DNA from: Heterostelium multicystogenum
Taxonomy: Eukaryota > Evosea > Eumycetozoa > Acytosteliales > Acytosteliaceae
DNA: 64,000 nucleotides
Direction: 5' to 3'
Assembly: GCA_003667245.1 (NCBI GenBank)
Contig: RCNN01000095.1
Span: forward strand, 1 to 64,000
Position 1 is the first letter of the stretch. Each line of letters opens with the position of its first letter. The position numbers and the translations under genes were made by a program. The notes under the pieces were generated by a model, which did no database searches, was not told the origin of the DNA, and was given only the letters and a program-made list of their open reading frames with translations. Shown here in pieces: positions 1-64,000 of this stretch.

Positions 1-33
1 TTCGAAGAGTATGAATCTATATCATTATCTATA

Positions 34-258
34 TCATCTGTATGATGGCTTTTTTTCTTTTTTGTCCTTTGTAGATTGTCCAGCAGGTCTTCCTTTTCTC
101 TTTGACTTTGTCTCTTTGACAAAAGAACCAGAATAGTTTTCTTCCTCCTCTTCTTCTGCCATCAATCTGTCAACATCAGCCTCTGACAATGCACCTCTAT
201 AATGGAACACTGGTATATAATCATCGTCAACTTTAGATTTGCTACTGTTCTTGCTCAT
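34..258 (-). CDS. small basic/acidic protein with an AT-hook-like motif
   Basis: A short single-exon frame of about 74 codons. I start it at the second Met (258), because that begins a Lys/Ser-rich stretch (MSKNSSKSK) and the ten upstream residues look like 5' leader. The middle has a run of glutamates. The C-terminal third is Lys-rich and contains KRKGRPAGQ, which resembles an AT-hook core (RGRP preceded by basic residues). A nuclear role would fit but is inference only. I do not recognise a family. It lies just downstream of, and on the same strand as, the MFS transporter. Confidence 0.5.
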   Translation of the reverse strand: MSKNSSKSKVDDDYIPVFHYRGALSEADVDRLMAEEEEEENYSGSFVKETKSKRKGRPAGQSTKDKKEKKPSYR

Positions 259-445
259 CTTGTGCTGCTTCTTTGAACAAAAATACAAAAGAGTATGTGT
301 AAAATTAGAAGTTAGAACAGCATCTGCAGATAATTATTCTCTAAAATTTTACAATATTATTTTATTTATTTTTAGAATTAATATTATGCTTGGTTAGGGA
401 TCACGTGTCGAAGTTAACTCAAGTTCCGCCGATTTGTCTAATTGC

Positions 446-2087
446 TTATGCAATTGGCATAAAAGTCTGGTTAGTTTGATAGGCTGTATCAAAGACTGTT
501 GCTAAAAATAAACCACACGATTGTCACGGTAAATACAACCGAGTAGGCTGTCTTTTTAGAGTCGATGTTATCGGAGATGAAATCCTGTGATCATTGGGGA
601 AAGTGCGAGGTATTACAAATGTTTGGTGCCAAAATTGCTAGATCTTTTGCAATGTTTGCATTTTCTGGCAAGCAATCTAGTGCAAGTGCCCAATCGACTG
701 CTTGGTAGGCACCATAACCAATTCCGAATACTGCTGCTACGATCATCACTAGGTGAAGAGATGGGCTGAAGCTGATAAGGAGGAATCCGCCAATACAGAC
801 TGACATTATTCCACAGGAAATATATACCATAACCTTTCTTCCAAATCGATTCGAAAGAGGACTTGCTATGAGCGATGCTGGAAGTGAAGCGACTACAATG
901 ATACAAAGCAATATACTAGTATAGGTTGCTGCATTTTTCCACACCAATCACATCCTGTAAATAGAATTGGAAAAAATGGTAGAACAGAGTACACTCCCAT
1001 CTCTTGTATGAAACGAGTTATCATCACCCAATAGAAGTTTCTATAGAGGTGTGAGGGCAAATAAAATGATTTTATAAATCGTTTTACCGTCAATCTTGGT
1101 ACGTATCCTTTTCTGCTGCTGTTCATTGACCACCGAAAACCGTGGGAAGTGAAAGTCCAATGATAAGAATTGAGAGATATAGGTATAGGCTGAAAAGTGG
1201 GGGGCTTTTTGTCTGGGTATCTCCTATTAATATCACACGTGATCCAAATAGTGTCCAACAAGATTTCCAATTGCATTTGCAAATGCCAAATATCCTGATG
1301 CACTTCCATATTTTTCGCTTGGTACAAATGTCGGGCATCAATCCGGAATAGGGCCCACCTGCCCAATTTAAAACCAAACTGTGCCATCATAAGTAGCAGT
1401 GTGAAAAACGAAAACATTCTTTCCTCGCGTAAGAAAGCAAGATCAAGAGCTACAGCACTACCAACACACCACTCAAAATGAATGGACGACGCTTTCCAAA
1501 TCTACTTTTTGAGTGATCAGAGAGTGAAACCTGCCAAGGTGCTACAATTGCTGATACTGCAATACCAAGACTGGCAGAAGTCCTGTATAGAAATCTTTGA
1601 GGTTCTGGTCCGCCCATAATAACTGAGTTGTCTAGGCCACACAATCGAAATGCAGCACTCAAAACAGCACACTACCTCCCTAGCCAAAATGATGTCAAAC
1701 ATACAATAAAACTTTTAATAGTTGCCATCTTCCTACTGGCATATTCTTGGCAGTGTTGAGTTTGAATGCTTGCCATCGGTATTGTATTCTTCATCATCGA
1801 TAATAAGAATTGTATGTCCTTCATTACAAACTCTTCGCCTCTATCGTTCTCAATACCTAGAAATACAAGTGGAGTAAGCTAACTATAGAAACTATATCAA
1901 ATTATTATTTTCTCCTCCTTTTAGTGTCGAAATTCGCTATTACTATTCCTTCGTCATCAAAAGCCAACACCAAAGATGAACGAAGAAGTGAATGCTGTGG
2001 TGAATGGGCACTATCTACCAAAGAAATAACCTTGCTATCATCCTCTCCATCAATCAATTTCTTTTCGTAGTGATCATCTTCAAACAT
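446..2087 (-). CDS. MFS sugar-type transporter (GPH/sucrose-transporter-like)
   Basis: Multi-pass transporter, probably a proton-coupled sugar or glycoside carrier. Visible in order are a hydrophilic N-terminus (2087-1905), the loop FGKRRPFIL after TM2 with ASLGIAVSAIVAP before it (about 1600-1450), WAGGPYSGLMPD (about 1370), SEKYGSASGYLAFANAIGN (about 1310), and SNRFGRKVMVYISCG followed by GYGAYQAVDWALALDCLPE (about 850-660). The last helix reads VVFTVTIVWFIF, ending at a TAA near 446. The duplicated RFGKRRP/RFGRK loop is the MFS signature, and the AVDWALA block matches dictyostelid and plant GPH-type carriers. The frame changes at least six times, nearly always by one surplus base, yet the protein sequence stays conserved on both sides of each break. 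I therefore treat it as an intact gene with sequence errors, though a young pseudogene is not excluded. Confidence 0.7.
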
Positions 2088-2808
2088 AAAATCAACCTGA
2101 TTCTATCATATTCTTTATTTATTGGTGCTACTATTGAATCAGTATTTCAATATCTCTAACATGATGTTGATTTACAAAGAAGAATGAGACCAATACTATG
2201 TTAAAACTCTAGTTTTATTCTCTTTTCTTTATAGTTTTATTTATTACAATGGTTTATATATATATATATGTATGTATGTGACAGTCAAAAATAAAGATGA
2301 TAAAAATATCTGTTGGATGATGAATAAAATTATGTCACAAAATAAAAACAGAATAGATATTAATATCTAAAAATAAGTTTCATTCCACTGCCGATGTTAA
2401 AATATTTTAAAAGTTGAGTTTTAACCCCTTTTCCCCATATCGAGATTAAATAAAAATCAAATTTTTTGATTGGAGAAATCATTGCATTTAATTATTATTA
2501 TTAATGTTTACATACAATCAAGATGTTAATGAAAAATATTAATTGATACATACATACATAAATACATACATACATACATACATAATATGCGAAGTGATCT
2601 AATATGAAATTATTTTCACTTTTTTTTGAATTTTTTCCATGATGATCTGAATTCAAGTAGTAAAAAGTATAGTAAACGAAACTGTAACATATGATTAACA
2701 CTCATATCCACCCCGCAGCAGTGTTGCCATTTAATATTGATGACTAATCTTTATAATACTATTATACTTATTGCTCCCAATCATTAGTATTTAAGGTATT
2801 CATTCAAT
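2088..2808. other. intergenic, AT-rich
   Basis: Divergent spacer between the MFS gene (minus) and the PHD-finger gene (plus), so it should hold both promoters. Apart from the microsatellites I see only A/T-rich DNA. Confidence 0.6.
2547..2585. repeat. (TACA)n tetranucleotide microsatellite
   Basis: Tandem TACA units, interrupted once by AATA, lie in the intergenic DNA between the MFS gene and the PHD-finger gene. A TA/TATG run lies near 2250-2280 in the same spacer. Confidence 0.85.
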
Positions 2809-7243
<4,435 letters not shown>

Positions 7244-7320
7244 ATATTATAAATGGAGAGAATCAGCCATATCATTATCAAAATCAATAAATAAACACCT
7301 GTATATGTATGAAAGCTTTA

Positions 7321-8435
7321 TTACTTCAACATCTTTCTAAGTGGCTATATAAGACTGCTTAACATTGTCTGGAAATTTTTCAATCTGTGAATAAACAGAA
7401 GCATTACAATATCTCAATGTTGACTTTGGATCAGTGTAGTTTGCCTTTGAAAATTGAATGTAAATTAATATATAATTTCTTAATTAATCAAATAAATACT
7501 CACATTGTGACCAGTGATGTCGCAATATTTCTTTGGAGGAATAAGTGATGGTGAAACTTGAATATTTACATCTACGATGAAAAAAGAAAAGTACAAATTG
7601 TTAATTTGTTGTTCATGGATCTAGTTAACTAGTCGAACTTACAGGTTGGGAAATTGGCAGGTAATAAGTTATAACATTCGTTGGTCAAGATTTTGTTTTA
7701 TGGGCTTCCATGTTTGTTTCTTCTTTTTATCATTGATAGAGAATTCAAACGATGGATTCTTGAATGGATGTATTAGATTTTGAATTGGTATAGGTGATGC
7801 AGTCGAGCTTGATGATTTTTGTGATTGTGGCGATACCTTCTTGCTGTTTTGCACCTTTTTTTGAATCTTCCAGATAGCGGAGTCTTGGTTTTCTTTGTTT
7901 CATCATTGCTTAAAATATCAACATCAAACTTCTTGATCTTCTTGCGGAGTTGTCTGCTCATCGTCTGAAAATATTTTGCCGGTATTTTGATTTGGAGCTA
8001 CTCTGTTTCGAAGTAGATTGTCTCCTTGTGCTTAATGGTTTGACTTTACTTGGAGTTGGACTGCTTTGTCTTTGGAGATGACAAAGCGGATATTTGAGTA
8101 TGTGATTGTTTTACTTTCTTTTTAGGTGGCTCCTCTGAGTTGCTGTTATCATCAGAATCTTCTTGACTCGATGGCGTATTTGATGACCCGAAGGAGTATT
8201 ACTTCGACTGCTCCCACTCTTCTTATCTTGCTCTATACTACTTGAAGATGGATCATTATGTTCATCATCAGTTAGCTCTGAATCTGAAATAAACAATCTT
8301 CTTTTGCTTTCTAGCAGGAGTAGTTGAGCTTTTTACAACTTTATCAGAGTCAACTTGTCGACTAACATTATCTTGCTGTTGATCATCAACAACATCATCA
8401 TCATCATCATCAGATAACAATATTTTCTTTGGCAT
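7321..8435 (-). CDS. INO80 complex subunit C / Ies6-like YL1_C-domain protein
   Basis: Likely INO80 chromatin-remodelling subunit (nuclear). The start at 8435 gives MPKKILLSDDDDDD, an acidic Lys/Ser-rich N-terminus with short acidic and basic blocks. The C-terminal YL1_C domain is split over two introns. It contains SLIPPKKYCDITGHN, then after a GTGAGT intron (about 7443-7501) ANYTDPKSTLRYCN, then FPDNVKQSYIATRKMLK before TAA. The order KYxDxxG, YTDPxxxLRY and YxxxRK matches human INO80C closely. A surplus base near 7339 turns ATRKML into a premature TAG, and other single-base breaks lie in the poorly conserved N-terminal half. It shares a 279 bp divergent upstream region with the WDR48-like gene. 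Vps72/YL1 itself is a less good match. Confidence 0.78.
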
Positions 8436-8714
8436 TATGATCTCTACCTATGATACTGTTATATATATATATTGTTTATATTTGATATCTCAGTGTACAG
8501 TCAATGGCTAAATAACTAGAACCAACTTGTCACATCAAGTACCAACAAGATTGCACACATAATATAAAAAAATTAATTAGTTTAAAAAATTTAATTGAAT
8601 GAAATTAATTAATTGTTACAAAAGTGTGACAGAAGATATCTAATCTCTTTATGTTTTTGTGTTTCTAATATATTATATACTATTCATCTCATAGTAACTT
8701 AACTTAATATCACC

Positions 8715-11622
8715 ATGGCTGAAAAAATATCTACCAAGTCCACAAAAAATGAAACAACTCCAACAACAGCAGCAACAATCTCCTTCGAACAACGCCACCT
8801 CTTCATCAGCTGCTGTTCAGATACCTAATTCATCTTCATCATCTAACTCATCTTCATCACTAAACAATCAAAATAGTTTTAGTAATTATAAATTATATCT
8901 ATAAACAACAACAACTTCAACAACATTTACAGCAACACCAGCAAAGCCAACAACAAAACAATAATAGTAATAATAATAATAGTAGTAATAGTCTAAATAA
9001 TAGTCATAGCAATATTAATAGTAGTCATCATCATCATAATCTTCATAATAATGAAGAACACAGTCCTGTTTTACATCATAAACAAATCAGGAATAAACCA
9101 CCTAAATTTAAAAGTTAGTTATTCAGTTGGCAATGTAAGAGGTGATAAACATTGCTTTGGAATAAACTCTTTAGCATATGATAATGACATGAGTCAGCTG
9201 TTCTCTGCCGTAGAGACTCAACTGTTAAAACTATGGAGTATCGATCATCAAAACAATCAAGTACACCATAAGCATTGCTTCGAAGGACATAGTGATTGGG
9301 TCAACGATATTTTTATTAATCCTAAACAATCCATATGTAATGTTTACTATTAAAAATCCAAACATCTGTTCATATCTAATATCTATAACTACAGTGGTGA
9401 CAGGATCATCTGATACTTCGATCAAAGTATGGAATACAAACAGTGGTCAATGTTTAAGAACAGAGAGAAGACATGAAGACTATGTTAAGGCTTTAGCATA
9501 TGCACCTGCTGTCAAACTATTTCGCATCATCTGGCTTAGACTCACATATTGTGCTATGGGATCTTAATGTATTTACACCAACTGCATCATTGGCAAATAA
9601 CAACAAGAAAATCAACGGTGACGGAATGCTTGGTGAAACACCATCAACAAACAACAGTAGTAATGGTTTAGGAAGCTTTGCACCACAATTTAACATAGCT
9701 AGAGCAGGTGGTGATAATATATCGATATACAGCCTGGCTATAAACAATGAAGCATCATTGGTGTTGGCAGGATCAACAGAACGTACTATTAGAGCATGGG
9801 ATGTAATGGATGGAAAAAAGATTTTCAAACTAAAAGGTCACACTGAAAATGTAAGATCGATTATTATATCTTCCGACAGCAGAAAATGTATTTCTGCAAG
9901 TAGTGATGGCTCTTTCCGTTTATGGGACATTGGTATGCAAAGATGTATTCACAGCTTTGATGATGTACACTCTGAATCAGTTTGGAGTCTTGCTGTAACA
10001 CCTTCCTTCTCACATGTATACTCTGGTGGTCGAGAAGGACTGATATACTCTACCGATCTTAAGACATTCCAATCAACTCTTGTCTGTAAGGAAGCTAATC
10101 CAATTCTCAAGATCGTTCACGATGATTACCATCAATCGATTTGGGTATCTACCTCGGATTCAGAGATTAAAAAACTGGTCTTTGAAAAAATGAAACCAAA
10201 GAAAAGATTGAGCCACGATTCATCGATGATGATCACGAACAAGAGAACGTCGATGATATATCTTCCATTTTAAATACCAACGAACCAACAATGAAGATCA
10301 CAGGACGTCCAGGCATTATTAAGCACCATATAATGAATAATAGAAGACATGTCCTCACTAAAGATACTCATGACTCTGTACAACTGTGGGATGTAACCAC
10401 AGGTGAACAAATTGGAGATTATGGAAAACGTAGACTTTGATAAGCAGATAAATGAGCTTCAGGAGATAATTACTCTGCCAAAGTGGCTTTCTGTAGACAC
10501 CAAAACAGGAAATCTCAATATCACTCTGGAACCACCACAATGCTTTGCCGCCGATGCATATTTATCCAATCTTGGTAGAGATGGTGAACAAGATAACAAT
10601 CTATATAATATAGGTGACAGAATTCTCGCATCTCTTTTCTCGCAATACTGGTTAAATCATATTAATAATATAAACAATGTAAATAGCTCTAAATCAGACG
10701 ACAAACACCAAAACCAAGAACGATGAACAACCTAACAATACCAATGGAAATCCTTATGATACAAGAAGAAGATCATCGAAGAGTCAATCCAACACTACCA
10801 CCCCAACAACACCAATTATCGAACCCCGTGACAAAAGAATGATTTTCGATTTGCCCAAAGATACATCTATTGTTATTCTCGATGAAAACAATGTGAACAA
10901 TTGTTATAGAACTCGATTGAATGAGTTCACTGGAATGGAGCCAGCCGACGTTATTCCTCCATGGGTAATCGAGTGCTTCACAAATAAGAAACATCAACCT
11001 AGGAAAGAATTAAAAGATATACACTTTTTACTTTGTCCTAGTGAAGATAAAATATATCACCACTTCCTAAGAGTCCCAAGTTCCACTCACCACCCTATAT
11101 CCAGGTCAAACAGATTCTGGTACACATATCCAATAACTTGAAACTATTTTGAACCAAACACACTTGTAGAGGAGTATATTGAATTAACTATGCGATAACA
11201 AAGTACTCCTACCTACATATAGCCTTTCAACAATCAAGACTTTCTTTTGGAAATCGACTGAAGAAATTCAATTTTATTACCGTGTGAAGCAACCCTATGG
11301 CAATGAAAGCGAGCTTCGTAAACTTATAAAACTCAACCAAATTAAAAAGATATCGGTCTCAACACCACCAAGTACAACTACCAATGGCTCAAATAGATCG
11401 AACAACAACACCAACAATAATGGCAGCAACTCTGCTAATTCATCTCCATTGGGCCTGATTGGGCAACATACGATAGACCAAGACTATGTAATCAATGGAA
11501 AGAACAACAAATTTTCACCAATGATTTCAACCAATGTAAATAATAGCAACCCCAACACCACAGTATTGCCACCAAGTCTTTCAATTTCATCCAGTCCTAA
11601 ACTATCTATTTCCAACGAATAG
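8715..11622 (+). CDS. wdr48: WDR48/UAF1-like WD40 protein
   Basis: Homologue of UAF1, the WD40 cofactor that activates the deubiquitinases USP1, USP12 and USP46. After a Gln/Asn/Ser-rich N-terminus come the beta-propeller repeats: [93 protein letters not shown] and [14 protein letters not shown]. The post-propeller part then has [38 protein letters not shown] and PPWVIECF. The C-terminal SUMO-like region has [17 protein letters not shown] and [10 protein letters not shown]. All of these align in order with human WDR48. One intron is clear at about 9336-9394. About ten single-base breaks are needed to join the frame, mostly +1 (for example 9523 and the TTTT near 11147) and two -1 (near 10186 and 11070). 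A non-conserved Asn/Ser/Thr tail closes the protein. Confidence 0.85.
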
Positions 11623-11674
11623 TCCACTTTTCTAATAAAGAACTAAAGATGTAGTTTATTTTTTGATATACTTT

Positions 11675-12919
11675 TCAATCAACGGCGTAATTGTAGTTTT
11701 CTTTTTTGATGCTACTAATTCTTTCTTCTTTGGTAATTTTGGTTTCTTTGGTTGTGTCGTTTTCTGTGCTGGTGGGGTTGGTTTTGGTGTTTCTGGCTTT
11801 CTTCCTCAGCTTAAAACCTTTAATCAATGATGCCAATTCTGGAATTCCTCCATATGTCTTTGAGCTGACCGACAATATAGGTAAATGGGTATTGGTGATA
11901 TTTTTTTAATTCCTGGTATTTTTCATTAGATTAGAATAGCATATAAATTTCGTAAATAACTTTACTTACTTCTGTTACCAAAGTAAATCGTTTTGCAATC
12001 TCTTTTGCTCGACCAAATCACCTTTAGTTAATACAACTTGAGTCTTGACATGTTCTTTGTCAAGTATATCTAAAATTTCTCTATCACTTTCTTTGAGTCC
12101 GTGTCTTGCATCCAATAACAGGAAAACTCGCTTCAATGTTTTCCTTGTTGTGAGATATTCAAGAGTCAACTGATTCCACTGATCTACTTTTTGGGATTTG
12201 GCAAAATGCAAATCCATATCCTGGCAAATCTACAATATATAAAGTAGATCCCAACTCATACCAATTGATGCTCTGAGTAAAACCTGGTTTTATCTGATGT
12301 CTTTGCTTGTCCTCTTTGGGTTATTGCATTGATTAAACTTGATTTTCCAACATTACTTCTGCCAATGAAAGCGACCTCTGGAAGTTTTTCTTCTAAAAAT
12401 GATTCTTTGGTCTTTGCCGATCCGACATATACAAACTTTGAACTAAAGTAGTTCGGTAATTTAAACTTGGATCGCTCTCTTAATACATCTAGCTTGGTTT
12501 TTTCCTCTTGCAGGTTTTGGTACTCTGATCCTACCAAGATTTTTCTCTTGAATCGACTCCAGTACTCTACTTTCATATTCTATTGATTAAATTTCTGATT
12601 CTTTCCTACCGAAATCTGACCATTCGATAATTGTTTGATTCTGATTGTTTTCTTTACTCTTCTGTCTCTTATGCCACATCGATCTTGCGGATTCTTTAAT
12701 GACATTCGTTTGTTTATCACCAATCATCAACTGCAATTTTGGAACACTCTTGTCAAAGACTATGTCCGACTTTGGTATTGCGCCTATATCTGTATTCTCT
12801 AGAAGCTCCTTTCGTTGCTTCATCATTGACTTATATCTTTGTTGCTTTTGTTTCTTCAACTCTCTTTCTACTTTTTGAAACAAAATAACATTTTTGATAC
12901 AACGAACAGCAGTTGTCAT
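11675..12919 (-). CDS. engB: EngB/YihA-type GTP-binding protein, probably mitochondrial
   Basis: GTPase of the EngB (GTPBP8) family, implicated in large ribosomal subunit assembly; in eukaryotes usually organellar. A basic N-terminal extension (12919-12590) has no domain I recognise and could hold a targeting sequence. The G domain follows: G1 GRSNVGKSSLINA (about 12390-12330), switch region KTSDK then TQSINWYELG, G3 VDLPGYGFA (about 12220), LDARHGLKESD, G4 TKGDLVE (about 12015), and after an intron G5 SVSSKTYGG (about 11865). A Lys/Thr-rich tail ends the protein. Surplus bases in the runs at 12288-12291 and near 12200 break the frame inside the most conserved part, so these look like sequence errors. 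It converges with the WDR48-like gene 50 bp away. Confidence 0.82.
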
Positions 12920-13663
12920 CGTTGAATAATCTACTGTTGGTCAAACTGGTTGAAGTTGTAATTTCTACATTTACTACTCTGTTTTTAAACTATTAATATT
13001 CCTGTATATTGATTGAAACTTCAATATTGATGAAGTTAACATGTTTTATGAATGAAATCATTCAAAACAATCAAAGATGTAAATAGTTTGTACTCGGTTT
13101 TTTGTTTTGTTTTTTTTTACTTTAATGTAACCATGATAAATCTTTGTAATTAAAAAACAAAATGCAGAAACTGAGTACAAACTAATGAAAAACAATAAGA
13201 TGTTCAATTCAAATAGACATCAAATACATTGTAATTAATAATTGTAGTTTTTATTGTTAAAACAATAATGTTATAGTAATGAATGTAAATTATCCGATTA
13301 GAAATGATTGTGGTAAAGTCATTGACACTGTGATTGTATGATATGAATTAGTTTAGAACAATTAAAACAAATTAAATAAAATACATACCATTTAATTTAA
13401 AATAAATTGATGATATTTCTAGAAGATTTTAAAAGTCAGATTCAATGTTCAGTGATACTACTGGTAAAGTTTGTTGTCTGCTGCTATTATAGGATTGAAG
13501 CAGTGATTGGTGATTGAAATGAAAGGAATGTTCTTAGATGGGTGCTGATTACTTTTTTTTTTTATTAGTTGATTTGTTTGATTTGTTAGTTGCAGTTGCT
13601 GATATTGTAGTAGTTGTTGGTTGTTGGTTGTTATTGTTGCTGCTGCTGTTCAGTTATTTCTTT
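12920..13663. other. intergenic, AT-rich
   Basis: Upstream of the EngB gene and downstream of the PP2A B55 gene. It holds poly-T tracts and A-rich DNA; no frame or RNA gene is convincing. Confidence 0.6.
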
Positions 13664-15334
13664 TTATTTCAAAATGAAGTTTAACTGTTTGCAGAGAAAC
13701 AGGTACATGGTATTATTTGCACCGATAGCGATCAAATTCTCCTTTGGATGCCATGATACGTGTAATGCTTTTTTAGTAAAATCTATAGTATCTGGATTAA
13801 TGTCATCAGGCCTTTTAGACTCTTTCTTTGAGGTACGCAATTTCATCTTACCGGTCAATGTTTTTGATTTAGGTTTAATAGCTTGCCTGGAGGCTTCAAG
13901 ACAAACGTCTTGCTTGGAATTGCGGTCGTAGATGTGGAAAAAGTTGTTGTAGCTACCAGTGAGCATTTGAGTGCCGTCGTGATTGATAGTACATTCAAAC
14001 TTGTCGAAAATGCAGTCATTCTCGTAGAGATCGCACAACTTGGGACGTAGATAGTCGTGGATCTGAATGGATTTCAGTGGACGAGACTCCATGTTGATAT
14101 CCCATAGCTTGAGTGTGAGGAAATCTCTAGAGAGGATATAACGTCCGTCACGACTGAACTTGATGTCTGAAATGGACGATATGATCTCAGAAAAGAAAGA
14201 TTTAGTAGCAGGATCAACCTCCTCTTCGAATACCTTGCTGTGCTGGTCACAAAGGGCAGAGGAACGAAGATCACCAAGCTTGATTGTTCCCTTACTTGAA
14301 CTGTACATAATATATTACACGATGTCGGGTGAAACTCTGCCGAAGTAATTACCTCTGTTAGGTCCTCCATGTTGTGAGGCTTAATATCGACGACATTGAA
14401 GCACTCTTGATTGTTGTTGAGATTCCACAAATGAATTCGAAGATCATCCGATGAGATATAAGTCTCTCCATCCGAGTTTAATGAAATAGAATTAATGTGA
14501 TATGCGTGGGCATTGGCATATACTTTTCTTGGTTGCGCAGTGATAACTGTCTCTCTAGTTGTTAAACGTGGAATCTGATTTAATTTTATAATAATAATTA
14601 ATATTTAATCATCGATCACTTTACAAATAACGAGAAATCATTGACTTACCTTAAATATACTATTATTATTATTTAAACTATTGTTATGACTATTTATATG
14701 GTTGTTGTTAACTGCTGGTACTTTCATACTGCCACTGTAAATATTTATTCCGTTGGGGGGAGCTGGTGATGATGTTGCGATTTGCTTAATCTTTTTTTCG
14801 TATACTTTCCACAACTTGATTGTCTTATCTATAGGTGAGAAGTAGATTTGATTGCGATTAATTCGATGATGATTCTTCCAACCACTTCAAAGCTACTATA
14901 TATCGTTTCTTACCATTGGTGGTCAATAAAAAGTGTGCATCATTTTGTTTGGGACACCATTTGATTTTGTTGATCTTCTCTTCGATTTCCAAACTCTTTA
15001 AATAATCAAACTCTGGTTCATGACTCTGAAACTCTGAGTAGAATCTATATTCGGGTAATTTGTTATCTTTCTTCTTGCCACTTTGACTCGCTTGCTTATC
15101 GTATGATCGCTCAAAGAGCACAACTCTACCACCTCTATCACCAGCTGCAATATAATCACCAGTGTTATCAAACTCTATTGCTGAGACAACGTCAACTAAT
15201 GTCAAGAACCAAAAGTATTAGCATGATATTCATCAGCAACAGGCACTCTTTGACTTACCATCTGTGATATCATCTGAAGGTCCTTTATTACCAAAGACTT
15301 GACTAAACTTCCATTCAAGTGGTTCTGACGACAT
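13664..15334 (-). CDS. phr2aB: protein phosphatase 2A B55 regulatory subunit
   Basis: PP2A B/PR55 WD40 subunit, which directs the PP2A core enzyme to substrates. The first exon starts at 15334 ([15 protein letters not shown]). A clear intron at 15196-15258 precedes [20 protein letters not shown] and [19 protein letters not shown]. Another intron splits FLLTTN from DKTIKLWKV, and a third lies near 14580-14650. The rest has [88 protein letters not shown] and [14 protein letters not shown], all hallmark B55 blocks. One missing base near 14317 breaks the frame between SCNI and MYSSSKG. The stop at 13664 follows a Phe/Leu-rich end slightly longer than the animal protein. Confidence 0.92.
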
Positions 15335-18300
15335 TTTGTCTATATGTGTAAATATATAATATATGTATATGTATGTGTCGGACTGCTAATTACTACAACT
15401 ACTACTACTTAGTACTACTACTACTACTACTACTGCCTGCTACTGCTATTACTATATTCAGGATTACTAAAAAAATTATGTGAAATTCTAAGGTTAATCG
15501 ACCAATACTAATATAGTATTTGAATGAATGTAATGTATGGACAACACTAGTATGAAAAAATTAAAATAAAAATTAATTTAGATTTGGTGTTGTTGTTGTC
15601 AATATTAACTATTTCGTATTCACTAACTGTTATCTTCTTATATGTGTTAATAATTATGATTATTTGATATCGTTTGCTATTATAAATTATTTTTATATAT
15701 ATAAATTTGTTGTTTTTTTTCTTTTTCTTTTGGTTTTAATTTTTTTTTTTTTTTGGAAGATGGAATTTTAAATTAGGAATTATTGTTTGGTTTGTGGCTG
15801 GTTTGAATTGATTAATTATATATTTATAAAAAATTCTACTTTTTTTTTTTTTGATTTTTCGAATTGATTCAAAAATATAACTAAGATTAAACCAAATTTC
15901 GCATTTAATATGCTTTGCTATTATGATAGATAGAAATTCGAAGTGAATGAGGAACAAAACTATAAATAATTATAATATAATAAAGTTGAGTTACTCAAAT
16001 TATTAATATGTGATTGAACAAAGCATAAAGATAAACTTTGTTGTTTTTTTTTTTTTTTTTTGAATTCACTTTTTGTTATTTTTTTTTGGTTTTTTTCTTT
16101 TTCAATTTTTTTTTTGTTTTGTTGGTGGAATGGATGTGGTGGGTGGGTGTGTCATTAATAATGAAGTTTAAAGCTAATACAATATAGCACCACCACTGTG
16201 AATAGGATGTAATACCTCAAACATTACTCTTGATGATCACCACCTTAATATGCGATATCACTACTGCTATTCTATTTGTTTGTTGTTGTTGTTGTTGGTG
16301 GTGTGGGGGTTGGTTGGATGATTTGATCTTATAACAATTTAAATTAATTAAAACAATTGGAAAGAGATAAAAATAAAAAGATTGAACTTCTTTGAGACGC
16401 TATTTTTAAATGTTATTTATCCAAATTTTGCAGCAAAGTTGCTGATCTTTTTGGATTTGTTTTTATCTCTTTCGTAGTCTCGCATACTAGATGATCTTGT
16501 TCAAGAAGACATTGACTGTTCCAAATCTTGTTTACGACAATGAATCAACCACGATTGATTCGAATAGAACAACAAAAACGAAATTGAGTGTGTAGTTACT
16601 ACATTATTGTGAGCACTTACATTAATGAGTTCCAACTAATTGAATAGGCTTTTGCTGCTTTGCTTGTCGCTCGATAGGTAATATTTATATGTACAGGTTT
16701 GTGATGTTCACTTTGCTAATGCTCCGCTGCTGTTGCCGATGTTGTTGTTGTGTTGGATTGAATCAATGTAGTTACGACTTCGACCAATTGGTGGAAGTTT
16801 ACAACTATGTTCTTCTCTTTCTTCTGTCTCTACTCGATTTGACCTCAATTGTGCTATCTTTTCTCTATTTTCGTGAAAGTATTGTATTATAATATGTTTG
16901 TATTAGTTTATTTACTTGATTTTACTTGGTAATAATCTAAAATGACAACAATAATAATAATAAGAAACTAACAAATAGCACACTACTATAATTTAAATTA
17001 ATACGATCAAAGCCGCAACTCTACACTCCTCTCCAATGCACTAGTATGATTGATATTGATAATACATATATATATATATATATATATAAATATATTTAGA
17101 AGTAATAGATAAAATAGATTGTCATAATCAAAATGGGAAGGTGGGTTGATCGTATTATTTGATTGAACACAACACACACAAATTGATCTTTATCTTTCTC
17201 CTCTCTTCCTATTCTCTTCTTCTTTGCACAGCTCAGCAGCAATCATATACAACCACTCTTACAATTATCTAATGGATAGAATATTCTCTAAACAAACTAT
17301 ATAGACTTATTTATCCAGCAAAATCTAACAATCTACCTATCATCCAAAATCTACTATCTTTTTTTTTTTTCAAATTTGATGTGCGAAAAAAATTTGATTT
17401 TTGAAAATATTAATTATAATTTTATGTTGTTTAAAAAAACAAAAACGTTCAATTGTTAAGTTCAACACGATCAAAGGTGATGGGTTTTGGTTATCATCAA
17501 AAATTGAGTGAGGGTTGATTTAGGGACATCTACTTCACTTGCAAATAAACATATATAATAAATAAATGAATACATTAAAAAAAGAGAAATAACAAGATAT
17601 CGCAATCAAATCAATAAATATTTATTTGTTTGTTGTTGTTGTTGTTGGTTGAGTTGTATATACTAATATCGATGTATTGTACTACTATTTAGTATTGAGA
17701 TACCAAAATAATAATAATAATATTATTAATAATATTATCATACAGTTGATAGGTGATATTAGAGTGACAGATTACTACTTTTTTTTTTTGGTTGAGTAAA
17801 GTTCATATTCAATTCTGAAATTATGATGAGGTGTGGTTGTTGTTTTGATTGATTGTTGAAGCATTTAGCTTGTTTTATTTTGTTTAATTAATACTAATAT
17901 ATCTCTCAATATAGTTGTGTTGTTGTTGGTTTTATTTTTTTATTATCCAAAAACAATCGTCTACATTCAACATAATTTTATTACAATTTTTAATTATTAT
18001 CAATTTACAACAATCACATTCAATATACAAATAAATAGAATTAAACAACAACAATCAAACAATCAATCAAACAATCACAATAACCAATAGTAATAATAAT
18101 AACAATAATCAATAGAAAAAACAACAATCTATAGATTAATATAATATATAAAGTTTTGTAGTGTTTTTTTTTTCTTCTCAAAAAGTTTTAAAATAGAAAA
18201 CCAACTATAATTATTTATTTTTAATGACAAATTTTTTTTAATTAAATTACCAAAAGCAAACTAAACCTTCATTTAAGCATTCGAGTGTTTTCTTCACTCA

Positions 18301-18371
18301 TTTTAATTTAACCTAATTGTTCTAAATTAGAAATAAAACCAACTAATTCCTTATCACAGAGATACTAATAA
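15335..18371. other. 3 kb gene-free region
   Basis: The longest non-coding stretch in the window, divergent between the B55 and CDC34 genes. It holds many poly-T tracts, two G-rich plus-strand patches (about 16120-16152 and 16285-16320), a perfect TA run near 17066-17088, and (GTT)n/(AAT)n clusters. A 67-codon Cys-rich frame at 16689-16892 has no family resemblance and I do not call it. Long 5' leader introns or regulatory DNA are possible. Confidence 0.55.
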
Positions 18372-19360
18372 ATGGCATCTAAACTATTACAAAACCAATT
18401 CAAAAGTATGGATATCATCAATAATTACACATACTACCTTCTTCAATTTCATCTTAAAGATTTCAAATAGTTTGTTTGATTGCTACTTTCATTGTATTGC
18501 ATAATACTAATGGATTATTTATTTATTTATAATTTATTTTAGAGATACAATCGGAACCGATTGAAGGTGTTTGCTTTGAACTTGTTAATGAAAATCTATT
18601 TGAATGGAAAGCATATGTTGAGGGACCACCAGAGACTGACTAGTAAGTTGGATTATTATTAGAATCAATATTAAAATATAGATTACTGATTGTTTATACT
18701 ATAATCATTAAAGTGAGGGTGGAATTTTCCAGATTTCTATGAAAGTTTCCTAATGATTACCCAATGAGTCCACCAACTTTAGTGTTTTTGTCGGAGTTTT
18801 GGCATCCAATGGTAAAACAAATATAATAGATAGTTATTTCCAGATCAGTGGCTAATTGAAATATATTTTTTTAATAATTTTAGTCTATACAGATGGTAAG
18901 GGTTTGCATTTCTATTTTGCATCCACCAGGTGAGGATGAAACAAGTGGTGAGTTGCCAGAAGAAAGATGGTTACCTACTCAAACTGTTACTACTATTATT
19001 TTGAGTGTTATTTCACTCTTGAGTGCTCCCAATACATCATCACCTGCAAATGTTGATGCATCTGTAGAGTGGAGGAATGAAAGAGAAGCCTATAAGAAGC
19101 GTATCAAAGCACTGATAGCAAAGGCCAACCAAAAAGTACCATCACACATTAAAATACCACATCCAGACTCTGATCCATTGGAGCGTGCAAAGCAAGTTGA
19201 AAAGATGAAGCTACTAAACAAACCAATGGACTTTTTCGATGATTATGATGATGCTGGATATGATGACGACAATGACTACGATGATGATGATGGTTATGAT
19301 TACGACGATGATGGTGATTATAATTCCGATGATGAAGGAATTGATAATGATGATGATTAA
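18372..19360 (+). CDS. cdc34: ubiquitin-conjugating enzyme E2, CDC34/UBE2R type
   Basis: E2 enzyme that transfers ubiquitin with SCF cullin-RING ligases. Exon 1 is short (MASKLLQNQFK). After an intron come EPIEGVCFELVNENLFEW and VEGPPETD, then after a second intron YEGGIFQISMK, PMSPPTLVFL and FWHPM, and after a third VYTDGK followed by VCISILHPPGEDETSGE. The catalytic Cys is in VCISILHPP (codon near 18905). The acidic insertion after the active site (GEDETSGELPEERW) and SVISLLSAPNTSSPANVDA are diagnostic of the CDC34 class. The C-terminus is a Asp/Tyr-rich acidic tail, the feature that binds the cullin basic canyon. One surplus base in each of AAAGTTT (near 18745) and GGG (18900-18902) breaks the frame. 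The F-box-like gene at 42 kb could belong to the same ubiquitin machinery, but nothing here links them directly. Confidence 0.9.
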
Positions 19361-19491
19361 TAAACAACTCAAGAATATTGGCACAATTGGATTTTAGTAT
19401 ATCTATTAATATTAATTTTATCGAATAAATAAACAATTATCTAACAAAAAAAAAATCAAACAACATTGAATTCGAGTTAAATTTATTTATC

Positions 19492-19816
19492 CTAAATATT
19501 AGCCATCTCAACTGGAGCTGGTACCTCTGGTCTATTTTCTATTTTATTTTTCTTTTGGTAATTTATTATTTTAACATAAATTATTACACTAGAAAAAACA
19601 AGAACAGGATTCCCATGAAACATGAAATACCAATTATTATACCTTTGCCTGCGTCCTTAATATTTGGCTCTCTATATTTATTATCTATCAATTACATTAT
19701 TTTAGTATAATAAAAAATCATTAATTCTATCAGAATTATAACTTTACCTTTAGGGATTTTGAACTTACTAAATTCAAATTAATAAATATTATAGCTATTA
19801 ATATTAGAATATCCAT
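19492..19816 (-). CDS. spliced single-pass membrane microprotein (about 75 aa)
   Basis: A gene too small and too interrupted to stand out as one frame. From the ATG at 19816 exon 1 encodes a hydrophobic leader (MDILILIAIIFINLNLVSS) typical of a signal peptide. After an intron (donor GTAAAG near 19748, acceptor TAG near 19685) exon 2 encodes NIKDAGKGIIIGISCFMG followed by a run of Leu/Phe/Val, a transmembrane helix. After a 36 bp intron-like gap exon 3 ends EVPAPVEMANI before TAG at 19492. A type I topology with a short Pro/Glu cytoplasmic tail is inferred. The first splice junction is one base out of phase, so either it has an indel like its neighbours or the junction differs. No family recognised. 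Confidence 0.45.
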
Positions 19817-20213
19817 TTTTTATTGTTTGAAATAGGATAATATTATTGATTAATCAGATATTTTATACTTACAAATCAATTCCCTCTATGTTTTTCAATG
19901 TCGGATATAAAATTAGTGGTTGTTTATTTGTAACCACAATGAAGATATAGTGATTTAACAAATAAATGTATATGTTTATTGGATAGCTATTATATCTAAA
20001 TGATCATGGTTGCATTTAATTAAAATACTCATCAGGTGATTTGATCGAATCTGTTCATGTCATTGTCAACTTATATATATTTGATTAGAAGGTTATTTGT
20101 TGGTGATAATAAATTCAGAATACAATACAAATTAATAATATATGTATATTTTTACATTATAAACAAATCATTCTATTCTTTTATTTAAAGTTTAGGAATA
20201 GTTAGACACACGT
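19817..20213. other. intergenic, AT-rich
   Basis: Between the microprotein start and the end of the nucleoside diphosphate kinase gene, both on the minus strand. Nothing coding seen. Confidence 0.55.
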
Positions 20214-20676
20214 TTAGTTTCTTGGCTCGTAGATGTGTGGGTTTGGGGTGGCAACAGCGAGAACTTCGGATTCTTGGAACCAGAGAGCGATTTCACGCTT
20301 GGCAGAGTCAACAGAGTCTGAACCGTGGATGATGTTTCTACCTGACATCGATGGCGAGATCACCACGAATGGTACCTGGGGCGGAGGCCAATGGGTTGGT
20401 GGCACCGATGAGGGCACGGGCGGCAGCAATGACACCCTTACCTTCCCAGACCATAGCAACAACTGGACCAGAGGTGATGAAGGAGACGAGACCACCGAAG
20501 AATGGTCTTTCCTTGTGCTCAGCATAGTGTTCTTGGGCCAAAGCGGCGGATGGAACAACTTGCTTGAGACCGACGAGGACGAATCCCTTACGTTCGAAAC
20601 GGCTGATGATTTCACCGACTAAGTTACGGGCAACACCGTCTGGCTTGATGGCAATGAAAGTTCTTTCGGTAGACAT
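20214..20676 (-). CDS. ndkC: nucleoside diphosphate kinase
   Basis: Housekeeping enzyme that transfers the gamma phosphate from NTPs to NDPs through a phosphohistidine. The start at 20676 gives [20 protein letters not shown]. Family blocks follow: [71 protein letters not shown] and then [20 protein letters not shown] with the active-site His in NIIHGSDS. Length (about 153 aa) is normal, there is no targeting extension, and codon choice is biased to C-ending codons as in highly expressed dictyostelid genes. A surplus base at about 20343 converts DVGRN into DVR-stop within an essentially invariant stretch. In an essential, highly expressed gene this is the clearest sign that the window carries sequence errors. 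Confidence 0.93.
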
Positions 20677-20947
20677 TATTGTTGTATAAAATAAAAATAT
20701 TTGGTAAAAAAACAAAAACTGAATTTTTTTCCACAGTTTCTTCAAGATTCATCTCACTCACTCAACAAAAAGAAATTAAACCAAATCAAAATTCAAAAAA
20801 TTGAATAAAATAAATTTGAGGAGAGAATGAAGTTCCCTTTCTCATAGCTTGCAGCCAGATAGCTATCTGTGGCAAAAGACAAAATTAATAAATAATAAAT
20901 AAATAGAATTTATTGATAATATTAATAATACAATGAAAGTAACAAGG

Positions 20948-23602
20948 TCACAACTCATTATGCTGTCCAGTAATAACTTTATAAGCATGAACGGCATCTT
21001 CAATATCTCTTATCCATAGGAGCTTGTCCGCATAGTTGTCTGCCGAGAATGATTGTCGATATGCTTGTTCTTTTGTTAAGATGCAATATTTCGAATCCAC
21101 TTTTAATATCTATTTGACCAAGCAATAACAGTTAATAATTGAATGTTTTGTTGTTGTTGTTTAGGGATAGTATTTACCTTTGGTTTCGATATCTCTAATA
21201 TCAAGCAAATTCGATAGATTTATGGTGAATACTCTATTCTTTTGAAGTAAAGATGATTTGTAAACAATGATAATGTCATCCAGTAGATAGAGGGTTGCGT
21301 CTTGACTCTTTCCAGTTTCTTTTTTGAATATTCTTATCTTTCCTTCTTTGAGCACAGTCTTCTTCAGCAGAAGTGCCTCGTGTTCTTTTCCAATGATATC
21401 CCTAATTTCATTTATTTTCTCTTCGTTCTTAATTTTTCCGTTGATGTCCGAGACAATCTTCTCCATCAGTTTTGCAGCTCTTTCGAATGCACGATAGTGT
21501 TGATTCTCCTCGGGCACCGTGTTCTTCAACTCTCTCAATAACAGTGGATATTTGCATAGTCTTTGCACTGGTTTGATTACGTATGATGATATATTTTGAT
21601 TCTTTACACCTGGCAGAGATTTAATGTGCTAAAAAAATGTCTGTTAGTCCTCCTAGATATTTCGCTTTCTACTTATTACTTACATTTAAAATTGTATTTA
21701 GTTGAGTATTGTTGTCCCACAATATCAACTGCTTATTACATTGTTCCTGATTTGATAAATATGTTACATATCTTTGGAGAGCATTTGTCTGCAATGGCAT
21801 AGATCGATAGATGTTAGCGATGGTTTGTCAGTGAAAAGCATATCTATGATACTTACGTGCTTAAAGAAAATTTCATCGACATTTGGATAGTTGTTGACAT
21901 TATCCATGTTTGGTATGATCTCAAGAAGTGAGTTGAACAGTCGAAGATTGATGACATAGAGTTCATCGACATTTGAGAATACATAGTTGATCTCTTCGCT
22001 TTTGATCTGTATGTTTGGTTGCTGTGACAGTTCAATGACAGAGTTTTTGTAGTAATTGATCAGGATATATAGATCATCTAGATAGTCTGCCTCAGTTTCA
22101 ATCAACTCCTTGACTACTTTGTTTGTTGTTGTGCTGGATGGGATGGGTGGTAGCGCCGATCGCCTTGACGCAACTTGTTCCAATATTGTTTAGCTTCTCC
22201 ATCACTATCTCTTTTGCATCGATAGCATCAACTGTCACTGTTGAGCGCTTGCTACTAAAGAATCCACGCTTCTTTTGTGCTGCTGCTGCCGTGCTGGGTG
22301 GAGTAGTACTTCCGTCTGCTGAGTTGATGTCCATTGATGATCCATCATTGGCCAGTGATGAGAGTGACCCACTTGAAGATCCAGAGCTTGGTGTGTTTGT
22401 ATCGTAGTTTATGCTACCATACTCTGTATCATCCGATTCGATTTCATCTTCATCCCGGAGAGAAAGTGTTGCAGTTTTTCGAGATAGCATTTTTTGTCTC
22501 ATTGTTTTGCGTTTAGCTTCGTCGGATGAAGATAGTTCACCACTGCTACTGCTGTTACTACTGTTACTGCTGATACTGCTGCTACTTTGAAAGTTCTTGA
22601 AGTTTGGTGAGAATGTAGTTGTCGCTCCATCTTGTCCATTCATTTGAGTATTGCGCGGAGGGGGAGTCGGACATACATTTTCTGTTGTGTGATGTCCATT
22701 GGTGATCGGAGTTAAACAGTCCGATTTGATACGAGATCTTGGAGGAGGTACTGGATGATGTAGTGGTGCACCAGGTGGTTGAGAAACTGGTCTGGTATGC
22801 GTTGGGTGTGGTGGGGTTGTTGTTTGTATTGGTGGTGTAACTGGTCTAAGATTGATCACTCTTTTTGGAGTTGATGTCTGATCTGCTATATTTGTTGTTG
22901 CTGGTGAAATGGGTCTTAAAGTTTTGGGTTGTAGAGGTGGTTGTAAGTTAGTGGCTGAAGCTGATGGTTGATTCGGATTCGGTGCTATAGGTGATTTGGG
23001 TCTTGTCACTGTGCTGTTTCTTGGTGGTATTGCAGGTGGTGTTTGAATATTTCTTTTGGGGATGGGTGGTCTGCCATCGCTCGAAGGTGTTATCTCTACA
23101 CTGTCCATATGTAGATCCGATGAAAAAGCTTTTGGTGGTGTACCGGTTGCTGGTGAAGTTGAATTTGGGGTGTATGGAGGTGAAATATTATGGTTGTGAC
23201 TGTGGTAGTTCTGGATTGGGTGTGTGCTGTTCCGAAGTGGAAAACATCAAGGTTGGTGAAGAGATATCGAAACTCTCTTGATTCAACTTGTCAGTACTCT
23301 TTGATTTCTTAAATGATCTTAGAGTCAGTACTATTAGTCATACAACAAATATTATTAATACTAAATTAGGTATTGCACCAAAAATGAAAAAAATAATCAG
23401 ATGTGGACCTACATTTTTTCTTTGATTTTGATGCACTTTTGTTGTCATCTTTTTTTGAATCACTTGTCATTGTATCTTCTTCATCATCAGTTGCCTCATC
23501 TTCTTGTTTCTGTTGTTGTATTTTCTTATTTCGATTCCTAATCTGTTCAATCATGATTTTTATATGTTTTATTGATTGAAGTTTGGGCAATGATTTATTG
23601 TA
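20948..23602 (-). CDS. RhoGEF (DH-PH) with Pro-rich N-terminal region
   Basis: Dbl-family exchange factor for Rho/Rac GTPases. Downstream of a Lys/Glu/Ser-rich first part (23602-23366) and an intron lies a long Pro/Thr/Ser region with SH3-ligand-like runs (RPPIPKRN, PAIPPRN, APLHHPVPPPRSR). The DH domain runs from about 22110 (VVKELIETEADYLDDLYIL) through VDELYVINLRLFNSLL to MQRLCKYPLLLRELKNT, the CR3 signature, near 21560. A PH-like domain follows (GKIRIFKKETG, LYLLDDIIIVYK, FTINLSNLLDI) and closes with FSADNYADKLLWIRDIEDA, a typical C-terminal PH helix, before TGA at 20948. Several introns lie in the DH part. Surplus bases break the frame near 22190 and 23185. The true 5' end was not resolved and may lie upstream. 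Confidence 0.78.
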
Positions 23603-24582
23603 CTAAATAATAATAATAATATTATTGGCATCTGTATCGTAATATTACAAGGTGTACAGTTTGGCTTGTTTTGCCTCAATTCGAAAGTTCAATATAAAAT
23701 GTGGAATTTGTGATAGATGCTGAAAAGTAGTAAAAATAATCGCAGTGAAAATTATAAAAATATATATTGATAGCTTTGATTGATTGCTTTATTGATTGTT
23801 TCTTCTTTTTGTGGTTCGAGCAAGCCGCTGATGATATTAATAAGTTAGTTGTGTATTTAAAAATACTTTTTAAAAAAATAGTATCCTCTTTATGATGTTT
23901 ATCATTCCCCCCGACAATCAAACAAACAATCAAGTAATTTTATTAAAAATGGTTCATTTAATTTTATTTATTTTTGGTATACACAATTTGGTTTCAAATC
24001 TTTTTCAAAGTTGACTTTGAATAATTTCACAGAATATTTGATTAAAAACCTAATTTATGTAGCAGTGCAACCAAGCTTCATAATTCTTTAGCTATCAGTA
24101 AGAATAATAACTCAATCTACCAACTAGCCAAAATCAAGTATTTTGAACTTAAGTTTAAAAGAATCATTATCTAATCTATGTGTTTTTTGGTTCTTGACAA
24201 TCAAAGTGAACGTCGATGATCGATGGTGTATGAATGGTGAAATTTGGTGGTACTTGGTGCAGGTACCAAACAACCATTTACATGTAAGTAGTTTTATATA
24301 AACAATAATAATTGCATTTGTAGGAAAAAAGTATGAATCGATAGAATTGGAGCAATAATCTTTAGGGTCTGTAATTTATGTTGTATTTCTATATTAAATT
24401 AAACATCGTGATTGTCTCGTAGGTGTTTAGTGTGTACTGGACATATATATTAATATGACATAAATAGGAGTACATAAAAACAAGCTTATCCTATTATAGT
24501 TATTTACTTAATAAGGAAAATTTGATTTCCATTCTAGTTACTCTGTTTATAATAAAAAATTTCTGCCCTTTAATAATAATAA

Positions 24583-24618
24583 CAGCATCAGCATCAGCAT
24601 CAGCATCAGCATCAGCAA
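24583..24618. repeat. (CAGCAT)6 hexanucleotide array
   Basis: Six near-perfect CAGCAT units in otherwise A/T-dominated non-coding DNA. Confidence 0.9.
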
Positions 24619-25082
24619 TACTCCATTGTCTCTTGGGTAATAGAGTGTTTAGTGGTGAAATAATAGGTTGTTGTTGATATCATCAAGCATGTCTATCACT
24701 CATGTTGTCAGAGTTAGTTGGAATTTATTTCAATTGTTATTTTAATAGTGATGTGATTTGTATTGATTTGCTCGTACCCAGGTGATTTGATGATATAATG
24801 AGATGTCAGGCGATGTAATATGAAGATATTTAGTTGTGAAAATGGTTGGTTTGTGGAGTTGTTGGTATGGTAGTAGTTGAATGGGTGTTTGTTAGTGGTT
24901 TTGGTATTTGTTGTGATTATGTGGTGATTGGGGTAGACTACAAATTTTGGTGACATGTATTATTTCTATTTTTAAAAATTACATATTACTGTTACATGGC
25001 GTACAAATAAAGAAATCAAATGTATGATTGGATAGCAGGGAAATGTTGTTTTGAACAACGAGTGGTAAATGCTGTAATGTCA

Positions 25083-25111
25083 ACAGTTGTTGTTGTTGTT
25101 GTTGTTGTTGT
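25083..25111. repeat. (GTT)n trinucleotide run
   Basis: About nine GTT units. The opposite strand gives a poly-Thr frame without other support. Confidence 0.85.
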
Positions 25112-26424
25112 GTTGGACAGAAGATAGGATTTCATGATAATTAGACTGGTTGTTCTATTATCCTGTAGATAAAAAGGGGATGATGGATAGATATAGGATA
25201 GGGGTAATTTCAAACAAACATATATTGTATCATTAAAAATAGAATAGAAGATAATCCCAAACAAACACAACTTGAAAGGAAGGAGAACAGATGTAAAACA
25301 TATGATACAGCTATGTTAAGCTAATACTGATTATAGCTTATTTTATTTGTTAGATTGATGGAATGATAAACAGATAATATAAAGATATATATGAATGAGC
25401 GGGGTGTGAATTTTGTTTGTTTGTTTTGTTGTTGTTGTTGATGTATGTTGATGATGTGTGGTATGGGTGAGTTTTGTGTGTGATGTGAGTGTAAAAGTCA
25501 GAGTGAGCGTCTAAAGTGATTTGATGTATTTGGTAGTGGAGTGGAGAAAGAAATATCATAATAGATTGAATTTGTTATAATAAGATATAGTTTGAAAAAC
25601 GACTTGAATAATAAACAGTATGCTATTAATTTTATTTAATTTAATTTGATTTATTACAAACACTCCAAATAATCATTTATTTATAGGATAGGTCAAGAAG
25701 CAATTGTTAACCATCATCACTTTTTAATGTTGTTTCTAGTGAATTTTTATTCTACAAAACTAATATTTGTAAATAAGTTCGTCAAGAGAACAACCAAACT
25801 TTAGATTTTTAGTAGCATTACTTGATATCATCACAGTTCATTCCTGTCATAATAATTAGTATTCTGGCTGGAAAAATTCCTTCCCAGCCGACTATCGTAG
25901 TCATTCTATTTTAGCATACCATTTTCAACACTATAATTCATTTCAACAAACCACATCTACTCTTCTCCATACCTACCGTACAGTTCTACATCAACTCACA
26001 TCTCAATAACATAATTCTTTTTCCCATGTCCTATTCCCTCCATAAATAATATATTCCCAAAAAAAAAAACAATCATTTATTCACACACCAACACCCTAGT
26101 TTTGGATTGCTCTACAAACCATACACCCTAATCAATCGATTGTATTACATCATCTTAGTTACTCTGATATTTAATTTTCCAGATATCAACTGTATACTCT
26201 TGTTGTTTTTCTTTTCCCAATTTCAATTTGGATTTTCTTCCCAATTTCTAAAAATCATTAATAATTTATACAAAAGGTAACTGATTTCAAAAGTTGGTTA
26301 TCCTTATCTTATTTTTCCCAGGTTTTATATTTACAAATATTCCATAGTAGTATTAAAAAATAGTAATAATAATAATAATAATTTAATTTATATTTATATT
26401 GTATTTTAATTGTTATAATAGAAA

Positions 26425-28198
26425 ATGAGTTTAATGGTTAATCCCCATACTCAATTTCATGGAATGGAATTGAATCCATCATATAATGGAATGATTGGTG
26501 GTCAACAAATTCAACATCAATATATGCCACAACATCAACAGATGGGTCATGCAGTTGTACCTCATCTCTCTCACATATCACCCACTGGACATTTATTGAG
26601 GAATGTTCCAGACTACCAAACCAGGAAGTGGAGCTCAATCATCTACTACATCTCCAGTTACCAGTAATATTACAACTTCATCACCAATTCCAAACAACAT
26701 TTCCATCAATAATACTCCAATGAACCAGTCTAACTCAAGTCCAACTGGTTTGCAATCAAGTAATAAGCGTATATCAATTACACAACAAACTTGTTTAGTT
26801 GAAGAAAAATTCTCAAAGAATGGTGTCCCAAAGAACGTACATGTCGTCGTTAAGAATAATCCATTCCTCCTAACACTTTCATTGCTTGACAACTCTCTCA
26901 ATTTCCATCAATTATCACCTGAAGTTCATTTGGTTTATGATTCTGAAAATTTAAAAGAAGTTGATTCCGCAACAATGAAGCCATTAGAATACAAGACTAG
27001 AGCCAACGAAGAGGGTGACCAACTTACAGTTGAGTTGAGAATAAAAGTATTATCGTCTCAACTTGAAGACATGTTATTCCGTGCTCGAGTTAGAATAGTG
27101 GATCCAAGAACAAGAAAAGAAATTTCGGGTCTTGCAGTTGTTACTCACCCTATCCGTGTAGTGTCCAAACCAGACCAAGTTAAGAAGAAAGCCAAAAAGA
27201 GAAAGAGAGCACCAACTGATTCTCTTATGGATACTCTCAATAGAATCGAGCATCAACAAAAAGAACAACAAAGACTTTTGAAAAAACTATGTTTCTTTGA
27301 TAAAGAGAATAATATTGGTGCCTTGCTCGCTGCCAATAACTCTGGTGTCCACAACCTTCTTGTTCCAAATGCTGACTCTCCCAAGATTGTTGATCATGAA
27401 GGAAAATGTATTGAAAATAATGGTTCAGAGAACGGATCCGAAGATGAGTCTGGAGGTGCCAAACAACAGGGAGTGGCCGATAAAGATGATTTCCAAAAAG
27501 CATTCAAGGATTTCATCAGTGCATTTAAGCAACTCCAATGTCTTGATCCTGATGGAGCTGACAGTGCCTTTAAGATAAACACCTGTGCCAATGATGCTCA
27601 AACCATGTGCGAAATACTTGAGCTTGTTAAGATGGAGATGAAAAAAGACGAACAAATTAAAGACAAGTGTGCAATCTCAGAGTCGATTGGAGGAGAATCA
27701 CTATGTTCTTGTCGTATATGTCCTTACAAAGTAAAGGTGGATCATATCAATCAATCTTATGAAAACTACTTTAATATGTTTAGTGCAAGCGGTGCTGCTC
27801 AAAATCAGCTCGTTGTTCCCCAAATTGATTACTCTGGCGATTCTCAAACACATCCAACCGCAACCGCTCTCCAACAACAACAGTTACAGCAACAACAACT
27901 CCAACAACAATATTTACAACAGCAACAATTACAACAATATCAATATCACCAACAGCTTCAACAACAACAAATACAGCATCTTCAACAAATGCAACCTGCT
28001 ACACTAGAACACCAACTCTATTTACAACATATTCAACAACAACACCAATTAATGCTGCACCAGCAACAACAAAGACTGCTACAACAGCAACAACACCAAA
28101 GTGACCAACAACTAGCCAATAATTTTGTCGATTTTAATAATGGTTTAATGAATTTCCAAGTAGGACTTTTTAATGACTTAGGATTTTCTGCAGTCTAA
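26425..28198 (+). CDS. cudA: CudA-type transcription factor
   Basis: Nuclear DNA-binding protein of the CudA family, required for culmination and prespore/tip gene expression in Dictyostelium; its core is distantly related to the STAT DNA-binding fold. The gene starts MSLMVNPHTQFHGMELN and runs into a Ser/Thr/Asn/Pro segment. The conserved core begins RISITQQTCLVEEKFSKNGV (about 26770) and continues through VHVVVKNNPFLL, HLVYDSENLKEVD, LEYKTRANEEGDQLTVELR, LSSQLEDMLFRARVRIVDPR and HPIRVVSKPDQV. It ends in a bipartite basic block KKKAKKRKR, a probable nuclear localisation signal, followed by DTLNRIEHQQKEQQRLLKKL. The C-terminal third is a Gln-rich activation-type region. One surplus base near 26602 separates the first 59 codons from the rest; the remaining 531-codon frame is intact. 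An AG two bases before the ATG (26421-26422) suggests a leader intron. Confidence 0.82.
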
Positions 28199-28328
28199 AC
28201 TACTAATATTAGTATACATTTAAATAAAATATATATGATACACTATTAGCTTTGCTTCTTTATTTAAAATTATATATTAAAATATCTTTTTGTTATATAA
28301 TATAAATAGTTTTTGATATAAATATTTG

Positions 28329-30845
28329 TTACATAAATTTACATGGATCAATATCTTTTTCATTGACTCTTTGCTGTTGCTGTTGTTGTCGTTGTGAAGT
28401 AGTATCTTTATCATTGTTATCATTATTATTTGTATCCTTCTCTTTCTCTGATTCTTTTTTCTTTTCGAGGATGTCGATATTCTTTTTATCTCCCAGAATG
28501 TTATCCTTTTTCTCAGTTTGATTCTGATTGCTGTCTTGCTTTTTTATCTCTTGAATTTTGGATTATCTTTTTGATTATTGGCTCATTCGTAATCTTCTTT
28601 TTGATACTATCCAAATCGGCAGAGAACTTTGATTGAGTTGGAGGTGTAGTAATGCTAGCAATATTATTGTTATCAGGAGCCTTTGAATTATGAATAGACA
28701 ATGATGTTATTGAATTCAGTCGATCATCATCCAGCAAGTGGAAGGAGTTACTTCTTCGCTTTAGGCCTTCTCTATTTGAGTCTGGGTGGTTCACTGGAGA
28801 GAATGGATTTGTAGGTGTTTGGAAACTCTCAAGTATAAGTGAATTTTCCAGGGCCAACTTCTTCAAACTTTCGAATGTTGTTTGTGTCTCCAGTTGCTCA
28901 ATAAACTTTTGGATCTGAGAAGTTCTTTCAGGATCAATCTTCTTAAAAAAAATGGCCAACTGTATCATTGATTGTATTTCAGGTATTGTTAAATAGTTCT
29001 TTGATTCAATTGCAAATGATTTGAATATCACTGAAAATAAGCATTCATTAATATCAAATAACAACAAGAGTTTCAACTATTGTTTGACAACAACTTACAT
29101 CTTAGTTTTTTGGTCGAATGTTCCCTGTGATAATATAGATAGACCCTTTACAAGCTCCTTAAAATTTAATAGTCTGTCGTTGTCTTCATCCATTGCTTCA
29201 AACATCTTCTCCATAAGTTTAGTTAGATTGTCATCGTTCGATAGGTTTTCCAGATCTTTCCAGTTGGGGAAGAATCGCATAATAATTTGGTGAAACTGTA
29301 AATATCCGATACCAGTACCATCATGTGACAATATATCGAATTCTTCTTTTAAACTTTTCAATTTATCTAAATTAACTGTGTTATAAATGATTAGTAGAGT
29401 TAGATCAGTTTCATTGACTGATGGCGAAGGAAATACGTACATGAAGTGAACTTCATTAGGTATTTGATATCCTTTTGTTCCTCATTGTCTTTCACCTGTT
29501 TCTTTGTAATTTGCCAATGTTTAAGTTTGAGATCCTGAATCTTCTTTCTTGACATTACTACTCCAATTCTCTTTGGTGATGTCTATCAAATAAAGTTAGA
29601 TGATAGAATTAAAACTGTCATTATCATATTGTACATACCCTTATTTTATTGAGTAAACTCTTTGCATCGTCAAGAGAGTTTAGAATATCCACAACTTGAG
29701 CATGCGATGTAGCCTTCATAAGTGAGTCGATATTAAACTCAATCAATGCCAGTCCAATTTCCAACAATACTTTGCTGCCTCTAATAAACAAATTATCCCA
29801 AATGACCAATGCAAACTAGTTGAATCAAACTTAGTATTTGTTTATAACGACTCGAATATTCATAGTTACTTGAGTAGGTAGTATCGTCGAAAATAAGCAT
29901 AGAAACCATTCGATGGTCAAGATTTGAATGACCACACCTATCTTCCTGAAGTGCTTTATCAAATCTGGAAACATTTCACACAGTAGGGTCGTTAAATACT
30001 TGCTGATCGATCTGTGCGCCCAACATGGTATGTGTGAAATAGTCTGGTAATATCTTGTCTGCAATGTGATTTAAACACCAAAATGCTTCTTCCTCTGTTG
30101 GTTGAAACTCATCCGTCAGAAGTAAGTTCCTCAAGTTCCGTCCAACTTGCTACATACCATCTTCAATAATCAAAAGTAATATATATGAAATGTAGTTTAA
30201 CGATTGGCAGTAACCAACATTAGGATTATTGATACTATATACAAAAAGAATGTTTTGAATCTTCTCCTTAAAGCTGTCGTTGTTTGATAAAATATGATTT
30301 GGAAAAGTTCTCTCGAGATCCTGTTACAAGGAGCTCCTGTAAGTAACATTGGTCGTTGTTATCTATACTTGTGTGTGATCTGATTATGCTTACCAGTTTT
30401 ATCTCAGTTTTATAATCTCTAATCTTTGACTGTGTTTCTTTCTCTTTGAGCAGTTTGAAGTACTCCTTTCTGAATCTTCTAGCGACGATGCCTTGAGGAA
30501 TGACAGCCACACTTTTTTACGGTATTGCTTGGGTATGCCTCGATGAACAAGCTCATTGAATGAAGGATCTTTTTCTAGTTTGACCAGATTCTCTATCTTG
30601 TCTTCACATCGATTGCGAATGAAGTGAAACCAGGTCTCTGCATATTTCGTTTCATCTCGCACCGCCAGCTTGTTAAGTACTTCAATGATATTACCACTTG
30701 CTTTCTTACTATATCGGAATCCGTAGATGTCTATGAATTCGTCATCGTCTTCACCGAGGTTTGCTATAACATGATCGACAATCTCTCCTCCTGCTTTTTC
30801 CTCTTCAACATCATCATCCACTCTAATCATGTCTTGTCTTGTCAT
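28329..30845 (-). CDS. TBC-domain RabGAP with EF-hand (TBC1D8/9-like)
   Basis: GTPase-activating protein for Rab GTPases. The N-terminus (MTRQDMIRVDDDVEEE) is acidic. The TBC domain starts LVHRGIPKQYRKKVW (about 30560) and contains both catalytic fingers: the Arg in QDLERTFPNH (about 30310) and the Gln in NPNVGYCQSLNYISY. It closes with VIWDNLFIRGSKVLLEIGLA (about 29810-29750). Downstream is an EF-hand-like region with GTGIGYLQFHQIIMRFF and the loop DEDNDRLLNFKELV (about 29180-29220), which keeps acidic positions for Ca2+. A low-complexity Ser/Asn/Lys/Gln tail ends at 28329. TBC plus EF-hand is the TBC1D8/9 arrangement; no GRAM domain was seen, so assignment to that subfamily is tentative. 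Several introns and at least one surplus base (near 28530) are needed. Confidence 0.8.
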
Positions 30846-31046
30846 CTTTCAATAACAACAAAAGCCCTACTGCAAGTTGAATAGGTGCCAAAATTAATAG
30901 TTTTTATTTTGAAATACAATTTTAAATCAAACTACTAAAAAGAAAAATTGTGCAATTTTTCCAAGCAGATTCCGCCGGAATCGAAGAGATTCCATGGAAT
31001 CAAAAAATAATGATCATTATTCAATGTCGTGTTTGCATGTTGTTTA

Positions 31047-31631
31047 TCAATGTGATTGTGCAGCTTTGGAATGATCTATACCAAAAGCATCGGCATATCG
31101 TACTGTACCATTTGATCCTTTTAATGAATTCTCCTTGAGCTCCAAAGCCATGAAGGACTCGCCACTAAATGGTGCAGTCAGATGCTTAGTAAGTTCAGAT
31201 CTGAAGCCAAATTTTGGATAGTAAGATTCATGTCCAAGTACAATGACAGCTTCCACTCCCTGATCTTTTAACATGTCAAGTGATTTCCTGATCAACATCT
31301 TGCCAATGCCTTTCTTTTGATGTGACGGGTCAACTGAGATTGGAGCCAGTGCAACGGTTTTAACATTTCTTGTGCCATCATCAAGAGTAACCTCCATTTC
31401 ACTATACATTACATGACCTACCACCTTGGTGGTACCATTCTCCTCCAACAGTGCGACCAGTGACAAGATATCCTTCTTCTCTTTGCGCAGTTTGTCTATA
31501 ATAGGAGCAGTCTCTTCATCGTCCACAAAAGCAGCATTTGTCAGCTTAGTTATGGCATCATAATGAGTTTGATTTTCCTTTTCAATCGTTATGTTAGCAT
31601 TATCATTTTGAGAGTACTGCTGTCGTGACAT
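31047..31631 (-). CDS. GNAT-family N-acetyltransferase (YhbS-like)
   Basis: Uninterrupted frame of about 194 codons from MSRQQYSQNDNANITIEKEN; the upstream in-frame Met at 31685 is less likely, since it adds an unstructured leader. The acetyl-CoA site is visible as APISVDPSHQKKGIGKMLIR (motif Q/RxxGxG/A: QKKGIG), followed by AVIVLGHESYYPKFGFR, which is the typical YhbS-type motif B with YYPKFGF. Substrate is unknown. The protein is probably cytosolic as there is no leader. It lies head to tail with uridine kinase, 230 bp away. Confidence 0.85.
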   Translation of the reverse strand: MSRQQYSQNDNANITIEKENQTHYDAITKLTNAAFVDDEETAPIIDKLRKEKKDILSLVALLEENGTTKVVGHVMYSEMEVTLDDGTRNVKTVALAPISVDPSHQKKGIGKMLIRKSLDMLKDQGVEAVIVLGHESYYPKFGFRSELTKHLTAPFSGESFMALELKENSLKGSNGTVRYADAFGIDHSKAAQSH

Positions 31632-31861
31632 TCTTGTAATATATTTATGTACTTTTATTGAATAAATTTTGGTGAACTGGTGCAATTACACTTTGATCAT
31701 TAACATTTAAATTAATGACATTAAATTTATGAATGATAATTGCAAAGTTCGTTCTGACGGGTAATTTGTTTGGACAGTGTAATTGGAGAAAGTTGCAAGA
31801 ATGGGTATGTTTTTGTTTTTAATATAAATCATATATTTGTGTGTTGCAACAGACGACACCT

Positions 31862-32728
31862 TTAGTTCAAATGTTTACCATTGAGTTTTTTGGCGTCTTG
31901 TTCAACCAATTTTGAACGAATGTGTTGGACTATTAAATCGATGGCAACAACATTATCGGCACCTCTTGGGATAATGACATCGGCATACTTTTTAGTTGGA
32001 AGAATATATTCATCGAATGATGGTTTGACGAATTTCTCGTATTGGTACAATACACCCTCAAGACTTCTTCCACGCTCCGCAATGTCTCTCATGACTCTTC
32101 TGCTGAGACGAGTGTCTGAATCAGTGTCGACGAAAATCTTGATATCCATTTGATCTCTGATACCTTGTGAATATAATGAAAGAATACCTTCGAAAATGAT
32201 GACATCAATACCGTTGATTGCAACTGTTTCTTGTAGTCTAAATAGTAGATTTGGTTTTAATCAGCAAACGATTCGATCAATCGATCTCATTATATAATAT
32301 GTACCTTGTGTGTGTTTTAAAGCAATAGGTTGGAAATATGGAACTTGTTTCCAGATTTCAATTCTTTGATAGCACGTTGAGCATATTCCCAATCGAATGC
32401 ATCTGTATTATGCTAGTGTTAAAATACAATTGTTACAATAAGTTGATAGATTGTAGTAGTTACCTGGATGATCGAAATTATAGGAAGCAACCTTTTCAAG
32501 ATCTTCTTTACCCAATGGTTTATAAAATGAATCCAAACAAATAACAGCAACTCTTTGATTCTCCAATCTCTTTATAATTTCTTCGCATACAGTAGTCTAC
32601 ATGATCATCATAGATCAAACCATAGGGTCACAGTTAGTTTCTCTGATTGTCACAACTAATAAGAATTCCTTACATACCTTTCCACTTGCAGTACCACCGG
32701 CAATACAGATCATAAGCATTTCTTTCAT
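31862..32728 (-). CDS. uridine-cytidine kinase
   Basis: Pyrimidine salvage enzyme that phosphorylates uridine or cytidine. Four exons are readable. Exon 1 has [14 protein letters not shown] split by an intron inside the Walker A loop (GTASGK then TTVCEE). Exon 2 has [13 protein letters not shown] and ends SYNFDHP. Exon 3 has [18 protein letters not shown] and the substrate motif [10 protein letters not shown]. Exon 4 has [76 protein letters not shown] and [10 protein letters not shown]. These match UCK1/UCK2 in order and spacing. A surplus base in the AAA at 32333-32335 breaks the frame at KFHI-PTYC. No fused uracil phosphoribosyltransferase domain is present. Confidence 0.9.
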
Positions 32729-33433
32729 ATTTCTCTATACTTCTTTCAAACTGACCAACAACTAATATTTGTTACAGAAAATAAAATGGATGTTTTGAAT
32801 TAATGACTTATCTATTTAATGTATCGTCGAACTTATTTAAATAGTTATTTATTAATTTATTATTATGTTATAATGTTGATGTTAGTGATGCTAATAAATA
32901 ATGATATATATATATATATAATAAGTTTTAATCAAAAATATGATTTTGATAGTCTATCAAATCATAAACTAACTAACAGTGCATCCAACCAACAAGCTAA
33001 CTAATAACAATAATAAATAACAACAAACAAGCAAACAAACTAACTAATGAAACAATAGCATATACCTGTTACCACTAGATTATTATCGAACAAACTTTGG
33101 AGAAATTAAATTGAATTGTTAATTGTGTGTTGAATTGAATAGAATTGCCGGATCTTAATCTTATTGGAGTATGGGGTAATGCTACAACACTAACTAAAAT
33201 CAAGTAAAAATTATATATTTTAGAATAATTAATGTGTGAAAAAAAACGAAATCGCAACTTGAACAGACAATCATATTCGCAAGTGTCACTTTTCTTGATA
33301 CTACTAAGAAAACATTTACCTTAGTATTATCAATATTATTATTTATTATTGTTTTTTTGTTGTTATTATTATTGTTATTAATGTTATGTTTTTGTTGTTG
33401 TTGTTATTGTTGTTGTCATATTTGTTTGTTGAT
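32729..33433. other. intergenic, AT-rich
   Basis: Between the uridine kinase start and the end of the TPT gene. Contains a TA run near 32905-32922 and GTT-rich DNA near 33390. No gene seen. Confidence 0.6.
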
Positions 33434-34951
33434 TCAATTTATAATACTATTTTTATTGATATTATGATGATCGATAATCAAATCACCATCTTCAATATCT
33501 TCACTATCATCAATACTGAATTTTGATGGATGTTGTAGTTGGTGATGTTGTCCTCTGTTTATCAGTGGTGATTTATCTCTATCTTCTGATAGATTGCTAT
33601 CGTTGTTACTGATATCTTTTGTATTGGATGTTGATTTTTTAGCTGATTTTGCTTTGTTTAATATCTTTAAACAAATGTTGGAATCACGCTGTTCATGTTG
33701 AATTGGCAGATATTGCTCCTGTTGTTGTTGTAGTTTTTGTTGATTTTTCCTGTATTTGAGTGCATTATAAATAAAGAATCCTAAGAGTGTCAGTACCATT
33801 CCTATGTAATTTATGGGCAGGAATGGTGTCACTGTTGGGAAGATGAGTGAACTGATGATGATGAGCACGACTACTTTGGCATTACCAACGATGGCATAGT
33901 AGAGTGCCGAGGTGTACTGTACAATATAAAAGTGAGAGAGGTTGTAGAAGAATGCTGCAATTGCCAGTCCTACAACAATGATACTTGGAACCAATGGATC
34001 TTTGGGTGGATCCTTTATAAATGTAGGCAGTTCGAAGATGCAGAATAGAGGGATAATGGAGAGTGCCGAAGGCAGTGAGGTAACCGTCAGAATGGTGATG
34101 GTATTGAGGGAGCGATCTTTGAGCAATGATGCGATAATAATCGTCTGAAGTGCAGCAAACACAGTAGACGACAGCGAATACATGAATCCATTACGATCAA
34201 AGTCGGGATTGTGGACAACAGCCAATGCTGCACCCAGCACAATTACAGCAGTGGAAAGTAAAGATGCTACACTGTACTTTTCTCTATACCAAACCATGCA
34301 GATAAGCACCACAAAAAACCGGTCCAGTTGCCTTGATAATCTGGTTCAGTGAGATAGACATGGTGACAATGCTAATATTCTCGAGTACATAAGTTGCCGC
34401 CTGGAATAGTGCTGCACTGAGTAAAGTCCACTTTCTACGCATCAGCGCTTCCTTCGGAGGCAGTGAAGACATCCTGAAAACAAATATAAAACGAGGCAGC
34501 CAATAAAAGTAGCAGTCGTACCGGTCAGAATAATGAAAATTGGAAACTTAAAGTCGATTTGCACCAAGTATTTGTTTGCTAGTTGTAATCCCATATTCAA
34601 AGCAATCCAGACAATAACCCAAATCGTCGACTTTATCATAATGGTTTTTGAACTTTCTTGGACTAAATTAACATCTATTTCTTCTGTCAAATCTTCATCG
34701 TCATCGTCGTCATCATCATCGTCATCATCATCTTCGTCGTATCCATCTTGTCGAACTACTACATGATTCTGACTAAATATACCACTACCAATGTCATTAT
34801 TGCTAAGAATAGGTTCATTATCCTTTACTACATTATCTTCAAAGTTATTAATATTATCTTGATTTAGACTACTACAGCTACCACTATCATCATTTGCAGA
34901 ATCCATATTGTTACTATAGTTGTTATGATTATTTATATTTTCAAAAGACAT
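33434..34951 (-). CDS. nucleotide-sugar/triose-phosphate translocator-family protein (TPT/DUF250)
   Basis: Multi-pass Golgi/ER-type transporter. The N-terminus is an Asn/Ser-rich cytosolic segment with a run of about 14 aspartates (near 34695-34735). Helices follow: WVIVWIALNMGLQLANKYLV, FPIFIILTGTTATFIGCLVL, then WTLLSAALFQAATYVLENIS, SLNQIIKATGPVF (the TPT-like KATxP motif), SVASLLSTAVIVLGAALAVV, FMYSLSSTVFAALQTIII, then FFYNLSHFYIVQYTSALYYA and VGNAKVVVLIIISSLIF with INYIGMVLTLLGFFIYN. The KATGP and VGNAK blocks mark the drug/metabolite superfamily TPT branch. A Gln-rich, Ser/Lys cytosolic tail ends the protein. One missing base (near 34480) and one surplus T (near 34307) break the frame. 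The substrate cannot be inferred. Confidence 0.82.
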
Positions 34952-35544
34952 TGGGTTACACTACATAGTTGGTTGTTGGGTTTGACTGTTTGTATACATT
35001 AACTACTTTGATTTAATAAAGATATGATATGAAATCAATCAACCACATTAGTCATAATAAAAATGAAAAATTAAAAATATCTTTCAATAAAATCCAATCT
35101 CTTTTTGGTTTGTGGTATTGAAAGTGTTAATTTCACAACTTGAAGTTTGTCTTAACCAATTATCAAATACAATGATCTGAATCATTTTTTGACCAAAGTA
35201 ATGATTCAACACAGCTACTTTTACTTGAAGATTATACTTTAAGGAGAAAATATCATGTTATTTAAGTTTTAAAGATTTGGATTGAGTTACAAAATAATAT
35301 TACAAGAAAAGTACCCTTCCTTTGGAAAATTTTGTTCATATTCATGAGATCTTTGATAATTTAATCAAGTCATAAATAATCCCATATTTAGAAAGGAATA
35401 GTACTTATAAGAAACCCATCCTAAGAAAGTCTTTTGGTGTCCACATCTCCATTGCGAAAGAAATGGAAAGGAAAATAATTGTTTGGGAAAATTAGCAGGA
35501 AAAACCATTTAAAAAGAAGTCAAACATAAAGAGAGAATTTGACA
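34952..35544. other. intergenic, AT-rich
   Basis: Divergent spacer before the accessory-looking island. Nothing recognised. Confidence 0.5.
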
Positions 35545-38004
35545 ATAGATCACTCTTATTGTGGTAAATATAGCGGATGTAAGCTTGAACATACTTTTGT
35601 TGATTTTAGAGATGCCTCGAAATTCTGTCCACACACTGGTTGTTATCAATGGTTTTCCTCTGAGAGACTCGAAAGACACCAAAATGAAGCGCATCCAAAA
35701 ATGTAGCAGTAACAATTCCGACTGGATTTGTGATTATGTCAAGTGTAAAGCATATAAAGGATCAGTGTTTTGACGAAAGTAAGTATTACTAAGTCACTAG
35801 TTATCTGAATTCTTACTCACTTTAATTTTAAAGGAACCCAAGTTCTTCCAGAAGTATGAGCACTGCTAAAAGAGAAATTAGGTTTGACCAATCAATCTAT
35901 AAAAATATTAACAAAGGAGTTAAAATACACCCACAAGGCTTATTCAGTCCCCAATTTAGAGAAAACAATCAAGAAAGACACTGATGAATTTATGGAAACA
36001 TACTCTTTACAATCTATTGTTGACGAAGATAGTGATGGTGAAGTCAAAGGCTTTAGGGTCAGTGTTAAAAAAGTTTTGAAAGATCTTTTGAGCGACAATA
36101 AAAGCCATCCTGTAAGTAACATAATAGTAATAGAGATTAAATATTTCTATTCTTAACTTACCTCCAGATAAAGAAAAAGATTACAATCAAAACAGTAATA
36201 GATGGATGCACGATCACAAGGAATAGGTGTATCGTCACTGGATCAATGGAGATACTAGATAACAGAATATCTATTAGTGAGATGGGTTCGCACTACAATA
36301 ATATTCCATTTTTTATTATAAATTGCTCCGGGGATAAACAAAGTCTTGTTAAATATGTGCATGAAAGTCTGAAAGAACTAAATGAAATACAAAAGATAGG
36401 AGAGGTAATTTAATTAACAAGATTGAGAAAAAAGTAATAGTTAGCTAATCCGATATCTATAAGGTTAAGATTCATGGTAAAACTTACCAAGTCGAAATAC
36501 TGCTGGTTCTTGATTTAAAATGCTTTGCTGCCTTTTTTGGTTTAAAGGCATTTTATAGTCCCAATTCTAATTTCAAATGTGGATATTGTAAGGTCGATCT
36601 CAATCAAATCAACAATATAAAAGACTACAAAGTTTGGGAGATGGAGCCAGCAAGCGAATATCTAAAAGATAATTCAAAAGTCCCTTTGGGCTGGGAGATA
36701 GACAAAATATTTGTCGTTCCTTGCTGTTTACATTTATGGATAGACACCACCACACAGGTGATCAAAAATACCTTGAAGCTCCTATACATAAGTGAAGAAA
36801 AGAGATCGTTAGATTTGGTGGAAAAAGAAATCAAGAGAATCAAGAGAGATATGGAATCTACCAAGAAGAATAAAGGTGAAGCTTTTGCCACGGTAATAAA
36901 AAGATGCACCAAGATCCTGTAAAAGATCCAGGTTAGCTTTGGAAATCTGTTAGAAAAGGCCAAGTCTGGTAGTTTGAACTTTGATTTACCAAAGAATTGG
37001 AAGAAAGAGATGACCAATTTACTTTCAAACTGCGTTCCTCCTAAATGCAAAGAACCAACTCTTCAACAAGTACAAGCATTCTTGAATATGATTAAGATTA
37101 TTATAGTCAACTATGAGGGCGTGAAGGACCTCGTAGAGCTCAACAAGACAACACAAAAGCAGCTTCAGTTTGAGAGTATCAGTGATCAATTTTCAAAGAT
37201 TACAATGGGAGGGTTTGATGAACCAAATGAAGAATTAGCAACAAAACTGGAGGAGTTGGAAAGTCAGGAGAAGAGCATTAAACAAAGGATCAAAGCAAAC
37301 CAGAAACACCAAGAATTATGAAAATCACTTAATTACCATTTTAAAAGATATCTTTGAAATCCAATCACAGGAACCATATGAAGCATTGGAGAACGGATTC
37401 AATCTAAACAAAAGCTTGATTATTAATCTTTTGTTTGGGGAGAAGAGAAAGCAGTTCTTTAGTCTTATTACTGATTCGATTAACAGTGATTACAAACAAG
37501 TTTTGGCGAAAAAGAAAGTACAGAAGAACAAAATTAATTAAAAGCAGAAAGACTCCAAACTGTGAAAAAGGTATGTATTACACTGTAAAATTTATGAGTC
37601 ATACTAATATTTTCTGTTTCTATTAATAGATAAAGAGTGTTTGGGATCAATTCTCCTACATATTGGCATTAACACAAACAGAGTATAAACAAAAAGATTT
37701 TAGAAAGAGAGTGAGAATATTTGGAAAGAACTATACAACTCTTTTCTCAAAGATTGCCAATGTAACAACATACCTACATATGCTTATTTACCACATGGAA
37801 ACCTATATCGAGAAATATGGATGTATAAAGAAGCTTGATAATTATGGTCTAGAATCGAGACAGAAGTTTATAAAGGATTTTCGAAAATCAAACAAACGAT
37901 TTAAAAGTGAAGACTTATTAATATCTATCTTTATATATTTAAATAAGAGAGCATCACAAAAGAAAAAGGAATCAAAAAAAACTAGTTTGATAATGAAAAG
38001 CTAA
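35545..38004 (+). CDS. C2H2 zinc-finger protein resembling transposon-associated proteins
   Basis: Multi-exon gene with unresolved 5' end. The start region encodes SYCGKYSGCKLEH, then a good C2H2 finger FCPHTGCYQWFSSERLERHQ ending NEAH, then WICDYVKCKAYKG. After introns (about 35777-35834, 36111-36168, 36405-36463) the central part has IDGCTITRNRCIVTGSME, HYNNIPFFIINCSGDKQSL and QVEILLVLDLKCFAAFFGLK, followed by CGYCKVD and FVVPCCLHLWIDTTTQVI. The C-terminal exon has FGKNYTTLFSKIANVTTYLH, LIYHMETYIEKYGCIKKLD and GLESRQKFIKDFRK. From general familiarity, the order D.K.L...GL / C.YCK / VP..LH / TPYLH..VYH / KYG resembles uncharacterised proteins carried by repetitive elements in cnidarians and other eukaryotes. 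No terminal repeats were found. A domesticated or decaying element gene is inferred. Confidence 0.5.
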
Positions 38005-38642
38005 ATTTCCATACATAAAGCTATACAAAGACACCAATCCACTTATAACAACAACTTCTGTACCAACTACATCCACCAAAAATAGAAAAAAAATTTATTA
38101 TCTTAGTAAAGAATCTAACTATAAACGTAAGCTTGAAAATAATGATGATAATTGCAGAAGAAAAAAAAGAACTAAATAAAAAATACACTTCAAACCTTGT
38201 AAAAAAATATATCTTTATCAACATACTTTTATTAATATTGAGCTATTTATAATTCTGGTGCTTTTACTCCCCAATTAACCCAACAAGAAAATATCAATTC
38301 TCTACCTTTCACTTCAAATTCCTTCAACATACATTTTACTAATATTAACAATGAAATTTATTTTAAAGATTCTTATTTTGGTTGGTAGAATGATCATATA
38401 AATCTGGTATATGAAATATGCTAACAAAGAACAAATGATTTTAAAAATATTAATTTTTATAACAATAATACAATAAATATATCCTAATTATTTTTTTTAA
38501 GTTAAATTATATTCCTCTCATTTCAATTATTCAAAAACTTTAAAGAATTTTTATTGTATTTTTTAATTTAGATACTTCATTTGGTACAAATACACCTTAT
38601 ATCAATCATTTCAGCCACAGTAACTAAAAAAAAAGTCCTCAA
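38005..38642. other. intergenic, AT-rich
   Basis: A/T-rich spacer after the zinc-finger gene. I looked for inverted termini matching the 35.5 kb side and saw none by eye. Confidence 0.5.
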
Positions 38643-39729
38643 ATGTCCATTCGTAAGTTTTCTTGGTCTCAACGAATTCAACAACTTAGTGAAGTAAGTA
38701 CAAAATTTTGAATAAAAAGATTCCTATTTTAATTTATAATCATAGACAAATATAAATTCTCACCGCACAGAGGTTGATGATGAGAGTGACCGATATGAAC
38801 TTCCTCCATACATTGTTGATGAGAATGTAGATATAAATTACTATCTAAATAGATTCAAGAAAAACATTCTTGGAGATCTGAAGAATAAACTGGCCTATGT
38901 TAATGGTACAGTCTTCATCTATGAATTGGCTGTCTCTGAAGAACATGAATTACTTGCTGATTGGTTCTCGCGATGGATCGCAAAGACTCCTTTAGAACCA
39001 CACATATTAGGAACTTCAGGAATGGATCTCACAGTTGCACCAAAACATTGTAAGAAGCGCCGATAGATCTCTCCGCCCCCGAAGTCGACCAAATCCTGTT
39101 CAAGATCCACTATTGCCTGCAAATTTAAATAATTCTCCATTTCCTACAATGGTTTTTGAAGTTGGAGTCACACAATCTCTTCAATCTCTTCACAATAAGG
39201 CATTGGATTATTTATCTCCAACCACAGATATTCAAATTGTATTGTGTATATCACTATGGCCAAGACATAGAGCCCCAGGCAATTTCCAGATGGTAGCACT
39301 TCTTTACATTCGAGCACAATCAGTAACACTTCCTAGTATTGTTGTATCATTTGGAACCAAACCAATTCATTATTCAGCAAGAAATATAATTCGAGAATGG
39401 TTTCTCACACAATTCACTTCTGGTCAACCAGTACCGGGATTGACATTTCCTCTTCCTGATACATTTCCAGGTCTAGATTTTCCTATCGAAGGATATGTAA
39501 CAGGTTGTCTGCCTCCAATAGACGATGCTCCATTACCTGTATACATTCTTCAGGTAAGTTAACATTAATTCTAATGTATCAAACTAATCATTAATTATAA
39601 TTAGATTCCTTCTTTCATTTATTCAATGGAGTTCCAGGAGGTATCCCTGTTAATGTCCCACCTATCCCTGTCAATATTCCTTTGAATTTATTGGAAATTA
39701 GACAAGTATTGGGTGGAATTAGTTTTTAA
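38643..39729 (+). CDS. restriction-endonuclease-like (Uma2/PD-(D/E)XK-like) protein
   Basis: Three exons: a short exon 1 (MSIRKFSWSQRIQQLSE), a GTAAGT intron, a long exon 2, and exon 3 from about 39603. The N-terminal half has INYYLNRFKKNILGD and HELLADWFSRWIAKTP. The core has PFPTMVFEVGVTQSLQSLHN then KALDYLSPTTDIQIVLCISL, reminiscent of the strand-helix E-x-V core of Uma2-like nucleases, and MVALLYIRAQSVTLPSIVVS followed by FGTKPIH. The C-terminus is Pro/Gly-rich (GVPGGIPVNVPPIP). A conserved acidic/Lys catalytic triad cannot be confirmed by eye. Similar proteins are known as expanded families in some fungi and amoebae. A surplus base near 39048 and a missing one near 39628 break the frame. 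Confidence 0.45.
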
Positions 39730-40025
39730 ATTTTATGATCATTCCATTTTTTCCAAAAAATCTTATACCCTTTAGCAAAATACTTATATAAAAATGGTAA
39801 AAATGGATGTAAATGAGTGGGTGTTTTTGAATAAGATAATCAATTATCTGTCTCCCTCATTTAATCATATAAAGAAACCATAGTAGCTGCAAACATAACC
39901 AAATCAACTTAATTATCTCTATTCTTTCTCAATTACCTATAACAACAAAAAAAACAATAATATTAATTTAGTATATAAAAGTAGTTGTAATAGTTTCCAA
40001 ACTTAAATAATACTATTTACTAGAG

Positions 40026-41757
40026 ATGAATCCAATTAACGATCGTAAATCCGACTATTGGAAGTACCTCAAGATGAGACAAGGTGAGTCCGATCTCTTC
40101 AAGATTACCGCTTCCGATAAGAGATACATCTGGTTCAACCCTGATCCAAAGGAGCGTGACACCTCCGACTGTGGTCAAATAATCCTTGAGACTGGTGACT
40201 CCTTTGTCTTCAAGACTCCATCTGGTGAGAAGTATTCCGTCAAGAAGGACGACGCCAACCAACCTAATCCAGTCAATTTTGACGGTGTTGAGGATATGTC
40301 TGAAATGTCCTACCTCAACGAGCCAGCTGTCTTCCAAGATCAAGACTTGGAGGCTTTGAGAAACAAAATGTCAGAGTTGCAATCCACCATTGCCAAGCTC
40401 GAAAAGGAAAAGTCTGCCCTCGAAGGTGAAGTTGCTCGTGTCCAAGGAGAATTGGAAGCTCAGCAACTCGTTACGGCCAACCTTGAAAAGTCTAAGAAGA
40501 AAACCGAGGCAGAGCTCGAAGATACCACCATCTACCGTCAAAAAAAGAAGTTGGAGAGCGACATCATCGACTTGAAGACTCAACTTAACACTGAAGCCAA
40601 GGCTCGTTCCAAGGCTGAGAAGGCCAAGAAGAAGTTAGAGCAAATCATTCATGAGATGAGAGCTAAAGAAGAAGGTACATGTATATTCGTCGAAGACCTT
40701 CCAAAGAGAGATTGGGCTGAGGTTGACGAATTGAGAACTCTATTGGACACTGAACGTTCCGTTTTGAACGCGTGTGAAAAGAGGAACAAATCTTTGTTGG
40801 GCGAGATTGAAGAAATCATGGAACAATGGGAAGAGTCTATGCTTGCCAAAGACAAGCTTAACAAGGCCAAGAGATTACTTGAAGTAGAATTAATAGAGAT
40901 CAAAGCTTCCCTCGAAGAAGAAGAAGAGGCCCGTGAAGAGCTGGAAGACATCATTCTTCGTAAGGATCTCGAAGTCGAAGAGTTCAAAAAGAAGTACGAG
41001 GCTGAGCTCGAGACCGCCACTCAAGCTGAAGAGGCCCGTAAGAAGTTGACCGAAGAACTCGAAGTCATCAAGAAGGCTCTCGATCGAGAGAAGAAGGCCC
41101 GTAATGATGCTGAGGTCAAGAACAGAAACCGTGCCGAAAAAGAAGAAGTCTGACAAGGACTTGCGTACTGCCAAAGATAAGCTTAGCGATGAGGCAGCCA
41201 CCAATACCCAAAGATTTTCCTGAGCTAGTCGACTACACCTAAGAAGCCAAATCCGAAGCCTAGAATGATCGTTGTCTCCAAGAATTTGACCTTGAGGAAG
41301 CCAGTCGTAGCTTGCAAAGGAAATCGATGCAAAGGAGCTCATCGAAGTTAAGGGAAGTCTCAAAGAAGAAACCATAGCAATGCTGACCGTTCCCGTAAGA
41401 GACTCGACAGCGAGAATGATGCTTTGACTGCCCAAGTTGACGCCGAGCAAAAGGCTTTGAAGGACTTCAAGAAGGTCGAAGCTGAACTCTAGGAGATCAA
41501 GAAGTACGGTGAAGTTGAGAAGACCGTGACCAGAGAGACAATCTCCGCTGAGAAGCTCGATTCCGATTTGCGTAAATCCAAGAAGGTCAGCCGACGAACA
41601 ACGCCCGTCTCTCTCAACCGAAATCCGTAAGTTGCAATCCGACATTGTCTTGCTCAAGGACTCCATTGAGAAGACCAAGAGAGAGTTAGAAGCCGAGTCA
41701 TGATTCAAGCGAGACATGCAACGTCGTATGGCTGAGTTCTTCAACAATTACAAATAA
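40026..41757 (+). pseudogene. motorless myosin II heavy chain relic (mhcA-derived)
   Basis: Residues 1-103 match the N-terminal SH3-like part of Dictyostelium myosin II heavy chain (MNPINDRKSDYWKYLK, DKRYIWFNPDPKERD, KKDDANQ, FDGVEDMSEMSYLNEPAVF). Where the motor domain should follow (about codon 104, base 40335) the frame passes directly into tail coiled coil (DLEALRNKMSELQSTIAKLE and on), with no P-loop, switch, converter or IQ motif. The first 375 codons are open. Beyond 41153 the tail is still readable (AEKLDSDLRKSKK, MQRRMAEFFNNYK) but has a frame break plus in-frame stops within the coiled coil: TAA and TAG in the 41240-41265 block, TAG near 41491, TGA near 41701. Codon usage is GC-rich and highly biased, like a highly expressed parent. 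I call it a pseudogene of a partial duplication; the open 375-codon part could still make protein. Confidence 0.75.
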
Positions 41758-41760
41758 ACA

Positions 41761-42127
41761 AATACAATCAATTTTCAATCTGATCCTTGCTCGATCAATA
41801 AATAACAGTTTCCCAGTGTTTAAATTATTTTATTGTTATCCGAGTTTTCTTATTAATTAAATAAATAATTTTAGTGCAGAAGATTCCTATTAAAAGAAAA
41901 TATTCTAAGAAAAACAAAAATCACAAAAACAGCGCTTTCATCAATCTATTTTGCAGTTGCAGCACATTGCCTGTGAGTACAGTTACAAATAAAACTCATA
42001 ATACAAAGCTGAAAGATATTGTAAATAGTAGTTATTGTCAACCGAGGAATATGTTATCTCTTAGTTATACGGATAGAATAAGCTTATCTTAACATATTTA
42101 AATTTCAGTGACAGATACGATACCCAA
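41761..42127. other. spacer between the myosin relic and the H3-mimic gene
   Basis: Contains a 72-codon Lys/Asn/Ser frame (41874-42092) that could be a 5' leader exon of the next gene but has no recognisable similarity. Confidence 0.4.
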
Positions 42128-44169
42128 ATGGCAAGAACTGTATGTGTAAGAATGTAACAAAATCTGATTCTGATATTAATTTCTATGACTTACTATAGAA
42201 ACAGACAGCAAGGAAATCAGGAGGACCTGTCCTTATTGCTAAAAAGCAAGTGCGAAGAAAAAATATTATACCAAAGCAACGGTTAAAAAAACACGATTTG
42301 CAACAAGGAAAATGCACCCTATAAGAGTTTCCAAACAGCGATCAGGAAGCAACTCAATGAAGGTACTCCTTCTAGACAACTCGGTATACTAGTTTCAAAG
42401 AGACCAGATAGATATCCAAATATTCCGATTGAATCACAGAGGAGCCAAACTATTGGAAGATCACCATCAGCAGATGTTGTAGTACCAATCGATATGCTAT
42501 CATCAATGTAAGTATTCATTAGATAAAGCGTTCAATCATCTAGCTAACTCATTATCTTAGTCATTGTACAATTGAGATTGGATTGAATGACAGTGGAAAT
42601 CTTGAAATCAATGTGGTTGATAAAAGCACAAATGGAACCTACATTGAAGGTAAGAAGATTGGCAAAGATCTATCGAGTTTATTATTGAACAAACAAACCT
42701 TGAGTCTCTATATATCAAAGAAAGATCCTGGTATGTCATTGATTCAAAGTTGATACAATGATAGATAGACTCATCACTAACACCAAAATCTAGATATGAA
42801 TGTTGAATATGAATATCAAGAGAACATGGATAGTATTTTTGATTTAGAATCTGAATCATTGAAGAATATCACTGTTCCTGATATAAAAGAGATATGTCAT
42901 GCCATCAAGGTCGATGATGAGGTCTCTAAATTGTCGAAAGATATGTTGGTAGTGGCATACCGCCAAACCAGAGTGAGAAATTACAACTACGAACGATTGG
43001 CGATTTCAATGTCGAACTTTGAAGAAACAAGCGAATCTTCTGCAACAACAACTCTGCCACCTCATATCATCTGGAGAATATTTAAATACTGTTGGTATCA
43101 ACCATTTATGGGTGAAATTTATTCACGTAGACCGTTTAATTCTTGGAAGCTGTCACTCTCGCTACTGTCCAAAGAGTACTTTTACTTGGTTAGCCATGAG
43201 CTATTCAATTCTATATCGTTGATAAACTCCAACTATTTTTATTTCAAAACGAATCGTATTCGCTTCTACCCCAAGCTAATACATCCTTGTAACCTGTTCA
43301 CTAAGATACGCAAGCTTGAGGTAGGTGACAATGTATTTCAGGACCTTATCAACATTAAAAATTTATCGAGCTCTGTGTATGAGCTTCCAATCTTCCAAAG
43401 TCTACAGGTTCTTATTTTGCACCAGAGGGGAGGAAAACATGATTCCATGGAAGAGCTTGTCATGCCAAATATTAGAAAACTAAAAGTCTATAACAGTGAT
43501 ACTTATTATAAGTTTTTGGACTTATTCATCTTCCCCAAACTGAGAAAGCTTGATCTCATGGACGATTTTAAATATTCTTATTTAACACCATTCCAACCGG
43601 TGTTCTCCTACCTAAGTCAAATCTGCGCCAAGTTGGAAGAAATGAAAGGATTTTATCACTATGGATATCGCAAATATGAAAATGGAAATTGCGAAAGGCC
43701 AGAAGTGCAACCAATTCCAGATCCATCAACTCCCCCAGAGACAGAGCCAGAGAAACAAAACACCTCTAGATATCGTTACTACAATACAAAACCAGAGTAT
43801 AGTGGAAAAACAAGGACAAGATTGCTCTCTGTGCCAAAGACATTTTTTAACGATTGCAAAGAAGAGGAATTCCAAGTGCCAGACACTGTACGTGAGATTG
43901 AAATCATGGAGATACTCAATATAAATCAGTTAACCAGTATTCTCAAGGTAATAGAGGATCCAACATTCAAGTATCTTCTCGTATACTTCCCAAAGTTGGA
44001 TGATATCAAGCAGATCGAGAACTTACTTGAAAAGACAGGAACCTTCAAGTATTCTCACTATTCAATGAAACCAATCTCCTCTATGCGTAATCCCGCTTAC
44101 AAGATGTACCTTCTAAATACCAAATTTAAAGAAGTACCACATGAAAATTACTATGCCGAAAAAAAATGA
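42128..44169 (+). CDS. histone H3-tail-like / FHA / F-box-like protein
   Basis: ATG at 42128 encodes MART, then a 59 bp intron (42140-42198, GTATGT...ATAG) joins to KQTARKSGGPVLIAKKQV. After the initiator Met, ten residues, ARTKQTARKS, are identical to histone H3 positions 1-10, followed by GG. After a surplus base near 42312 comes an FHA domain (about 42452-42730) with all key residues: IGRSPSADVVVP, SSIHCTIEIG across an intron at about 42509-42560, and DKSTNGTYIEGKKIGK. A helical segment (VPDIKEICHAIKVDDE, LSKDMLVVAYRQT) faintly recalls SAP. From 43053 an F-box-like module LPPHIIWRIFKYCWYQ, then WKLSLSLLSKEYFYLVSHEL, precedes a leucine-rich C-terminal region (LRKLDLM). The frame stops at 44169, but one surplus A in the run near 44160 would extend it to 44233. 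Probable role: nuclear substrate adaptor in an SCF-type ligase, by inference. Confidence 0.7.
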
Positions 44170-44374
44170 AGTGATAGACCAAATAATGAGTGATGTCAAA
44201 GCAACTGAATCTGAAGAAACTACAAAGGCTTAAGAGCAGGTATTCTTTATAAATACTGTTAATGAAGATTGAAATGAATAAATGAAGGATCCAAGATATA
44301 CAGTCTTGTGATATTCTTTCCTTTGAAATACAAATATTTGACATATTAATTTTAAACTTTGATATCGGATTTAT

Positions 44375-45413
44375 TTATAAGTTGTTTGGTGATAGGGCAA
44401 AGTAGTAAGAGTTGATTATTGTAGTCGATAGACCAATGAAAAAATCAAGTCTCCATGTTGCTGTACCTCCGACTCCCATTCCACATGTTTTGGCATAAAG
44501 GGAAGATGGAGTATCAAATTGATATTGACGAACTGACATTGAGTTGGTATCAGTAATAACATTGATGTATGGTTCACCTGTTGGTAGTGTTTGAAAAGAA
44601 ATAAATTGATATTCCTCCGATAAACGTAGGATTCCATTGACTCCAGTGGCTGTGTTATTGTTTTCTCCATCAATCTTACAGGTGATTCCAAATAAACCAC
44701 CTTCTATAATAGCACAATCAGCATAGTATCCGTATATAGGAAGACCAATCACAATTTTAGCAGGAGTATTGACAAATAACTTCCATTCAAGGACTCTTTC
44801 TCTTACTTCAGAGATAGGAGAATTTGGCGCAAGTGGATTTGAGCTCCATCCCATATCGTAGCACATTAGAATGAAATAATCTGAGTATTCTGAGTTATAG
44901 TTCTCTGGACTGTAGCAACCAACAGCCAAAGATGCTACAAAATTGTTATTTTTTGACTTTAGGTATCCAAAGGCCATTTTGGTCCATTTGTTTTTGTAGC
45001 TATCGGAACTAAAGGAACCTTCAATATCCATGTGAAATCCATCTCCACCCATCTTTATCATCAAGTCAATGTCAGTTTGGTATTGTCCATTTTCGAAATA
45101 ATCGTTACAAGAAGATGAACTTGCAGTGCAACCAATTGAGAACATATGATGGACAGAAACACCCTTTGCATGTGCATTCTCTATCAACTCGTTTAAACAA
45201 TGATGGATCCCAACTGTTGAAATTCGTTATAATATTAGAATTGTTTGTCCACTGAACTACATCTTCATAATAAGAAAATGATTGGTTGTAAATTGTGAAG
45301 TATCCAAAAAATTGTTTACTATTGTAATTTACTCCTGGTGGAAACTGGTATGAAATTACTCCAACTTTGATTAAAAACACAACACAGATAGAAATGAATA
45401 CAAGTTTATTCAT
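44375..45413 (-). CDS. secreted GH18 glycosidase, di-N-acetylchitobiase-like
   Basis: Lysosomal or secreted enzyme predicted to cleave chitobiose cores. The start MNKLVFISICVVFLIKVG is a signal peptide. The catalytic GH18 signature appears as GGDGFHMDIEG (about 45040-45010), fitting D-G-x-x-x-D-x-E with the proton-donor Glu present. Other family features: FGYFTIYNQSF near the N-terminus, YSDYFILMCYDMGW (the beta6 YD motif), KIVIGLPIYGYYADC and TATWRLDFF near the end. Length, about 340 aa, suits CTBS. A surplus A near 45198 breaks the frame at SLF-NELIENAHAKG. The gene is divergent from gephyrin, 270 bp away. Confidence 0.85.
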
Positions 45414-45683
45414 TTTTATAATTTAGTAAACTGAATAAATATTCAAGAGAATGTTACTTGCCTAGATATCCTAAAGAAAAAATATAACCAATATTGTTTT
45501 TAGAAGTGGACTCAAAATATCTTTCATCATCGGAAACCAAAAAAAGAGACAAGAATACCCCATATTTTAATATCTTAAATTAATTTGCTGTAACCCATGA
45601 ATGAAATTCAAAAAACAACTTAAATGAAACGTGACTCATGAATTATCTGAAGATTAAAAAAACAACGATATTCATATTAAAGA

Positions 45684-47757
45684 ATGACAGACACACAACA
45701 ACAACAAGTACCGCAAACACCATCGTGGGAGATCGGTGTTTTAACTATCAGTGATAGAGTCAGTAGACAACAAGCTATCGATCAATCTGGTCCTGAGCTT
45801 ATTACTATTATAAAGGAACAACTCAAGGTTATTTTGGAATCACAGTTGGGTATCTCTTTGAAGATATCTGTCATCTACAAAGTGGTTCCCGATGAAATCG
45901 ATGCTATTCAGTCAATGGTCAAGCAATGGATTGCTAATGAGTTCAGATTGATTGTCACCACCGGTGGTACTGGTTTCTCACCACGTGATCTGACTCCTGA
46001 AGCGATTGAGCCATTGTTACAGAAAAAAAGCACCAGGTATTGTTGTTGCAATGCTCAAGAATAGTCTCGAAATCACCTCGCATGCAATGTTGAGCAGACC
46101 TGTTGCTTGGAATCGCTGGATTGTCTCTCATCATAACATTGCCAGGCAGCGTCAAAGGTGTTCGTGAGAATTTCACTACTGTTATGGCGGCACTTCCACA
46201 TGCCCTGGCTCTTATTGGTAGTGATCAGAAGGCATCTTTACCAGAGAGCCATCAGGCAAAGGATAAGCATCGACAACCAACTTCAATATCATCTGATGAT
46301 GTTCAAAAGCATGGACATGGACACAGTCACGGACATGGTCATTCTCATGGTCATAGTCACAGTCATGGACATAGCTGTGGAGGAAACAAAGACAGTGTTA
46401 GAGGATCAAAGTACCCAATGATAGATGTAGATCAAGCTGTTAAAATGATTTTAGAGCAATCTAAAGATATAAAGACAATTGAATCCATTCCAATTGAACA
46501 ATCACTTGGTATGGCATGTGCAACTTCAGTTCAATCTGTCGAGCCATTCCCACCATTTAGAGCATCGATTAAAGATGGTTATGCTGTTCGAGCAAAGGAT
46601 GGTTCTGGTCGCTATGTTGTATTGGGAAGCGCTTTGGCAGGTGGTGGTGATGCACACCGCTTGTCTGAACAACAATTAAAAGCAGAGAGAACCTGTGTTC
46701 GTATTACTACAGGTGCAATGATACCCGAGGGATATGATGCTGTCGTCATGGTTGAGGATACACAAATCATCAGTAAGGCAACAGATTCAGAATTAGAAGT
46801 TATCAATGTAGATGTTGGTGTTGCTGTTGGACAAGATATTAGAGCAATAGGAAGTGACATCAAAGCTGGTACAACTGTACTCAACAAAGGGGACAAGATT
46901 GGTGCTGCAGAGATTGGACTACTTGCAACTCTTGGTGTTACAACTATTTCAGTCTTCAAACCACCAAAGATTACTGTATGTACCATAACGAATAGAACTT
47001 TATTAAATCATCTAACATTGAAATCAATAGATTATTTCGACAGGAGACGAGTTAATGCCTCATGACACCAAGGAAGTTAAAGAAGGATTCATTAGAGATT
47101 CCAATTCTTTGACACTAAAATCAATAGTTAAAGAAGCAAGTCAACATTTTTGGTGAAGTTGGTTCTAAAACAGTCGAAAACTATGGTATCGTTAAGGATC
47201 AATTGGAGCCACTTAAAGAAGCTTTGATAAAGAGTTCAGAGTCATCAGATGTCATTATTACTAGTGGTGGTGTTTCCATGGGTGAGCTTGATCTTGTTAA
47301 ACCACTCCTTGAAAAAATGGGTAAAGTGCATTTCGGTCGTGTAAATATGAAACCAGGTAAACCTTTGACCTTTGCAACTATAGAGAACGCCCAAACCGGT
47401 AAGAAGACACTCGTATTCGCCTTGCCAGGTAATCCCGTAAGTACAATGGTTACATTCTACCTTTTTGTGCTTCCTGCTCTGCGTCAGATGTCAGGACACA
47501 CCGATATCAATCTACCATTGGTAGAAACCAAACTTGGAGAAAGTGTTAGAATGGATCCAGAGAGACCAGAGTACCACCGTTGTTTTATCAAGTGGGACTT
47601 CAATCAAAACTGCTTCGTTTCTCAAAGCACAGGCTCACAAGCATCCTGTCGTTTACTTAGTATGAAAAAATCAAATGCTCTCCTGATTCTCCCACAGAAA
47701 GAAGGAGTCCTTGAAAAAGGAACATCTTTAAAGGCAATGGTAATTGGACCACTATAA
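45684..47757 (+). CDS. gphn: gephyrin/Cnx1-type molybdenum cofactor protein (MogA-MoeA fusion)
   Basis: Two-domain enzyme for the last steps of molybdenum cofactor synthesis: adenylylation of molybdopterin (G domain) and molybdate insertion (E domain). The G domain comes first: IGVLTISDRVS, VTTGGTGFSPRDLTPEAIEP, MLSRPV and LSLIITLPGSVKGVRENF. A linker with about ten alternating His-Gly/His-Ser residues (46312-46377) follows. The E domain has PPFRASIKDGYAVRAKDG, GAMIPEGYDAVVMVEDT, GSDIKAG, STGDELM after an intron (about 46977-47031), SGGVSMGELDLV, FGRVNMKPGKPLTFA, FALPGNPVS and STGSQASCRL. G-linker-E order is that of gephyrin and fungal CnxE, not plant CNX1 (E then G). Surplus bases near 46023-46029, 46108 and 47148 break the frame in conserved blocks. 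Confidence 0.92.
46312..46377 (+). other. His-rich linker between gephyrin G and E domains
   Basis: Sequence encodes repeated HGHS/HSHG units ending in HSCGG. Such runs bind Zn, Ni or Cu in metal chaperones and transporters; here the role is inferred only. Confidence 0.8.
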
Positions 47758-47848
47758 ATCAATTTACAATGGTTTGATTATTATTTTATTATAAAATAGT
47801 AGATTTAGTATTACAGCTTTAATTTAATGGTACATAATTTTACATGAT

Positions 47849-49823
47849 TTAGATCAACAATGATAACAGGCACATGAAAAATAAATAGTATAGAGTTGTT
47901 GGATTTAATTGACTGGATCCATTGTAATTCAATATGTTTTCATCACTTGAATATTCTGGGATAGATTTGGATGTTGTATTTAAAACTAAATATTGGATTT
48001 ATATTAATTTGAGGAAAAGAATTAGAAATGTACAAGAGAATTAACTTACATTTGTTATAGTACACTAATATTACATCTTCAGATCCACAGAAATCGTTGT
48101 TTTCGCCAGTCGACGATATACATTTAATTTTACATTTCGATTCATCAGCAACATTCTTTAACAAAGAAGCGTCAATAGATTCAGCACACAAACAGGTATC
48201 CTGGTTGGTATTGGCAGATATTTCAAAACCTCTGGATTTACACCAATTTTTACAACCGCTGGTAGTCATATTAGGTGATTTACTTGCCTGAATAAATTTA
48301 CTGTAGGCATTGGATGATTCAAAGCAGCCAACATAACTGGTTTTAAAGATAGACAGTTTGTTGTATCCTCCACACATCTCGGTTTTATTGCCAGTGCATT
48401 TGGAGGAGCAATCACTCTGGTTTAATGCTTGGCCGTAGTAACCATAGCTGTTACCACAGTAACAAATATTTCCGAATGCAGTACCAGAGTATTGGAATAG
48501 TTTACTAGAGCAATAGTGAATACATTTAGCATTGGTCAAATTTGTATCTACAACCACACTTCCAGAAAGATCATGGGCCACTTGGTCATTGAAGCAACCC
48601 ATAAAATTACCAATGGGTTTAAAAGGAGTTGTGGTTGGAGTGTTAGTTGGAGCAGGTGTCACAACCGGTTGTACACTTCCAGTAGATGAAGTGGTTGTTG
48701 ACACAGAAGAAGTGGAACTTGTTGAGGATGTCGACGCAGTCGAAATAGAGGAAATGGTTGACATAGTAGAAACAGTTGAACCACTTGTAGAAATAGTAGA
48801 TCTCGATGTAAAATGGTAATGGTATATATTCGGTACCATTAAAAGAGAAAGTTTTATCACAACTACCCTCCCCAAAAGTCTGAAGAAATCCAAAATTTGG
48901 ATATCTGTACACAAGGAATCTGCTTTCAAATAAGAAATAGTAACCTCTACATGAAGTACCAATTGGGGGCAGTGAATCTATAGATACCTTTGCTTCTAGT
49001 TCCCAGATCAAGTTGAAGTGGAATTTTCTTACCGTCAATAACAATGGATGCTGATTCTTGGGGCATGCTCAGAATACCATGAAACTAAAAATATTGTATA
49101 TGAGGTATCCATGAATATATGTGATCCTGAATGGATAGGGTAAGATATATTATAACATAAAGCTTCACCAAAATCCTGAGTCCAATATGAATGATAGGTA
49201 CTTGAGTAGCTACTAGCATATCCTACACCACCAACCACAGAAAACTCTTGACATAATATTAGCTCTATGACCATCACCACTTCCATCAGAGGCACAATAA
49301 GTTGAATATGGATCACCACTTCCTGAGTCACATATCCATTGATTATTGGTATCCAGAGGTGATAGCATTCCAGCTGCAATATTTTCGCTGGCAAGTGGAG
49401 AACATTGGTAATAATTTTGAATTCTTTGGAATGTATCTGTACCGTCACATGAAGGATGAGAGAAAACAATTATTCTCTGACATATCGGTTGAATGGGCTA
49501 AAGCTGACATTCCAAGCGTGTTTTCCCAGTATAAAGGTGGAACAGGAGGGTAATTATTGGGATTCAATATTCCAGAATTTTCTAGTCTAGTATATTTTTT
49601 TAAATATAATAATGGATCTGATCGATAAATATATTAAATTAATATCAGATATTATTTTGTATATTAGAAAATATTTACCTATTCTCACAGCATTTACCAA
49701 AACGAAATTAGCTCTCGCTTGCCACACTGGATTTCCAAACATATCTGGCTCTCCATATCCATATATTAGATGAATTGATGAGATAATAATATATATACAT
49801 AGAAATAGTTTTACCATATTCAT
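47849..49823 (-). CDS. secreted CAP-domain protein with two WSC domains and a GPI-type C-terminus
   Basis: MNMVKLFLCIYIIISSIHLI is a signal peptide. After an intron the CAP/SCP domain has PVPPLYWENTLGMSALAHST, FLSHPSCDG, SENIAAG, GHRANIMS and YHSYWTQDFGEALC, covering the family His/Glu positions. A 100-residue beta-rich region follows, then a Ser/Thr mucin-like linker. Two Cys-rich WSC domains come next: GCFNDQVAHDLSG...CYCGNSYGYYG...CTGNKTEMCGG and YVGCFESSNAYSK...GCKNWCKSRG...CLCAES. After a last intron (about 47979-48050) the end is NYNGSSQLNPTTLYYLFF then MCLLSLLI, a hydrophobic tail after small residues, as in GPI-anchor signals. Cell-surface location with carbohydrate binding through WSC is inferred. 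At least three surplus bases break the frame (for example in the run near 48810). Confidence 0.72.
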
Positions 49824-50777
49824 TTTTAATTGGAACTATTTATTTGATTGAAATAACAACTTAATTTTCCAATATATAAATTGTATTAAGCTAAATCAAT
49901 CTTGAAATAAATAATTTATTAAAAAAATCATATAAATAATCAATTGCAGATATATGATTATATAATGTATTCCAATTGTAAACTTAGATTTTAATATAAT
50001 TAATATAACAAATTGGAAAAAAGACGTTGGTCTGTAATCACATCTTTTAATTCAGAGTAATTTGATCTACCAAATATTTTCTCCTTTATTTGGTAAAATT
50101 GTGGGGATTGTTAACAAGGTAAAAGACACCTTGATCAAAATTTTATAATAATAATAAATACACATATAACTCATCCATTTGATAATTATCCCTTTCTTTC
50201 TTTAACAATTCATTCGACACACTTTAAAGTAAACAAATTTAAAAACAATCCAAATTTTTAGTGTTTTCATTCTTTATTTGATTTGTTATACACTTTCTTG
50301 TTATAGTGTGTTGTGTTTAATAAAACTGATGGTAAAAAATGATTGTCTACTAAACACATAATATCAATATTTAAACAACAGTGTTATTATTGTATTTTAA
50401 GTAAACAATAATAATTATTATTTGTAAATCCTACCAGATTTTGTAAACAGATATTTCTACCAATCTATTTTTTAATTTATTTTGTGTAAAATGACATCTA
50501 CACTTAAATCTAGGTATTAAATAGTATTTATTCAAACAACTGTCGGTCTAATCACTATGCGTACGAGGTTAATCACGTGTATTTGATTGAATGTAAATCA
50601 TGTGATTGTACAACATGGTGAAATTTATACTTTTTTGTCGATAATCTTTACAAATCATTATATTAAAAGATAATAACTTAGAGCATGGATTCCATGTGGT
50701 CTGGTTTGTTTTAAATATAAATATTATATAAAATGTTTATTGCTATTACCATGTAGGTTATTATATTTATCATGCTA
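49824..50777. other. intergenic, AT-rich
   Basis: Between the CAP-WSC start and the GBF1 stop. A CACGTG site at about 50574 sits in an imperfect inverted repeat with a CATGTG copy near 50597. No RNA gene recognised. Confidence 0.5.
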
Positions 50778-53700
50778 TTATTGTTTTGGAGAGCTTATTG
50801 GCGACAAACTATTTGTACTACTAATATTGTTGTTGTTTGGAACTATATTACTGGTAGGAGAAGGGATTGGAATTCCACCACTGCTTCCCAAAGATGAAAC
50901 TATAGGAATTCCAATACTACCAGGTGTGTTATTGTTGATATCCTGAGAGTGACTTAATGGAACACCCACTGCTTGTAATGTTAATAGGATTGGATGTTGT
51001 TGAGGTGGATGGAATTTGGACGGTTGATTCTGGCGCTCCTGTATTTTGTTGCTGTGCTGGTTGGTTATGATTTGGATCAACTCTAGCAAGAACATCTTCT
51101 CGAATCTTTGGACAGAAATCGTTTATACTTGTCCAAGTTAATTCCCAAAGCTTAATGGATGCTTCTGAGTGTGTTGGGTTGGGTGCTTTGAATACACCAG
51201 AGTTGTTCATTACCAAAAGCATATTCTTGAGTGATTCTGGGACTGATTCTGAGAGAGAACTTCTGATAATCCCATGTATGTACGTAGATAGGTCAGGATT
51301 GTAGTCCACAACAACATAAAATCAGCATGTTGAATAATGATATTAAGATTCTGTAGGAATACCTTGGAAAGAAGTGCAGAAGCACGAAGTCTTGTGTCTT
51401 CGTAGTTTGACTCTTTTGCATTATCCTTCAAATTATCCAAAAGTGGGAAACAAGGTCAACAAAAACAACTGAACCACATCTGAGGTGAAAGTACATCTAA
51501 ACTGGAAGATAAAATACACTTCTGAAGGTAACTCATTGCATTGTTTCTGATGACCGACTTGGCGTCTACACATAGCTTAGAAAGAGTCTTTTAAGATAGG
51601 TGACCAGAAAGTATCCCAAGCTTCCTTGATCTTTTGTTCCATTTTTCTTTTTTTGTATTTTCTCAGTAATCGACAGAGATTCAGTTGATGCGGGTATGAG
51701 AGTGATTTGGCTCAATTCTGAGATCCTTGTAAATATATAATAGAGTAGCTCCATAGCCTTGATGGTGACAGTTGGTGGAACAGTAGTCGAGTTGATAAAG
51801 CAGTTGATAGTGGTCAGACATTGAACGCAAGAATTCAGAGTAAGTGATTCTTGCATGGCCAAGAGTGAAAGTGCTTCACATGCACGTCCAGAAGCCTTTT
51901 GGTTTCCAGCTAAAATGATGATCATTCCCATGATTGGTTCCCACGATTCTGGATTAACTGATAAAAAACTTGATTTGTTCACCTACCAATTGGACAAGAG
52001 CCACCGACATCTTTTCAGCGATGGAATCAAAAACTGGATTGACATGGAGTATCAATTTCACCAAGGGCTGTAGTGACTGAGAGACCTCTGGTACATACAA
52101 CAATCGTATCAAAAGGTACATAACAGAGATGAATGTCTTTCCAATGTATTGATTCAAATTTGAATCACTAACCATAATGATATTCTCGATATTCTTGACA
52201 AATCCACTCCAAATTAGATTCAATCGGTCCACATTTAATAATACAATATGTGTAAGTAAATCTAAACAAAACATAGCCTGTGATTGATTGAAACCATTTG
52301 TCTTTGGTGTAGTTAATTGATATAGAACCTGCAATAAATGCTCTAAAGATGCCAATGGTAAATTCCTATTAAACCGGATAGATTAATATATTGATTCTCC
52401 ACCTGATAGCAAGATTATAACATACTTTGACTCTAAGAATAAATCCTTAATGTGACAATTCTCTACACAAATCTTTGCCTTATCTTCATCTTTGTTTTCA
52501 ACAACAATCTCTTCGTCTCCAGTAAACCAGAATCTTAAAATAGATGATGATTTCTGTTGATTAGTTTGCTCAACGTCTAATCATTAGCAGAGTTAGTTAT
52601 GCGTTAAATTGATTCTTGAGATTGTTCGATTACATACTTTTACTTGCAGGTGCTGTATTATTTTCAATTGGGAAAATCAATGGGATCGAATATACTTGAA
52701 AGTAAACCAAGCTTGTGCATTTTGCAAATGACCATAATTAAATTCTTCCACGACTCGGTTAGATGTCCAGAGTACTTCATTGCAATTTCAAATTGGTGAT
52801 CGTAGCAAGTTGTGCTTTGTTGTCACCAATGAAAGGTGTGTGCACACCTTCTTTTTCGATGAGGGTAGTATTACTACAAAGTGAGTTCATAAGATTATCG
52901 ATAGATTCGTTGATGTTGTTGTTGGCAGATACCTGTGCACAGAGATGGAAGCCATCCAACACTCTCTTGCTGAGGGAATCATTTTTCAATCTTCTCGAAA
53001 ACATTAGAAATAGATGGGATAACAACATTCAATATAATTGGGAAATATCTCTCGATCGTATTCATTTGAATCGATTGTAGTATAGCTTGACATCTTTCTA
53101 GTCCTAATAAAAAGGATTAATACAAATGTGAACGCATTGAAAACTGAATTGTACATACTTTTTAAGTGTATTTCTCCATGTTGAATTGGTAACTACACCA
53201 GGAGTAGTTGATTCATCCTCGGCACATAGTTGGACAGTCATTTCATCAAACATGTTTTTAATCAAGTCCTTTGAAATATGGCAAGGAATCAAACATTTTT
53301 TCGAAAAGATTGGAGCGTCATTCTATCTCTTGGCTGGATATTGGGGTTGAATGTTGAAGTATGTAACATTAGACCGGAATACAAACAAATGAATAGGGAA
53401 TCTTCATCTTTGAAGATATGCTTGCCTTGTGCGACGAGTGTTTCGAAAAATCTTTTTGGCCAACATCTCAAAGATGTGCTTCAACAACAGCAGATTCGCC
53501 AGGAATAATAAAACTCTCCAAGAAAGCTCTGTACACAGAAATATAACCATCATATTTGTCAATAAAGTAATCGAGATACTCTGACAATACCTCTTTGTTT
53601 GTCTTCTTTCCAATGTATTCACCAACTGTTTTTCAAATTCAACTTGGGTGTTTCCAAAAAAGAATTTAGAGATACTCTTTGGATCCATTGTTTCGAAGAT

Positions 53701-56104
53701 CTTATTCTCTACATTGAATTAACATTATTAATTGTCCATCCTGGTCTAGTTATCCAACTTATCATATATTTACCTATTAAATAATTGAATCCATCGGCTG
53801 GGTTTACGATTGAAATGAGTTGCTGCGATACTCATAATCTTTTTGTGCTTTCTTTTCTTAACAAATTCGAGCTGTCAGACGCTGGAAGCTGTGAGTGTGG
53901 AATGTATCGTGGATATTTAGAACGATCGTCAATGGACTGAATGATCGATAAAAGATTTTCAAGTGAAAGCATGTGAAGGGTGTTCAATGGACCTGATAGA
54001 GGGAATGAGTTCTTATAGAGTGTCTTGCAGAGCGACTCAAAAAACATTGCTGCTGTAGAGCTCACAATCGTAATTGATAAAGAGCTCGACCATGGCCAGT
54101 GGAAACTTGCAAAAGTCGCGCAATCCCTCGAGTGCCAATTCCTGCAATTCAAACTGTTGTCTATTATCGACAATGCTCTTCAACAAGACATTGAAGAACT
54201 CTTCGAACTGTGCCTTCAGACAATGTCTCAGAGACACAAACAAATTGAAAAATATTCTCATTGATAACGAGAAAAATTGGTATACTCTTACACATATTCT
54301 AAATAGCAGAATGAAGCAAAGTAAGTAAGTGATATGGAAGAGCAAGTAGTATGCAATCTTACAAGTAATAAATATTTAAAAAGATCGTCTTGTATCACAG
54401 AGATAATACCTGGTGATGACTCCAATGATGATCCTCGCATTTGAACAATCAAATTGATGACGTTCAGCGATAGGAGTCTAGTAATTTCATTGTCCATTTG
54501 AACTGGAGAAGCTATATTATCAACAAAGAACTTGAGTATCTTAATCAGCACTGTTTCATCATATGATTTATCTAGAGATAAAGAATAATAAGTATAATTG
54601 CATGGCCATCTAAGTTTCCTACTACGTACCTGAATCAACCAAATTATTTTGATTTAGTTTTAGGATTAACAACAGTGATATTATGATGTACTGAATTTCT
54701 TTGCTTATGATTATGTTGTTGAGTGTTGTTTATGCTGCTGTTGTTGTTGTTGTTGTTTGGATGTTGATGACCAGAGTGGGTGGGCGAAGTTGATGATAAT
54801 GAATTTGTTGGGAGTGAGTGGTGGTGTTGCAATGGTTGTGTCACTGGTGTAGAAACAGGTGTAGTATTATTGGACAAAGGAGATTTTAGGTGAATTGACA
54901 TGATTGCTTTCATTGTTGTCTTTAGGCTTTAGGGAATCGCCAGAGTGTGGAAGATTACTAAAGAATAAGTCATTATTTGGCGAGAATTGATTTTCATCGG
55001 AAATATGAAGATGTGGCTCATCTGTGAATGAACTGATAATCTTGTCGATTTCGTTTGTGTGGTGACTTCCAACAAGGTTCTCCTGGACTGTTGTAGTAGT
55101 TGTAGTTGTTGTTGTTGTAATTGTTAAAGTAGCACCAATAGAGCTCCTCTTTAGTGATTCATCGCTACCAGCATCGATATGATGCTCATTATCTTGTTGC
55201 TTCTGTTGTAGTTCTTCTTTTTCGAGTGATCCATCTGCCTCTGCTGTGTTAATATCCTGCTTTTTCTCTGCTTGCTGTTCTTGTTTCTCTTGATCGGCTG
55301 TTGTTGTTGTTGTTATTGTGGTGGTAGAATTGAGCTGTGGAAGTGGTGGAGGAGTTGGAGGTGAGTGATAGACATTATATCGTTGGAATGCCGTGGTAAC
55401 TATATCCTGCAATGTCACCTCAGCTGTTTTCTTGAGTAACTCTGATGATCTTGATTGATCGGTCATCAGGAAGCATGTGTTCATGCTCTCAAATACCAAA
55501 TCATTCGTCAAATAGATACCAGCACTATTTTTGATGCAAGCTGACAAAACCTGCAAGATCTTCATCAACACAACCTCATCACTCTTTGAATCTGTGGCCT
55601 CGAATTTACAGTGTGTAACAGATTCAGCAATAGCTCTAATTGCTTTTGGTGCATTGTTTGATTCTGAATCTAAAATCCACATATTATTAGCACCGCTGCT
55701 TCCACCTAGCTAACTCCCAATCCATTTACAATACATACCAATAAAAAGATTTAAAAACTTATTGACAGAAGTCAGTGCTGTTCCAGTGATAGGACCACTT
55801 GTTTCAGCTGATCTGATAACTGTGAGGAATGGCTCCAAATATATTGATGTATCCAAACTGCTGAAATCTAATTTGATGAGATTATCATTAATACCAACTA
55901 TAGTGTGTAATATGTCTATTAGATTTGGTGAAACATACTTGATTCATTATGTAGAGTATTAGTTAGGTTCTTCAATGACTTCAATATTGCATTGTCTGGC
56001 AACAAAGACTGATTGGATGACCATCTTGAGTTTAGTTTTAAAGATGAAAGTAAACCATAGATTTCACCTTGAATAATATGAATTGGATTCAAGGAAGTGA
56101 ACAT
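50778..56104 (-). CDS. gbf1: GBF1/GNOM-type Sec7 ArfGEF
   Basis: Large Golgi/endosomal exchange factor for Arf1. The N-terminal DCB region starts HIIQGEIYGLLSSLKLNSRW and has VIRSAETSGPITGTALTSVN, nearly the animal consensus. A long low-complexity insert rich in Thr, Gln, Glu and Ser (about 55380-54650) precedes the HUS region (SSPVQMDNEITRLLSLN type). The Sec7 domain (about 53800-53280) reads FNYLI, MDPKSISKFFFGNTQVEFEK, GEYIGKKTNKEVL, FLESFIIPGEA (catalytic Glu) and LYSGLMLHTSTFNPNIQ. HDS regions follow. Near the end VPESLKNMLLVMNNSGVFKA and LWELTWTSINDFCPKIREDV match the GBF1 C-terminus, and a Ser/Pro/Asn tail ends at 50778. At least eight introns and several single-base breaks are needed. 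BIG-type ArfGEFs fit less well because the DCB and C-terminal blocks are GBF1-like. Confidence 0.88.
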
Positions 56105-56599
56105 CCTCTTCTCTTCTCTCTTGTTATCTATCGCCTCAGTGTTTCAAATCTAAGAATCCTCTATTGTGTTCACCCAAAATTACTAACTAACTAACTAACA
56201 ATCAAACAAACAAAGCCCTCTCTATCACTTCAATCGATAGTACTTCGTGCACTCTCCTCTTCTTCTTCCTCTTCTAATAATAAAAGTAAAAAGTGATTAT
56301 ACTAATAATAAATAATAATATTTGATTGACTATAAATGATTGCAAATCAGCAACAGATAGTTTGGTTTTGTAATTGTTGTTGTTGTTGTTTGTTGTTTAA
56401 TGAATGATAGTTGTTGTTTGGCATTCATTCAAACCACCAAAGATTTATGAATTTTTTATGTCAAAAATGCATTTCCAAATTTTAATTAAAATTGTGTTTG
56501 ACTTTGAGGTGGTTGTTGTGACTTGTGCACTTCCATCATTATGCTCCTGAGTCACCAAAAATAAAGATGATCTGCATTTGAAATTAATCATGTACATTG

Positions 56600-56600
<1 letters not shown>

Positions 56601-56635
<35 letters not shown>
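56601..56635. repeat. (TAT)n trinucleotide run
   Basis: About eleven TAT units just beyond the stop of the helical-repeat gene, in its 3' flank. Confidence 0.9.
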
Positions 56636-56642
<7 letters not shown>

Positions 56643-56662
56643 ATATTGCTGTTGTTTTTCTA

Positions 56663-58026
56663 TTATTGTTGACTTGTGGTGTTTTTATTGTATTTGTTGA
56701 GCCTATCTTTGACAAGTGTATCCATGATGAGTAGATTGGTAGCAATCGTTTTGTCTGTTGAACTCATGTTGTTTTTGAATTGAGTCAGCTCGTTGTGCAC
56801 TGACTGCCAATTTTGATCGGGGGCATATTGATTGGTGAAGAGAATCGACTGCAGCAGCTGATTGATGATGATGACAAACACTTCTTCTGGACGTCTGGTT
56901 GGATCTGAATTTGTAAGGTTGTAGGTTGGTGTACATCGAAGATAGTATCCAACCCATCGATTCAAGGCGACTTCCTGTGTCAGCATCTTGGCTGGTGCGA
57001 ACTTCTTATTGGAAATATCCTGTAATATATATTCGAGAACTCGACTCTTGGTGATACCATTCTCCAGCAGCTGTGCGAACAACACCTTTCTTGCATCGGG
57101 CAAGTCACGGAAATGTTTGCACAACTGGGGTGTTATGGACTCTCTCAGAACTACAGAGTCAAACAGTTGATACATCTAAATGTAACCGGAAAGTTAATAT
57201 CTAGCTAGCGTCATACCGTTTCGTACACAGCCAAAGGATAACCTACAACAGTAATGATCTTCAGCACATTCTTATATACTTCCAAATCGCATTTATCGAT
57301 GACACCGAACAGTGTCTTGAAGAATGTACCCATTTTCTTTCGCTCCATAATGGATCGCAAAGGATTGTCATACACTTTCTTTTTCAATCAGATGTTGCAA
57401 TACCAGCACCATATAGTTTAACATTGAAATTGCATTATATATAGGGATATACACCATCTGTTTGATTTTAAATAACATGATAGGTAAGTATGAACCAAGT
57501 TGGAATTGTCAGGTGACCAAACTGAAGGTCAGATTGAAACAATAACATACTTTGGGCTCGTGTTGCACTTCATTGTAGTGGTGGTCCAATGACATCAATA
57601 CCGATTGCAACAAATCGAAACTAAAGTCAAGGTGGAACTGATATCTCTCAAGGAGTTGGTGAAATACAGCCATTATATAGTTTACAAGTGTTTCTTGGTT
57701 CTTTTTATTCAACAAATTCATCATTGTATCTGTTGTTTCACTGCGAAGTAGTAGTTAGAGAGCAATGCTTATTTAATCAATTGATAGAATGCTAGCTAAG
57801 ACTTACACAGGTGGCATATAACCCATATTAGCAAGATACAATATCATCTTACATGCACTTTCATTTTGTAGGTCTATAGTACAATAACTAGTTAGTACTA
57901 CTACATATTATAAAGACTCACACATCTGACGACAATGGATGTCATGGACTTACACTCCTCATCCTGTAATAAATGAGTGACAGTATTACTAAGACCTGTT
58001 GAATAATAGGTTATATCTTGACTCAT
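56663..58026 (-). CDS. conserved-looking all-helical protein, family not recognised
   Basis: From MSQDITYYSTGLSNTVTHLL at 58026 the gene runs over several short exons. Segments read KSMTSIVVRC, ESACKMILYLANMGYMPP, NQETLVNYIMAVFHQLLERY, FDLLQSVLMSLDHHYNE, MLNYMVLVLQHLIEKESVYD, NPLRSIMERKKMGTFFKTL, DLEVYKNVLKIITVVGYPLA and ITPQLCKHFRDLPDARKVL. The last 170-codon exon is open. Regular amphipathic helices of 15-20 residues suggest an ARM/HEAT-like scaffold of about 420 aa. There is no signal peptide or transmembrane segment. It lies between GBF1 and UMP-CMP kinase on the same strand. I cannot assign a function. Confidence 0.6.
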
Positions 58027-58416
58027 TGTATTCGACTTTCTGCTCTCTGAAAGTTAATGCTCAAATAATAATTAATTTATTCAAAGTTTTGAATCTGAAT
58101 TTCCATTTGCAACAACAACAATTTATAAAGTATGATTTCAAGAATACTGCTTTGACTGATACTGACTGGTAACCTATTATAATAGGTTGTTCTATCTATC
58201 ACTTCTATTTATCCATATACTATTATTATTTGTTTATTGATTGGTTTAATAATAATGTTATATTACATTTTATTGCTTCGGGTATTGGTAAATTTTATAT
58301 TTGATACAGTTGGTTTTGTTTATTGAATTGGAATCTATCTATGTTAGCTTGTCTATCCTATCTATATATGATTGATTTTCAAATATAATATATCATCATC
58401 ATCTAGAGTCTAGGTT
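58027..58416. other. intergenic, AT-rich
   Basis: Spacer upstream of the helical protein gene and downstream of UMP-CMP kinase. Nothing seen. Confidence 0.6.
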
Positions 58417-60043
<1,627 letters not shown>

Positions 60044-61895
60044 ATGATGAATGAAAAAGACGAAAGAATTCAACAGCAGAGTCAGTCCGAGGGAGGCACT
60101 AGAACTGATCATATACCTATTGCTAACAAGAATAGTAGCAGCACAGCTATAGCAACATCTGCTCCTCCAACCATTGCAATGATGTATACAAAGGAATCGG
60201 AAGATCTCATACGGCAGCAACTGTCACAACCTTCGCCTTCAAAGAAAACCAAACATGATTTTGACTTCATTAGAACCATAGGAAAAGGCTCCTATGGAAA
60301 GGTAAGCTTTCAATGTACAAATACTCAAATGAAACGACTCGACTAACAAAGATATCTTTAGGTTAAATTGGTCATTGAGAAAGAGACAGGCAAAGGATAT
60401 GCTGCTAAAATATTAAATAAACAACTAATACTCAAAGAGAAGAAAGCAAAATATGTAAATACTGAGAAAAATATTCTAGATTCACTGGATCATCCAAATA
60501 TCATCAAACTATATTACACGTTTCAAGATGAATCTAATCTATGTATGTAAATGAGTGGATTGATTATATCGCATATGCATTGACTAAAATTGTTTTTAAT
60601 GGTAAAGACTTTATATTGGAATATTGTCCAAATGGTGATTTATTGGAACAACTTAAAAAGTGCAGTTGCTTTAGTATGGATGTTGTGCGATTCTATGCAG
60701 CGGAGATTCTTATTACGATGGAGTATTTACATAGTCATGGAATTGTCCATCGGGACTTGAAACCAGAGAATATACTTCTGTCGAAATCAATGCATATAAA
60801 ATTGAGCGATTTTGGTACTGCTAAGGATCTTGGCAGTGATCCACTGGCTCGCTCTGGTTCATTCTGTGGAACTGCAGAGTATGTTTGTCCTGAACTATTA
60901 GTCGAGAAGAAAGCTGGAAAGACTGCAGATCTTTGGTCATATGGATGTTTAATCTATCAACTAATTTCTGGAAAACTTCCTTTCAAAGGATTCAATGACT
61001 ATCAAACATTCCAGTTGATTATTAAACGTGAGTTTGAATTTCCAACAAATTTCGATCCCGATGCACAAGACCTAGTAGATAAGCTGCTGAACTTGACACC
61101 AGATATGCGTCCCTCATTCCAAGAGATTAGATCCCACCCATTCTTCAAAAGTGTAGATTTTGATAATCTTGGTAAGATTGATCCACCTATCATTGTGCCA
61201 ATTGACCCTGTTTCTCCGACGACAACTATCACCCCAACAACCACTACGACTACTTCTTCGGACACAAATCAGCACCAAAGAATACGTTCACAATCTGAAG
61301 CAATCCCAACAAGTAATCCACTTCCAGACCACATCAAACAAAGAGAGAGATCATCATCACAAACATCTCCTATGAAAGCCTCTAACTCCAATGACAATCT
61401 TTCACAAACCAACCCGTCCAGAAATTCATGTCAAATATTCGTTTCACCAACTGACCTGCTGCTGGGTGGTAAAGAAATAAAGAGTGAACTAAGAAATGAA
61501 CAAAAAGATTTAGTTTGGAACAGATTTCTCTTGCCAAATAATGAAATCATATTAGCAATGGCATCACTAGAAAAGAAAACAGGACTAATATCAAAGAAAA
61601 GAATGTTAATTATAACAGATACACCAAGAATATTTTATGTAGATCCACATAAAATGATAGTAAAAGGAGAGATTCCTGTGGACTCTACTTTGTCAGCAGA
61701 ATCCAAATCAGCCAGACACTTTGTAATCAATACTGTAAGATATTACCAATTGTTCACTTTAAATCCTAACACTAACTTGTTTTATTTTGATCACAGAGAG
61801 GAAGACATAAACACTTTTTTGATCTTAACAGTTGTTACAGATGGGTAGATTATATTAATGATTTGAAGATGTTGGGTGTTGTAAATAATAAATAA
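60044..61895 (+). CDS. pdkA: PDK1-type kinase with PH domain
   Basis: 3-phosphoinositide-dependent kinase that activates Akt/PKB-class AGC kinases in chemotaxis and development. Four exons with introns at 60302-60361, 60543-60607 and 61735-61796, all in phase. The kinase domain starts FDFIRTIGKGSYGKVKLVIE (Gly loop split by intron 1), YAAKILNKQ (VAIK Lys), FILEYCPNGDLLEQL, HGIVHRDLKPENILL, KLSDFGTAKDLG, then ARSGSFCGTAEYVCPELL with the T-loop Ser. A Ser/Thr/Gln linker leads to the PH domain: WNRFLLPNNEIILAMASLEK, KKRMLIITDTPRIFYVDP and GRKHKHFFDLNSCYRWVDYI. Order, PIF-pocket region and PH type match PDK1. D. discoideum has two copies (PdkA, PdkB), so A versus B is unsure. No frame break was needed. 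Confidence 0.9.
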
Positions 61896-62318
61896 ATCTT
61901 GATTTTGAATTCTCATTTAATAAATATCTTAGACCAATAACTATCAAGTTTTTTGTCTAAATGGAAACCACATTATGTATTAGTTTCCAAACCTGTAAGA
62001 AATGAATATAAAAATAGAGAACAATTGTTATTCTTTAAAATGAAATAATAAATATATTATTGAATAAGGTTTACTTTGATGAAACCTTATTAAATAATAT
62101 ACTCTGTCATTTATTAATTTTAATGTTAAATCTTCAACGTATCGTGGTAGTTGTTGAAATATTCAATATTGATAAATGGATTGCATTAGAATGGAGATGA
62201 AGATTATTATTATTGTGTTCTAGTAAAAATGATAAACATAAAGATGTCTATCTTTTTTGTTGAGGTTGTTTCGAAAAAAAAGAGTGGCGTTCTAATAATA
62301 ACAATTATGATTCTAAAA
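61896..62318. other. convergent 3' spacer of pdkA and the bZIP gene
   Basis: Holds a strong inverted repeat (62054-62100) and otherwise A/T-rich DNA. Confidence 0.6.
62054..62100. terminator. 19 bp inverted repeat, possible hairpin
   Basis: Arms at 62054-62072 and 62082-62100 are complementary at 18 of 19 positions, with loop ACTTTGATG. The core AATAAGGTTT/AAACCTTATT is perfect. It lies between two convergent genes, so a 3'-end or termination role is possible; a small RNA hairpin or a tiny mobile element remnant are alternatives. Confidence 0.4.
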
Positions 62319-63506
62319 TTAATTGTTGGCAGTATTGAGATGGAAATGGTGATAACCAAGAAGATTCTTTCTAGTTGGTGACGATGATAAATTGGTGGAG
62401 TTACGTGATGGCATGACTTGTCCATTAATATTTTTAGTTAAGTGGTGGAGTGACGGCAGTAGTGGCGAGGAATCTGGTGAAAATGTAGAACTTTGATTTG
62501 ATTGTTGGTTACCGCTGATGCTACTATCCATTGGAGTTGGGTGGTAGGAGGATGATCTTGCACGTGTTAAATAGGCAGGTGATGAATTTACATTGGGATT
62601 TGAAATACTGAGGAATGGTTGATTGTTGAATCCTCCAATTGGACTATTATTATTTTGTTGTTGGCTATTTTCTGAATTATTATTATTACTATTGCTGCTA
62701 TTATTATTATTTTTATTATTATTATTACAATTCATCTTATTCATTCCAATTACTATCTCATCGTTGAACCTTCTTGTAGTTTGTTGTGGTGTTTGAACTG
62801 AGAAAGTGGAATTGTTTGTAATAGTTGGTTTTTCGAGAGTTGGGGTGGTATTTGTGGATGAGGGTGATGTGATTAATATTTCGTCGATTCGCTTTTGGAG
62901 TAATTCGTTATGTACTGAAATTTTTTTGAAGGCTTGCTCCATTTCATCGAGTTGTGTGGTAGCCTCGTAGTGGTGACGTGTGAGTGTGGAAGCACTCTGA
63001 CGGAGTTCGTGAGTAACCAAGTGAAGCTCTTGGGCCTTTGTCTCGAGATTTGTGATATATTCTTTCTTTCTGTGACGAGAAAGAGCAGCCGACTGCCTGT
63101 TCTTCATGAGACGTACTTGTCTCTTTTTGATACGGTCTTCGTCTTGGACGTCCGACTTCATCTTACCGATCTTGAATTCTGATGATGAAGATGGATCGGA
63201 GAGATCGTACATTGGAGGGAGCTCTGGACTATACATTTTACTGACAAAAAGTGAGGGTGATTCTATGGATGATTTATAATGTTGTTGTTGTTGGTGATGG
63301 AGATGGTGATGATGGCTAACTGGAGAGGGCGAATAATAATGGTTCATTGGATAGTTAGTTATTGAATCTTCGGAAATTAAAAAATTGGAAATTGGAGATG
63401 AAGTAGGAGAAGCAGATGAGGACAAAGAAGACGATAGAGAAGACAATGAAGAAGAATGGTAACTTGTCCGGTAGAGCGGGGAATTTAAAATAGTTGGACT
63501 TGACAT
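62319..63506 (-). CDS. bZIP transcription factor
   Basis: Single-exon gene of 395 codons, intact. The N-terminus is Ser/Pro-rich with His and Gln runs. The bZIP domain lies at about residues 130-210: basic region KKRQVRLMKNRQSAALSRHR, with the N-x7-R pattern (NRQSAALSR) that contacts DNA, then EYITNLETKAQELHLVTHEL and the continuing leucine/hydrophobic heptads (LRQSASTLTRHHYEAT, LDEMEQAFKKIS). The rest is Asn-, Ser- and Thr-rich low-complexity sequence, typical of dictyostelid factors. No membrane segment, so not an ATF6-like protein. The specific orthologue cannot be named. Confidence 0.88.
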   Translation of the reverse strand: MSSPTILNSPLYRTSYHSSSLSSLSSSLSSSASPTSSPISNFLISEDSITNYPMNHYYSPSPVSHHHHLHHQQQQHYKSSIESPSLFVSKMYSPELPPMYDLSDPSSSSEFKIGKMKSDVQDEDRIKKRQVRLMKNRQSAALSRHRKKEYITNLETKAQELHLVTHELRQSASTLTRHHYEATTQLDEMEQAFKKISVHNELLQKRIDEILITSPSSTNTTPTLEKPTITNNSTFSVQTPQQTTRRFNDEIVIGMNKMNCNNNNKNNNNSSNSNNNNSENSQQQNNNSPIGGFNNQPFLSISNPNVNSSPAYLTRARSSSYHPTPMDSSISGNQQSNQSSTFSPDSSPLLPSLHHLTKNINGQVMPSRNSTNLSSSPTRKNLLGYHHFHLNTANN

Positions 63507-64000
63507 ATTTTTTTGTTAACAAGAAATAGTGGCAAAATAATATAGTTTTGGAAATTGACAGAAAATATAATAGTTGGTTATAATTGAAGGAGGGATTTAA
63601 TAATATTGAGAGGAATCAATAAATATAAATATAATAAAATTAATTGTATATTTAGGTAGTAAAAACTTCCAGTTATAAAATTAATATAATATAGAAATTG
63701 CCTATGTTGATATATATGAGTTCAACTTGGGTATAAGAAAGAGAACAATTTCAGGTGTATAGGGATGGTACTAAATTATATGATTATTCCTGGGTTTACA
63801 CTTGTTGATGTTGATATTCGAGAAAGATGGAAGATGGTTTGATTTGATTTGATTTGGTTTGGTTTGATTGATTGTTTGTTTTGGTTTGGTTTGAAAAAAC
63901 CTTTTTAGATGAATAAGATATTGATAGATTTAATGGTTCAAGTTTAAAGTATATAGTATTGTTAGGATAACTTTGAAGGTTGAACAATACAAGTATTAAA
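63507..64000. other. upstream region of the bZIP gene
   Basis: Non-coding, with a TTTGATT/TTTGGTT degenerate tract at about 63838-63895. The 63-codon antisense frame there is low complexity and not called. Confidence 0.55.

What the first reader, a model, noticed from the sequence alone, without database searches (positions are those of the whole stretch)
42128..42270. Histone H3 tail copied at the N-terminus of a non-histone protein
Splicing a 59 bp intron (42140-42198) joins MART to KQTARKSGG. After Met, ten residues are identical to histone H3 A1-S10, with K4, K9 and S10 in place, and GG follows. The next stretch is loosely H3-tail-like too (AKKQV versus PRKQL; KKHD versus KKPH), but no histone fold follows. 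Instead an FHA and an F-box-like region come next. Chance identity is very unlikely. Possible uses: recruiting H3K4/K9 writers or readers to a ubiquitin adaptor, or competing with nucleosomes. Capture of an H3 gene's 5' exon is a plausible origin.
Basis: partly seen in the sequence, partly recalled or inferred. Interest (0 to 1): 0.9.

Follow-up and report, generated by a model that had tools for sequence, protein, structure and literature searches.

The report
Non-histone protein wearing histone H3's tail
A predicted FHA-domain protein, encoded in this genome and in the social amoeba Cavenderia fasciculata and not itself a histone, begins after its start methionine with exactly the first eight residues of histone H3, so the enzymes and adaptors that mark or read the H3 tail would likely act on it too.

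Summary
Predicted splicing of a 59-nt GT-AG intron (42140-42198) gives MARTKQTARKSGG, ten residues identical to H3 A1-S10. The one hit in a search of 5.8 billion proteins, Cavenderia fasciculata DFA_07840 (38-42% identical), also starts MARTKQTAR; the next 15 positions share 2 residues and conservation resumes at the FHA domain. A paralogue in this genome keeps the exon, intron and MARTKQTARKS. Corrections: a one-base frame break in an A7 run (42285-42291) parts tail and FHA exon, probably an assembly error; H3-likeness beyond S10 is weak in the window copy; no profile supports an F-box; none of three H3 genes found here has an intron after MART. Best reading: a histone-H3 mimic of the K4 type. 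K9 is R in C. fasciculata, and both tails fit a published H3K4-methylase motif. Set1-, Sgf29- and PHD-type candidates exist here. Transcription, Met removal, methylation and binding are untested. Histone mimicry is a known kind; an exact, conserved H3 N-terminus on an FHA protein is a new variant.

The parts
42128..42139 (+). exon 1: ATG GCA AGA ACT = MART (H3 A1-R2-T3 after Met)
   Evidence: identical in the C49 paralogue; the pattern ATGGCNMGNACNGTNNRNG occurs at two places in the genome, this one and the paralogue
42140..42198 (+). intron 1, 59 nt, GTATGT...TAG (predicted)
   Evidence: 54 of 59 columns identical in the paralogue, splice signals kept
42199..42228 (+). start of exon 2: KQTARKSGGP, completing ARTKQTARKS
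42229..42284 (+). rest of the basic, poorly conserved tail (VLIAKKQVRRKNIIPKQR and most of the next codon)
42285..42291 (+). A7 run where the tail frame and the FHA frame part by one base (probable assembly error, or a real lesion)
   Evidence: the paralogue is one base shorter here and reads on in the FHA frame
42287..42507 (+). rest of exon 2: linker (NKENAPYKSF...) and first half of the FHA domain (TIGRSPSADVVVPIDM); this frame has no ATG before the FHA domain
42508..42560 (+). intron 2, 53 nt (predicted)
42561..42730 (+). exon 3: FHA core (HCTIEIG...STNGTYIEGKKIG)
   Evidence: Pfam FHA 23.4 bits, cut-off 20.7, on the open frame 42544-42753; profile of the two proteins hits CHFR FHA at 8e-10
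42731..42793 (+). intron 3, 63 nt (predicted)
42794..44169 (+). exon 4: SAP-like segment, LPxxII... F-box-like motif, then LRR-like C-terminus; related frames on C74 and C29 show no FHA match beside them
   Evidence: labels SAP, F-box and LRR are motif level only

Best explanation
This gene encodes a predicted FHA-domain protein whose first residues copy the N-terminus of histone H3, and it likely works as an H3K4-type histone mimic: its tail would be marked by Set1 or docked by H3K4 readers, bringing the FHA/C-terminal module to chromatin regulators. Shown by sequence: MARTKQTAR at the start of the reconstructed protein here, of a paralogue in the same genome, and of an annotated orthologue in C. 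fasciculata, with the flanking tail free to change; an FHA domain downstream; candidate Set1, Sgf29-type Tudor and PHD proteins in the same genome. Inferred: transcription and splicing, that the one-base frame break is an assembly error, removal of the first Met to expose Ala1, methylation of Lys4, and binding by a reader. The choice of K4 over K9 rests on the invariant block ending at R8, with K9 and S10 replaced by R and V in C. fasciculata, and on ARTKQTARK and ARTKQTARR both fitting the published substrate motif of MLL4, an H3K4 methyltransferase of the COMPASS type.
For: Against the C. fasciculata orthologue residues 2-9 are identical 8 of 8, residues 10-24 2 of 15 (2 gapped), 25-105 18 of 81 (17 gapped), FHA 106-184 40 of 79; MARTKQTAR ties with one other 9-mer for the longest identical run of the alignment. 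The paralogue on C49 keeps all 11 residues MARTKQTARKS, with one synonymous change, beside indels and replacements in the rest of the tail. A profile of the two proteins searched against PDB sequences gave, in the 60 rows shown of 138, FHA-domain chains and H3-family chains (FHA best 8e-10; H3 weak, best E 0.0096). The C. fasciculata tail goes on TGGFVAPRRHVGT, resembling H3 TGGKAPRKQLAT (243, 605 and 1,186 of 20,000 shuffles score as well against three H3 tails, uncorrected). Codons of the copy differ from the C114 and C477 H3 genes at 6 and 7 of 10 positions, all synonymous, so it is not a recent H3 fragment. MLL4 motif [LAPIGV][VPLRKI][TVIALYS]KXXX[GRKP][RK], passages of PMC12551112. In D. 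discoideum Set1 is the sole H3K4 methylase and Sgf29 reads H3K4me3, passages of PMC8053100. In this genome: a Set1-type SET fragment on C104 (3e-40 to H3K4-specific methylases), SGF29 Tudor on C165 (2e-19), 17 PHD matches over cut-off, some in the same stretch.
Against: No transcript or protein evidence. As assembled, neither copy in this genome has an unbroken frame: the window copy has one break, the C49 copy a TAG and several indels, so both could be pseudogenes here. No reader or writer has been shown to touch it. The MLL4 paper itself warns that its motif predicts poorly: in CFP1 the experimentally methylated lysines did not follow it (passages). H3 is vastly more abundant; for LIG1 a 350-1000-fold excess of H3K9 methylation was modelled to out-compete the mimic (passages of PMC7585203). 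No third species was found, so conservation rests on two lineages. The N-SET family, expected in Set1, was not found, though that search's controls were silent too. The C-terminal module was not identified by any profile.
Confidence: 0.5

Rival explanations
1. The H3-like N-terminus is a phosphothreonine switch for FHA domains: an H3T3 kinase (haspin-like) would phosphorylate T3 (or T6) and an FHA domain, its own in trans or that of another protein, would bind it, giving oligomers as recalled for MDC1 (pT4 and FHA).
For: The FHA domain keeps the residues recalled as pThr-binding (GR, S..H, STNG) in both species; T3 and T6 are in the invariant block; haspin-family profile matches exist in this genome (3 of 4 places over cut-off, best 34.9 bits).
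Against: Does not by itself explain identity to H3 at A1, R2, K4, Q5 and A7; the haspin hits are weak and may be other kinases; the MDC1 precedent is recalled (one search found no paper).
Confidence: 0.15
2. A sponge or competitor: the free H3-like tail would titrate an H3-tail enzyme or reader away from nucleosomes instead of recruiting it.
For: Same sequence evidence as the best explanation; nothing in the sequence separates docking from competition.
Against: Stoichiometry: H3 exceeds such mimics by orders of magnitude (modelled for LIG1, passages of PMC7585203), so global competition is unlikely unless local.
Confidence: 0.08
3. A relic: an H3 gene's 5' end was once fused to an FHA/SAP gene; the N-terminus is now only a leader, and the copies in this genome are decaying pseudogenes.
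For: Both copies here carry frame lesions as assembled; dN/dS between them about 0.49 over 568 codons; the C. fasciculata tail still resembles H3 to about residue 22, suggesting a longer H3-derived ancestor.
Against: 8 of 8 identity at the N-terminus beside 2 of 15 in the next positions does not look like neutral decay; the C. fasciculata protein is a full 632-residue model; this assembly also breaks the frame of an H3 gene (C477), so single indels may well be sequencing errors.
Confidence: 0.17
4. Artefact: the MART exon does not belong to this gene, or the match is chance.
For: Splicing is predicted, not observed.
Against: An independent annotated protein in another species starts MARTKQTAR; the paralogue shares exon, intron and frame; chance about 1.4e-9 genome-wide under an assumed 12,000 genes.
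Confidence: 0.04

Closest known systems
SNAG domain (Snail/GFI1) N-terminal H3 mimic that hooks LSD1
   Same: H3-like motif described as H3-mimicking and as a molecular hook for LSD1, a demethylase of H3K4 (passages of PMC8080763); N-terminal position recalled
   Different: SNAG only resembles the H3 tail (sequence recalled), sits on zinc-finger repressors and binds LSD1; here eight to ten residues are exactly H3, on an FHA protein, partner unknown
UHRF1 ligands LIG1 (K126) and PAF15 (N-terminal VRTK, recalled)
   Same: non-histone proteins carrying H3-like motifs for an H3 reader; LIG1 called a histone mimic in passages of PMC7585203
   Different: H3K9-like site at K126 (LIG1) or partial N-terminal likeness (PAF15, recalled); no FHA that I know of
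H3K9-type mimics (G9a/EHMT substrates, ARKS/ARKT motifs)
   Same: short H3-like motif on a non-histone protein (recalled; review titles seen in the listing)
   Different: K9 and S10 are not conserved here; the conserved part is A1-R8
FHA proteins: CHFR and checkpoint kinases DUN1, MEK1, RAD53
   Same: FHA domain; best solved relatives of the two-protein profile (CHFR 8e-10, DUN1 1e-7); two weaker FHA hits in this genome lie beside frames that look like kinases by eye (C15, C198)
   Different: none is known to me to start with an H3 tail; no RING or kinase family matched P0001
SAP-like/F-box-like/LRR-like frames of this genome (C74, C29, C210)
   Same: C-terminal module alignable from just after the FHA domain
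   Different: no FHA match to either protein in the C74 and C29 stretches fetched

Membership tests
Histone H3 | histone fold after the tail | tested here: not met
   Pfam finds FHA and no histone fold in P0001 at E 10; none in the window frames at E 1
Histone H3 | N-terminal tail ARTKQTARKS | tested here: met
   10 of 10 in the window; 8 of 10 in C. fasciculata
Histone mimic (H3 type) | exact or near copy of a modifiable H3 segment in a non-histone protein | tested here: met
Histone mimic (H3 type) | segment conserved above its surroundings | tested here: met
   8 of 8, then 2 of 15 positions; one orthologue and one paralogue only
Histone mimic (H3 type) | modified or bound by an H3 writer, reader or eraser | not testable with these tools
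   candidate partners present; no binding data
Histone mimic (H3 type) | free Ala1 after Met removal | not testable with these tools
   Met-Ala is a standard methionine aminopeptidase site (recalled)
SNAG domain | SNAG consensus and zinc fingers | tested here: not met
   tail is H3 itself, not the SNAG consensus (recalled); no zinc-finger family over its cut-off in P0001 or the window frames (zf-SCNM1 15.9 bits against a cut-off of 27)
FHA domain | Pfam PF00498 above cut-off with GR, S..H and NG motifs | tested here: met
   43.1 bits in P0001, 23.4 bits in the exon 3 frame alone, cut-off 20.7; motifs in the alignment
F-box protein | F-box profile match | tested here: not met
   no Pfam F-box at E 1 (window exon 4) or E 10 (P0001 and three related frames); a six-sequence profile hits 0 PDB chains at E 10; only an LPxxII...LSL.SKE.F motif by eye
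SAP domain | SAP profile match | tested here: inconclusive
   only the C29 frame: SAP 0.05 and Rho_N 9e-4, both below their cut-offs
Set1/MLL substrate | fits the MLL4 motif over H3 positions 1-9 | tested here: met
   ARTKQTARK and ARTKQTARR both fit the motif in PMC12551112 (passages); in vitro peptide-array motif, and that paper notes its limits

The most novel reading that the evidence does not exclude
Cavenderia-type amoebae carry a second bearer of the H3 N-terminal code: a non-nucleosomal FHA adaptor that is trimethylated on its own 'K4' by Set1 and so broadcasts an H3K4me3 signal away from chromatin, kept exact over residues 1-8 while the rest of its tail drifted.
Probability: 0.35. Interest if true: 0.9.

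Novelty: new variant of a known kind. Interest (0 to 1): 0.74.

Why it matters
The H3 mimics I know of mostly resemble the tail or copy the K9 motif. A cellular protein whose N-terminus is exactly H3 A1-R8, conserved between species whose versions are otherwise about 40% identical, would be a natural experiment on what H3K4 writers and readers need. It would also show that histone-code machinery can be given a non-nucleosomal substrate, which should be testable in an amoeba. Practically, antibodies to H3K4me3 could cross-react with it.

Tried and rejected
Rejected: chance; recent H3 insertion (codon differences); extended H3 likeness of the window's own tail; K9-type mimicry as the main role (K9R, S10V in C. 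fasciculata); F-box adaptor as an established label; capture of a 5' exon from an H3 gene with the same intron (the C114 and C477 genes run through MARTKQTARKS without an intron, and so does the C100 variant through MARTKNTARKTTGG, its introns lying further on).

Led nowhere: AlphaFold2 on P0001 with 3 rows gave mean pLDDT 37.5, so no fold search was run. The N-SET search found nothing here and its control genomes were silent too. A database search for other proteins of similar length with an H3 tail gave 1,166 hits of which the best 120 were listed; as I read the list all 120 carry a histone-fold family (PF00125), so it neither shows nor excludes other non-histone H3-tail proteins among the 1,046 not listed. 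Genome-wide pattern AARCARACNGCNMGNMRN gave 8 sites: the window, the paralogue, two H3 genes, and four others (C40, C84, C472, C511) with no MART codons in the 130 bases upstream shown. The profile search for further orthologues added two insignificant FHA hits, E 0.86 and 7.0 (only the 7,996 candidates sharing most words were scored). Literature: 'histone mimicry' with 'ARTKQT' 0 papers; 'Dictyostelium' with 'histone mimic' 1 paper, listing only, not opened; other listings (0 papers). Of the listed papers I opened five, in passages only. The held library is open-licence PMC only, so this is not proof that nothing is in print.

Full report
What is there. The window lies at C95:1-64000 of an unnamed 29.7 Mb assembly in 528 contigs; the one relative found for this gene is from the social amoeba Cavenderia fasciculata, so I take the genome, by inference, to be a dictyostelid. 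At 42128 an ATG opens MART, followed by a 59-nt GT-AG intron and KQTARKSGG. After Met this is H3 A1-S10, ten of ten, with T11 missing before GG. An in-frame stop lies upstream with no other ATG between, and reading on into the intron stops after nine residues (from the sequence). The 10-mer has a chance expectation near 1.4e-9 per genome under an assumed 12,000 genes, the first eight residues 1.9e-7.

The frame. Read literally, the spliced tail frame stops after 45 residues, and the FHA frame (42287-42507), which has no ATG before the FHA domain, is one base off; the two part at an A7 run, 42285-42291. The C49 paralogue is one base shorter at that place and reads tail and linker in one frame, as far as a TAG. 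The assembly also breaks the frame of an H3 gene on C477 (two overlapping pieces in different frames). A homopolymer error is therefore my preferred reading of the A7 run; a real lesion is not excluded. With the frames joined, the model used for searching is 621 residues, with introns of 59, 53 and 63 nt.

The orthologue. Searching that model against 5.8 billion proteins (6,390 candidates scored) gave one hit at E 10 or better: P0001, DFA_07840 of C. fasciculata, 632 residues, 38% identical over 100% of the query, E 5e-116. It begins MARTKQTARRVTGGFVAPRRHVGT. In the pairwise alignment residues 2-9 are 8 of 8 identical, 10-24 are 2 of 15, 25-105 are 18 of 81 (17 gapped), FHA 106-184 is 40 of 79. 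MARTKQTAR ties with YCWYQPFMG for the longest identical run in the protein. A profile of the two proteins, run against PDB sequences, returned in the 60 rows shown of 138 FHA-domain chains (CHFR 8e-10, DUN1 1e-7, then MEK1 and RAD53) and H3-family chains including Cse4 and H3 chimeras; the H3 matches are weak (best E 0.0096), as expected for so short a segment. A profile search for more relatives added only two insignificant FHA hits.

The paralogue. C49 carries a copy, 86-95% identical over exons 2 to 4 and 91-94% over the three introns, with homology starting six bases before the ATG. Its first 11 codons differ by one synonymous change; the rest of the tail differs by replacements and indels. 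It has a TAG and several frame-changing indels, so it may be a pseudogene or suffer the same assembly noise. dN/dS between the copies is about 0.49 over 568 codons after the tail and 0.47 over 29 tail codons, with the stop and gapped codons left out; this is only mild constraint.

Origin. The search found three H3 genes: C114 (MARTKQTARKSTGAK), C477 (MARTKQTARKSTGAK) and C100 (MARTKNTARKTTGGK). The first two run through the tail without an intron, and C100's introns lie further on. The copy's codons differ from C114 at 6 of 10 positions and from C477 at 7 of 10, all synonymous. The C. fasciculata tail resembles H3 a little further (TGGFVAPRRHVGT; 243, 605 and 1,186 of 20,000 shuffles score as well against three H3 tails), the window's own tail hardly (684, 1,818 and 15,603), nor does the paralogue's (1,149, 1,760 and 2,109); none of these is corrected for multiple tests. 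A longer H3-derived ancestor that has eroded to its first eight residues is plausible, but convergence is not excluded. The C-terminal half aligns to frames on C74 and C29 that have an ATG just at the boundary after the FHA domain and no FHA match in the stretches fetched; the C29 frame stays open further upstream. So H3 tail plus FHA probably joined an older module (inference). That module is SAP-like, F-box-like and LRR-like by eye only; no profile supports it above a cut-off.

Mechanism. The invariant block ends at R8. H3K9 readers and writers would need K9, which is R in C. fasciculata with S10 replaced by V. By contrast, the substrate motif derived for the H3K4 methyltransferase MLL4, [LAPIGV][VPLRKI][TVIALYS]KXXX[GRKP][RK], spans H3 1-9 and fits both ARTKQTARK and ARTKQTARR; the same paper cautions that the motif did not predict the lysines found methylated in CFP1 (passages of PMC12551112). 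In D. discoideum Set1 is the sole H3K4 methyltransferase and Sgf29 recognises H3K4me3 (passages of PMC8053100); 31 of 123 PHD-containing query proteins bound the H3 N-terminus (passages of PMC6979384). This genome has a SET fragment on C104 closest to H3K4-specific methylases (3e-40), an SGF29 Tudor domain on C165 (2e-19) and 17 PHD matches over cut-off; the N-SET family was not found, with silent controls. I therefore propose docking through an H3K4-type N-terminus. Met removal before Ala is standard knowledge, recalled. The chief rival inside biology is a phosphothreonine switch for FHA domains; the chief rival outside it is that the copies in this genome are decaying.

Caution on dosage. 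For LIG1, a mimic of H3K9, a 350-1000-fold excess of H3K9 methylation was modelled to out-compete the mimic, and no effect on DNA methylation was seen in several cancer cell lines (passages of PMC7585203). A mimic here would need local concentration or avidity, which the FHA domain could supply (inference).

Known and new. Histone mimicry is known: SNAG domains hook LSD1 as an H3-mimicking motif (passages of PMC8080763), LIG1 for UHRF1, PAF15 and MDC1 precedents recalled. My searches of the held open-licence library listed no paper that describes, by title or by the start of its abstract, an exact H3 N-terminus on an FHA protein (most listed papers were not opened). I file it as a new variant of a known kind.

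Noticed in passing
window 40026-41757 +: A myosin II heavy-chain-like copy without motor: Myosin_N SH3-like segment (aa 31-76, 21.2 bits, below its cut-off of 27) and coiled-coil tail (aa 169-372) in one frame with no head domain matched between; frame broken after 41153. Probably a pseudogene or a deletion derivative.
   Followed up: partly
window 45681-47065 +: MoCF_biosynth (MogA-like) followed by MoeA_N with a His-rich linker, a gephyrin/Cnx1-like fusion; the two frames part near 46064-46094.
   Followed up: no
window 44378-45422 -: Glycosyl hydrolase family 18 (chitinase-like) frame next to the FHA gene.
   Followed up: no
window 3219-3497 +: A PHD finger (27.7 bits, cut-off 24) lies in the same window, about 39 kb from the H3-tail gene.
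   Followed up: partly
L003 (G000:C100:77234-80410): Divergent H3 variant MARTKNTARKTTGGKVPRK whose match is split as if by introns; Q5 and S10 changed.
   Followed up: no
L002/L004 (G000:C477:35129-35532): H3 gene with a frame break inside the histone fold, a sign of indel errors in this assembly; a SET-domain frame that looks Set2-like by eye lies about 1.5 kb away.
   Followed up: partly
L042, L045, L044 (C74, C29, C210): Unnamed SAP-like/F-box-like/LRR-like frames with no Pfam match over a cut-off.
   Followed up: partly
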